The translations under genes and the position numbers were made by a program. Below, one piece after another: positions 1 to 64,000 of a stretch of 64,000 bases of DNA. Numbering within the stretch: position 1 is the first letter of the stretch; every line of letters starts with the position of its first letter. The notes under the pieces are model-generated. The model searched no databases, was not told where the DNA came from, and saw only the letters and a program-made list of their open reading frames with translations. Source of the DNA: Aotearoamyces nothofagi (taxonomy: Eukaryota > Ascomycota > Leotiomycetes > Leotiales > Tympanidaceae); contig JADDTR010000022.1 of NCBI GenBank assembly GCA_015345905.1, forward strand, positions 467,817-531,816, in the 5' to 3' direction.

Positions 1-3000
1 CATCATTGCGCGGTTTATTGTTTAGTCAGTCTGACATTTTTCATTTGTTTCGTTGGGAGGTGCCAATGTGCCACGAGCGAGTTGCATCTTGAGGAATTCG
101 TCTTTTCTCCCTTTGTTTTTGACTTGGGAGGCCGGTGAGCCTGGCTAGCATTATACCATCATACACTATTTGGGCGGGCGAGATTACATCTATAGTATCA
201 TTATTTAAGCTTAATATTTAATCAAGGAAGATATCACAAGCTAGATGTTAAGGATAGAAGTTGGTGAATGATTACGCGTCTTTTGGTTCCGACAAGCTGA
301 GGCCGGTCAGGTGCGTAGTGCACGGTGAGTGGATATTATATATATCGAGCAGGGCGGGTTGAACAAAGCAGGGCTTTTTCGTATTGGTCAGGGTGTGGGT
401 GTATCCTTGGATACTTAGAGCATGCAAGTTGCAAATGAAGCATTCAGCAAAAGTAAGTTGTCCATCATGTAGATCGCGGCCTGCAGGACATGGATAAGCA
501 AAGTCGGGACTCGGAGGGCCGGGAGCGAGTGAAGTTAACCTTTCCCGCCAAGGATTCCAACACGGGGAAACGGTGTAGGTAGCAGGGCCAGCGTTCCCAT
601 CTGACACGGACCAGCGAGCAGATGACGAGCGTCTCGACCGCCACTGCCGCCTCCGCAGCTCTACCGCGCCGCTCCGCTCCAGCCGCAACCCCGAATCCGA
701 GACAGGCGAGCAAGGCGCACAGGAAAAGGTGACTTGTTTTTCCCCCCCCCCCCGGTCTCCGTCCCCGGCGCGCAGAGGGACGACGAGATCCGGTCCTGGG
801 ATCCGAGGCGGCGGAGGTGACGCCGGCCGCTCGGATGGAGGTGTCGCCAGGCCTGCGGTGTGCCGGAGGGGAGCAGGAGCGCCTCTGGGCTGGGAGGTGT
901 GGCGAGATGGGATGGGAAAGCCCTTCGCGGTGGGAAGCGGCAGGGGGGCGCCGTCACTGCTTATAACGAGCTGGGAGTCGGAACCATGTGGCCTGACCAG
1001 CTGGAAAGAAACCCGGCCAAGGGGCGAACACATCTGCTCTGATCTTGGACGGATCAACTTCTCTTCATCGGGCTCTAATATGTATCTGTGATTGCCCGAG
1101 CTGAATGTTATCTTGCAATTTTTCTTGCAGGAGAGAAGTAGATCAGACACCGTTAACGCCGCGAGCAATTTGAGCGGGACAGCTCCCGAGTACTTCTGGT
1201 GATGCCTGGGGCAATATGTGGTAATGGCTCGCAGGCATTTGTCCGAAAGGTTTCATACTGTTATAGGGCGAGGACACTGTTGTAGGGTGAGGATGAAACT
1301 GCCAATTCTAACTCGTTCAAATTCCGATCGAGGCCAAGTTCCAAATTGAAGGCACGACTGTGAACGCCAAACATGTACTTGTTTTTGATAAGAAAGTACC
1401 ACCAGGAAATAGCAGGATGATCTTCTGAAACTTTAACAAGAGATTTAGAAGAAGCAGTTCTGTCTCTGTACCGATTCAAGGAAATCCAATCAAAGTTGCT
1501 GTCGCGACACGACAGCTTCAATACCGTGCTTTATTGAAAGCTGCCAAGGCGTGCCTTCGATTTTGGACTTGGCCTGGGATAGAAACCACTGCGCAGATCC
1601 TACGGTAAGAGCTATGAGCAGGAGTTAGGATATGCGCTTCGGCATTCTCAGGCACTGATGGGCCGGTACGTTCAACTGCAAGATACTCTCTACATGGAGT
1701 CTGGCCGAGCGGCAAGGCCAAAACAACTGACAGCTGGTGCAGGAGGTATAGCATGCAACTGGTTTCTGGCCTTTCCAGACGCGGCGTGCACCGATTCAGC
1801 AAACCAGACCTCCGTAACGTCGCGATCCCCAGATCCGAAGTCGCCGTACCGATGGAATGTCTGATTTGTAGATGGGGCATGGTAGGCTAGCTGGGCAGCT
1901 ACACCTGCTGAGCTATCGCAGGCAACAGACGTAAGAAATTCACGCCGGAATGCATGGAGGGAGACTTGGACAGCTATTCCCGCGGTCCTTGCTGTGGCTG
2001 GCAAAAGATGGTTTGATACGGCGGCTGTTGAGGAATGATTGTAGTCAAGATCTTGCTTGTAGTCAAGACCTTGCTTGCCAACTAGACCGGCACAGAAGAC
2101 AGGCTTATTTGCGATTGTAGGGTCTTGAGCTACTTCTGCCGTTGTACTGGCCTCTAGAGCCTTAAGAGTTATGATACCTGAGAATACCTAGCCCACGCTT
2201 AATAGCCACCACTGGCAAAAGCCAAGTAACATCGGCATGTAAATTTAAAGGGTCTTTTACTGGATACAATAAGATCTTTTCGAAAGCCGTAGCATATCAT
2301 CTGGTCCTCTGTAGCAGACTGAGAGATGAGATTTTCGGCACAAAGCAGCACTGCCATAAGAGTGACGAATTCCCGTTTCACCACAGCTCGGTGCTTGACA
2401 GTACAACGGCAGAGACATGAATCCGCCAGTTTATATGGCGTTATGTGGAGGAACGATCTGAACTTCCAAACAAAGATGTACAGGCTATGATAAGTAGATT
2501 GCAGCAAAATAGAGAGGTGGACATCGGTGCAAGCATATTGAATTGGGAGCCGAGAAAAGGTTCCTGAAATAGAAGTTCCCTCTAGAACCTGCTGTAAGAG
2601 ATAGTCTGACAAGTGACTGTCGAGATTTTGGATTCTGGAAAGATGTCTAGAAGAAAGAGAGAGCAGAGTCGAGCAGACGCTGAAGATAGGTCGGGAAAAC
2701 TAGCGAAGTGGAAGATGTGAGTAGTGGTAGCGGTACAGACGAGTGGATGGGAAATAGTGGCTAGCCGTGGTGAGAAAAGAGAGGGCTGTTAGGCAGCAGT
2801 AAAAAAAGAAAGCTTAGAAGGGAAAGGGAAGAATATCCTTCAAAGTCTTCGCTTTTAAACAACTAATTGACCGCCGGATACATAAAATTCTGCCTCACTC
2901 ACCGCTTGGGAAATGATATAATTGGTCGATTCTTTGGGGATACATGCGAGTATAGAGACAGAAGTGAGAATACAGATGGAAGTGATAATATGGGACTTGA

Positions 3001-3323
3001 GTTGGAGTTGGGAACACATCTCCAGCAATAAAACCAGCAGGGATGGTACAGGGAGACAGAAGTAACAAAGCTGATAATGATCTTTACCAAATTATTTACA
3101 GATTGAAACAGCAGCTACTATTAAGAATGTACCGCTAGGATAAGTCTTGGGAGTGCTCTGGTGACCCCCGAGTTATATATAGTCTTTGTAGACCCTCTAT
3201 TGCTTCGGCGACTCTACTTATAGCCACAAAAGCTAGAGTGTCTAGATAGACCTACATAAATAGTCTACAGAAGACTAATGATAATGCCTATGCTATATGC
3301 TCAATAATAACTATGCCACTTGA
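1..3323. other. Intergenic region, no supported gene
   Basis: No reading frame in this stretch resembles a protein I recognise, and none has convincing splice signals linking it to another. The longest open frame (272-1168, minus) runs through a GC-rich patch at about 600-1000 and reads as low-complexity Pro/Arg/Ser sequence, so I treat it as chance. A run of 13 C lies near 741-753. A short direct repeat (GTAGTCAAGA-type) sits at 2041-2070. The right part, about 2.6-3.3 kb, is downstream of the convergent end of the Rad4 gene. Confidence 0.6.
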
Positions 3324-6300
3324 TCATTCGATGTCATCATCGTCGTCGTGATGAAAATAGTGACTCCTCAACGCCGTTTCGCTCTTCCTAGCAGCTTTGC
3401 GCTTCGGAACAGCTCGCGGAGGAGGATTTGTAGCTTTATTTGCGGGCATCGTTGATCGTCTCTTTGGCTTTGGGGGCACTACTTCTTCGGATTCTGACCC
3501 AGAGTCGAGTAAAGAGAGAGAAGATTCTGTGTCGTCGTCATTGTTATTCTCTTCGTCCTCTGAAACTGGTCGCTTCCGCTTCCCTTTGCCCTTTGCAACC
3601 AATGATTTCTTCACCTGGCGAGCCTTTGTAGGAGCTGTGACCTTTTTAGCAGGTGTGGTAGCAGTCTTCATCTTTGACTGCACTTTGCTAGGCCCTGATC
3701 CTGATAGCATTGAAACAGGGGTTGCATATGCATCGACACTAGTGATGTTTGCTTCATCATTATGGTCTTGGCCCTCAACAAAGAAGCCGCCAGTGTTGTC
3801 ATCATCATCGTCATCATTATTATGCTTGTGTCGTGTTGGAAAGAAGCTCTGTAGTGGCTCCTCCTCGTTATGACCAGCCAGCAGGAATCCTCCCGCCGTA
3901 TCCTCATCGTGCTGGTCCATAATTCGTTTCGCCGTATCTTCCTCAACCCTGTCAACCCTTGCCTGGATGGACTTTTTGTTCGTCCAAGGATTCAAAATAT
4001 CGGTGCTATCATCTGCGTCGTCGCCATATTCTTCCTTCATACGTTGCATGATTCTCTGTCCCATAAGAAACTTTCTCCACATTCCCAAAGCTGCCTTGGT
4101 CCGCTTCTCGTCTTCTTTCCTTACTCTGTCTGCTTCATCTATCCTCCACTGATCTAGCACCATCCCCTCATTCTCTTGTGCAACTACGACTCCGGTGATA
4201 ATAGGAACCGCCATTCTCGACCCGAACTCAAAACCAGTCACTGCCTCTGCATAATCAATACCTAGCTTCTTACAGATTCGCGGGAGAGCTCTCAATGGAA
4301 TATGGACTGCACCCTCTGGAATCATACTTGGCACATAGACATCCATGTTGCCATATGAGTTCTTTGGAATAACACCATTCTCGATTGGTGGTGGAATGAT
4401 CCAGTCAGTCTGGGCTTCACTGTACAATCCTTGTAACGGCTTCTCTCCACCACTAGCCAGTTCTGCTTCTGCGAGTTCACGAATGCGATTGGTAGTTGCT
4501 GCTCGGTATGGGACACGCTTGAGCGGCTGCTCGCCCATCCTGGGAGCACGACCTTCTTTATGCCACGTTTCGACGCTCTTGCAATATACAACATCTGATC
4601 TTTTAAACACTTCCTCCTCTGTTGGATCCTCGCCCTTTTTCCCCTTCACGGTGAACATTTTAACATGTAGAGCGTCGGGAACAAGCGCTTCATCCCGCTT
4701 TAGATGACGTTTGAGAACAAACTCTGCAGATGACTTATATGATTGCAACGTTTCTTCACCATCCTTTGCCTCCTTCTTCTCAAAATGAACTGTTAATAGA
4801 TCAGTTGCTTCTTCTTGTTCATCCACATCAGTTCTTTTATTACTAGGTCGCGTGTAGCCACTCATGACTGTCTTGAACCAGTCAAACTCTTCAGTATGCT
4901 TGATTTTGCCTCTCCTATTGTATACTGGTATGTGGGCAATTTGAATCCTCACGCCCTTCGTCTTTCCAGGCCACATGTGTCGTTTCAAATAGCGTACAGT
5001 AACGTCCTTTGAGGTGCCATCAGAAGAGAATCCTACAATATATGCCAATACTTGCTTGGCTTTGTCGGCCTTAGCACCTCGTGGTTGAAAGTTTTCGAGA
5101 TATTCTGGACTGGTGCTAACAGTGCTATCCTTTGCAAAAGGGTTGATAGCCACGTAAGAGTTCGTGATGGGTGATAGAACTTCTACCCAGTAATTTGGGG
5201 CCAGATCTTTCTCGAACAGTTTCGACGGTCTACTTCGGGGTTGGTTCGGCGTTACATCAATGACAGACTCATCGTCATAATCACCATTATTCTCACTTTG
5301 TTCGGACTCTGATAAATCAATTGGAGAATCTTTCCCACCTCTAGGATGAGGCCCTCTAGCTAGCTTTCTGGGAGTCGATTTGTTGGGTTTCTTTAGTTCT
5401 AGCTTTTGCTTTCCCTTGGCAGCTTTCTTGGAAGCTGGCGCGACTATGGTATCATCTTCTGTTTCGTCATCTTCTGAACTGTCAGGCTCCTTTTCTTTTT
5501 TCGAGGATGTCTTATCTTTTCTTTCTATAGCTTCTTCATTCTTGCCCCATGCATACCCCACTGGCTGTAGACTGGCGACCATACGGGCATCAAGCCCAAG
5601 ACCTCTCAGTAGAGCGGTGAAGAGCTGCGCACCAACGTCTCGACTACCTTCGCATCTTTCCGCACATCTTCTGAACTCTTTCTTATTACGAATACGTTCT
5701 CCATGTCGTTCGTGGTCGTATGCATCCTTGGAACTCTTAATTTCTTCGTCAAGCCGTTGCAATGACATGTACCCAATTTTCCGTAGTCCTGGAGAAACAA
5801 TGCGAAACCTCTGCTTCCAGAACGCCGAGAGCGACTTGAGCAGTGAAAATAGAGGATCCCCTTGACTCATGTCAATCGTTCCAGATGCCACTCGCTGTGC
5901 GGGCGTTCCCCAGTCTCTCTGGTTTCTCTCGTCAACCGCCTTGCCCTTTCCTTTGTCCTTTTTCTTTGCCTTAGGCTTTTGTTCATCTTCGACCGGGATT
6001 CCACTGGCAACTTTCCACTTTCTAATAGCCTTCTCCATCCCCGGGTTGACTCGAAGCTGCTTCACCAATATGTCCTGGAGCCCCTTGTCACAGATCCAAC
6101 CATTCCGGATCGCATTATGCCACATCAAGAACTGCACATGCATACAGTGTGTAGATACTCGAATCTGCCTCTCAATCTTGCTAGGTCCTTGCTTCTTGTT
6201 GTGGGGATTAACGAGCGAGACGCGGGTCTCCTTGGTCAGAGTTAACTCGAGGTCGCCCGATGGCGGCGGCGCCGTTGAAGGTTGGATAATGTGTGTATGT

Positions 6301-6632
6301 ACATCTTCGAACTCAATGTCTTCGTCTTCATCTTCGGATTCTTCGTAGGCGACCCTTTTGCGCTTTGGGCTCGGGGCATCTTCAGGTTCTGCTTCGGAAC
6401 TCGAAAGCGATGAAAGCTCACTCTCGTCGTCGCCGCTGCCATTGAGTTTTGCAAGAAGGTTCTTCACATGTCCTGCCGGTCTTCCAGAGCTTGTGCCAGC
6501 ATCGAGAGCGTCAAAGAGTGTTGGCTTGCGTGAAGGTGTCGATGTGGTAGCCTTGCCTTTGCCCTTGGGCCTAGCAGGCTCCAGCGGAAGTGGAGACAAC
6601 GAGCGCTGCTTCCGTGGGAGAAAGGGAGGCAT
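3324..6632 (-). CDS. rad4: Rad4/XPC nucleotide-excision-repair damage sensor
   Basis: A single-exon protein of 1102 residues. I chose the ATG at 6632 (MPPFLPRKQ) because the 69 codons upstream of it look like untranslated leader. Rad4/XPC, with Rad23, recognises helix-distorting DNA lesions in the nucleus and starts nucleotide excision repair. The N-terminal third is acidic and Ser/Lys-rich. A transglutaminase-like fold, interrupted by charged low-complexity sequence, spans about 155-560. The three beta-hairpin domains follow: BHD1 at about 632-680 (FVLKRHLKRDEAL), BHD2 at about 674-731 (RSDVVYCKSVETWHKEGR, then GEQPLKRV) and BHD3 at about 736-816 (GVIPKNSYGNMDVYVPSMIP). The C-terminus is a long acidic and basic tail with NLS-like KGKGKRKRP and runs of Asp. 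The damage-binding hairpin region looks complete, so I expect a working protein. Confidence 0.93.
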   Translation of the reverse strand: MPPFLPRKQRSLSPLPLEPARPKGKGKATTSTPSRKPTLFDALDAGTSSGRPAGHVKNLLAKLNGSGDDESELSSLSSSEAEPEDAPSPKRKRVAYEESEDEDEDIEFEDVHTHIIQPSTAPPPSGDLELTLTKETRVSLVNPHNKKQGPSKIERQIRVSTHCMHVQFLMWHNAIRNGWICDKGLQDILVKQLRVNPGMEKAIRKWKVASGIPVEDEQKPKAKKKDKGKGKAVDERNQRDWGTPAQRVASGTIDMSQGDPLFSLLKSLSAFWKQRFRIVSPGLRKIGYMSLQRLDEEIKSSKDAYDHERHGERIRNKKEFRRCAERCEGSRDVGAQLFTALLRGLGLDARMVASLQPVGYAWGKNEEAIERKDKTSSKKEKEPDSSEDDETEDDTIVAPASKKAAKGKQKLELKKPNKSTPRKLARGPHPRGGKDSPIDLSESEQSENNGDYDDESVIDVTPNQPRSRPSKLFEKDLAPNYWVEVLSPITNSYVAINPFAKDSTVSTSPEYLENFQPRGAKADKAKQVLAYIVGFSSDGTSKDVTVRYLKRHMWPGKTKGVRIQIAHIPVYNRRGKIKHTEEFDWFKTVMSGYTRPSNKRTDVDEQEEATDLLTVHFEKKEAKDGEETLQSYKSSAEFVLKRHLKRDEALVPDALHVKMFTVKGKKGEDPTEEEVFKRSDVVYCKSVETWHKEGRAPRMGEQPLKRVPYRAATTNRIRELAEAELASGGEKPLQGLYSEAQTDWIIPPPIENGVIPKNSYGNMDVYVPSMIPEGAVHIPLRALPRICKKLGIDYAEAVTGFEFGSRMAVPIITGVVVAQENEGMVLDQWRIDEADRVRKEDEKRTKAALGMWRKFLMGQRIMQRMKEEYGDDADDSTDILNPWTNKKSIQARVDRVEEDTAKRIMDQHDEDTAGGFLLAGHNEEEPLQSFFPTRHKHNNDDDDDDNTGGFFVEGQDHNDEANITSVDAYATPVSMLSGSGPSKVQSKMKTATTPAKKVTAPTKARQVKKSLVAKGKGKRKRPVSEDEENNNDDDTESSLSLLDSGSESEEVVPPKPKRRSTMPANKATNPPPRAVPKRKAARKSETALRSHYFHHDDDDDIE

Positions 6633-8715
6633 TATTGTCGTACATCTCAGACTGTGATAAAGTGAGGACGCGTGATGAATCTTTTCTGGCACAGTGTTTG
6701 CTAACCAGGGTTGCCTCGGCCTTTCATGACCCTTGTGTCTGCCTTGTGAATGCCTCGTGCCTATCTTGTACGATCGATCGTACCTGGCGATAAAGCGATA
6801 GATTATGCGACCGCAGGGACTAGCGTACATGAGCCACAACCATGACGGTCTACCGGAGGATCACGATCTCTCTACTGGTATGCACGACCTGCAGTGAGAA
6901 ATATGAAACTCTTACTATGCCAAGTACGAGTGCTCGCAATACAGAGCAAACATGCAAACATGTACTCCAGCATACAACATGTTGTTTTCCTACGGAGGTA
7001 CAGACAAACAAACAAACAAGCATCGTTCTGCATGTATGCATTGCACCTCAAGCTACGGGAGTATTCGATCTCGATTGGCCTACACGACCAGCTGCATGAG
7101 ATCTGTTCCCTCCAAGGATCTTCTCCACAATCTGAGAAACACGGTATAAGAAGCATGGTGCATCCGTATCGACACTGTTACAGCCGTCTTTTAGGAACAC
7201 CAGGAAGCATCACAGTACTCCAGTCCTGTAAAACACCAAATCAACTCTCGAGAAACATCATCAACTTTATTGTTTGTAGGATTCAGGCCGGTTGCATTTC
7301 AGACTACAACCCGATAGCTCCTACTCAAGTATTCCATTCTGTACTTATTTTACTGTAGGTCCTCAGCTATGCGAGAATGCTGTACTCGGAGGACAAGATG
7401 GAAGGAACATCGGACATCGAACATCGAATATATATCACGCTACTAGCAAGTCGAGCGAGGATTATAGCTACCATGGCTGCATACAGCGGCAGCGGGCTTG
7501 AGCTTACCTTTGTCAAGTCGTGAAATTATTGGCTTGTTGTGTATACCTCTACCAACAATGATCGTAATCGTCAAATCTGGCCGATTACCACACACAATAC
7601 AATACAGAACTGCTAAGTCTGCCGTTATCAATGAAGGCATCTCATGATACGGTTGCCAGCTGCAAGCTACCAGCTACCCACCGTGCGGATGCCATGCCAG
7701 TGCTACCCGGCGGTACCTGACAACCATTAACATCCGCAGCACTAACATCACGTTGTTCTATAAGCCAGTTCCTAGCCAATGGTGCTCGTTGCGATATTGT
7801 GTAAACGACTGCTGTAGGCACTAAACACCGAGAGACCAACCAGGCCCGAGGCCAACCTTATCTATCCGGATAAGGTACTGCACAACTATACGGTATACTG
7901 TAGTCGACTACCTTTGGTTTACAGTATCTGTCAGCCGGCGAAGGAGACGGAATTTCGAGTCGACAGTTGACGGTCGACGGTCGCCGCCGGCCTAGAAGTC
8001 ACCAGTTTCTACCTCGTTTGGAGCACATGTACTGCTATGTATGTACTGCACCGTGCTGTACTGCACTGAAATGAGCCGCGCACCTTTCACCTTCCCCCGC
8101 ACGCAAGGATACCGACAGATAATAATGAGCAATCCGAAACGAGTCCTAGTAATCAGTCATAACGGCAGCAGTGCCATGCCTCATTCCCCAAGCAATCAAC
8201 GGTCTATCCCGCTGTCTATCGGCCCATGCTGCTGTATCAAAGGCTATTAATGCGACGTCGGTCAGGGCCTCGGCAGCAACCCCGGGGTCGCAATGTTGGC
8301 GTCATGGGGTACAGTACTCAAATCTTCCTTATCGGCTCGCTGCCTTATCTATCTCTTCTGCTTTCCCCTTCCAGAATAGCCGCATCGCGGCAACCAAGGC
8401 CTCCTTTCCTCTTCGGGAGGGCCGTAAAGTGTATGTAGGAAAGGTCGTTACATTAAGGCTCTTTAACGTCACCCAGCATGGCGAGATCCCTGCTGCCTGG
8501 CTCAGGCTCGCCTGGGCTGTGTCTCCCCTCTATCAATCGTTCATAAGAACCCTCGTGTTCGTGTTTTGCTTGCTCCTCTCTTGTATCAGTCTACCTTCCT
8601 TTGCCACGGTTGTTCTCTCAGTCTTGGGTGATACAGCAGAGCATCTTATGCAAGGCTTTTAGCCACCCATCTACTTGTATCCCATTCTTATAGTAATTCA
8701 AGTAATCCCGCTACG
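6633..8715. other. Intergenic region between divergent rad4 and the permease gene
   Basis: A 2.1 kb spacer that must hold the promoters of both divergent genes. I see no conserved protein frame. The part before the permease ATG is pyrimidine-rich (about 8330-8600, many CTT/TCT runs), which is common in fungal promoters. No repeats of note beyond short TGTACTG copies near 8028-8062. Confidence 0.5.
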
Positions 8716-10519
8716 ATGGAGAAGATGGCAGTCCCAGCTCGCGAAATCGACCAAGATATTGCAATATCCTCAGATACTGAAAAGTGTGCAGCGCCATATG
8801 AAGACACCCAGCTAGCAGGACTGAACGAGACGGGACACGTCCAAGAGCTAGAGCGCAATTTCTCTTTGCTGTCAGTCTGTTCGGTTGGTATAGTCACTGG
8901 TAATACATGGGCTGCTTTGGGAGGAAGCATCGTCGTTGCTCTCTACAACGGTGGCCCTCCAGGAGTTCTATATGAATTCATTGCAGTCTCAATATTCTAC
9001 TGTGAGTGCAGAACCTTTTATGGCTATATTGGTGATCTTCACGAGACTAATCTATCATCAGGGCTCGTTGCTGCTTCGCTGGCCGAGCTCGCAAGCTCTA
9101 TGCCTTCCAGCGCCGGTGTCTATCACTGGGCTTCTATAACTCCTGGACCCAAATATGGCAGGATATGCGGTTGGTTCGCAGGCTGGTGGAATTTCTTGGC
9201 ATGGAACTTTGCTTCTGGTAAGTGAACTCTATCGATGGAAGAGAGAGAATATGAAATTTCGCACCTCTGGTGCCAGATTTCACTCTCCGAGCTTGCACTT
9301 ACATACAATTGCTTCGACAATACCTGACGGCTTTTTTTTAGCATCCATGGCATCTATTGTTTCCAACATCTGCATTGCTATGTACGGCGTCTACCACCCC
9401 GACTATTCTCCCGAGCGCTGGCACATCTTCATCGGCTACCTAATCGCCACCTGGCTCTGCTGTGCCATTGTCCTCTTTGCAAACCGTGCCCTCCCAATGA
9501 TCAATAATCTCGGACTCTTCTTCATTCTCGCAGGCGTCTTCATCACCATCCTGGTCTGCGCTATTATGCCGAGCACGACGGGCACTGGGCATGCCACGTC
9601 TTCCTTTGTCTGGGCTGAATGGCTGAACCAGGTTGGCTACAGCTCCAATGGCTTTGTCTTCCTCGCAGGCATGCTGAACGGCGCTTATGCCGTCGGCACA
9701 CCCGACTGCGTCTCTCATCTCGCAGAAGAGATCCCGAACCCAAAACGCAACATCCCCCTTGCCATCGCGGCACAGATGATCATTGGCTTCTTCACGGCTT
9801 TCTTCTACATGATTGCCATCTTTTACTCCATCACCTCGCTCGACGACGTCAGCAGCTCTACCTTCCCTCTCGCAACGATTTATTACCAAGCCACGTCGTC
9901 GCAGGGTGGCGCCTTCGGCCTGCTCCTGGTCATCTTCTTCCCGATTTTCTGCACCTGCATTGGAACATATATCACCTCGGGCCGCACTCTCTGGACACTG
10001 GCCCGCGATGACGCGACCCCCTTTTCTCCTTTCTTCGGCAAGATCTCGCCGCGTTTCAAGAACCCCTTCAACGCCACAGCCGCCTGCGGCATCACGTCGA
10101 CCATCCTAGGATGCATCTACATGGGCTCGTCGGTCGCCTTCAACGCCTTCGTCGGCTCGTTCGTCGTGCTGTCCACGCTCTCCTACCTCGCCGCCATGCT
10201 CCCCTTCGTCCTCACGCGCCGCTTCAGCGCGTCGCACGCCGCCGGCGGGAACGGCATGCGAGCCGGCCCCTTCCAGATGCCGCACCGGCTCGGGTACGCG
10301 GTCAACGTCGTGTCGTGCCTGTACATGGCCGTGTTCGTCGTCATCTACTGCTTCCCGTACAGCATGCCCGTGGCTGCCGCGTCGATGAACTACTCGTGCC
10401 TGATCACGGGCGCCCTGACCCTCCTCGTCGGCTGCTGGTGGCTGGCCAGAGGCAAGAGATACGAGGGCCCGCAGGCCCTGCTGCACGAGGCGCACCCGGC
10501 GCCCGCGGAGAGCTCCTGA
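8716..10519 (+). CDS. APC-superfamily permease, choline transporter (Hnm1) type
   Basis: Three exons: 8716-9001, 9062-9217 and 9342-10519, giving 539 residues. The first splice restores the family string IFYWLVAASLAELASSMPS across the junction and the second gives WNFASASMAS, so both introns are well supported. The protein is a polytopic plasma-membrane carrier of the amino acid/polyamine/organocation superfamily, with about twelve hydrophobic segments after a polar 45-residue cytoplasmic N-terminus. Recognisable motifs are GIVTGNTWAALGGSI in helix 1, GGPPGVLYEF, NGAYAVGTPDCVSHLAEEIPNP and SGRTLWTLARDDATPFS. These match fungal proteins annotated as choline or ethanolamine permeases; GABA or another amine is also possible, so the substrate is inferred. 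It converges on the Zn(II)2Cys6 gene with about 690 bases between the stop codons. Confidence 0.88.
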
Positions 10520-11208
10520 GTGCTCGGGGACGGATGGTGCTGGACTGGTCCCGCTTTTGCTGGACTGGACGTGGGCTCGGCTCTGGCTCGTAAGTGTAAT
10601 AGAAACAATAACCGTCGGCTTAAGCCGTCGGCGACACCCCTCTCTGATCGGATGCGAGGGAAACATCACCCATCTCTCGGAGTTGGAAGTCGCAGCGTAG
10701 AATTTCAGTAAAAATCTCACATCACTGCATCGGCAAGACCAAATAAAGAAGTATTTTTTAAATGAGACTATTTGTAAAAAAGATATACGCACAGAAGAGA
10801 CCTCCCCGCCAGTCTCGTTTCATGGACAAGGGGAACTACTACTACTATTCGAGTATAAAATAGGCGCGCAGGGTGAGAGCTTCCGAGTTATACATAGCCA
10901 TCGAACCCTCTCTCCTCCCACTCTTCTCCCAGCCCCTGTGACTTTGCAGACTATCTAAAAGAAACCATAAAAAAACACCCCCGAGCGCTTCCTGCGGCAC
11001 TAGGTATTAGAGAAAATAAAACAAGCAAGCAATCAGGCAAGAAAAACAAAGAAGAAAATCACAGCGGAAGAATTGTGGCGCGACTACCCTTTCCCGTCGT
11101 TCGCTTGCTATCCCATTCCGCTCGAGGACCCGTGCAGAACCCAACGCCTGAATTATTATTATCAAATAAAAGAGGAATTCCAGTTTTTGTTTTCCCCTCC
11201 CCCTCTCT
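10520..11208. other. Convergent 3' intergenic region
   Basis: Shared downstream region of two convergent genes. It contains A-rich stretches (about 10730-10790 and 10965-11060) suitable for 3'-end formation on either strand. No gene is visible. Confidence 0.5.
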
Positions 11209-13941
11209 TCAGTACTCGACCGTGGGCCACTGGGCGGCGGGGACGGCCCAGGCGGGCTGCATGAGGCCGGAGTGCACGACGGCGAAGCCGTTGGCCTCGC
11301 TGACAAAGGGGTAGGCCTCGCCGAGGGCGAAGCTGCCGATGTCGTAGGCGTTGAAGACGCCGGCATTGATGCGCTTGACGAACTGCTCCTCCTCCTCGGC
11401 GGTCCAGTTGAGCTCAGGCGCGGGTTTGTAGGGGTGCTGGGCCTCGGAGGAGAGGAGGGGCTGCGTGTGCTGGGCGGTGGAGGGGAAGAGGGCGCTGGCG
11501 CTGGCGTTGCCGTTGCCGTTGCGGTAGCGGTCGGGGGCAAGGTCGGGACGGGGGTAGGATAGGGTGGGGTTGGCTTGGTCCATGGGGTTGGGCGCGTTGG
11601 GGGCGGCTGGACGCGGGAAGTAGGAGATGGCATGGCCTTGCTGGTCTTGCTGTGGCCCGAAGCCGTTGCTGTTGACGCTTGCAGAGCCCTGCTCGTGGCC
11701 TCCGTTGTTCGAGTTGACAGCCGCCCAGGAACCTTCAGCGCCGCCTTTGGCCGATGTCGAGGTCCTCTCGACGCCTGTCATGGCTTCCATCTTGACGTGG
11801 GGCGTCATTGCTGAGCCGCTGGTGCTCGCTCGGGAGAAGGGTCGGTCATGCGTTTCGGACAAGCTTGGCGTCGAGAATCGATCCTCGTCCACATCCGGCC
11901 CAAAGTCTTTCAATTCCTTCTCTAGGAGCTTGTACTCCTCGAGTCCTCCGCCACGGCTAGTTTCCTGCCCGTCAATACCGCGACGAGAGGTGCCCGGGTT
12001 CGTTCTACCCTCGTTATTTCGTCCGGTACAGGCTCGAGTATTCCGGTCATATTCCGCCCTGATGCTGACATATCTTTTATGCCTTTCATCGACGGATTTG
12101 GCCCAGATACCCGCCATCCTCAATCTGGGTTTCATTTGCTTCAGCGTCCTGATAGCTAGGCTCGTTGCTCCCTTCCATTCATCGTCGCCTCTCCCAAACT
12201 CATCATTGGCCGGCCTGTCACACATATGAGACGCCTTATCCATAGCTGGGAAATTATTAGAGTAGACGCCGACAAACGCCGCTTGCCAAATGGCCAAGGC
12301 CACCTGGGGCGACTCCACCAGCAGAGAAGGGCGACGGTCCGCCGTCACCCGAATGATCTCCACAATATTTTTGGCAGACTTGAAAAGCTGCTCGGCACTC
12401 TCCTCCCAGAAACCGCTAGGGATCTCGAATTTCTCCTTTGGGAACGTGGGCTCGTCGATAGGCCCAGAGGGTCCATCACAACCAATGGGCGCATAAGGCA
12501 CGTACTCGCGATGAAGAACTATCTCACAAAGCAAATACAAGGTGTTGATAGATGTATACAGAGTCAGTGTGGCTCCACCACAATGGTTTCTGGCGTTGGA
12601 TTGGCTGAACGTAAGCTTCTGTGGCAGGGAAGCATGGAAAGCCTCGAGAAGCTGCCGTAATTTGAAGAATTGCGATCGCTCGTCCCACGGGGGAAACTTC
12701 TCTTGCCTAGAACTGTCAGCTGAAACGTGATATGGGAGGGCCTGTAGACTGACCTTCTGCCGCCTTCCAACGACCACTTGGAAATCCTACTCCAGATTTC
12801 GACGAGCCCCAGGTACATGCTCAAGACCTGGCTCGCGTCGACCTGTCCAAGGCCCCGATCTCTGAGGGACCGGTTCCTCTCCAGCGCCGCCACACTGGCT
12901 TCGAGGGATCCCGTATCAACATCTGCACCGAACCGGAAATCATCGTCCGAGCACGGCAGCTGAACCCTCATTTCTTTCAGACTAAACGTCTGCGGCCGGT
13001 GCTGTCCCGACGCGAGATACCTATCCAAAATGAATAAACTCCAAGCCGTCCTGCGCTTGATCTCTCGGTGGATGTACCACTCATCGTCCTTCTTGGGCCA
13101 GTTGTGGGTCCTTTGATAGCCAGCCAGATGCTGCTCCCCTTCCAGGATCGGCGGGTAGGCCGGTTCTCCTTCATCAAAGGGTCCATCCTCAAAGGACAAC
13201 TTCATGGATTGGGCAATGCTTGCAGTTTGTTAGCTCTCCTCCTCGAGACAGAAGATGCTCGTCGTTCCTAACTTACCTTCTGGCCAGTCCGAGGTATATC
13301 CAGGCTTTTCGGCCACGCCACATCCCCCACTGGTAGACAATGATCAGGAGGAAGGCCTGGATTCGTTCCAGAGAAGGGGGGCCGGCAATGGTATTGGCGT
13401 CGATGAGAGCTTCAAACGCATCGGCATAGTACTCAGAGGCGGCTAGAGGATCCCCCGAGCCGTGATATGATACAAGCTCGGGGACAAAACGAGCCGTCAG
13501 GCTGAGCATGGCAAGCAGAAAGAATCTGGTGTCTGACGACCGTGGCATCGGCGGCTTGGGAGACACGCGGGCCATGAAGGTCGCCTCGTGTATGAAGGGG
13601 AGCTCGGTGGAGCAGTGCAGCATGAAGACCGTGTATATAACCTTCCACAGCTCTTCCGTAATCGGTGGCGCCTCCAGAGGGTCCTCTCCAGACCGCAGGC
13701 TATGCTTTCTCGTGCTGTCCGTATCCCTCTTTCTCGGCCGCTTGACCTCTCCCTCTCCGTCGGTTCTCAGACCGCCCGGCGCCTCTGTCCGCTTCGGAGC
13801 AGAGCTCGAGCCGGGAGCCGGCGGGGGATATGTACAGTCTCGTCCTGATGTCGCGCACGCGCGGCAGGTGGTGTCGGTGCCGTTGTTCAAGCACTTGACC
13901 TTGCTCCTCCGGCACCTGGCACAGGCAATGCTGGACCTCAT
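11209..13941 (-). CDS. Zn(II)2Cys6 fungal-specific transcription factor
   Basis: Exons in order of reading: 13941-13277, 13218-12754 and 12706-11209, giving 875 residues from the first in-frame ATG. The binuclear zinc cluster lies at residues 7-37 (CARCRRSKVKC, then CRACATSGRDC; spacing C-x2-C-x6-C-x8-C-x2-C-x6-C). The fungal transcription factor middle homology region follows, with a motif like FIHEATF, then RIQAFLLIIVYQWGMWRGRKAWIYLGLA and RRTAWSLFILDRYLASG. The C-terminal 350 residues are low complexity (Ser/Asn/Gly/Pro) and end in a conserved-looking acidic block (WTAEEEEQFVKRI) and a hydrophobic tail, a plausible activation region. It is a nuclear DNA-binding regulator of unknown target. 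About 95 open codons continue in frame upstream of the chosen ATG without a Met, so a 5' exon is probably missing from this model. Confidence 0.88.
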
Positions 13942-14232
13942 CTTGAAGGGCTTCTTCGCGTCTGGGTCATCGCGCGGCGCCGCCGCACCTTCTTCTCTCG
14001 CGCCTCCAGTGCCTACAGCACTCCGGCCACCGGTGTTCCTTGCTTCCGAGCTCTGTCTCCTCTGGACGGGTGAGGCGGGGCGGAGGAAGGTCTGGGCATC
14101 ACGGGCTGGGAAGGCTTCGGCATGGGCTCTCTTGGGCGTGGGAGCGCTCGATGTGCCCGGCGGCAGGTCCGAGGGGTCAGAGGGCGAGAGAATCGCAGCG
14201 ATTGACTGTGGTGAGGGAATCTTGGCGGTTTA
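13942..14232 (-). other. Probable N-terminal coding extension of the Zn(II)2Cys6 gene
   Basis: Reading the minus strand in the same frame as the zinc cluster, there is no stop from an in-frame TAA near 14230 down to the ATG at 13941. The stretch reads as protein-like sequence including PSPQSIAAIL, APTPKRAHAEAFPARDAQ and PDAKKPFK just before the Met. It has no in-frame Met of its own. I infer that translation starts in an exon upstream and is spliced in; a candidate ATG (MSKRLASTPTRL) lies at about 14313 in another phase. Confidence 0.45.
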
Positions 14233-14442
14233 AGGCCCTTCTTGGGACCTGGGTGTCAGTATGGTCTGTTGTGCGCCGGAGACGTGTTGGTGTAGAGGCC
14301 AATCGCTTGCTCATCTACATCTAGATAACATACATCAGAGCAGAGGGGCCGCGGGCAGGGAGGCGGATCGTGCCACAGCGACAGCCAGAAGGGGGACGGA
14401 CAGGGAGCCGCGGGCGGGCAAGACGAAGTTTGCGCACGCACG

Positions 14443-15942
14443 CAAGCAGGCAGGCAGGTAAGCAGGCAAGCAGGCAAGCAGGCAAGCAGGCAAGCAGGCA
14501 AGCAGGCAAGCAGGCAAGCAGTGCGACGGGCTGGGGGCCAGGCGACGGTTGCCGACTGCAGCTGGCCGCTGGGTGGTTTCCGATATTGGATGCGGTACGA
14601 GCAGCTTGTATGTGCGCAGGCGGGAGAGCCGCGTCACATCGAGGGCCGGGGAGGGCAGGAGCAGCGCAGGCAAACGGGTCGACAGCTGGTAGAGGAGTGA
14701 GCGGGAGCGAAGGAGAGAGAGAGAGCTGATTGACGCTGATTGATGCTGGGAGCTGGCGGGAGCTGGACGGAGCTGGATGGAGCTGGGCGTGAAGCTGGGC
14801 GAGTCGAGGGCGGGCGAAGAGGACGGGAGGCGGGCAGGCAGGTAGATAGGTAGGCAGGCAGGTAGGCAGGTAGGTATTAGGGATTAGGTACAGTGAAGTG
14901 AAGCAGGAGGATTAGGGATTAGGGACGAGACGGGAGGTGAGCGAGCGATGTGGGCAGGCAGGTGAGGCGGGCGAGGCAGGCGAGGCAGGGCACGGCAGGC
15001 ACGGCAGGTGCGAGTCTGGTCTGGATGCCACGGGGGGACGACAGCCGACAGAGAGGGAGCAGAAGCAGAAGCAGAAGCAGAGCAGAAAGCAGAGGCCGGG
15101 ACTGGGAGACGACCGAGGCCGGCCAGCGAGCGAGCGAGCGAGCGAGCGAGCGACGGGGCAGACAGCGAACGGACCGCGGGTAGAGGACAGCGGGTAGCGG
15201 GCAGCGGGCAGCGGACAGCGGACTTTGCTCGCTGCGGTTGGGGACTGAAGCTGCTGCGCCGGGGGGCTGCTGGCTGTCTGGCTGTCTGGCTGTCTACCTG
15301 TCTGGCTACCTGTCTGTCTACCTGTATACCTGTATACCTGTCTGTCTGTCTATCTACCTGGCTACCTGTCTACAGGACCTGGATGTCTGTCAATCTACCT
15401 GTCTACCTCTCTGTCTGCTTGTCTGTCTGTCTACATATCCACCTGCCTGCCTGTCTACCTGCCTGCCTGCCTGTCTTCGCTGCCCGTCCGCTAACCCGCC
15501 GAGTGGCCGCGTCCGTCGGTCGCAGTACTCGCTCGCTCGCTCGGTCGCAGTTCCCGCCCGCCGCGTTCGCTGGCTCTGCAGCAGCAGCAGCAGCAGTAAC
15601 AGCAGCGAGGCGAGCGAGCGAGAGCGAGAGCGCTGAGCTGGGCGGCCCGACCGCCCCCCCTCTCTCTCCCCCCCCGACCACCTCGGCTCCATCCATCTCG
15701 TGCGGTTCGATTGGGCGCGCCCGCGTGCGCCGGGACGCCAGGCCAGCACCCGCGAAGCCGGCGGCGCTAGCCACGGCGGGCCACGGCGGCCACGGCGGCG
15801 CCGGCCAGTGAGGCGAGAGGCCGCCGAGGGGGGCGGGCGCTGCGGATGGGGCTGGCGGACGGGGGCGGGACAGGGCGGGACAGCACAGAACAGCGCCTGC
15901 AGGGTGGGAATGCACAGGATATGCGGTGGCTGTGTGGATGGT

Positions 15943-15987
<45 letters not shown>

Positions 15988-17295
15988 TGGTTGGGCTGGC
16001 AGAGGATAGATGGTGCAGAGGATAGATGGCACAGAGGATAGATGGTGCAGAGGGTATATAGGTACAGAGAAGATAGATGCAGTGGATATAAATGCAGTGG
16101 ATATAAATGCAGTGGATATAGATACAGCGAATATATAGATACAGAGAATCTAGATGCAGAATAGAGGAATAAGCAATGTATACTAGTATATACAGTCGTG
16201 TTGGCCTGTCATCTAGCACACTGTACTGCATCTATATCTATCTATCCATCCGTCTATCTATACATCTGTGACCTGTCTATCTATATATACATCTGTATCT
16301 ACACCTATATCTATCTCCATCTATCTGCATCTATACATCCATCTACATCTATCTGCATCTACACATCCACCTATACATCCACCTACACATCCACCTATAC
16401 ATCCACCTATACAGTAATACATCTACATCTATACCTACACCTACACATACACCGATACAGTAACATATCTACATCTACATCCATCTGTATTTACATCTAC
16501 ATATCCACATCTACATCCACATCCACCGCACGACTCGCACCTCCCTCCTCCCTCCTCCGTCCCTCGGCTTCGGCCTCGGCCCCCAACCCACCCACTCCTC
16601 GCACCTCCCTCCTCCCTCCCCACCCCCCGCCCACTCTGCACCGGCCAAGGAGAGACACCAGAGACACACGACGAGAAGACAAGGGCCACGCCCGCCAGCG
16701 GCAGTTCGTCGCGAGGCCCCCCCCTCCTATACACGGCAGTTCGTACCGGCGAGCTCGCTGCAGGCTGCCCTTTCGGTCCCTGCAACGCCGTGGCGCGACT
16801 AGCCCGAGTGGGGCCGGCGGGTGTGCTCTGTGCCTTGCGGCGCGCGCCCCCCTGCCTTGTCAATCAGGCACCTGCGCTCTCTCTCTCGCCCTTGTCGTGC
16901 CTTGTGCCTTGTGCCTTGTGCCTCGTCTGTACCCTGTGTCCTGTACGTCCGGGGGGGTGTGTGACGGTGGATGGCAGTGGCAGGGACAGTGAGTGACAGC
17001 GAGTGACAGCTAGAGACAGTGGGTGACAGCGAGTGGCAACAGTAGATGACAGCGAGTGACGGCGAGTGGCAGTGGCAGGGACAGTAAATAACAGTAGCTG
17101 ACAGCGACTGGTAGTGAATGACAGTAGGTAGTAGACAGTGAGTAGCAGCAGAGACAGTGGACATCTGCCTACCTACCCTACCTACCCTACCCATCTGACT
17201 CGCTATTCCACTCTCCCCTACCCACCTCGCCCAGCTTCAAGCCTCAAGCCGCAAGCCTCTTTATTTCCCTCGGCTACTACCACCCAGATCTCCCT

Positions 17296-17337
<42 letters not shown>

Positions 17338-17340
17338 TCC
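14443..17340. repeat. Microsatellite island
   Basis: A nearly continuous chain of different short tandem repeats. These are AGGC/AGCA units at 14443-14520, AGGT/AGGC units at 14828-14880, AGAAGC at 15059-15085, GCGA at 15126-15160 and a long CTGT/CCTG/CTAC block at about 15267-15475. They continue with an uninterrupted TA run at 15946-15986, imperfect units of about 15-17 bases (ATAGATGGCACAGAG- and GATATAAATGCAGTG-like) at 16000-16130, ATCTA/ACATCC units at 16227-16520 and a CT run at about 17303-17336. Open frames across this stretch translate to repeats of a few residues and are not credible genes. Confidence 0.9.
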
Positions 17341-18772
17341 TTCTACCACACTCTACAGCAGTACCGCACCGTCCATGTCCACAGAACCAGAACCAGAACC
17401 AGCCGCCCAAGTCCATATCCACGCCCTGGTCAAGACGCCACCACAGCACACCACCGCCGCCAGCGCCCTGCTCCGATCGGGAGGCATGCCCGGCATCACG
17501 CATGCACAGTGCCGTGCGTGCTGGGCACGGAAGGACGCCGTGCGACGCTGGGTGGGCCGTGTTCCTGTGAGTTACGGTAAGGAGTTAGTTGGCTAGTCTG
17601 TAGTCTGGCCTGCCTGCTCGTGCGCTGCGCTGCGCTGCCAGGAAGAATGCCGCAGCTTGCCTCTCCCCCCCGGAGCAATCCTCGCTCTCGCGGGCATCCG
17701 TGACGAGTCTACGAGAACCGCAGCCCTGCCCCGACTGACGCACGCGAAGAGGAGGGCCACGGTGGTGATGAGTTACCTCACTTGAGAGTTACCTTTGCTC
17801 ACCAGCCAACCTTGCTCAGCCAGCCAGCCTTAACTTACCAGCCATCGATGCCGTGCCCAGGACCTGGGATGCAGCAGCAACAAAAAAAAAACCCACCCAG
17901 CTCGTCGCCTCCTCCTGTGCTGCTCCCGGCGCCCCACGTCGCCAGCTGAGCGGCCCCCCGGAGCTCGAGGCGGGTGCGGACGAGGCGCCGCTCGGCCAGC
18001 GACTTCGCCGCGCGGATAGCCCGGATGGCCAGCCGCCTGTGCTGTCCTGTCCTGGTGGGTGGCAGACAGACAGACAGAGACAGACCGGCTGTGGGATCCG
18101 CGGCATCCGCGGCGGCCTGAGGTCAGGTTCGTCACAGACCCCGACCCCGTCCCCCCGTCCCGGATGCACACCTCCGGGCTCTGGGTGCTGGGCTGCCCGA
18201 TCGGGAAATGGGCGGCCGGGATATGCTTTCATGCTCTCCCCCGCCAAGTCTCCGGCCGGCCGGGTTCGCGGGCGCTGGGTGCTGGCCGGCCGCCGCCTGC
18301 GGCTTCTGCAACATCGACGGCAGACGGGGAGAGGTTGACACGATAATCAGGTCATCACGGGCCATTGCATCATTTAGACGGTGCACGTGCTGCTGGACGC
18401 CACTCGGCCAATGCCACCCCATCCTTATCGAATTAGTCATTAGTACTGAAATTACCCTCCTCTATATCTTAAACGCTCTTCTGCCCCCCCCGCAACCCCG
18501 CATTATTCACCTCGGGACCCCTGCCGGTTCCATCATCATCGTATCATCAATGGCCCCATCCTCTCGTCCTTCCCCATCCCAGACTCTCCATCTCCGACAG
18601 AGAGTAGCATGCAGACCCGAAATAGCTATATCGACAAGAATCCAAACCGCAATTATCGCCCCCCCCCCCAACTGTCCGTCTCTCACATGTCTGCTCAGGG
18701 ACGACCATCCTTTCACACTAACCGCCCATACCCCTCCAGGCTCGATGCCATATGCAGTGCCGCGCGCCCAGC
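17341..18772. other. Intergenic region, possible small frame
   Basis: A 74-codon plus-strand frame opens at 17374 (MSTEPEPEPAAQ) and ends at 17596. It contains CRACWARKD but nothing that identifies a family, and it follows directly on a CT microsatellite, so I do not call it a gene. The rest (17600-18772) is GC-rich with runs of C and lies downstream of the PIR gene. Confidence 0.4.
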
Positions 18773-20338
18773 TTAGCAAGTCTGGAGCAGCAGGGTCGAG
18801 ATGGTAACCGGGCTGCACTGCGGCGCCCAGCTGCGGTCGTACAGGTTGTAGAAGTCGCCGCTCAAGCACTGGTAGAAGACGCTGCTGCCGCCCAGCGTGA
18901 GAGAGCCGTTGCCGCAGACGGAGAATCCAGACGTGTAGATGGCCCCCGACTGGGCCGGCTTGTCGAACTGGAACTGGTAGTTCGAGGCGATGTATCCCGT
19001 CCGGCCCTGCGAGTCCAGGAGGACGCCGTGGTCGAGCGTCAGCGCGAGGGTGCTGTTCGTGGAGCAGGCGACCAGCTGCATCGGACCAGGCGATGATCGC
19101 CGCGACACGGCTGCCGTGGCTTGGACTTGTCCGCTACGGGGAGAGGAAGATTAGTCAATGCCGCGGAATTGCCATGGAAGAAACTAGGTACATACTCGGA
19201 TATCTGGCTGGCGGCCACAACAGTTGCGAGGGTGGTGGCCTGGATTTGACCGCTGGAGTTAACGTGTTAGCCAGCTAGTATTATCTGCATCATGTTGGGA
19301 ATCACGAACTCTGGTATCTGCTTGACCGGCACGGCCGAAACTGAGGACGCCGGGCTTATTTGAGGCGCCTGGATCTGACCATCGCTAATTTGTGAGCTGT
19401 GCCTGAGAGTTAGCATGCACTTGATCAAGCATAACTGAGGAGGTCTTACACAGGCGTGACAGCAGAAGTCGTGGGCACGGGAGCTTGGATCTGGCCATCC
19501 TCGATCTGTGAACTGCGGCAGAGTGTGAGCTTGTACCCGATGAAGGGGTTGGGAAACGACATACACAGGCACAGGTTTCAAGGTTGCCCGAGGGGCTTGG
19601 ACTTGGCCATCGCCGATCTGCGAGCTACGGTGACAGTTAGTTTATGCCAGGCTCAGACATGTCACGGGGGTGAAACCCACACAGGCACAACCGCGACTTC
19701 TGAATGAGTGACGGGAGCTTGGATCTGGCCGTCATCTATCATGGAGATTATGCCCATCGTAATCACGGCCGTAGCTGCTTGTATTTGGCCGTCATCGATC
19801 TGGCTTCTATCAGGCCGTCAGAAAGTAAGACAAGCCCGATCCATAGAATGTATACATACACAGGTGCGGCAGTGATTCTAGCGCCACCGGAAGTTGCTTG
19901 AGGTTGTCCGCTGTTGAGGACTCGCCGTTAGTAACCGCTCTCATGATTCGGAAAGACGAAGGAGAGAGGGGGGAGAGAGGCGGTACGAACTCTGAGATTT
20001 GTGTACTTTTCAGGAAGAGGTCAGCGAGCTTTTCTGAAAGTGGGAGACTGGATTGCTTACACTGGCACGACGGACACTGTTGCAGCGCTGGTGTCCGCTT
20101 GTGGCTGGCCATCCGCAATCTGAGAAACTGCTGCCGTCTCCGTGGGAGAAGCATCGTCCGTCATGGTCTGGACTGCGATACCGAAGCTGCCACTATAGCT
20201 CATGGAGCAGCCGGAGGGAGCAGCCTCTGACGGCGAAACGTCTGAAGTAACACCCTGGCGTGGGAGCAGGTTTGGGAAGGGGGATGCTTTGGCTAAACCA
20301 GCTGCCAGGGCAATGACGAGGGCGGCCTTGTACTGCAT
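18773..20338 (-). CDS. PIR (proteins with internal repeats) cell-wall protein
   Basis: Nine exons, read from the minus strand: 20338-20061, 20005-19991, 19910-19860, 19806-19681, 19624-19565, 19512-19450, 19396-19310, 19252-19196 and 19133-18773, giving 365 residues. There is a signal peptide (MQYKAALVIALAAGLAKA) and a short N-terminal region with a processing-like LLPRQG. Nine PIR units of the form SQIxDGQxQA follow. The C-terminal module has the spacing C-x65-C-x16-C-x12-C-end, very close to the C-66-C-16-C-12-C of yeast Pir proteins. PIR proteins are secreted and attached to beta-1,3-glucan by an ester linkage through a Gln in each repeat. Every intron is in phase 2 and falls either after a GT of a Val codon before a unit or inside the Asp codon of the unit itself. 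The 15-base second exon is needed to keep the frame. Confidence 0.87.
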
Positions 20339-22127
20339 CTTGAATGGGATGATAGGTGGGGTAGATGATATCTGATGGGTTGGGGCGAGGTGCAAAAAGC
20401 TGACTGGTATTTGAGAATGGGAGTGGAGACTGTGCGAGTATTCAGAAAAGAAGTATGTTATAATCCTTAATATACCCAGCGCGTAGATACATGATGCCCG
20501 ATCCAGCGAGTAGAGGAGGCTGGACAGTAGGGAATATAACCAGCCTGCCCATTATGACAGTGCACTGACAAGGCAGCGCTTGGATCATAGAGCAAGGGCA
20601 AGGTGACGTCGTTGAAGGGAGAACAGACTTGGAGAGATGGAGATGTCCAGCCCGTTAGACGACTATTTGCTTTTCCCTCCACCAAAAGGCTACCACACTT
20701 TTGCTCAACGAGGCTGGATTTGCTAATAATATCCGACCTCAGCCTGGAGGTTGACAGAATGGATGTGTGATCTATAGAGATGCCGGTATACCGCGGGTTC
20801 CACTAGCGGCTCGAGGAGTTCTATCATATGTTACAGGAGGTTGGATGCAGTAGTCTATGTCGGCTCGACAACACCCAGAGTTTATGCGGGTTTAAGATTC
20901 CCTTCGCTCAGCTCTCGATAGGCTAGAGTTGTCATTCTCCATAGATGCAATGTGGTTTCTCGGGCATATTAGCTCTGGTTCTATGCAGACTAGATGTTCT
21001 GGACCAACAGCGCGACAGCAGCAGCAGCGAGTGGCAGGGATCGGCAAGGAGCTCTCGCTGAACCTTAAGCCTGCTGCACGAGGCAAGTATCCGAAGTTAT
21101 CGACATGATACCGGCCATGTTAACTCAAAGCATATGCTATAAGCCTATATCCCCATACGCCCCCCTTGATTGGAGTAATGATCAGTCGCTCGCCAGGGAA
21201 AAGCGAGAAGATGTCTTCCTCGAAGGGAGACGGTAGGGTCGTCATTGAAGAGTCCTCCGGCTTCCCGCTAAAGCATTTAGGCCTGTCCTCGAAGCCACAG
21301 AGTAGCGCTGCCGCAAGTCAGGAGATACGCCACTACCAGTCCATATCACCGGGACGATGTGGAAAGGTGGCTGGCCGGTGGTTGGCCGGTGGTTGATGTT
21401 CTCAGATCTTCCATCTAGACAATCTGCACCGCGTTGATTGTTGACAAGCAAGGGACGAGGCGGCAGCGCCGAGTGCGGCTTCGCAGTTGGAAAAGCCACC
21501 ACGCTCTCTTGTGCTTCCCAGTCAAAGAAAATCCAGGCCAGGGTGACCGAGGTGATGTAAGGTAGAAAAGGCGCAATAGGTGATTCAATCATAGCCAAAG
21601 CCAACATGGCCCATTGCCCGCCGTTTACCATCGTCGGTCAAGACGCTAGAGTACGGCCGCAGCGCCCGAGCGCGGATATCTTGCCCGCGCGCGCGCTTCC
21701 AAATCGACACAAGGGGACGGAAGGAGGACCTTACCGGGATGGGATAGTGGGCAGGCTCGGTCGCATCTTCTATCTCTCGTTGGTGCTGCTAGCTGTGCTT
21801 TTGCTACGATTAAAGCCCGGAATTGGAACTTCAGGAAACGCTAGACGAGCAGCCGCAATGGGGGCTGTTAAACGAATCAATCGATGGACAGGTGCAGCCA
21901 GTGCCACGGTGCCGGCGCCACAGTGCGGGGTAGGAACCGGGGGGGGGGGGGGGGGGTCGGGTTTAGGCACGTGCACGTAGTCACGTTATCCCCGTAATCG
22001 CTCTAATCTAATCACCAGCCCTCTCGAATTTCCATAGTTGGGTTGCTAATGTACCATTGCGTTTGAGAGTCAAAAAACGGTCCTGGTCCCCAGAGTATTT
22101 CTCTGAAACTATACAGTCAGCAGCAAG
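20339..22127. other. Intergenic region upstream of the PIR gene
   Basis: The first few hundred bases must hold the PIR promoter. A TATA-like, AT-rich patch lies at about 20452-20472. No recognisable gene in either strand. A run of about 18 G sits at 21938-21957. Frames near 21606-21980 read as low complexity and are not supported. Confidence 0.45.
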
Positions 22128-22199
22128 TTTCATTGGTTAAGTATTTCATTGGTTAGGTATTTCATTGGTTAAGTATTTCATTGGTTAGGTATTTCATTG
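22128..22199. repeat. 16-base tandem repeat carrying ATTGG (reverse CCAAT) in each unit
   Basis: About four and a half copies of a 16-base unit, TTTCATTGGTTARGTA, alternating A and G at one position. Each unit contains ATTGG, the reverse complement of CCAAT. The array lies 55 bases beyond the stop of the chitinase gene and reads into an AT-rich stretch (TATATAATTATTA), so on the minus strand it would be in or just after that gene's 3' end. Whether it binds anything is unknown. Confidence 0.85.
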
Positions 22200-22253
22200 T
22201 ATATAATTATTACACCCACTTCGAACGGGAAGAGGAAGATCGCCAAAATCTAC

Positions 22254-25200
22254 TCAAATACTCGTAATTGCCGCACTCGTAATTGATGCACTCGCAACGG
22301 CGCTCCAGTCCATTGGAGAGTACGGAACTTGACTCGCAGAAGTCGAGTCCCCATAAACACTGATAAGAAGAGCCCTGACGTCGTCCGTTATGGGTTGGAA
22401 ACTAGCCACAGCCTTTGCTGCCGTGCTCGTGCGTGTGCCCAAGGATCTCCTAACAGCGGTTCCCTCGGTACCTGGCCCCAAGGACCTCTTATCTGCGACT
22501 CCCATCCCAACACATGATAGTTCAGGCCCGCCAGCTGACACGATAGCTCGCTCGACACACCCAGATTTGATGATAATTGGGAGATAGAAATGCACATAGG
22601 CTTCCGTTGTGTCTGTAGCATCAACGTAAGACCACCCAGTAAGAGCACCACAGCCTTTCTCCTGCTTCTTAAGCGCTGCTCCATCATCAGTAGACCAGTC
22701 TACTATGTTGTAGATTTCGAACTGGTAGGCAAAAACAGAGTCCCAAAAGGCGCAGTCGGCAGCAGGTGTTGGCGTTGGCGTAGGTGTGACTGTGATTGTG
22801 ACATCCGGGAGTGTAGTTGTGGTTACTGAAACAGTAGTTGGAGTGGTACTAGTGCTGGTAGTACTAGCTGGGAACACTGCAAGCCAAAGTGACTCGTCCG
22901 CAGCACCTACTGACTGTTTACTGAATTAGTATCTAGTATTCGTTGCAAGGAAGAAATTGGTAGAGGTGAAGTGGCTGGAATTCGAGCTCGGTTAATAAGC
23001 ACAAGTTCTGGAGGTTGAGGAATAAAGAGATGGGATAATTACAGCCATATCTTCAAGTGAAGCCAGCGTGACGGAAAACGAGTCGCCATTGTCTGTGGCA
23101 TATAATACCGTTTCGGTATATGCTGTAGAAGAGCTGGATTTGCTTTCAGTCGAGGTAGAATCGTCATCGTCACCATCACCACTGTCATCATCATTACCAA
23201 AGGTATACGGTGGACAGAACGGGCAATCAGAGTCGCAGAATAAGAGACCTAGGTCACACTTATGTCAGTGGTAATTTAAACAAGCGATAATCAAGGACTG
23301 AACCTACAAGGAAGACCACATCCATCACATCCCGGCAGACTGGTTGGCTTCATCGGTGTCCCGGATGTCCAGGAAGGTGTTTTTGAATTTACTACGGGGT
23401 CCACCGTAGAAGGCACAGTCGTGGGATAGGGGTTAGGAGTGATAGTCATTACAGTCGGGCCTAAAGTGGTGCCGCCAATGATCGTCGTGCTTCCTCCTTC
23501 TGTTTCCGTTTTTGAAGGTTCTATATAAGTATAATCTCCCCAGATAACAGTTGTTCCTGGGTCGGTAGAAGTTGCAGTTGCGCCAATTATAGACGTAGTA
23601 CCGCTCATGACCCTAGACAGAAATAAAAAGGGTTATTTCTACTGCTGACGCTTGTATAAACTAGGAAGTAAAGTGAAAATAATGTAGCTTACGGTGTAAT
23701 AGTAATAGCGAAGGGTTCTGGCTGCACAGAACTTGTCAAGTAAAAAGTACCGGTAGTCGAGCTTGTGTCGAGGCTAACGCCCCAGACAGGGATGGCAGTT
23801 GTTGTAACTGGTTATCCAGACGTTGGGTTAGCATAGGGCCAGATGTGAGACATTCAATGAGCAAAGACTATAACGTACCTGCAGGAATACTGATGACTGT
23901 GACAATTGGCACATATATATACCACGGATACGTTGATGTTGAACCGTCTGTAAGGGTACTTGTAAGAGTCGTCAAACTTGAGTATGAGACTGTGGTAGTC
24001 AACAGAGGGAATGTAATTGTTGTTGTGCTACTAAGGGGCATCGGAGGCCAGACAAGTGTTACACCTGGCAGTGCAGTTATAAGGGGGGATACTGAACTCC
24101 AGATATCTGGATCCACATAGACAGTCTCGTTGGCTGATGAGCTGGACGAGGATGAAGATGAAGATGCACCACTACCATCCTCGGACTGTAAATCGACAGC
24201 CCAGTCCGATATTCCAAGGAAAGTGAGGCCTTCGTAGAGGAGCTTCCTTACCAGCTTGTTGGAATCATTCATGTAAGCAGCCCACTGGGTGTCGTTATAA
24301 ACAAGGATGTTTGAATATGAATCCTCATCCCAGAGGACCTCAGCTGTGGGATTCTGCGCAATAACCAAGTCAAGCTCATAGTCAGAGATGTATCCAGCAG
24401 TGTCAGTGCAGGGTCCAGGAAGTGCACCCGAGTCAGGCCCGACATATGTACACTGAGACGTCCAACAGCCAGCCGTGGTCATCTCAAAGGAGCGCCCGTA
24501 GCTGGAGACACCGACGGCTATCATGTTAGATGGGACACCGGCTTTGGTAATCATCGAAAGAGCAGTTATGGTTTCGGTCAGATTGATGTGGGACCGTAAA
24601 CAGTCACCGCCCCCTGCACACCCATCGTCTGCGTATGCATTGGTGTAGTCCCACTGTCCATGCAAATCTGTTTATTGTATTAGTATAAAGTTTTGATACT
24701 TATTTCGAGAATTCGGGATCTAAAGACATGACCAAAGAAGCTAGCTCTGAAACAAGTCTCAACAGCTCGGGTCTTCGAGAAAAAGAAAATTGTACGTAAC
24801 CAGAAGGCACAAGAAACGTACCGTAGGCCATTAACACAATGTAGTCGACTACTTCACTTATAGCCAATATGGGAAAATACTGGAGGTACCAGTATGAGGC
24901 TGGAGCAGTAATGGAGAGTGTCTTTCCCGCAGCATTGGCAGCCATACTAGTATGAAGTTCATCCAATAGTAAGAAGTAGCCGGTGCTGTCTGCCTCTGTG
25001 CCTGCCGGAATACCAGGAATATCCGGCTCGTCGGGGTACTCATAATCAATATCGCACCCATCAAGATTGTATTCATTTAAGAAAGCGATTATATTGCTGA
25101 TCACAGTTGCACGATTTGCTTCGGAACTTACGGCATCCCGAAAGATCATATAGGTAGCCGGATCGGCAGAGAAATCCCACCCCCCAATGGAGAGAATTCG

Positions 25201-27045
25201 CTTCACGCCTGTCAGAGCAGCTAGGAAGGGTAACTGGGTCTCTATAGTGCTTATGTTGACAGAGAAGTCGGTGTTGAGGGTGGCAAAGGCGAAATGGATA
25301 TGAGTATATACCGTGGTATCGACGTCTTCTACCGACATGGTCAAGCATGGTCTGGTCCAGTCAAAGCCTTCAAAGTATCCAATGGAGAAAAGCTCAGCAG
25401 GAGCATCAGACGCAACGATATCCGTCCCGCAGTTAGAAATGCAGCCGTTTTGCCCTGCTGCAGCCGTGCCAGGAGCACCAGTTGTCGAGTTGGAAATGGT
25501 GCAGAATTCTGCTGTCGTTCCACACTGGCCCCATATATCGCAGCAAGCGTTTAGTGGGCACTCGTTTAGGAGGCTCAAATCCGTTCCTTGGGGAGCGGTT
25601 GCGGTATCATTGACCTGCGGTCCACACACGGCGTTGGCAATCGTGGTAGGCATTGGGGGATAGCCACTGCTCAGACAAATATAGTACCCGGCATACAAGT
25701 CAGAGCAGCCATTCCAGCCCCAAGTGTCTGTGTTATAGGTATCAATGTCGTCGACGGTGATATCATAGGAGGCAGCAAGGGCTGAGCATGAATCACCAGT
25801 TACGACTAGGTACGAATAGCAATTTCCATCTGCATCCGGTTGCGGTGTGTTGTCGGGGAGCGTCCCATCGCTGCAGCAGACATACTCCCCCACGGCCAGT
25901 GTGGAACATTCAGTTGAGCTTGGGTTGTAGTCAGTAAACTCTGCTGCCGTAATTCCACACTCCGCAGCAAGTGTTTCACATGTGTCTCCAGATACCACTT
26001 GGGCAGTGGTGCATGTGTCACGTGAAGACAATTTCCGGCTACGGTCATAGCGTTGAGATCGCCTTGCCAGCATGGTCGAGTTGCTAGCTGTACTATTGAT
26101 TCCGTCATCCAATGGAGATGGAACGAGAAAGGTGACGTTTTTCCAGGCTAGGGTAGTTTCACCCGTGGAAGTAAGACAGCTGCTGTTCTTCCACGACTGG
26201 ACAGAAAGCTGAGCAAAGGAGAGATCGGCGTTGGTGTTGACCACTATTCCTAGGGAGTACCTGGCTGTACGGTTCTCGCAAAGCTGGACCAGGACATTTT
26301 CGGAAACACCGCCATCGCTTTTGACTTGAGCAGCAAGTTGCTCAAGGACCGAAGTAATCACGCCTTGGCTGGCCAGTCCTGATCCAACATAAACACCAAT
26401 AGCGACGGTTCCGGAGTAGGCAAAATTGATTGTCTCATTGCAAGAAGCTCCAGATAGAGTGGAAAATGTTTGCAATTGCTCCAGGGCAGTGACCACATCA
26501 GCAACACCAGCCGAGGACGAAGAACCAGAAGAGGTCAACTGCAAGGGGGACGTCACTTCCGTCTGATTCACGCTGCTTGACTGACATGTTGTATTGGTAG
26601 CTGTCGACACGGCGCTATCGACTGATTGCAAGTCCGCGGTACACGCAGCAATACTGATATGCGTGTTGGGGTCGTCGAGCTGGTTGAACAAGGCAAAATC
26701 GAGCAGCATAGTACTGTTGCACAGATCGAGACGGTTGATACTGTGATAAACAAACCATTCCGCAGAATCGACGCCAGCACTGCTGCAACTCGAAGGACAA
26801 CGACTTCTTGTTGCATCAGACAATTTGGAGGTATAATTGCCAGCTATGACCGCGGCTCTGAGTGCTGCTCGGTCCGTTGTTGCTTGTGCGGCTGGTGCAG
26901 AGCGAGTGGTGAATGGTGCTTTACTTAAATATGCCTCCAAAGAATTGCTGGCTGCTGCGAGTGCGTTGGCGTCAATGACCAGAGCCCCTTGAACGGACCA
27001 AGTGGCCACCATAAAAATGGCAATTGCCAATATAATTTGTCTCAT
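22254..27045 (-). CDS. Secreted GH18 chitinase with LysM and ChtBD1 domains
   Basis: Six exons on the minus strand: 27045-24822, 24667-23879, 23807-23693, 23612-23308, 23248-23043 and 22913-22254, giving 1432 residues. A signal peptide (to about residue 20) precedes a 300-residue Cys/Ser/Thr-rich region. Then come LysM 1 (about 345-391), LysM 2 (about 409-457), a hevein-type ChtBD1 (about 474-515, CPLNACCDIWGQCGTTAEFC) and the GH18 barrel (from about 551). The catalytic signature DGCDIDYE is at 662-669, with E669 the expected acid/base, and MAYDLHGQWD is restored across the first splice. A long Ser/Thr-rich linker leads to a C-terminal Cys-containing domain. This is the subgroup C chitinase layout: the enzyme cleaves beta-1,4 GlcNAc chains while the LysM and ChtBD1 modules hold chitin. 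It is divergent from the metalloprotease gene at 28722. Confidence 0.9.
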
Positions 27046-27100
27046 GGCGAATGGTGAGTGCAACGTGTAGGAGCGAGCAAAGCAGACCGACTCCAGCAAT

Positions 27101-27110
27101 ATATATAAAG
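27101..27110 (-). promoter_or_regulatory. TATA-like box of the chitinase gene
   Basis: On the minus strand this reads CTTTATATAT, about 57-65 bases before the chosen ATG at 27045. The position supports that start over the in-frame Met codon at 27198, which lies upstream of the box. Confidence 0.45.
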
Positions 27111-28721
27111 AAACAAAAGTGTGCAAGTATCTGCCACCAAGCTCGAGGCAGAGGTAGAAGGACAAACAACAAGAGAGAACAGGAGTTGGGCAAGTCAACC
27201 TCTCTTCCCAGACATTGCGGTAGCAAGATACTTGCGGGCCCTGGCTCCACTAGAGAATTGGTTATACATGCTTGCTCCGTATGAGGAAGCTCTTGCAACA
27301 TCTTGCTTGATCTTTCCAAACACGAATTCAGCCGGGAAATAAGGAGCAGCTGGAATCCAGCCCTGTTAGGAAGCTGTTCAAAAGAAGGCCCGTTTAACAG
27401 AAGGCCTGTTAGATAGGTGGTCTGTTCAATATTCAACATTGCTCACCCTGGTCAAGGTGGTAACTCCATATACGAGTCCTCGGAGTCCTCGCCGCCTTTC
27501 TCAGAAATCCTACTGACGCTAGATTGCCGGCTAGGCCCGTGATTTCCCGTCCGTTCTAACCCCCTGACCTTTAAAACATTAGTTTAGGCTTCTCAGAAAG
27601 GCGTACTTTGATCTCCAGTTACAGCGCAAAATATAGCACGGCGTTCACTAGGCTTGGATTAAATTGAGCATATCCGGAATTGGATGAAGACTTGGATACA
27701 GGACCATTATGGGGGGGTACAGTACTCAGTTTCTGGTGTTTCTGCCTGCCGAGGAACTACGCAGTATAATCCCAAGGGCTTTGTGACGCTGTACCGGACT
27801 CTTTCTCGAGCCACTCCATTATTTGAGAGCTGGCGGAGAAGACGTCAGGCGGCGATTGACGTAAGCGGTAGACCCACCAAGTATTAGAATTCCGCGTTTA
27901 ATTACAGTAGCCATCTACCCCAGCTAACGGCTACGATAATAACGCCACAGCCAAACCCTCCAGTTTACAAGGTTAAGGTATTCAGGGGGGGGGGCGGATA
28001 GTGCTACAGGCCATCCATTTGGCGCCAAAGGATTTGCTCATGTCCACTAGTGGAAATGCAGGACTCTACAGCAAGGGTCGCTGTTAGATCTAGCTCGAAA
28101 AGATTGAATAGATCGATCAGCCGCGCTACACGACGCAGCATGCACTTGCCACAGGGCAAAACCTGCACGTGAGAACAGGTCAAAGAGCGAAGCTAGATCT
28201 AATATCCCGTAGCGGCTATGCGCGTATTTAGCCGGCTGGCCTGCGTTGAGGATCATGCTGGGAGCGATTGCGATTGCATGGCGCCTCGGAAACCCCATTC
28301 TCGCCCTCCTCCGTACGCCTAGAGCACACTGTGCAGCATATGTCGGGTGCTTACTGGGGGAGGGCGTCACGGGGGTTCCTGAGTTTGCCGGCTAGGCTCC
28401 AATATAATCCTACTCGCCATTGTAGCATCTGACAAATACTAGATGCTTTCAGGGGGGCTATAGCTAACGGTCAAGTGTAGGGTAGGTTGGGCCTTTTCCT
28501 CCTTTTCCACTCGCGAGCAGGGCGAGTAGCCTACATGGTTGTTCTGGGATTGGTGCAGCAAGAGAGATTCTCCCGAGCCTGCCCATAATATCGACTTTCG
28601 TTTGGGCATAGGTTATCATCCCAAGGCCATCATCTCTCCTCTCATACCCGTCTTCCTCGCCCTTCTTCATGCTCGCATCGTTTCTCCCCTTCGTCGATTC
28701 TGATGCAAGGCCTACTTCGTT
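27111..28721. other. Divergent promoter region, no gene
   Basis: A 1.6 kb spacer between the divergently transcribed chitinase and metalloprotease genes. I see no protein-like frame. A run of G at about 27985-27995 and short C/T-rich stretches near the downstream start are the only features. Confidence 0.5.
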
Positions 28722-30058
28722 ATGCTCTTTCCCAAGATGTATCTCTCTCTCAGAGGTCTACTGACATTCATCCTTCTACTTGATGTCGGCACCACTTCTC
28801 CGGTAAAAGATTGGCAAGATCTTGCCTACCTGAACAAAACTCTTGTTCGTCGCGCGCCTTCGGCTTCGACCCTCTTCACCTTAGGAGGTTGTTCTACAGC
28901 TCAAGAAGCAACCATCGATGCTTGGATTGCAGAGATAACCTTGCTACATAATGCGGCGACGGCGGCGTATGCGAACACGGATAGTGATTTGGTAGGAAAC
29001 CTGATGCAACTTGAATGGATAATGGGCATCCGATGGAATTCGGATTCGACACCTACAGATACAGGTTCTGACAGTCTATGGAGTAATATTGGAGGTACCT
29101 AAGTTCTCCCCTATCTGCGCTGACTCTAGATTTATATTAACTCTGATAAACAGTTCGTCTAGCAGCGGTCTCCAAGCTCCTCAACGGAGGCGGCCTGGCT
29201 GGTTCAACGACTGGCAAGCCTCCGTATCTGTTTTGTGGGGATTCTTTTGCTACCTACGCTCCATGGAACCAGCCTGTCCAGAACGCGCTTGGAGAGTCCG
29301 TCCCCAGTTCAGACGGCAGTGGCAACGTCCTCACAGTTGCAGAGGTCTTTCCATCAAAAGAGGCACAAGGCGGCCACCTGCCCTTCTGGGTATCTGTTTT
29401 GAAGGGCTACATGTTCGATTCTAACGGAGCCACCACGTTGTGTGGAAAGGCGTCCCTTTACGCGGCCACCACCATACCATCAGCCCCAAGTGAAGTAGGG
29501 ACCGTGAAAACTGGTACATTTGACAGATTTTTCTGGTTCTGCCCACGAGGGTTTACTCCAATGGTGGCAAACAATGGAGCGACAGTCACAAGTCAGTCGC
29601 CTCATTCAGCAGCTCTTCTCTCCACCGCAGTCACATATGACGGGTATCCTAGTGCCGGTACTCGTGTAGGGCTGGATTCATTAGCACCTATCAGTTGCAC
29701 ACTCTACCACGAACTCTTCCATCTGACTGATGTCGCGCAAACTACTGGGGATCCGTATAGTAGGTCCTTTCCATTTATCTCCTTTCCGGCCCGTCCTCTT
29801 ACAATCGGAGCCGGACCAACTGCACAGCATCTACTAATTTGAACCTTGATATTTCTAGTTAAGACAGAGGATATTTATGACGCGGGAGAATTTGCTGCTT
29901 CAAATATTGCTGATAACCCCGAGTCTTATGTTCTGTTCGCACTTGCCTCGTACATCTACAGTAATCCGCCCGAAGGTACCCCAGAAAAGCCAGCGGTCGT
30001 GTTTCCTGGGGGATTCTCGAAGACTGTGGATGAAGTCATGGACGACGACGATGATTGA
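28722..30058 (+). CDS. Secreted HExxH zinc metalloprotease (deuterolysin/M35-like)
   Basis: Three exons: 28722-29094, 29154-29759 and 29859-30058, giving 392 residues. A hydrophobic leader (LRGLLTFILLL) marks it for secretion; translation could also start five codons later at 28737. The zinc motif HELFH lies at residues 310-314, with E311 as the catalytic base. After the second splice the protein continues DPYIKTEDIYDAGEFAASN and then NPESYVLFALASYIY, a pattern seen in secreted fungal lysine-specific or deuterolysin-like metallopeptidases, where an Asp supplies the third zinc ligand. I cannot fix the family with certainty. It ends in a short run of Asp. The donor GTAGGT at 29760 keeps the frame, whereas the neighbouring GTCCTT donor would create a stop. 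Confidence 0.8.
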
Positions 30059-31142
30059 TAGATGATTAAGCATGTGCTTCTACTTTTCAGTATAATCGTA
30101 TACTTCCTGGAACCCGTGCTTGAGCAATAGCGACGGGGGAGTGTGTTTACGCATCGCGAGTTGTAATAAACTGAAGATATATAAAGCAAGTCACATGAAG
30201 TGTTCATTACGTTCCCTGCGGTGTCTGCAATGTTGAGGCTGAGGCGCACTTGAACCCTCGCTTAGATCTAGCCTCGTACCTTGGCGATGTGCCTGGGCGA
30301 TGTGCCTTGGCGATTTCCCGTGCCGCACACACGGCCCGCCCCATGGCCGCCGCCTGATGCAGGTAATCAATGATCTGCATCGCCCCGTTTTCGAAGGAAT
30401 AGCCCGATCTAGCCACTTATCGCCGCACAGTCCGTTATACCCCACATAGTGTGACGAGGGGAGGAGCAGTCAGCGGACGAGCCGAGACTTAAGGGGAAAA
30501 TACTCCGATACAAAGAAATTGACATGCGGTAGCATTCTAAGCTTAATCCTCTTGCCTAGCCTTATCAGCCACCATCTCCTTTTAGCCACCGGCCTCGCAT
30601 CGGCATCTCCTTTGGGCTCACACGCGGAGGGGAAGGATGTCATCGCTCGGTCTTCTCAAACGTCTAAGATCTTAGTCTAGGCAGCAGGGTTCTACAGCTG
30701 CTGGTGCTTGTTCACGACGAAGCCAATGGGAGGCCGTGCAGCTTTTGCCCTGCCGCATATCTCATCTTGTACTCGCCAGGGGATGCTGACTCCTATTGCT
30801 CGGCAGGACAGGCACAAGATCAAGACCCAGTTAGGCATTGAATAAGCATACAGCCGGCTACTAGTCATGGGAACTTCTTATGCTGGGCCTAATGAACTAT
30901 CGAATAGTTAGCCAATTCGGTCGGCCTTATTTCACGGCTTTTAAGTCTTGATGGATATTACCCGTTATCGAAAAAAGGAGTGTGCCCGGTGCCCTACAAT
31001 ACCCGTTGAAGAAAAGTTGATCTGCGGGTGACAATTTGGGATCTAATTCTACATATGGCTGCACATGAGCGCGTTTTCTCCATCATCCAGAATTCCACTG
31101 TCCCTCCCGACTTTCTTGGTGCTTGATGCCTGCCCAGAAATC
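30059..31142. other. Intergenic region, no gene seen
   Basis: About 1.1 kb between two plus-strand secreted-protein genes. No coding frame of note. It should contain the terminator of the metalloprotease gene and the promoter of the LysM gene. Confidence 0.5.
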
Positions 31143-32988
31143 ATGATGCTCTTCCGCCTCATCTCTTCAGCACTGGCCGTCCAGCTGGTTGGAGCTTACT
31201 TGGTGTCTCCTGACGGCACCGCGGCCCCGGGGACAATCAGTACCTGCAGTGACTGGGTTCAGGATTCATACGCCCTAACTTGTACCCTCATCGAGGAGTA
31301 TTTTGGAATAACAGCAGAGGAATTTGAGTTATGGGTGAGTGTTTGTTGTTCTCTCTTTGTGCTTGTATATTCCATGGATCTTCAATTTCTAACTCGAGTA
31401 GAACCCCACCACGACGGAACTTGGCGCCGACTGTACTCTAATATCAGATCTATATTACTGCGTGGCAATCAATTATGGTGCTGTGTCTACACCCTCGAAC
31501 TACCTGCCATCAACTTTGTCCACGATGATTATTCTACCCTCAACAGCAACAGCAACAACGACCTCAACAGCTGTACCTGCTACGATAACAACTTCAGCCA
31601 GCTCTTCATGCACTGGTGTTGCTGTAGCGTCGCCAACGCCATCTGGCGCTGTGTGCGATGTGCAGGCTGATTCTGTCAGCCTCACAGGAGCAGGTACGCT
31701 TATTGCCTATGCTTCTGGAAGTCCTTATGTAGCAAGCATCGAAGCTTGCGCTGCCGAATGTATAGCAACTGCTACCTGTACAAATATCTATTTTGTAGCC
31801 GGAGCTAACTGCAACTTGCACTACGGACCAATTTCGTATACAATCAATACCAGTGGGGTGAATGCATATAGCCTCTACGATGTTTCCTGTTTCACCACTT
31901 GCGCTACAAGCACTACAAGCACTACAAGCACTATAAGCACTATAAGCACTACAAGCACTACAAGCCCTACAACGACCACACCAACAACGACCGGCAATGG
32001 AATCACTACTCCTACACCATACCAAACAGGCATGGCAACGAATTGTGATAGTTTCCACTTAGTTGTTAGTGGAGATGAGTGCGGTACTATTGCTACTGAT
32101 GCTGGAGTCTCGCTCGCTGACTTCTACGCGTGGAACCCAGCCGTTGGTACAACGTGCGAGTTTTTGGATCTGGGCGATTATGTCTGTATCGATATCGTTG
32201 GGGTGACACCGACTACGACTTCGAGCGGCAATGGCGTCGCAACTCCTACGCCATACCAAACAGGCATGGCAACAAACTGTGATAGTTTCCACTTGGTAGT
32301 TAGTGGAGATGAGTGCGGTACTATTGCTACTGCTGCTGGAGTCTCGCTCGCTGACTTCTATGCTTGGAACCCAGCCGTCGGTTCAACATGCGAGTATCTA
32401 GACCTAGGAGACTATGTCTGTATTGGATTAATACCGACGACCTCTTGCACATCGGCTTCTGTCTTAGCAGCCCCAACAGAATATGCATCTACTTGTGGCG
32501 CATATGGATTCTCAGATGACACGACAGTTTCACTATTACTTGTCTCGTATACTGCCGGTAGTCCCTACGTTGCAAGCGCGGCTGCTTGTGGAGCGCAGTG
32601 TCTAGCTAATACTGCTTGTACTAACCTTTATTTTACGGAAGGGAGCTACTGTAACTTGCATGAAGAGACAAGCACATTCACAGCGAGCACTTCAGCTGGT
32701 TACTTCTCGTGGTATGAGGCGGATTGTTTTTCAACTGGGGAAGCATGTGGCTCATTTGGGTTTTCAAATGATGTTACCAGTACACTAATTATCTCGTATA
32801 CTTCGGGTAGTGCATATGTGGCAAGTGCTGCTGCGTGTGGTGCAGGGTGTCTGTCTACAGCCGCTTGCACAAATGTCTATTTCATAGAAGGAGAATATTG
32901 TAATCTGCACTCTGGAAAAACCTCATTCACTGATAGCATCTCAGCTGGCTACTTCGCTTGGTACCAGTATGACTGCTTTGAATGTTAG
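31143..32988 (+). CDS. Secreted LysM protein with three Cys-rich PAN-like modules
   Basis: Two exons, 31143-31334 and 31402-32988, giving 592 residues. I start at 31143 ([18 protein letters not shown]), which gives a good signal peptide; the in-frame ATG at 31065 would bury it. Order of modules: LysM 1 at about 34-87, split by the intron; a Cys-rich module at 149-227 ending NCNLHYG...YDVSCF; and a Thr/Ser linker made of a 9-base tandem repeat. Then come LysM 2 at about 277-328, LysM 3 at about 355-406 and two more Cys-rich modules at about 428-506 and 512-592 (each with AACxxxC, CTNxYF, YCNLH). LysM modules bind chitin oligomers. The Cys-rich modules resemble PAN/apple-like folds, but that is only a pattern guess. 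LysM 2 and LysM 3 are almost identical. It could act as a chitin-shielding effector or as a wall protein. Confidence 0.85.
31905..31968. repeat. 9-base tandem repeat inside the LysM gene
   Basis: Copies of ACTACAAGC or ACTATAAGC in frame, coding for TST and IST triplets that form the linker between the first Cys-rich module and LysM 2. The unit is a multiple of three, so copy-number change keeps the frame. Confidence 0.85.
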
Positions 32989-33353
32989 ATTACCTAGTTG
33001 GATACAGTAACGATTAGTTAGTTGTGAAAGAAGATAAGATGATTAGTACGTTGTTCTATGTATGTATATATTTGAAAGTATTTAGAAAGCTCTTGTCTCC
33101 ATTTTCTCCCAGTGAGCCGAATTAGCCTCAAAAAAAGAAAATAAATACTAATACTACTATAATTTTTCTAAGATTCGGGATCCCCGAAGACCAACGTGAA
33201 TATGTATATCGATTTGAATTGGACCTTGGTCATGTGACTCTTAACATAAGAACTCGGACCCACCCCGCACCCCGCGAAGGACAGTTTTCCCTAGATCTTC
33301 ATGGAGAAGACCCATTGTCCGAAACACAACGCAAGTCTCCCTACAACATCAAT
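32989..33353. other. Short intergenic region
   Basis: AT-rich spacer of about 365 bases between the LysM gene and the pseudokinase gene. It includes an A-rich tract near 33130-33165. No gene. Confidence 0.5.
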
Positions 33354-36325
33354 ATGTCTTGGAAATTGGCTAAGAGTATATAAAAATCCTCTCTTCTTCC
33401 GTCCTCAATGGCAATATGTGCTTTGTCACCGCTGGCTTATTGAGACATCGGGTGTAGCGACGCAAGACAACTTCCATAGGCTGATATTCTACCACAGAAA
33501 CCGAGGAGACCTCGGCGCCCGGGCCAGATGTACAGGACAGTAAAGCTATTTCCGCTAATGACAATAAAAGTGGTACGTAATCCACACCGCGTGCTTAGGT
33601 CTTGCTAAACTTCCCAGCCTCTCCCGAGATTCTTCCAATACAACTGCGGAATCAGCCTCGATGTGGTATTTTGACTGTTACCCTTTACGAAGGGGCTGGT
33701 CTCTCCGTTGCAGACAGATACAGCGATGTGTTCCGCAGGCTTGAACGCGAGCCTAACTGGGAGGACGAGGAATTCAGAATACAGAGCACTGGCGGCTCAC
33801 CCTTCAACCACCGATTCTTACCTTACGCCCTTTTAGATTTTGAGAAGTCGCAAGTGGTTGTCGAATCAGTTTCTGGAACTACTAAAAATCCCGTGTGGGC
33901 AGGAAACAAGACTTCGTACATGTTTGATGTTTCTAGGGTTGCTGAGTTGACGGTTTATCTTTACCTCAGGAGCCCAATAGCTTCCGGGGGAAATCAAGAT
34001 TTTTTCCTCGGTGCCACAAAACTGAATCCCTGGGCCGACGAAAGTCACCAATACGTTAGAAACCCTAACTTACAGAAGAAAAATAATTCTACTGCAGAGT
34101 TGACTCGAGAAGAAAAGACTTCCGATACAAAATGGTTGGACGTTCGAGATGGCACGGGGAAAATTCGTATCGGGGTTGAATTCGTGGAGCATATGCCACC
34201 GAGAGTGGGCGACTTTGACGTATCGGACTATGTTGACTCTATAAAGCTTATTGGAAACGGTATTGCGGGAACCGTGTCCAAGGTCAGGACGAAGCGGACA
34301 GAACGATTTTACGCTTTTAAGCAACCTCAAGGGGGGTATAATTACATGCCTGAAGTAGATCCCATCCTCGTTTCTGGGATCAACAACCCGTTTATCGTAC
34401 CGCTCACGCATGTTTTTCAAAAACCAAACAGCTTATTCCTCTTCTCACCATTCGCCAGGGGCGGACACCTTTTCTACCACCTTCAGAAGGAGCAACGTCT
34501 CAATGTTAATAGGTCGAAATTTTATACCGCTGAGCTTCTTTGCGCATTCGACTGTTTGCACGATTTCAACATAGTTTACTGCCACTTAAAGCCGAAAAAT
34601 GTACTTCTAGATACTTTAGGGCATATTGCTTTATGCGATTTCGGTCTCTACATGTCAAAGACAAGGGCGGTTCAAGAACTATCAACGCTAGAGTATCCAG
34701 CTCCCGAACTGCTCCTCGGTCAAGGTCTTACCAAGTCAGTGGATTGGTGGACATTGGGAGTTTTTCTCTACGAAATGTTAACAGGATTACCCCCGTTTTA
34801 CGATGAAGACTCTAATGAGAAACACCGCAAGATTCTCTCCGAACCCCTCAACTTCCCCGGGCCAAATATCATTCCCCCAACCGCCAGAGATCTCTTAACC
34901 AAACTTCTCGATCGCAAACCCGAGCAGAGACTGGGAGCGAACGGGTCCTCTGAAATCAAAAGTCATCCATTTTTCCAAGGCATAGATTGGCACAAGATTC
35001 TCCAGAAAAAATATGAACCCACCTTCAGGCCCAACGATGTTGCAGAGATCTTTCGAGAAGAAGCACGCTCCACGAGCGCTACTTGGAGAAAGCGCTTCAA
35101 AGGATTTTCGTACGCTCGACCAAAAGGCAGTATCGAGAGCAAGAGTGAAAACAACCCTTCGGCCAAGGACTCAACTCTAGTCGATGACCACAACGAATCC
35201 AGCGCACTCCCGGGCAAAGAGGTAGCAGAAGGGCCCGCACTGCCAGACGAAGCCAATCTCTCTCTTCCCTCCCCATCCCCTCAAGTAGCCATAGAGAAAG
35301 ATGACGGATGGACGTTGATATGGGAAGAGGCCGCCCAGGCGTTCCACTTCTACAATCACTTCACAGGTGCAATAGAATCAGCCAATCCTCGGGTCCCAGA
35401 CCCTGTAGCGCCTGGCGTCGAAGTCAGACCGGTTCTTACAACACCAAATCCTCAAGAGACTGCACCTCACGATGGTTCTCCTACAGTGCACACTTTGCCT
35501 AGCCAAACCCAGATGCGCGATGCACTTGAGGTAGCATTAAATGCCGGATATCAACATGTGGTCCCACAATTATTAAAATGCGGCATGGACTTGAACATCA
35601 AACTATTTGGTGGCTCGCAGACACCACTGGAATGGGCTACCGAACATGAAAATCTCGGTCTGGTAGAATTGGTTCTTGAAAAAGGCGCTGACGCAAATTT
35701 TACGTCCGCTGCATTCACCAGAAATCCAGCCTTAATAAGGGCAGTAGAGAAAGGGAATCAGGAGTTAGTCAAAGTTTTAGTGCCGAGAACCAACCGTGTA
35801 CTCTCTACTAGAGCTCTATGTCTCGCTGTGGATCAACAGGACAGCCCGATTGTCGACCTCTTGCTAGAACATGGCGTCAGTTGTGACTTCGTTAAAGGAG
35901 ATCGACCTCCCCCTATAGACTCTCAGAAGGACGGCTGGCGTATCAGTGAGTCAGCAGAGGCAAAGGAATTCATACCCCCCCTCGTCCGAGCAGTCATTTT
36001 AGGAAACACAGACCTGGTACGGGTGCTGCTTGTGAACGGGGCAGATGCTAACGTTGGTTATCATGACCTTGTCCGTAGTCATGGAAGGCATTTGAAAACA
36101 TACATGTGTTGCGGAAGAGCTGTACAGGTAGCGATGGAGCTACAACGCCAGGAGATAGTTGACATGTTACTTGAATCCGGCGCAGACATTAGTCTTCCAC
36201 AACCCGTCTGGCTATACCATGGATGTCCAGGTACACCGAGGGATGTATATCTTAGGATTACGTCGGGCTTACGGACTGCAGCGGCAACACTGGAGCAAAG
36301 AAAAGAGGGCAGAGAGAGTAGCTAA
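33354..36325 (+). CDS. Ypk1/YpkA-derived C2 - pseudokinase - WW-like - ankyrin protein
   Basis: Three exons by my reading: 33354-33375, 33498-33572 and 33618-36325, giving 934 residues. The first exon codes MSWKLAK, which resembles the start of YpkA-type kinases. The 45-base second intron contains a branch-point-like TGCTAAAC. A C2-like region (about 45-225, PYALLDFEKSQVVVESVSGT) leads to an AGC kinase domain (about 238-485). The ATP-binding Lys is kept (K267), as are the glycine loop (GNGIAG) and CDFG (D373). The catalytic Asp of YRDLKPEN is His (YCHLKPKN, H355), the activation-loop TFCGTPEY is QELSTLEY with the phospho-Thr replaced by Gln, and helix C is shortened. A hydrophobic motif FKGFSY survives at 526-531. 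Then come a WW-like segment (about 596-626) and ankyrin repeats to about 890. I expect an inactive scaffold-type kinase. Exons 1 and 2 are less certain than exon 3. Confidence 0.82.
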
Positions 36326-38005
36326 TTATGATAGCCAGTTGCCAGAGTATCTTTTCTTCAAATCCAAGCCTTGAACTGCCCTGTAGGAGAGGAGTTTCTG
36401 AGTCTTTACTGTCTGTTATTAGTCTATCGTTGCAAGAGAAGTACAGGAGAGTACTTGTGTTCTTCGAAACCGACGGGGAAGCTTGCGAAAAATAAATGCG
36501 AGATGAAAGATCGACGGAAAAGGATATATGTATGTGATACTCCTGACTCACAGCAAAGTAAATGTAGTAGGACGCCTTGTATTGCTGCGCTTATTAAAAG
36601 TATAAGCATCTTCTCTAAATTAGAAGTATATTCTATCTTGGAATCTCATTTATTAATTGTTTTTTTTTTTTTAAAAAATACCATCTAAAGATTCTGTTAC
36701 GATACCGAAGGGCTATAGGAATAGGGGTGTTATAGGCAGTTGGACACATACATATATATTCATACGCAATCAGGCCTATATTCCCAAACCTCTCATCTGT
36801 CAAGCCTTTGGTGAACGCCTAGAGAGACTCCTAAGCCAGCCCTTCGCAGTGCCGCAGCGCAACCGCAATCGACACCTGCAGCCTTAGTATATTATATTAT
36901 ATTATTACATCAACTGCTTGGTCTGTGCACGACCGGACACTTTTGCCATCCCGCTGTGCCGAGATGGCGCTGCAGATACATCCTACCTGCTAGACAGACA
37001 GATAGACAGACAGACAGACAAAAACACAGACAGGCACTACAAGCCATCAGCTGTACGGCGACGACGGCGGCGTCCGGCTGCGACCGGCTAAGACGGCCCT
37101 TGCCTGCAGGCGATATTAGTCACTTCAGACAGCCGGGCGACGGCTGACGGCTGCCCCGCGCTTCGCACCGTCGTCACAACCTTAACCAGATCCCAGGAAG
37201 CTCTGCACGTCATCTCCTGCGCAAGCACAGTAAGGTGCGCAAGCACAGTTAAGTCCTCTTTGCCGCACCGCAGCGCAGCGCAGCGCAGCGTCCGCGGTTC
37301 CCGCTCGTGACTGGGGCGCCCCGTGCCACGTCAGGCCCGTCGAATACGAGGCTCCCGTTGCGGCCCTTTTCCCCCCACCGCCGCCGTCCACGCTGTGCAT
37401 GCGGTCCCGTCCTGGATCTCGAGCCCCCCCTCCCCCCGAGTCCCGAGTCCCGAGTCCAGGAACCTGCCCCGGGTGCTGGTGCTGGTGCTGGGCAGAGAAC
37501 CCCTCTCGCTGCTGCTGCTGACTGCCGCTGCCGGCTCGTGGGGCCGTCTGATACAGTGCTTCGCTGTCGTCGCCATTCAGAATCTACCTTGTCCTTCGAT
37601 CTCCGTCTGCGAAGCACGTGAGCATGTGGGGTCTCTGTGCTGCGTCCGGCCGTGATTGTCAGTCGATGTCGAGTGGGTATTCCGCTGGCTCAGGTACGCG
37701 TCCCCGAGCCCTCGAGTACAGAAGGAGGCGCATGCAACGGGGCCTATTCGTGATTCGTCAATCTAGTGTGTGTCATCCTGTGAACAAGGAATCCTCAATG
37801 CAATGTCCTTTAAATGCTCTACATCTGCTCTTGGGACATCTGCAATTCTACCTGACCTGCATGACCTGCACTAGCCTGCAGATACGATTACCCAGCTGTC
37901 GTCATCACTCCTGCTTAACATCCTCCTATTTCACGAAGCCAAAGCCCAGCGTATCATAATCTCTATCGAGTCCCTACATCATTCCTGTTCTCTCCCCTTT
38001 CCGGC
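36326..38005. other. Intergenic region upstream of egt1
   Basis: No protein-like frame. It contains AT-rich sequence near 36600-36700 with a run of T, a GACA-type microsatellite at 36991-37022 and GC-rich, GCAGC-repeated sequence around 37265-37290. The last few hundred bases, rich in CT, should hold the egt1 promoter. Confidence 0.5.
36991..37022. repeat. GACA microsatellite
   Basis: Seven to eight units of AGAC/GATA (AGACAGACAGATAGACAGAC and on), imperfect, in the spacer before egt1. Confidence 0.8.
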
Positions 38006-41000
38006 ATGGCACAGAAGAGATTCGAGCATATTGCTCCACGATCAGATGGCCACGAGGCTGGGAATTTGACAAGGCTGCCGGCTGAGGCTGTTACACAGAT
38101 AGCTCCTGAGAACGGACCGCTTATTCATATAATTGATATTCGCCACAATGCCATCGAACTTGACTTGAAGAAAGAAATCATGACAATGTTGCAGCCCGAG
38201 AAAGGGCCTAAGCAGATGCCTACGTTGCTGCTCTATGATGAGAGGGGACTGCAACTCTTCGAAAAGGTACCCGATGCCAAGTAGCACAATAGATTTGACG
38301 CTCACGACCATCAGATAACATACCTGGACGAATATTACCTGACCAATGCTGAAATCGACGTGCTGAAGAGGTCGGCTCGCCAACTTGCACAGAACATCCA
38401 GTCGGAATCGATGGTCGTTGAGCTGGGTAGCGGGTGCGTCCAAATACTAGCGCGTAGTGGGCAACCGTAGACGTTGCAACTAATGCGAGTATAGAAATCT
38501 CCGAAAGGTGAGTATCCTGCTGGAGGCTCTGGAAGCTGCTGGGAAGGACATCGACTACTACGCCCTCGACTTGTCCTTGACGGAACTCCAACGCACATTA
38601 GCGGCTGTCCCAACTTTCAAGCATGTCAGATGTCACGGGTTGAACGGCACCTACACCGATGGTCTTTCATGGCTCAAGTCGGGCGCGGATCCTTCGCGAC
38701 CAAAGTGTATCATGTCTTTAGGATCCAGCATTGGTCTGGCAGCTCTGCTCCTTCTATCGCCGCTTACTGATTTGAACAAGGCAATTTCCGCCGTCATGAG
38801 GCGTCGTCATTTCTTAAAACCTTCTCTGATGTTCTACAACCGTGTGACTCTATGCTGATAGGTCTTGATGCGTGCAATGACCCTGCGAAGGTCTAGTGAG
38901 TACCCGTAAATTCCAGACTTTCCTACCTACCTAACCTCTCTGATTCCAGTCATGCATATAATGGTTAGTCCTACTGCACGGTCCTCAGGTCGCCACTGAC
39001 AAATCTTTACTGCAGATCGTGAAGGAGTAACGCACAGGTATTGTTTACTCTCTAAAGCAAGTGAACACCAGTTCACTTGGCTTACATCATAAAGTTTTAT
39101 CCTGAATGGCTTGGAGAACGCAAATAGCGTCCTCGGCCAGGAGGCGTTCAATGTGGACGACTGGAAAGTCATCGGCGAGTATGTATATGATGCTGATGGC
39201 GGCCGCCACCAAGCATTCTACTCGCCCAAGAAAGATGTCACCGTGAATGGTGTTCGGATCAGGGAAGGAGAGCGATTGCAGGTGGAGCAGAGCCTTAAAT
39301 ACTCGGAGCAGGAGATCACAGGACTGTGGAGTTTGGCAGGTCTGAAGGAAGTCGGGAAGTGGTCGGCGTCGACCCAGCCGTACAGTGAGTACCATTTACT
39401 ATGCTCCCTCCATCCGTCCCATGGCCCGTGTTGGCTGGAAGGCTGGAAGTGTGTCGAAGAGCCAGCCCGTCCGGAGAAATCACGACGCGGCGTAATTATC
39501 TCCCCTCATCAATTTCTGGCGAAAACCACCGACGGATTATCATTCACGAACTATACAAGCCAAGAAGCAGGGGGTGCATCCGAATATACTTTGGCATCCT
39601 CGATCGCACCCGCTTCACGGAATGTTGCCAAAACCTTAATTGCCCAGATAAGATACGGCCCTGGTCTGTCTGGGGCAATTATTTGTCAGTCCGGGTCATG
39701 CGCGGACCGACAGCCGCTTCCACATAAGCATCATAGACTTATTACTACATCACTGTTACGATCACCCTTTTCTTTATTACCCCGCATAGCATCCGTGCCA
39801 CAACATATCCATCTTTAAACTTTTCTTATATCCCACTCGCCACCACTGGCTTATTTTTTATTTTAGATATTCACATGTTGACGAAGCGAGAAATGCCTTT
39901 CCACCTCAACCCCTCACGGTATGCCGCTTCCACGGTTCCCACCATTGACGACTGGAGAGGGATGTGGGCGGCCTGGGACAGAGTCACGCGCGGTATGATC
40001 CCGGATGATAGATTACTGGATAGCCCAATCAAATTGCGCAATGCGTGTATTTTCTACCTTGGACATATCCCGACTTTCTTGGACATCCAACTCAACAAGG
40101 CGACCAAGGAGCCTTTATGCGAACCTTCGTATTATCCGTCGATTTTTGAGAGAGGGATTGACCCCGATGTTGATAATCCTGATAACTGCCACTCCCATTC
40201 CGAGATTCCCGAGAAATGGCCACCGCTAGAGGAGATTCTGGCTTACCAAGGTCAGGTGCGGAGGAAGGTGGAAAGGCTGTACGAAGACAAGGCGCCTGAC
40301 CATTCGAGGAAACTTGGTCGATCATTGTGGATTGATTTTGAGCATGAAGCGATGCATCTAGAGACCTTATTATATATGCTTCTCCAAAGTGACGAGACAC
40401 TTCCTCCACCACGAACGGTCAAGCCCGATTTCGAACAGGATGCTGAGCACGATGCAGCAGCAGCGGTGCCAAATGAGTGGTTCACCGTACCAGCACAAAC
40501 CATCACCGTTGGTCTCGACGACCCAGAAGATAATTCTGGGCCAGATAGCCATTTTGGGTGGTGAGCAACGTCACTCACTATTACTAGAAACGGCAGATGC
40601 TAAGTGAAATTACCAGGGACAATGAGAAACCGGTTCGAAAAGTTACTGTGCCATCATTTCAAGCTAAAGGACGGCCAATTACCAATGAAGAGGTAACTTC
40701 TTAATTCAAAGGACTCGTGAGATTTCGGACTGACCTGACTGGCTCCCAGTTTGCGACCTACCTAGATGCTACGGAGAGCGACCACATCCCTGCTTCATGG
40801 GCAGAACAGAAGGTAAACGGAGTGAAGACCAATGATGATGTCAATGGCCTCACGAACGGTCACGTGAATGGCGCAGCAACATTATCCAAGGGATATCTAG
40901 ACGGGAAATCAGTGCGCACAGTCTATGGCCTTGTTCCTCTCAGACATGCTCTCCACTGGCCGGTATTTGCCTCCTATGATGAACTGGCTAGGTGTGCGGA

Positions 41001-41730
41001 ATGGATGGGCGGGCGCATCCCAAAGGTCGAGGAAGCTCGAAGCATATACAGCCACGTCGATGGCCTAAGACACAAAGAAGCAGAGCAGCATCTTGGAAAG
41101 ACCATCCCGGCCGTGAACGGGTATGCTAACCTGCCCACGTGCCCTGCATTGCGCTCATACCTTGCTAACACCTTGCAGCCATCTCGTAAATGACGGCGTC
41201 GAAGAGAGCCCGCCATCACGGTCTTCGGCAGCAGCAAAGGCCTCTCAGGAGCTCTTTGTGAACCTCGAGGGTGCCAACGTGGGCTTCACCCACTGGCACC
41301 CCGTTGCCGTGACCGCCAACGGCGACAAACTCGCCGGACAAGCAGAGATGGGCGGCGTTTGGGAGTGGACGAGTTCGCCCCTGACAAAGCATGAGGGCTT
41401 CGAGCCGATGCCTCTATATCCCGCCTACACAGGTAAGAATCGACATCTCTCTCTCGCAAGGCATGAACCATCTACTGATCTAGCCGCAGCGGATTTCTTC
41501 GACGGGAAACACAACGTCGTGCTCGGCGGGTCGTGGGCGACTCATCCAAGAATCGCCGGCCGAAAATCCTTGTAAGTCCCGTCCCGTCCTGTCCCGCTCT
41601 CACCGGGGATGTTCTCTGGATACAACAGCAGCAGCTTGGTATCTGACACGGTTTGCTCGATAGCGTAAACTGGTACCAGCGAAACTACCCGTACGCCTGG
41701 TGTGGCGCGCGTCTCGTCCGCGACCTATAG
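38006..41730 (+). CDS. egtA: Ergothioneine biosynthesis protein 1 (Egt1/EgtA), fused EgtD-EgtB
   Basis: Thirteen exons: 38006-38266, 38315-38433, 38495-38733, 38781-38895, 38950-38963, 39016-39037, 39095-39384, 39867-40560, 40617-40692, 40750-41120, 41179-41432, 41490-41571 and 41664-41730, giving 867 residues with every phase consistent. The N-terminal half is the SAM-dependent histidine trimethyltransferase (EgtD type); the SAM motif ELGSGNLRK spans exons 2-3 at about residue 121. The C-terminal half is the iron(II) sulfoxide synthase (EgtB type). Its DinB-like iron site has HEAMHLE (H513, H517, E519) and the earlier GH at 420, followed by an FGE-sulfatase-like domain ending NWYQRNYPYAWCGARLVRDL. 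Together they turn histidine and cysteine into hercynylcysteine sulfoxide, the precursor of the thiol antioxidant ergothioneine. Nothing is broken. Intron 7 is 482 bases long while the other introns are about 45-95. Confidence 0.95.
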
Positions 41731-43255
41731 AAGGCTGGCAGCATCATTTCATGTCCACGAACACGAGACGCGACCACGACCACGAAAACGATGAATTAAT
41801 GAATCTGTCTCAACGACCGTCCATATGAAGGCGCGACTCAACTTCGCTGCCAGCTCCGAAAACATGTAGCATCAATACAAAAAGTCTTTGGCTCTTCTGC
41901 ACCACCTTTCCACCCAAATAATCGGGTGACATCTCGGGCTGCCTCTTCTCCCTCTGATGAATCCCCGTATCCACCCATCCCCGCATCCTATAATGTAACC
42001 ATATGCTGGTGTGTAGACATCCCATGATGCGGAGCTGCATCTTCCAGCAGCAGTGGTCGGGTCCCGTGCCTGCAATGCCGTGAGCAGCCGCGGACTCGCG
42101 CAGTAGAATGTAGAGGGCGGATAGCGGCGACACGTGCATCTCCTGAGCCAGCACGATATGCAAACGAAGATATAAAAGTCCGATTCCCAGGCCCAGCTGC
42201 TCTTGATGCAACCCCTTCCAGACCTGTTACCAGCATCCTGCAAACTGACCCCCCGGCAAGACAAGACAGCCCAGCTTACCCCGCCATCAACCGCATCCCC
42301 CGAAAGACACCCGGCTGCGAGCCCTCCCACCGCTTTCCAGGCACAGCCTGGCGGGTAGCAGAGTGCCGTGCGAGGCTAGGGCATTCACTCGGGGCGGTGC
42401 CGCTCCGAGTTTCGATCCGGGAAGCGCTAGGCGCACCTCGGCAACTTGTTTACCGTTCGTTGCTCGGGGGCCAGGATTCTGAGGTTATCCCAGGCCGCGT
42501 CGCGGGAGCACCTCTTCACCGCGGCCACGACACCCCGGGCTCAAGCATCGCGCATAACCACCCCACATTCGTTTTCTTCTTTTTTCTTTTTGCCCCCCCC
42601 CCGGCTCCCGCGTGCTTCGTCGTTCGTTGAGGGACCGCGCTTGAAAGGTTTGCAAGAGATCCTCATGCTCCCCTGCCCCTGTTCTGCTCCTCGATCACCG
42701 CTTGGAGACCGTGGTGGAGCCGTGCGCCGATGGGCTTTGGGTGCCCATGGCCACACGCAGAGAGCAGCTAGCTGGTCCTCCCTACGCTGTGATCTCCATC
42801 CAAGGCATTTCCTGAAACCGTCTTTTTTGATTAGTTAAAAGACAAGGCTGACGAGAGAACATGATAGCTACGTGACTCCTCCACGATCTCGATCCATCAA
42901 CCTCGACGGAGTTCTTTGATGACGTAAAATACGTCGAGTACTAGCTCGTTACCTACATAACTGTTGCCGTTTGCAATAGACGCACCAGAAGACAAATCGA
43001 ACACCACTCCTGTCTTGGGAATGAGAAAAAAGTACCATGCCGTCCAACTCTGCCTTTTTCAAGTGGGAAGATAGCCCCGGTCTTGGTAGGTCCAACTCCT
43101 GGAAGCTCTTGATATCTCTTTCTAACATTTCCGATAGATCATCACTGTGGAGTCTGTTCCACTGTGCTAACAAGTGTGTCTTCCAATAATGATGTAAATC
43201 GTGCCGACTAACAGGTCTTCAGACCCTCGAGCTCTCAATACCTGTGTTGGCAAGC
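41731..43255. other. Intergenic region
   Basis: About 1.5 kb without a recognisable gene. There is a run of C at 42592-42602 and a B-box-like GTTTCGATCC at about 42410, but no cloverleaf around it. The last 100-150 bases (from about 43100) may contain a further 5' exon of the next gene. Confidence 0.4.
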
Positions 43256-45092
43256 ATGTTGAGCCATGTCATAGGTATCATCAACAATTACACTTCATTC
43301 GTAAGTAGTCGCCTTTTCGTCCCAACTATCCAGTATATGACCTAGATTTCGCTAATCTCTTTTGGTTGGGTTTGCCTTTAGAGAAGAGCCATGAATGTTT
43401 TAGGTACACTTCTCTTATTTCTTCTCATTTGAACGTCGCTGACTGGTCCGAAGCTGCTGCACATCAGATGAGATGCACCACAAACGCCACCGGGCCATAG
43501 CACTACAGGTCCGTGAGATTAAGGGAAATGACCAAGCCATCATTATGCTTCATCTTCGGCCAGAAAAGAAAAAGGCAAAGGGTTCCTTTATCTCTGAGAC
43601 ATCTCTCTCCGACATCGCATCCGAGTCCACCTCTCAGGCATCCAATGATATTATGGTAAAGCAGGATGTTACAGTTCTAACAAAGAAGGAGCAAAAGAAG
43701 GCTCGTAAATCGGCTGCATACACTGCACGCGAAGAACTCGAGCTCCAGATCGTTACAAAGGAGGACTTGGATTTCATAAGTGAGGCTATACACCTCAAGA
43801 CCGACACCGGAAAGGGTTCATCGCTGGACATAGACCATGGGGACCCGGATAATATAGATTCCATTGGGATCAACATGGAACATCTTCAGGACAACCTGAG
43901 ATTTAATCCATTCGAGAGAAATAGATTGTACAATCGGTACAAGAAGCCCAAGTGGGAAATCGAATCGCAAACCCCAAAGAAAAAATCCAACATCCAGGCA
44001 GCAACTACTCCTAAGAATTTTTCTAGTTATGGAATGAAGGGTTCCCCTGCAACTCCGCCTGCCTCTTGGGGAGTGCTTTCTGGTCTGGATCCTGATATTT
44101 TTGAGCGCCTTGGAGTTCAGCTCGTTAATGCACATGATGTGAGCAAGAAGCGTAAAGATCTGGTCTTCAAGCTTGCAGGTGCTATCAAGGCGGACTTAGA
44201 CATCATCGATCGAGAAATGCGAGATGCCAAGACCCGAGCCGAGGGTTTCTGGCGCTTTGTGAGCAAAGGAACACTCACAAGCCTTGTAGAACTTCATAAG
44301 ACTTTCAGCTGGACAACAGGTGAGCTTGTAAAGGAACGAAATACGAAGAGAGTGGATCTGGAGCTGGATGAGCTTACTGCCATGGCAGCTACGGTTGACT
44401 TAATCGAGCCACAAAACTTTGCCGTTCAGCCCCTGAAGCTCATTGAACCCACTAATCCAGTCAAGCCTCCAACGCCAGAGAAGGCCAAAGTAGAGGCAAA
44501 TCCAAAAATAGTCTGGACGGACAAAATGGTGCATGAATCAATTTATCAATTGTTCATGGACACTATGTTCGCATTTTTTGACAAACACAAGTACAGAATT
44601 CCGCCTCTAGGCGTGTCTCGTGGGAAGATGTATCGTGGACTTGGATTCCTAGAGACGCGGGCCAAATTCGAGCAGGGGATAAAGGACCTCAAGCATAAAG
44701 TCATCGAGTCGGAACCAAATGTGGAGATCGGTTCAATATCACTGCCAATCTATGACAATGACGGCGTTGTTATCATGGCAATGCGCGAGTTCCCTCTGCC
44801 CTTGCTTGGTCCTCTAAAGGATGGGACGGAAAAGAGGGCGCCACCAAAGGCACCTAACAAACCGAAGGAGCCTGAGAAACCTGGGAAGTCGGGGTTGAGA
44901 GTCCTTCGTATTGTCAACACAAATAATCCGAAGCCTCAAAAGGTGAAAGCAAAGCGTTTGTATACGACCTTACCTTCTAAGCAGTCAAAGATTAACATTG
45001 CTACTTCTGCGTCAAGCAATTCCCACCGTGGGCGTTTCGATGCACTTGCAGAGTTGAATGAAAACGATATGGATGGTGATATGCCATTCTAG
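43256..45092 (+). CDS. Conserved-looking protein of unknown function
   Basis: I read three exons, 43256-43300, 43382-43403 and 43468-45092, giving 563 residues. The large exon is certain as an open frame; the two small ones are inferred from good splice signals and continuous phase, reading NNYTSF-RRAMNVLDEMHHKRHRA. In-frame codons also continue upstream of 43256 (LQTLELSIPVLAS) as far as an AG acceptor near 43214, so the true start may lie further up. The N-terminus looks alpha-helical and hydrophobic, a charged KKK/EE-rich stretch follows, and a middle region (about 230-320) looks coiled-coil or helical (RKDLVFKLAGAIKADLDIIDREM). A Pro/Lys-rich linker (TNPVKPPTPEKAK) and a predicted globular part (IVWTDKMVHESIYQLFMDTMFAFFDKH) come next, and the C-terminus is basic. 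I recognise no domain and assign no function. Confidence 0.7.
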
Positions 45093-46040
45093 CATGAGAA
45101 GCACAATCTCGTGCAAGACGGCAAGAGTTGAGGCTTGATTCTGAGGCTAAGATCTGCTCACCTTGATCAACAACGTCGTCTGCGAGCCATTTGCAAGTAT
45201 ACAATCTCACAGTAGCTGCTGAGCGGCTGGCTCCTCTCACAACACCATTCAGACACAAACAATTCGCTTGCTTTTATTCATTTGCGTTTTTGCTCCTACT
45301 TGCCGCTTTCAGATCATGTCATCAGTGGCATCTGCTAGAAATGGCTTCTTTCCTTTCGAATCATGCAGTCGCAGATCTCACGACAACGGTAATGGCTTCT
45401 TCATTCCACTTACCTACTCAGGCTCTTCAGATCTCACATCCGGCGGAGTGATTGCTGATGCCGTAGAGCATGGGGGTTTCTGATGGTTAGATATGGTCTT
45501 TGATAGCTGTTACCCTTTCGCTCTTGTGGAGTGCATTTCCTCTCTCTACTCTTCCTGTAGTTGGCACTGGCCTTTCTGTAAGAATCCGCACGCTGTGCTA
45601 CCCGCTTCTTTGCAAGAATCCTGACAGATAGATGCGCTGAGCGCATACACAATGAAAGAATGAAATTTCCCAGCGTGTACGATGAGTGACGTACCTGCTA
45701 CGCCGACACTCCTGCTTTAAGCATGCCCTTGCAGCCCGGGTTGAGATAAGCTTTGTATGCAGCCAGGAAGTGATTGGATGGCATCGACGGCAAGGTAGGT
45801 ACCTGTAGAAAGACAGATGATCGAGGTAGGGTATCCTGATGTGCAGCAGCCTCAAAGTTTATTGCGAGGCAGGAGACGAGTCAGAGTAGAGATATGTGCG
45901 TACCTTGCCTTTCGGTACGGTGCCTTGCCCACACCATCACGGCCACGGTAGCTCCAGGACCATGCTGCTTGGATGCCATGTTACTTACCTCCCTCCCATC
46001 TTGCCGCACCGCGCACCACATCCATCCCTCTGGAATCTGG

Positions 46041-46070
46041 CAGCCTGGCAGCCTGGCAGCCTGGCAGCCT
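46041..46070. repeat. CAGCCTGG tandem repeat
   Basis: Nearly four copies of the 8-base unit GCAGCCTG in the spacer before sreA. Confidence 0.8.
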
Positions 46071-47080
46071 GACAGCTCTGGCATGTACACTGTCACGACG
46101 GGGTCGCGGTCTGGCCACTCAGTGTCGGCTCCCTCGGCCTGTCACGAGACGGCAACACCGTGGCGTCATCTCATCTCTCTCATCTGGTCCCAAGGTCGCT
46201 GGTCGGCCGTTTTTTATCTGATGATCTTTTTCCCAAGATACGATACCTATCCACGCGCCACCCACAGTCCACCCACAACCCACCTCCCACTGTGGGAGAC
46301 TCGGCATAATAGGCCAAATGGTGGGTTTTAGTGCATTCAGGGTCGGCTTGGGGCTATCCACCAATGGTCAGCAAACACCCCAGTGCTGCTTTTGGCTACG
46401 GTAGGTGCCTGTGCTCTCCTCCGGCTCTAGCTCTCGCACCTAAACACCGTATTACAGTACACGAGCTGGCGCGGGCTACTCTACGGTCGACTGGCAGAAC
46501 ACGAGCCTAAAAGCGGCATTGCCACACCATCTGCCGACTCTTTAGTCCATACAGCCCACCTTGCATAGTCCGAGCACTCGGTGCAAAGAGCACTGCAGCA
46601 CTGCACTACGCAGCAGTAATCAAACAGCCAGGTACAGGTAATGAGGACAACAATGAAAACAGCGATGATAATCTCGATAAATGGTAGTAACAGTAAGACA
46701 GCCTGTCATACCGAGGCCTTGGCTTAGGTGGTGGGCATACGAGTCGCCGATGGTACGAGTGCTGAGTTGTTGAGGGCTACAGGCTCGCGTCGCCCTACGT
46801 GTCTGCTGGAGTGCCTATGAGTGCCCGTCCAGTAGTGCTGTGGGTGGCAGCCACGCAGGCACTGGCAGCTCGGCGCCCGGCAAGACGGTATTTCCGAGGG
46901 GGCGAACAAGAGTCGCGGTCGCATGCTATCGTGGCTATCTGCGGAATCTAATCAGGGCGCGGCGGAGACGCAGGCGGCGCGGGGCCAATGGGCAGGGCGG
47001 CAGGCGCTGCTGATCGGTGATCAGTGATCAGAGGATAAGATAGCGAGGAGATGCCGTACTTAGATAGTGGAAAAGGGTTT

Positions 47081-47128
47081 GCTGGCCTGCTGGGCCTGCT
47101 GGGCCTGCTGGGCCTGCTGGGCCTGCTA
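47081..47128. repeat. 9-base GGCCTGCTG tandem repeat
   Basis: Five copies of a 9-base unit, GGCCTGCTG. It lies about 1.8 kb upstream of the sreA start. Confidence 0.85.
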
Positions 47129-47369
47129 CGCTGCTTCAGGCTGGCCTGGTCGGGTTTAGCACGCTGGCGGGAATTAAAATGCTTGATTGACGAGAGCCAG
47201 CGTAGGCTGCCGGCGCTGGGCCGGGCAGCCAACCAGCAGCCTGCTGTTGTCAGCGGGCCCGCCTGAATGGCTGGCTAGCGAGCGTTAGCGAGCAGTAGCG
47301 CCGCTCGACGCGCCGTGTGCTGACCCGCCGTGGCCAGTCCTGACCAGCCCTGAGGCCCAGATTACGATG

Positions 47370-47408
47370 CCCTGCGCTGCCCTGCGCTGCCCTGCGCTGC
47401 CCTGCGCG
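47370..47408. repeat. 10-base CCCTGCGCTG tandem repeat
   Basis: Almost four copies of a 10-base unit, CCCTGCGCTG. Confidence 0.85.
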
Positions 47409-47953
47409 CCCGATCTTCCAGCGGCCTCCAGCCTGTGCCGTGCTGCGCCCGCGCTCATCCCATCGCCCAGCGCCCAGCGCCCAGCGCCTGCCCACCCCCT
47501 AAGCCTGGCCGGTCCCTCTGTTTTCTGGGCAGCGCTGGAGAACACCGTGTCATCTCGCCCACTGCCCTCCTGCCCTGCCGTCCGACCTGGGCGTCTGCGA
47601 CTGCAGTACAGTACAGTACAGTATCCCGTCGCCGCAGCCATCTCCGTCTTGCCTGCCTGCCTGCTTACTTGCCTGCCTGCCCCGTCCGCTCGCTGCTCAC
47701 GCTGGAACAGGCCCGGACAGAGACAAAGACAGAGCAGACCAGACGCGGGACTGGAGGCAGAACCAGGAAACAGGGGTCCTGCTACGGCAGCACTGCATCT
47801 GGCGACCTGGGCCCGCCACTACGCTACTCTATCTGCTCCGGCTCACTTACGTGACGGGTAGCAGGCAGGCTGGGCTGTTAGCCAGTTGCGACACACCTTA
47901 AGAATCCCCTACCCCGTGCATCGCCGCCATTGCGCCTTACCCTACTCGAGCAC

Positions 47954-48060
47954 TCGCCTTCGCCTTCGCCTTCGCCTTCGCCTTCGACTCCGACTCCCGA
48001 CTTCGACTTCCTGTCCATCTTGGCCTTTGTCTCCTCTGCACCCCAGAATTCCAGCCGACA

Positions 48061-48097
<37 letters not shown>
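47954..48097. repeat. CTTCGC and TGCTCC hexamer arrays
   Basis: Five copies of CTTCGC or its phase variants at 47954-47985, then six copies of TGCTCC at 48061-48097, separated by about 75 bases of unique sequence. Confidence 0.85.
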
Positions 48098-48902
48098 CTC
48101 TCCCACCCCGTCTCACGCCCGACGCGACCCAGTCCCTGCGCTTCCTCATCGCGCGAGTCAGCAGGCACCGCGAGGCCCTCCCTACGGGCACACGTCGAGC
48201 GCGGCCAAGGCGAATCCTCCTTCCCACACCCCGACAGGCTTGGGTAATCCTAGCCACGCGAGGCTGACCGTCGCTCCGTCTGCCTCCACGCTGCATCCCT
48301 CACGACTTTGTCCTCAACCACATAATGCGCTGTGATATGAGCTGTATTCTCTGATCTGTCCTCCTATCGCCGTCCCAACCTGCCGTCAGAGACCTTCTCT
48401 ATCAACCTCCGCCACCTCTGCCACGTGAGCCTCGAGTTTCAGCCACTACACGCCACCAGAGAGGCAAACGGCAAAAGGCCAGCAGGCTCGACTACTGCAG
48501 CCCAACGAGTTCGCGCTCCTCTGGTCTATTTTCTTACATTGCCTTGGCACTGTCTAATCTGTGCCCTCGCCGTAAACGCATCTCCACAGACACGACACGA
48601 CTCTACTGGGTGCATCGAGAGTTGACGGGCCGCATTTTCTTATCTACTCTTGCAAAGGCTGGCGACTGTGCTGTTCGGTCGACGCTCTTAACTATACGAT
48701 CGCGAACGATCTTGATAATCTACTGATAACCTAGTATATCTCAGTACATCTTGCCGACTTCCTGTTATACGGGTGCTCAACAACTTAAGCCATATCTACC
48801 CCTCTCCTCTCGGTCTAAAAGCCTCAAAGGTTTGGCCTACTGTCACACACATGCTGTACGCTCCGACGCACGTTGCGTTTCGCGGGACTCAAGTTTAACG
48901 TC

Positions 48903-50796
48903 ATGGCCGAGGTAGCATTCTCGGTTTTGCAACGGACACAGAGTGATGAGCAAGCGCCTGCCCGTTCTTCACTTCCGACCCGACCATTGTCAAAAGAAGA
49001 CCTCGAAATGGCAGGGCACCTGGTTGAGCATTCTCAACTGTTAAGAGATGGAAAGGACGACGGCAGCGCTGAGCGAAAACAAGAGATATCGCCTCGAATA
49101 AACCCGTATGAGGCTTATGAATCAGGCGTACCCACTTCCAACGGAGATCCTTTCGATCAAGCGAGGCAATTCACGCCCAGATTAGGATCCGTAGATGGCA
49201 GTCAACAGGATGAATTCTACGCTCCACAGGAGTCTGTGCCAAGTGGGCAGATCTGCAGGTACGGTCAGCATCTCTGCATTACTCTGCCACAGCTAATCGA
49301 TTACTAGCAATTGTGCCACAACTAGAACACCTTTATGGCGACGATCTCCTCAAGGAGCCACCATCTGTAATGCCTGTGGATTATACCAGAAAGCACGTAA
49401 TGCTTCTCGGCCTTCCAACCTCAAAAGACCGCCCTCCACTGCTATTACTCCGTCTAGCCAATCTACGTCCCCAGAGCAGAGGACCTCGCCATTAAGAGCT
49501 TCAGCGCCGACTCATTACTCTACAGCTACAGCCACTTACGTGCCTACAGATCACACTTCGTCTGGTTCGTGTCCTGGCGGAGGTCGCTGTAACGGAACTG
49601 GTGGTGCGGATGGTTGTGGCGGTTGTCCTGCCTTCAACAATAGGGTTTCAAAAACTGCAAATATCACTCTTGCACCAGAACGTCAGACAGTTACCCCATC
49701 GCAAAGCCAATCCGATTCTGCAGCAGACGCACCATCTCCGGTTGATATCAATGCACTGAATGTCCAACAGCAAAATACGACTGTTGTTGTAGCATGCCAG
49801 AATTGTGGGACCACGATCACCCCTCTTTGGCGGCGGGATGAGAGTGGTCACACAATCTGCAACGCTTGTGGTACGTTTTTTCCGAAGCCCATCCTTTGCA
49901 AAGCATACTGACAAAATACAGGATTATACTATAAACTTCACGGCGTTCATCGACCGGTAACCATGAAGAAGTCTGTCATAAAACGTCGAAAACGGGTCGT
50001 ACCGGCAGCATTAGGGTCGCAAGCATCAGGGGCTGATGCCTCTAATAACAATGCAACAGGATCTCCCGAATCGGACAGGGCCTCCCCGACCAACGAAACC
50101 CTTGATCAACGAGGAAGTATAAATCCCGATGGTTCTATCAATCTCGGCTTCAGATCACGACCTGAACCAAGCCATGATTCAATGCGAGAACCGATTCGAG
50201 AACTTCCTCGAAATCTTTTACCCGAACCAACAGCAATGATGCGGAGCCTAAGCGGTCAGGAGCGGCATGCACCTCCTGGCGACCTGACACTGTATGCATC
50301 TAATCCACAAAATCATCAACAATATAACGACACCTCATCTCTGAATAGCGACAACAAACTCCCGCCAATGGCAGCATATCCTCCTTCTTCACAACGGCGT
50401 CCTTCGCTTTCACCCAGCTTCCTTCTTTCACCAAATCGGAAACGCTCCTTCTCAGTCTCCGAGACAGAACCTCGGCCAACGATCAATGATCAGAACTCAA
50501 AACGTCTATCGTCTATCAAGTCCATTTTAAACCCCACAGGGCAAGGCTCTGAAGATTCCTCTTTAGATCCAACCCTCCGATCTCCAGGAACGAGATATAC
50601 ATCAGCACCGAGTCCAAGATCATACACGCCTGGTTCCGTGGCTGCACCGGTGAATACACCTGGCAGTGTATGGGATTCACAGGGCGAGGTCGAGAGAGCA
50701 AAACTAGAACGAAGAGCAGAACTACAAAGAGACGCAGAGAGGATGAGGGAAGCATTGGCGGCAAAGGAACGGGAACTAGCGGAACTCAATGAATAG
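48903..50796 (+). CDS. sreA: SreA-type GATA transcription factor (iron/siderophore repressor)
   Basis: Three exons, 48903-49258, 49308-49870 and 49922-50796, giving 597 residues. There are two GATA zinc fingers, each C-x2-C-x17-C-x2-C. Finger 1 uses C118, C121, C139 and C142 ([20 protein letters not shown]). Finger 2 uses C282, C285, C303 and C306 ([20 protein letters not shown]) and is followed by a basic tail, [11 protein letters not shown]. Between them, at about 207-225, is the Cys-rich cluster CPGGGRC-x8-C-x2-C that marks the SreA/Urbs1/SRE group and is thought to sense iron. A coiled-coil of charged heptads closes the protein (about 560-597). These factors repress siderophore and iron-uptake genes when iron is plentiful. 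Both introns cut a finger: one just after C118, the other just after C306. Confidence 0.95.
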
Positions 50797-51459
50797 AACG
50801 CCATGTGGATGACGAGAAAGCGGCGATGTGCATAGCATTGGGCGGTGTGTTTAGCAAAATGCATGGCGAAGGAATTATCAGGCGTTCTCTCTAGCCCGCA
50901 TGAACAGTGGCGTTACCGGCATACAGTAATATGTCTAGCCTCTCGAATGGCTTGGACATCCGGGAGGATCACAGCACCTCTATCGGGAGGATCACAGCAC
51001 CTCTATACGCATCCGACTTGGAGCTGTATATATGTAAAAGCATTCTTTGAGAATTATTTAATTTGATGAACCTTATAACAAGTTGATCGCTACAACTAGG
51101 TGCTTAAATAATAAGTATCCCGACTTGCACATGATAGAAGTATCAGGAGGCTTAGAGACCCGGTTCATCTCCAATCGGAGAGTCTACAAAATTTGAAACA
51201 ATCTGATTGTCTTATGTAACAGGTTCTACGAGATAATACCACTTCATGCTAGAAAATAAATTGTGATCCGTTCTTCGTTGTGTATTTTGGCCTTGAAATA
51301 TTCGTATTGCTACGCCGCTGTACGCCAAAACTGATACATGAATAGAAAGTCTACGACAAGGACGAAAATCGTCGAGATATTGTAGTATTGTGAGATCATA
51401 GTCATAGATACCATCAGTATGCTCCTACTTCCTCAGTGCCCGCGGTTATGTATCGTCAT
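50797..51459. other. Convergent 3' intergenic region
   Basis: About 660 bases between convergent sreA and the Tvp15-like gene. One 24-base stretch (GGAGGATCACAGCACCTCTA-type) is repeated directly at about 50962-51004. No gene. Confidence 0.5.
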
Positions 51460-52196
51460 TTACACCTGCTCAGCACCCCATCCACCGTCCGCCTCCCGCA
51501 TGTTTGCAGGCGGCTCGATGGAGGGAATGAACTCCAAAGCAACGTATGCCAGACCTACACCACCAATGATAGTACCGGCGATATAACGGATCACGAGGTC
51601 GTGGAACAGGATAGTGCCGACGAAAATGTAAACTAGGTAATGAGAATTAGTATTGCCCATCAATCTGAATGCCGGGGGCGGGCTTACATCCTCCACGGCC
51701 GAGGAAGGAGAACAAGAAAGATGCATAACGAGACACCTGAGGGGGAATTTGGAACTCTGCATGTGATGTTAGTATATGGTGGGGAGTAGGTAAGTTCTCG
51801 TAAAGCAGTTCGTAAAGCTTCCCGAGTCGCTCGAAGTGAACTGACCTAGAGCACCAACAGCTGTGAAAGAACACAATTAGCTTTGGAAGATCAGGCTCAT
51901 CCGAGGAGACTTACCAAGACCGAATATGATCACGTAAACACCGATGATGATTGATTGACTATGCTACGTCAGAAGTCGCACCGTAGGTAGAACCAGAGGA
52001 GCCTTACAGTGTGGACGAGAAAAATTGCGAGATACCACCCAAGATCATAACAACAGCTACAACCAAGTTGACGATTCGACTAAATGCATATAACTGTTAG
52101 AACGACTCCCATGAACTAGTAGTGGCATGCAGATTGACAGAGCTCTCGCCGGCGCATGGGGTGCAGCAGCACTCACAATATGTCGGAGAAGTCCAT
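51460..52196 (-). CDS. tvp15: Tvp15-like Golgi membrane protein (COPI-associated family)
   Basis: Six exons on the minus strand: 52196-52177, 52079-52008, 51958-51915, 51860-51846, 51756-51688 and 51632-51460, giving 130 residues. The joined protein begins MDFSDIFRIVNLVVAVVMILGGISQFF and goes on through SIIIGVYVIIFGLAVGALEFQIPPQVSRY to a last part, GGFYIFVGTILFHDLVIRYIAGTIIGG. Four hydrophobic segments are visible. The sequence matches the small Tvp15/COPI-associated family of late-Golgi membrane proteins with a role in vesicle traffic; the detailed function is unknown. Exon 1 is 20 bases and exon 4 only 15, but all phases fit and the conserved string FQIPPQVSRYASFLFSFLGRG runs on unbroken in exon 5. 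Confidence 0.88.
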
Positions 52197-52752
52197 TGTG
52201 ATGGATTTGATCACTGAAGGGACAATAATGTTGTTGTAGCGAGAAGATGAGGTGCGATTTACTGTCTGCGGGTTGTTTCAGTAGTATGCGACGGTATTTC
52301 GTGATGTTCAAGACGACAGATGACGATGTGCTGCCGCGCAAAAGAGCTGACAAGGAGGTTGGAAAGATGGCTTCAACGCCTAGGCGTCTAAGGCGCTACT
52401 GGAATCCCTGCCGAAATAACTTGTAGCCTTGCCGTAAAGGCATCTCCACAGTTTAAGCGACATCCGACTTTAGATGCTGGAATTACCAATTCTGTACTGA
52501 GGCTGATTGCACCGCTTTCCCACTCTTTATGCGGTCGTACAGCTGTCGATGTGGCAGAATCTCGCAGATTTCCAGGCGCGCTGGCTAGCCATACGATGGT
52601 GACTGCTAGGCTGGAATCTCCTCGGTATCGACTTCGCAAAGCTGGCTACTCCATGGCCAGTTCTACTCAGGAATGAAGCTGAGAAGTTGGAAGAATTTAG
52701 GTGATCTATAGAAACTTGCTGGTACATGGATATACGCATGTATGGCTGCTGT
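52197..52752. other. Spacer between the D-amino-acid oxidase stop and the tvp15 start
   Basis: About 560 bases holding the tvp15 promoter and the 3' end of the upstream gene, both on the minus strand. No other gene seen. Confidence 0.5.
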
Positions 52753-53975
52753 TTACAGCTTGGCCTTTGTACTCAAAACATCCTCGACAAGTTCCAGAGC
52801 ACCTTCAGAGCAACCATAGGAACCCTGATAGCCCCATCCGCCGTGGCCATAGTTATGCACAACCCAAGTTCCATTGATCTTTTCCTTCTCGACACGGACT
52901 CCATTGGTTCGCAATGGCCTAAGACCAACGCCATGTCTAATCACACTAAGTCCTTCAATTCCCTTTCCTCCTGTAAGTTCGGGGCACATGTCCACTGCAC
53001 GCTTCATAATCCTGAGCGCAGTATTAGGGTCGGGTTGAGATTCCCAGCTTCCTTTTTGATATGTGCCGCCGAGAATGGTTCCGCCTCCAGCTGCACGTTT
53101 CATCATGTATGTTACCTCATCGTCGCCATCGTCGGTACCACTTATGCAATACATAGAGGTAGGCTCGTTTCGGACCACAACAATCTGACCACGTGCTGGG
53201 ATCACATTCTTATCCATGACCCCGCCGAGCTTAGATGCAAGCAGGCCGGTGCAGTTGACAATAATATCTGCTTTCTTGCCAGAGTGATGTAGGCTGGCCG
53301 CATCTGAGATATGGGCAAGGACTTCGCGCTTGAGAATTACACCATTCTTAACGCATTGCCCAACTAGATATGGGAGGTAGATCGCTGTGTTGATGCAAAC
53401 AGAGGTAAATGCACTGGCAGAATCAACCCCAGGTGGGAGGTCCTTTTTGTCCAGCACCCTAAAGTCTGGCACAACATCTTTGAACCAAGGGCCTGTAGAG
53501 GACAGTTCATTAAACCATTGACCAGTAGTTGAGTCGGCATCCTTTATGCGGCTATATACTACAGCATCTTCGGAATGTCAGCGCGAAGTCCTTATTCATT
53601 TATGGTAGGACATACTTTGAAAATGAAGACCAGCCTCTGGCACATCTTTTGCAAGACGATAAAGCTCCGGCCAGGTATTCTTCTCCCACCTATTCTCAGC
53701 CTTGCTTGATATACTGTTTGCTAATTAGCAAGTATGGTCTGGGAAGAAGTCGAAGAGACTGACGGAAAATAGTTTGCCCCGGCCCATGGAGAAGTGTACT
53801 CGATGTCGTAATCGCCGGGCATGTGCTTGGCCACAATGGTGACGCGGTAGGACGGGTTCTTGGAAAGCAGAAGAGCGGTGGTGAGACCCGAGACGCCAGC
53901 CCTAGCAAACTATTAGCAGAAGTTCTGAGAATGTATTGAAATAGTTGCGGACCCAACAACCACGATGTTAGCCAT
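52753..53975 (-). CDS. D-amino-acid oxidase, peroxisomal
   Basis: Four exons on the minus strand: 53975-53953, 53901-53764, 53704-53616 and 53567-52753, giving 354 residues. The first 23-base exon codes MANIVVVG and joins to [14 protein letters not shown], forming the FAD-binding GAGVSG loop. Other DAO-family strings are [37 protein letters not shown] and [17 protein letters not shown] near the end, the usual family signature. The protein ends in AKL, a PTS1 peroxisomal signal. The enzyme oxidises D-amino acids to imino acids, passing electrons to oxygen to make hydrogen peroxide; D-aspartate oxidase is a close alternative I cannot exclude. It lets the fungus use D-amino acids as nitrogen. 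All residues I would expect for FAD binding are present. Confidence 0.93.
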
Positions 53976-55664
53976 GAGGATATTTTGGTGGTCGCTTTCA
54001 CCGCGAGGATGCAATAAACAATAGACGCAGCTCAGCAATTACCAAAAGACTCTTTGTTGTTCAATAGCGCCACTGTAAAGCTAGAGTCACAGATCTAGAA
54101 GACGGCAATATATACTCCAATATGTACTCGTACTCCATTATCTCTCTGCTCTTACGAGATTCCCCGGCCAGGGACCCACCCCGCCGCCGCGGCGGTGCCG
54201 CAAGTCGGACGGCAGCGGATAAGCCAAGTAGTTAGTCACATTGCAGTGATTGCAGTGCGGCGATAAGAAGTCCAGCATCTAATCTCGTACTCGTGATATT
54301 TTCTTCAAGGTTCTTGTATGTACTGAATATTATTAATGTACTCTACCATACGATACCGCACTATTGATGCATAGCTAGAGCTACTACTTACACAATTGCC
54401 ATCCCGCGGCTAACAGAGCATTATGAGTTCATAGGGCTCACCGCAAGCCACTGCTACAGAGCCGTTACGACTTAACGCCCCTTTAGATGGTTACATCATG
54501 CACCATGCACCATGCACCAGAGCATCTCCGCGCAACTACGCAGTCGGCCACCTCTGGACTAGGGTAAGCATCGGTCGACGTATACGTGCGAGTTTCGTAA
54601 AAGGGTCAGCTGGTGAGGAATTTTGCTGTGACTTACTAATTCACGGCGTGCAGATGCTCGGTTTTTATTTACAGAGTTTCGAGCTGGGCATTCATCGCTC
54701 TAAGAAGGTTCAACGGCCGAGTTATATCTGCTCGCTGGTTGTGCGGCATCCGCACAAGCCGATCGCACTATGGTCCCAAAGTGAGAAATTTGGGCACTTG
54801 TGGAGGTTGAAGAGCTGGACCCTCACGCTATAGGGAAAATAGGAGTATATTACCTCATAACTGCTTGGGGCATTTTCTCCTGTTGAGGTAGTTTTGTATG
54901 TATTGTACTTGTACATATGATTTTATTCTTCTCGGTTCATTCTGGGCTGAATCACCAAGCCTTTGAATCACCAAGTTCTAAATCACCAAGTCATTAAATC
55001 ATCGAGCCACTGAATCACTGGATCACCGAATCACCAGTGTACTACAGCATTACTATATAAACCTGCTCTGCTGCGCTTCTTGCTGCCCTACTCGCTGCCC
55101 TACTTACTGCCCTCTTTGCTGTCCTTTATTCAAATACCCAATCCTATTTACTCTCGACATCATACTTGCACAAGTCACTCATCATTCATCAATATCGAGT
55201 TCTGACGATCCGACAACTCGCAATAACTCAAAACCACCAGGCAGTCGCTGCCGCTGCCAGCCAAGCTCCCCGCCTTATTTGTCTCTTCTCCCTTTTCCTC
55301 TTTTCCCCTCGCCCCCTTCCCTGGGCTCCTCCGCTCCCGGGAGTTTTCGGTGTTCGACACTGCGGAGTTCTTGCCTTACGCCGCCTAGGCCGGCTTGTGG
55401 GTTTGCGGGCTTGTACGGCCGGTTCAAATAGTCGCCAAGTGTGACGCGGGTACCCATTCTGCCATTACGCTATTGTCAGATTGCCAGCCGGAGCCTCACC
55501 AAAAGTGTACTCCAATACAGCGTACTTCCGTACGTACAGTTGGCAGTCCTCCCGACCGCAACCCCCTCCAATACTCGCGACCCTTCTTCTTCTACCTTGA
55601 TGAAGTTCGTCAATCCTTCACCACATCTCCAGCTTCACGGGTTTGCACCCGTGCCTTGCCAATC
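53976..55664. other. Divergent promoter region between the D-amino-acid oxidase and OTU genes
   Basis: About 1.7 kb with no gene I can support. A degenerate repeat array lies at 54945-55040 (listed separately). After it come CT-rich sequence and GCTGCC repeats (55065-55130), then a pyrimidine-rich run up to the OTU start. Confidence 0.5.
54945..55040. repeat. Degenerate AATCACC repeat array
   Basis: Seven or eight copies of a loose unit of about 8-17 bases built on AATCACCRAG (with variants AATCATCGAG and AATCACTGG). The copies are unevenly spaced and decayed. Confidence 0.7.
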
Positions 55665-57217
55665 ATGCCTGGCTCTTTAGAACAGGTCGAGTTCCCGTTG
55701 CTTGCAAAGCTTGGGCTCAAGGTTGCAGATATTCGTGGTGATGGTAAGTCTTCCCCACAACGCTGCAGGTTACACATATGCAATGCTGACTGCGTGTGCC
55801 TTCAAACAGGTAATTGTCTGTTCAATGCTCTCTCCGACCAGGTTTACGGCAACCAGAGCCACCACCACCAGATTCGTGCTCGCGTGGTCAAATACATGCG
55901 CGAGAATGCCTCCCACTACAAACAGTTTATTAGTGTACAGCCTGGTGGCGGGCAACGCCGGAATCCAAAGCGGAAGAACGCAGGTGCATATTCGTCTTCC
56001 TCATCTCTTACGTCGCCTGATCAAGAAGAAATTGATCGTGCCTTCGAAACCCACCTAACCACTATGGCTCAGGACGGCGAGTACGGGGACAACATGGAGA
56101 TTTGCGCATTTGCGTCCGCCTATGGGATTGATGTCAAAATATACCGGAAGGCCGTTGCATTAATGGTATCTGCACCAGATAATGGTACCCAGAGACCCAC
56201 TGCACATATTGCTTATCACGTACGTTGCTCTCTAACAGCCACCTGAAGGTGGTTTTCACCTTCGGCAACCACTATCAAAGATACTAACATTTCAACTAGA
56301 AATGGCAGCATTATTCATCGATTCGAAATATCAACGGCCCACATACTGGACTCCCACAAATTCCTACCGCGACACTTTCTGCTCAAGATGACTCCCAAAA
56401 CCAACCAACAGCAAAAGCTAAAACATCTAACGCTGCCCAGTGCAAGCTCGATGCCGTGGCCAGTTCACTTCCATATTATGCCGACCGAGAAACAATCAGA
56501 AAGGCATTGGAAGAATGTAAAGATAGCGTAGATGCCACCATCACCTTACTTATGGATATGGAGGAACGAGGCAGCGTATCCTCTCAGCCAGGAAGCTCGA
56601 GTACTGAGCGTGATCCTGATAGTGATGATGACTCGTTCTGCGGCCCAAACAAGAAGCAGGATCGTCGAATGAGCCGAGCGACGAAAGCTGTCTTGAAAGA
56701 GAAGGCTGGGGAGCGTAAGGCTGCCGCCTCACATGTAAGGGCTGTTGCCAAATCCGAGCCAACCACAATCCAACAACAGACCTCCATTAGACTACCCGTC
56801 AGACCCCACAATGTTCCAATCCCAAAACCTGTCACTCGGCCTCTAAAGAAGGAAGAAGATGGTGGTACCAACAATTTTAGGCATGAAGTCGAAGAAGCCG
56901 ATGATGATACAGCTTCAGAGTCCTCCGGAACAAGTCGTTCACAATCGAAGAGTATTGAATTCGATGCAGCAAAACCATTATTCAAGATCTCCGTCAATAC
57001 TCAAAAGACGAATCACAAGCAAACTGCCCCTCAACGCAAACAAGTTGTTGCTCGCGACCGCATTACTCAAAAAAAGGCTGCCCAAAAGGCTGCGCGAATG
57101 GAAAGCAAGCGCAAAGAAGCAACAGGATCCCGTTTAAACGAACTCACTTCCAACAATGTCAACAAAGCATCTCCTCCCCTAAAGCTTAATAGTGGTATCA
57201 AGACCTTGTATATCTAA
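55665..57217 (+). CDS. OTU-domain deubiquitinating cysteine protease
   Basis: Three exons, 55665-55743, 55810-56219 and 56300-57217, giving 468 residues. I start at 55665 (MPGSLEQVEFPLLAKLGL); the open frame extends upstream but its sequence there is not protein-like. The OTU core begins with DGNC at 26-29 across the first splice, C29 being the nucleophile. The catalytic His is expected in AYHKWQHYSSI (H167), spanning the second splice, and EYGDNMEICAFASAYGIDVKIY lies between them. A UBA-like helical segment (YADRETIRKALEECKDSVDATITLLM) follows at about 218-245, and the C-terminal half is polar and basic. This is the OTUD3 or OTU-UBA layout: the enzyme removes ubiquitin from substrates. The catalytic residues look intact. 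Confidence 0.92.
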
Positions 57218-58297
57218 TTTCACATTGACACCTCAACCTCCACCCATGTCACACCTCAACGCGATTTTTTTATCAGCACAGCGTATGCATACCTTTGTTT
57301 TAGCGAGCACCATCAGGCGTATGGCGGTGAGGAAGACATTGACCCTTTTGTTTACAAGGGTCACGTAAAGCACGATGGTTCTGAAGCGCTCAGACATCGT
57401 CGTGGTATCTGGCGTTTTGCACTTCTTTTTCTCTATTCTACGATCGAGGCCGATCATCATGTAAAACGGAGACGACTATACAAATTAGAATGTGCCAGGG
57501 TTGCGCACCTTTAATGGCACAAGTCATAGCAAGAAGAGTCATTTGTATTTAGATCCTGCAGAGGCAGGCCATAGAACCAAATACAGATGTTGACCCCAAT
57601 ATCAAATAGATCTATTGGGGTTGACCTTAGCCTTTTATTCACGCCCCAGTGACCTTTCGCGCTTTCTGGTTATTTGGTGCCAACCGGCTGCAAGATTGAA
57701 GCAGCTACCACTACCCCCTCCCCTGAAAATCTGTAGTCATCTGTATTTATCAGATCTCCAGCAGCCTGATTGGTGAGTTATCTTTGATTCTATACTGTGA
57801 TTGGTTAGGCAACATCTCTGAGCTTAGAGATAGATCACCTGGCCGAGGCCCTCGGAAACCACCACGAGCAGCTACAAATACTCAGAGAAGGGGATGGCAG
57901 CAAGCGCAGCTGTTGATTATCTAGATCCAAGCGTCGCTCGACGGATCTGTCAGAGCCAGACCGGAGCGAAGAACTAGAGGTCTCACCGGGAGTCACGCAA
58001 GCGTCTCTGGCGTGTTAGGAGGTGTGTATATATGTGTAAATGTTTTTAGAAAAATTAGACGGAAACTCTAGATGATCTAATATAGATGATCTAATAAAGC
58101 AAAATGGCCATCCATGCCAATGCTGCTGACGGGACGGCACGAGGCGGTCCGTCTCCCACAGCCAGGGGGGTCTGCCTATCAAGAGATGGCTCGCGAGGTG
58201 GGCACAGCCTGGCTCTCTGTGCGCCTTGGCGAGATGCTCCCGGACAGGGCGGAGGGGGGGAGCAGGAGGGCCACACGACGCGCTGGAGAGGGGGGGG
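57218..58297. other. Convergent intergenic region
   Basis: About 1.1 kb between the convergent OTU and 2EXR genes. A 75-codon minus-strand frame at 57233-57460 has no recognisable family and is not called. The rest is unremarkable apart from short G runs near 58253 and 58290. Confidence 0.45.
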
Positions 58298-59334
58298 CTA
58301 GGAGAGGCGGCGGGCGGCGTCGGTGAAGAACTGGGTCCTCCACTCGCGGCGCCGGTTCTCCATCTCCCAGAGGGTGCAGGGGCCGCGGGCCTCCCAGGCC
58401 CAGGCCAGGTGGCCGGGGAGGGGCGGGGGCCGCAGGGCCCTGGTCCGGAGGCTGGCGAAGGAGGAGGAGAAGCAGAAGGCGGCCAGGTCGCAGAAGATGG
58501 CGAAGAAGGGGGGCGCGGCGGGGTCGGGCGGCGGGGCGGCGGGGTCGGGCGGGGGCTGCAGCCAGTCGCCGCCGATGCACTCGACGTCGAGGGCGATGCG
58601 GCGCAGGCGGCGCCAGCCCGGCAGCTTGTCCGAGCAGTAGTAGCAGCGCGGCCCGCAGAAGCTCTGCACGCGCAGCTGCGAGACGTTGCGCGTCCGCTGG
58701 ATGAGGAGGTCCCACTGGGGCTCGTCGTGCGCTTCGAACAGTTGGGGGTAGGGCAGGAGGGCGAGGTCGCGTGGGGTGGTGCTGTGGTGGGCCAGTGTTA
58801 GGCCAAAGCCCCCCGAGAGGTGCGATGGTAGGCTGGAGGGGGGGGGGATGAGAAGGAATGAGGGAGGGAAGATGAAAGTAAACAAGAAAAAGAAAAAAAG
58901 ACTCACGGGATGATGACATGCAGCTTCTTAACCAGATCGCACGCCTCGTCGCACAGTTCTCCCATGCTGTCTCTGAGGCCGGACCCGTCCCCAGTATCCA
59001 GCGTGAAGGTGAACTCGTTCTGCCCGTAGTAGACCGCCAAAGCCTCCCAGTACAGCTCCGGATCAGTCCGCAGCGCCTGCAGCAGGACCGGCGTCTTCTT
59101 CTTGCCCTTCTCGTCCGGCAATCTGACGAGACCGCAGCCGTAGATCATGTTTCTGATCTCGGGCGGGAACCTTCTCAGGCTGGGACGCGCCGTGGTGGCG
59201 GGGATGGTGACGCGCTTCTTCTGCTTGCTCCGTGGCTGGAGAGCGGATTGGCGACGAGGTGTAAGATCGTACGGCATGTCCAATGGGGGTAGGGGATAAG
59301 ATAACTTCGGAGAAGATTTCGAGTTGGTGGCCAT
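58298..59334 (-). CDS. 2EXR-domain protein
   Basis: Two exons on the minus strand, 59334-58907 and 58832-58298, giving 320 residues. The 2EXR motif is FPPEIRNMIYGCGLV at about residues 55-69. It is followed by LLQALRTDPELYWEALAVYYGQNEFTF, the usual exposed-helix arrangement of this fungal family, in which proteins resemble F-box partners but have no proven role. The second exon holds a further helical part (WDLLIQRTRNVSQLRV) and a Pro/Ala-rich insert. I chose the Met at 59334 over the in-frame one at 59490 because a TATAAAA sits at 59501-59507, far too close to 59490. The intron has a poly-C acceptor (58840-58848). GC content in exon 2 is high, with many CCC/GGC codons. Confidence 0.8.
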
Positions 59335-59722
59335 GTTCGAGAGGAACAGCACGCGGGAATGGATGTCTGAGGAAGAGACCAAATGCAAGATGGAAGTTGA
59401 ACGAGTCGGACGAGTCGGACGAGGGTAGAGAAAGTTGCGAGATGAGCCGCACGAGGGGATGATTGCAGAAGATGAAATGAAACGAGCCATGAAGTTTGGG
59501 TTTTATAGCTGTAGCTATCTGCCTAAAAAAGTGATGAATTCACTTGTAAAGCCACAAAGCCACCTTTAAGAACTAAGGAATAGACGATGAACCTCCTTTG
59601 ATTCATTTGTACGTACAACCTCATCGGCCACGAACCCCCATACGTCTACATCCACCACTGTCGATCCGAAATGGTCCAATTGATGACCGTGCTTGCATCA
59701 AAGTTTGCGCCTCATATCCAAT
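59335..59722. other. Spacer between thioredoxin and 2EXR genes
   Basis: About 390 bases with the 3' end of the thioredoxin gene and the promoter of the 2EXR gene, both read on the minus strand. No other gene. Confidence 0.5.
59501..59507 (-). promoter_or_regulatory. TATA box of the 2EXR gene
   Basis: TATAAAA on the minus strand, about 165 bases before the chosen start codon at 59334. It decides the start: the earlier in-frame ATG at 59490 is only about 10 bases downstream of the box and would lie before any normal transcription start. Confidence 0.5.
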
Positions 59723-60233
59723 TTACTCGGCGGTAGGAGAAACCTTCTCAATCGCAACCTTCAATGCCTGTGCGTTGGCACCAACAACCTCGCCGACCTT
59801 CTCACCGTCCTTGAAGATGATGAAGGTAGGCATGGCACGGATATTAAGATCTTGTGCAACATCTGGGACTTCATCAACATCAAGTTTGATGAAGTGGGCG
59901 GATGGATAAGCCTCGGAGAATCTGAGTGGGGCTCGTTAATATCCGTCAACAAGTCTGTAGGGAGCCGGAATTGACATACTTGACGACCTGAGGCGCAATG
60001 ACCTTACATGGTCCACACCATGTTGCGAAACAGTCGAGAATAACGACTTTGTTGGAGGTCAGGGCGGTGCTGAACTCTTCCTTGCTGCATCGAGAGACAT
60101 GTTAGCAGATGCTCACCAGGACGATTCCCAAAATCGCACCACCTCCGCAGCGTCCAGACTGGGCACGTCGCAGTAGACAAGGCGTCGGGTGCATCGGTTG
60201 ATAACTTACGTGGCAATGTTGTGAACACCCATT
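59723..60233 (-). CDS. trxA: Thioredoxin
   Basis: Three exons on the minus strand: 60233-60211, 60084-59980 and 59921-59723, giving 108 residues, a standard cytosolic thioredoxin length. The redox site WCGPC is at residues 30-34. Other conserved parts are VVILDCFATWCGPCKVIAPQV, HFIKLDVDEVPDVAQDLNIRAMPTFIIF with its cis-Pro, and GEKVGEVVGANA. It reduces protein disulfides with electrons from NADPH via thioredoxin reductase, serving ribonucleotide reductase, peroxiredoxins and the stress response. No transit peptide, so cytosolic. It is divergent from the broken GH3 gene, whose remaining part begins about 470 bases upstream of the thioredoxin start. Confidence 0.95.
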
Positions 60234-60699
60234 CTTGCTGATGTAGTCTGAAATGATCTGACGAGGCTGTTGGAGCGTGTGTAGTTGATTCGAGGCCTGA
60301 TTGAGGTGGTGGTAGCTGGTCTTGCTGTGAGCAGGGTGCGAGCGAGCTTTGATGATGCGGACATTCACAGCGGGAGAGACAAGAGGGATGCGGGTTTTAT
60401 ATGGAGGTGGAGAGTGTGCAGGAGGGAGAGGGAGGTTGACAATGGGATTTCTAAGGTGTGGACGCTTCTGGGCGATGACGATTCGGACATAGTGTCCCGC
60501 ACCGCTGCTTGCTGACTCACGAAGCGAGAGCCAGAGCACGTTCGACTGCCGGCCCCGCCGCTCTTGCTGGCGTACCTGAGGAACGAGGCCGGCGAAGCAC
60601 GCAAGGCCGCAAGGCTGATAAATCAACCTGATGGCAGGCAAAGCAACTGCTTATGCAGCCTTGGCCGTTGGTTAACGAATTCGCGGGTTCCAGGCGCTT
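60234..60699. other. Thioredoxin promoter and the 5' break of the GH3 remnant
   Basis: About 470 bases. The left part is the thioredoxin promoter. The GH3 similarity begins abruptly at about 60700 with no preceding GH3 exon, so a rearrangement breakpoint should lie in or near 60600-60700. Confidence 0.5.
60395..60402 (-). promoter_or_regulatory. TATA-like box of the thioredoxin gene
   Basis: ATATAAAA on the minus strand, about 160 bases before the thioredoxin ATG. Confidence 0.4.
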
Positions 60700-61761
60700 T
60701 GGGATCCCTACGCCCCCCTCGTGCTGTGCGTGCGAGGCGCCGATGCTCCAGCGTACATCTCAGCGCCTCTCGACGCGCTCAAGGAGCAAGCCTACCAGGA
60801 CGGCACGGGTCTGTTCTGGGACTCCACCTCGTCAAATCCTACCGTCGATCAGGCTTCCGATGCCTGTCTTGTGTTTATCAACGCGTTTGCCACAGAAGGT
60901 GCTGATCGTATCGGCCTCCGAGGTTCGTTTGCCCTTTACTTCCTCTCCAGCTGTTCTAAGTTCTTTCAGATGACTGTTCCAATGGGGTCATCCAGAACGT
61001 AGCTGCCTGTTGCAGCAATAGAATTGTAATAATTCACAACGCCGGCATTCGTCTCATCGACCAATGGATAGACCACCCTAATATCACAGCTGTCATTTTC
61101 GCTCATCTTCCTGGCCAAGACAGCGGACGTGCACCTGTGCAACTTCTTTACGGCTTTCAATCCCCTTCGGTCAAACTTCCCTATACAGTTGCTATGAATG
61201 AAAGCGATTACAATACTCTTTCTCCCTCTTTTCCGGAAGGAGAATTCCAACTCTTCCCTTAGAGTAGCTTCAGTGAAGGGATCTATATCGACTACCGCAA
61301 CTTCGATGCCAAGAATGTTACCCCGCGATTCGAATTCGGGTTTGGACTTACTTACACGACCTTCGCCTTTTCAGATCTCGAAATCGAGTTACTCCCTGGC
61401 GTATCGACTTCTTACCTGCCTCCTTCGTCACCGGTTCTGGAAGGCGGAATTGCTTCACTTTGGGACGTCATAGCTCAAGTTCATGCAACAGCCTCGAATA
61501 CCGGATTGGTGGACGCTGCAGAAGTAGCACAGCTTTATGTTGGCATTCCTGGTGGACCGGTGAAACAGTTGAGGGGTTTCAGCAAGGTGGGCGTGCCGGC
61601 GGGAAGTAATGTTACTATGGAATTTGATCTCACAAGAAGGGACTTGAGTGAATGGAGTGTGGGAGAGCAAAGTTGGGCTTTGCAGCAGGGGAGACATTCA
61701 ATTTTACGTTGGTAGCAGTAGTAGGGAACTGCCGCTCGCTGGGACGTTGACTGTTGGATGA
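60700..61761 (+). pseudogene. Truncated GH3 beta-glucosidase pseudogene (C-terminal part)
   Basis: Only the second half of a GH3 beta-glucosidase is present. The readable part starts near 60700 (DPYAPLVL) and continues [20 protein letters not shown] and [16 protein letters not shown] to a clear intron at 60922-60970. After it come the (alpha/beta)6 domain ([41 protein letters not shown]) and the fibronectin-like C-terminal domain (FEFGFGLTYTTFAFSDLEIELLPG). The N-terminal catalytic barrel is absent and there is no room for it before the thioredoxin gene. A stop codon TAG at 61259-61261 stands where the family has a Gln (CAG), which is a C to T change in a CpA context, as RIP makes. Near 61698-61704 the frame shifts by one base; the family's end (YVGSSSRELPL) continues in another frame to a stop at 61759. 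The gene is clearly dead. Confidence 0.85.
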
Positions 61762-62402
61762 AATAGTGGAAGGTGATAAACGGGGAACCCTATAGATGCC
61801 AGAGAGGAAACACCTATCATATAATAATCATTCTACATTCCTATTTCAGTAAGTGAACAGTTCTGTCCACAATTAGAAGAGTAATTTGAATCAAATTGAT
61901 ACATTTGTATCGTGAGATTTACATGTGCCTCTAATGTATAGGGTTAGGGGTCAATTGTTATTGTATTGTAGCTACAACTACCGTACATCATCTTTAAGCA
62001 GCAGTTCCTGGTTCCTGGACCCAGATGCAGCAGTACCACGCGAACTATAGGCGCTTCTCCAATTTACAGCTCCCTCCTAGAACTACAGCTTTGTCCTCAT
62101 CTGTGGACAAGATACAAAGCTAAGCTGCAATCTAGTGACTGGAGGACCCAGTGGGACGATCCCGAGTTTGCTTATTCTTAGTGGTGGAGGCAATAAACCT
62201 ACAGTCTTCTATAAGTGATGATCTACAAACCATGTCTGCTACAAACAGAAAGTCATAGATGGTGTCCACTAACAACAGCAAATCTCGAACTTATCAGGGG
62301 AGAGTCCCCGAACATTCAAATAGCCAACACGTAGGCTCATGGCTACTCAGGATTTTCATCCCTCATTGAATTGTTTTGCAGTAGCTGCCTATCTCCGCGT
62401 TA
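61762..62402. other. Transition region between the GH3 remnant and the AT block
   Basis: Ordinary base composition, no gene. It holds TAGGGTTAGGGG at 61939-61950, a telomere-like motif on the plus strand. Confidence 0.5.
61939..61950. repeat. Telomere-like motif, TTAGGG orientation
   Basis: TAGGGTTAGGGG, one exact and one partial fungal telomere unit, on the plus strand. Too short to be a telomere; possibly an interstitial remnant or chance. Confidence 0.5.
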
Positions 62403-62417
62403 TAACCCTAACCCTAA
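62403..62417. repeat. Telomere-like motif, CCCTAA orientation
   Basis: TAACCCTAACCCTAA, two and a half units of the common fungal telomere repeat on the minus strand. It marks the exact point at which base composition changes to the AT-rich block. Confidence 0.6.
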
Positions 62418-64000
62418 AAAAAATTATTTATAAATTGTAGACCTCTTAGACTATTATAGAGATATAAAACTACTTTACTAGTTATATATTCTTACTCTAG
62501 ATAGTAATATATTTAATATAGATTATATATATATTAGAAGCTAGAATTTATTAGTTATTTTATTATTAATTAGTAGAGAGATTTAATTTATCTTTAAAGA
62601 ACAAGATTAAATATATCTTACTAGTCTTCTAGAGTATTAAAATAATAGAGGACTAGTATTATAGACTACTATCTATTCTTATATTCTAGATAATTTTATA
62701 AACTAAATACTAGAATACCAATTTTAATAGAAGGAATCTAATCTCCTTTTAATAGTACTTGATTTTAAGTAGAGTATAGACTATTTTTAATTAGTAACTA
62801 TATATATTAGATAGAGGATTACTTATTATCTACCTTTATAGAATAAGAGTTGTCTAAGACTTTAGAAGACCTTAAATAGAAATAGAGCTTATCAATTCTA
62901 TAGATTTGATCCTATATAACTTTAGTAATATTATACTATTAATAGTTTATTAATATCTTGATATATAAAGGAATATATAAAGTAGTACAAATATCTATAA
63001 TATAAGATTAATAGTCTAAAGTAATAGAGGAAAGAGATAAAGAGTATACTTATTTTAGTCTTAAAGGCTAATCTTCTTAGATAACTTTTTCATCTAAGGT
63101 ATTATAAATTATAATACTATTAAATTAGCTAAAATCTAGATACTCTATATTACTATTATATATTACTATATTTACTTTAGTAGAAGAGTTAAATCTTAAA
63201 GAAAAAGAAGAAGAGAGTAGAAATAGAAAAGAGAGCTCTCTTTATAGATAAGAAAAAGCAATTTACTATTTTAAATAGTTATTGTTTCCTTTTAATAAAT
63301 TATTTATTTTAGATAGTAATCAAATAAAGAAAAGGTTTTATAATACTAAGCTATATACTATTGATAATAAAGAAAGCTTTTATCTATTAATAATAAAGAA
63401 TAGTAGTAACTTCTATATCTAGTTAAAGATATATAAAAGTTAATTTCTATTCTCAATTTCTCTCTTTTTACTTTTAAGAATCAACTTGAATTACTTTATA
63501 ATAGACTAGCTAGACTAGACTATAAATAAACAGTCTAGATTAAACTAAATTATAAAAAGCAGTCTAGTCTAGTCTTTAAATACTTTGATTTTTAAATAGT
63601 CTATATTATAGTCTTTAAAACTAAACTATAAATAAATAGTCTAGACTAGACTAAACTATTTAGAAATAGTCTAATCTAGTTCTAAAGATCTTAGACTATT
63701 TCTTTTCTAAATACTTTAATTACTACTTTTTTTACAATTCTAATACTAAGAGTATTACTATTAAGTATTATTGTTCTATATAGATAAAGAAAGTTATAAA
63801 ATATTTTTTCTAAAAATAGTTATAAGAGTTCTAAAAACAGCTCTTTATAGTCTAGACTAGACTATATAGTCTAGTTTAGTCTAAACTAAACTGTTTTTAG
63901 AAATGGTCTCTATTTTCTATTTAAGACTAGACTGTTTATTTATAGTCTAGTCTAGTCTAGATCTAAACAGTCTAGTCTTTAAAACAGTCTATAAATTACT
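62418..64000. repeat. AT-rich, CpG-free, RIP-type block
   Basis: From here to the end the sequence is almost only A and T with scattered TAG, CTA and AGA. Reading every line I find no CpG in about 1.58 kb and few CpA or TpG, while TpA is very frequent. This is the standard signature of RIP, which turns CpA into TpA in duplicated DNA. The second half (about 63490-64000) repeats a palindrome-rich motif, AGTCTAGACTAGACTA and variants, many times. No transposon frame survives. It is probably a decayed transposable element or a repeat near a chromosome end. Confidence 0.9.

Follow-up and report, generated by a model that had tools for sequence, protein, structure and literature searches.

The protein described here probably belongs to a fungal family of non-catalytic chimeras, in which a kinase part of YPK type is followed by a WW-like segment and ankyrin repeats, and its sequence suggests that it works as a scaffold or adaptor without phosphotransfer. 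Its gene lies within the window, that is, the whole stretch of 64,000 nucleotides of Aotearoamyces nothofagi DNA that was analysed, and consists of three exons (Table 1) separated by an intron of 122 bp (GTATAT..ACAG) and another of 45 bp (GTACGT..CCCAG). The spliced three-exon product comprises 934 residues with the N-terminus MSWKLAKK; thus, the 934-residue protein starting with MSWKL that the initial annotation had proposed was reproduced, with three exons and GT..AG introns. The N-terminus encoded by exon 1 resembles that of the YPK encoded in the same genome (the own YPK), as well as those of the family members P0004 and P0015. Within the window, the open reading frame (ORF) from 33599 to 36325 runs uninterrupted for 908 codons with zero stops, and an Rfam search of the 64 kb returned zero matches.

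Table 1. Features of the pseudokinase gene, with positions referring to the window.
Feature	Position	Strand	Remarks
Exon 1	33354..33375	+	Encodes MSWKLAK; based on reading frame and GT..AG
Exon 2	33498..33572	+	Based on frame and GT..AG
Exon 3	33618..36325	+	Carries all domains; stop codon 36323-36325
N-terminal region of YPK type ("C2-like" label unconfirmed)	33656..34198	+	ORF residues ~20-200
AGC kinase domain, pseudokinase by sequence	34241..34975	+	
GGE Glu position	34466..34468	+	His
Catalytic-loop Asp position	34583..34585	+	His
T-loop Thr position	34673..34675	+	Gln
Hydrophobic motif FKGFSY	35096..35113	+	Retained; FDxEF tether upstream of it absent
Degenerate WW segment	35291..35392	+	Related to the WW protein L010 of the same genome
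Ankyrin repeats and C-terminal helix	35504..36319	+	Pfam; helices at ORF residues 636-907 (AlphaFold)

Upstream of the pseudokinase gene, the window contains a gene for a protein with LysM, chitin-binding and GH18 chitinase domains (23871-27249, minus strand), one for a probable secreted protein whose HELFH motif, as judged by eye, might mark a metalloprotease (28700-30058, plus strand), and one for a LysM/PAN protein (31402-32988, plus strand) that ends ~0.4 kb before the pseudokinase start. The gene found downstream at 39093-40561 (plus strand) carries Methyltransf_33 and DinB_2 pieces, and we take it to be Egt1-like. Regarding clusters of LysM or chitinase genes with ankyrin kinases, the available portions of the literature describe only LysM genes often adjoining chitinases, in Trichoderma.

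Pfam recognizes a Pkinase domain (E 4.8e-46) spanning ORF residues 215-459, as well as tandem ankyrin repeats between residues 674 and 819 (Ank_2, 67 bits versus a cut-off of 27.3). The WW-like segment gave no Pfam WW match at E<=1 and, by eye, has lost the second tryptophan (Ala here, Ser in the relative P0002), so that the Trp pair of the WW fold is incomplete. It is modelled by AlphaFold as three strands, and shows 57% identity over 47 residues (E 1e-14) to L010, a WW-type protein encoded at C21 of the same genome, for which the Pfam WW score is 25.7 bits (E 1.1e-05), slightly below the cut-off of 26.9; P0002, with 10.4 bits, also falls below it. The proposed fusion of a kinase to WW-like and ankyrin parts is supported by the sequence. 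Separate kinase and ankyrin genes were rejected as an explanation, since a single exon encodes both parts here and their order is the same in the full-length relatives listed. The C2-like label given to the N-terminal region was not confirmed: the Pfam search returned no C2 match there, AlphaFold shows strands plus some helices for residues 20-200, the top two Foldseek rows are full-length PKC-beta chains, and the structure rows checked for a C2 fold are kinase domains. The kinase fold in the AlphaFold model is the one expected from the alignment alone, and is no proof of folding.

Within the kinase part, the catalytic loop reads YCHLKPKN, with His in place of Asp, GTPEY has changed to STLEY, and helix C is shortened; together with the Gln replacing the T-loop Thr, these alterations, all of them reported in the initial annotation, are real. 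The beta3 Lys, the DFG Asp and the catalytic-loop Asn are retained, and the helix C Glu position, which lies within a gappy stretch, is occupied by Asp. Thus, the Lys/Asp/Asp triad expected for an active kinase reads Lys, His, Asp, and a kinase fold retained with its catalytic motif lost is that of a pseudokinase. The GGE Glu position is taken here as the equivalent of PKA Glu127, and the gatekeeper and hinge positions as those of PKA Met120 and Glu121. Regarding the C-tail characteristic of AGC kinases, the hydrophobic motif is present and FDxEF absent, and inspection by eye of the pseudokinase and P0002 revealed no Ser/Thr at the turn-motif place of these two proteins. FDxEF forms part of the ATP site in PKA, and mutating it lowers activity, according to the accessible part of the source (PMC3415842).

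Relatives were taken as the best 120 of 2047 matches plus the best 120 of 548, amounting to 212 distinct proteins, from which 44 (P0121 and P0136 among them) were excluded by hand, 43 of these being, by their Pfam annotation, truncated pieces or other ankyrin proteins with no kinase domain listed. The family (n=110) was defined as the 109 proteins above 50 bits with a WW-ankyrin part plus the pseudokinase, and the comparison set as 59 proteins, 60 with the own YPK. P0029, P0058 and P0062 were later reassigned to the family side, resulting in 113 versus 57 rows: P0029 because it carries the WW segment, P0058 because it carries the family linker, and P0062, which ends at the hydrophobic motif, from its placement in the tree alone.

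The catalytic Asp is present in 2 of the 110 listed family members, replaced by another residue in 105 and gapped in 3, whereas all 60 rows of the comparison set contain it. For the beta3 Lys the corresponding figures are 61/110 (4 gaps) versus 58/60, for the DFG Asp 36/110 (2 gaps) versus 59/60, and for the T-loop Thr 21/110 (17 gaps) versus 60/60. An intact K/D/D triad occurs in a single listed family member, P0002, versus 57/60 in the comparison set, where the rows without it are P0029, P0058 and P0062. The catalytic Asp was also found in 93/93 further canonical YPKs; the hinge pattern was matched in 92 of these 93, all 92 having the gatekeeper Leu, the hinge Ala and the GGE Glu, the latter being found in 0/107 listed inactive-clade rows having a residue there. 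The initial annotation had named an orthologue with intact YRDLKPEN as a sign of sequencing error or recent local loss, and one such relative was indeed encountered, P0002; yet it does not point to either, given that just two of the listed members have the Asp and that in P0002 the tether is missing, gatekeeper and hinge are changed and the WW-ankyrin fusion is already present, and both explanations were rejected. P0001, the closest relative among the listed matches, retains the Asp and has His instead of the beta3 Lys. Trp occupies the Asp position in 37/110 listed family members and, within a 35-row clade (support 98, 125-row tree), in 33/33 rows having a residue there, a uniformity suggesting that the replacement residue itself is held by selection.

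The FDxEF tether was found in 0/106 family tails examined (of 110 listed) versus 51/55 matched canonical tails, the tail pattern having matched 55 of 127 canonical tails. Family tails are 25-60 residues long, many of them equalling the canonical length (48) but without FDxEF, and the tails of P0058 and P0062, as printed, lack it as well. A looser tether pattern is fitted by FDVY/FDIY near the tail end in the Xylaria-type proteins P0164, P0165 and P0174, and by the hydrophobic motif itself in P0034 and P0130. In the own YPK, FDxEF lies after an intron that follows KPNV.

In the trees, the nearest relatives of the family outside itself are YPKs, indicating YPK/SGK descent, and the own YPK aligns at 57% over pseudokinase residues 59-482. 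The 125-row tree, obtained by a quick search, comprised 106/109 family proteins, 17/59 comparison proteins, the own YPK and the pseudokinase, with P0122 and P0129 (both short) and P0011 omitted; the 45-row trees contained 9/109 family proteins, P0029, P0058, P0062, the pseudokinase, the own YPK, 15 further Leotiomycete-type YPKs and 16 Sordariomycete ones. The own YPK (L009) groups with a Pseudogymnoascus YPK (P0097) at 99/95 in the 45-row tree, whereas in the 125-row tree the neighbours of the pseudokinase are Xylogone and P0001, and not the Pseudogymnoascus family members.

Canonical YPKs end near DPSFxSVQDN, as seen in the four tails compared, and P0002 and P0058 retain this YPK tail, which is then followed by a linker common to the pseudokinase. 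Moreover, P0002 matches L010 at 66% over 87 residues, extending past the WW through GGYDPAxHGDYDxTAWYAQ. Considering the retained tail, the shared linker and the L010 match, the family appears to be a chimera of a YPK, a WW fragment and ankyrin repeats; no donor of the ankyrin repeats was found. P0002 looks like a record of this origin, with a YPK frame that continues beyond the point where YPKs normally end, first into part of a WW protein and then into ankyrin repeats. Elsewhere in the genome, a YPK-like C-lobe fragment (L011 863-1162, minus strand; C26:283991-284122) that matches residues 443-486 at 66% looks like the relic of another YPK copy.

A putative path of catalytic loss can be deduced from shared changes. 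The gatekeeper Leu is replaced by Ser in P0058, P0062 and 85/110 listed rows including P0002, with P0029 having Leu; the hinge Ala is replaced by Pro in 93/110 listed rows, again including P0002, with P0058 and P0062 having Ala; and the GGE Glu gives way to His, Tyr, Pro and others in the inactive clade, with P0002, P0058 and P0062 retaining it. The minimum number of changes on the 125-row tree is 1 for the GGE Glu, 3 for the catalytic Asp, 7 for the DFG Asp and 17 for the beta3 Lys. The catalytic Asp persists in three proteins that have lost other residues, namely the beta3 Lys in P0058 and P0029 (both to Arg) and the DFG Asp in P0062 (to Gly), which suggests that inactivation took more than one route and that its order is not clean; the early steps, moreover, rest on few sequences, since P0058, P0062 and P0002 are each a single database cluster.

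Conservation was then compared along the protein. The pseudokinase is 71% identical to the own YPK over the C-lobe but only 37% over the N-lobe. Within the listed family, mean pairwise identity reaches 0.50 for the C-lobe and 0.47 for the ankyrin part, and amounts to 0.35 for the WW-like segment, 0.32 for the N-terminal region, 0.30 for the N-lobe, 0.19 for the hydrophobic-motif tail and 0.16-0.17 for the linkers, the value of the first linker being based on 541/5995 pairs only. The pseudokinase retains 143 of the 221 kinase positions that are >=98% conserved in 57 YPKs. Across the 113 family rows, the best-retained positions are structural, namely Gly413, Gly422 and Leu463 (1.0), the APE Glu (0.99), Arg470 (0.97) and Trp409/410 (0.96-0.97). 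The distribution of conserved parts points to a scaffold role: phosphate transfer would have been lost, the conserved C-lobe would hold a YPK-type partner (a substrate, a regulator or YPK itself), the conserved ankyrin part would hold a client, and the adaptor might thereby compete with YPK or bring two proteins together.

The initial annotation had seen in this gene a Ypk1/YpkA paralogue selected as a non-catalytic WW-ankyrin fusion, which the sequence supports, and had also suggested, as possibilities, a decoy role in TORC2-Ypk signalling and immunity-like sensing, neither of which gained direct support. Such a decoy or dominant negative would mimic YPK at TORC2 or Pkh kinases and titrate them, in line with the YPK ancestry seen in the trees and with the FKGFSY motif, whose retention in the pseudokinase leaves a link to TORC2 possible; the Sin1 CRIM domain binds Gad8 and SGK1, and the T504A variant of Ypk1 is inactive, as the consulted portion of the source indicates (PMC5618247). 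Nevertheless, considering that (i) the T-loop and the tail, targets of Pkh and TORC2 phosphorylation in Ypk1, are among the parts lost or most variable, the T-loop Thr surviving in few listed members and being Gln here, (ii) the turn-motif Ser/Thr is missing by eye from both the pseudokinase and P0002, and (iii) tail and N-lobe are far less conserved in the listed family than C-lobe and ankyrin part, scaffolding through the latter two fits better than mimicry of a TORC2 or Pkh substrate, and we regard the decoy role as unlikely.

The retained Lys, DFG Asp and Asn suggest that the pseudokinase may still bind nucleotide. Some kinases without a canonical residue are active, and these three residues, together with the intact triad of P0002, would also be compatible with an active kinase of unusual mechanism or with a nucleotide-binding switch. 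On the contrary, the pseudokinase lacks the catalytic Asp, the GGE Glu, FDxEF and the T-loop Thr and has Asp for the helix C Glu, and, counting gaps, the beta3 Lys is not seen in 49/110 and the DFG Asp in 74/110 listed family members, making catalysis or switching quite improbable. Still less credit is given to an intracellular sensor that would use the kinase part as bait in a fungal response to non-self or mycoparasites: the adjoining LysM/PAN and LysM-GH18 chitinase genes would suit it, as would the two or more copies that certain Trichoderma species have, by name, among the listed matches, but the ankyrin part, far from being hypervariable, is conserved, and Pfam found no effector domain in the pseudokinase protein.

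Neutral simulation of the own YPK to the same identity, over 458 aligned codons, gave 0/500 stop-free outcomes with a mean of 10.3 stops, which rules out a chance ORF or plain decay; by NG86, dN is 0.36 and dS = -1, taken as saturation. A pseudogene in early decay, which the fast-changing N-lobe, the lost second WW Trp and the shifting kinase motifs might evoke, is hardly credible against these simulations, the 908 open codons, the similarity to P0003 and P0001, which among the listed matches align along 98-99% of the length at 55-56% identity, and the well-kept C-lobe. The scaffold or adaptor stands as the preferred reading.

Where the listed matches carry an organism name, the family is represented in three classes: Leotiomycetes (Xylogone, Leptodophora), Sordariomycetes (Whalleya, Tolypocladium and, by name, Trichoderma and Daldinia) and Eurotiomycetes (Arthroderma, Talaromyces). 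The 45-row tree places the family inside the Leotiomycete YPK set, joining P0044 at 97/90, with Sordariomycete YPKs separate at 100/100; in these origin trees P0044 and P0055 were counted as Leotiomycete, and the other YPKs are presumed to belong to the classes that their names indicate. A 41-row tree without P0002, P0058, P0062 and P0044 gave the same placement with weaker inner supports (84/92 and 89/91). If the family is nested within Leotiomycete YPKs, the other classes would have acquired it horizontally. However, constraining Leotiomycete YPKs together yielded a p-AU of 0.091 (0.078 for the complementary split in the same test), and 0.161 without the same four proteins, values with which an older duplication followed by vertical descent is also compatible; furthermore, the sampled YPKs were Leotiomycete-type and Sordariomycete, none coming from Eurotiomycetes or Dothideomycetes, and long branches meet. 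A single assembly in a Leotiomycete, followed by stepwise loss (tether; gatekeeper and hinge; Glu; catalytic residues) and by horizontal spread to Sordariomycetes and Eurotiomycetes as a non-catalytic antagonist or re-wirer of the YPK pathway, is put forward as a rather doubtful scenario. If true, the chimera would be a brake that can pass from one fungus to another, acting on the essential YPK pathway in membrane and cell-wall signalling.

Pseudokinases have mostly been studied singly, after catalysis was already lost. The ~100 listed relatives, with the near-intact P0002 and the early branches P0058 and P0062, trace one possible route from an AGC kinase to the loss of its function after gene fusion, thereby opening this route to biochemical testing.

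Compared with YPK1, YpkA, Gad8 and SGK1, the pseudokinase is alike in exon 1, overall layout, C-lobe (as measured against the own YPK) and hydrophobic motif, and differs in the loss of the catalytic Asp, the GGE Glu, the T-loop Thr and FDxEF and in the added WW and ankyrin parts. By eye, its two 5' introns lie at places similar to those of the own YPK gene, whereas the intron that the latter has after KPNV is absent. Integrin-linked kinase also joins ankyrin repeats to a pseudokinase with a scaffold role, but it belongs to a different kinase group and has its ankyrin repeats at the opposite end. The term pseudokinase is applied to it in the portion of the literature at hand (PMC13266989).

USK1 of Trichoderma reesei is likewise a YPK1-type kinase, non-essential and not orthologous to YPK1, but its gene spans ~1.2 kb, and in the text available the word ankyrin occurs 0 times and nothing is said on catalytic residues (PMC7251307). 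Neither a YPK-WW-ankyrin chimera nor its catalytic loss was described in the mostly open-access literature searched. What is already known from these sources is that ankyrin-kinases are expanded in Trichoderma and that pseudokinase status has been raised for those of Aspergillus nidulans. Genes for an "ankyrin domain protein with protein kinase domain" number 6 in T. reesei, 8 in T. virens and 11 in T. atroviride versus 2.7 in other fungi (PMC3218866); by description only, they resemble the present family in combining ankyrin and Pkinase domains and in being expanded, and the part of that text at hand is silent on YPK origin, WW part and lost catalysis. Many of these mould genes may, we predict, encode non-kinases, in which case kinome tallies that include them among the kinases would have to be revised. 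The ankyrin kinases FfkA/B/C of A. nidulans, also compared by description, are filamentous-fungal proteins with ankyrin repeats and viable deletions; unlike the family described here, they are listed as unclassified rather than AGC, and the kinome study, in the portion available, asks whether Ffks are pseudokinases that compete for substrates (PMC3591445).
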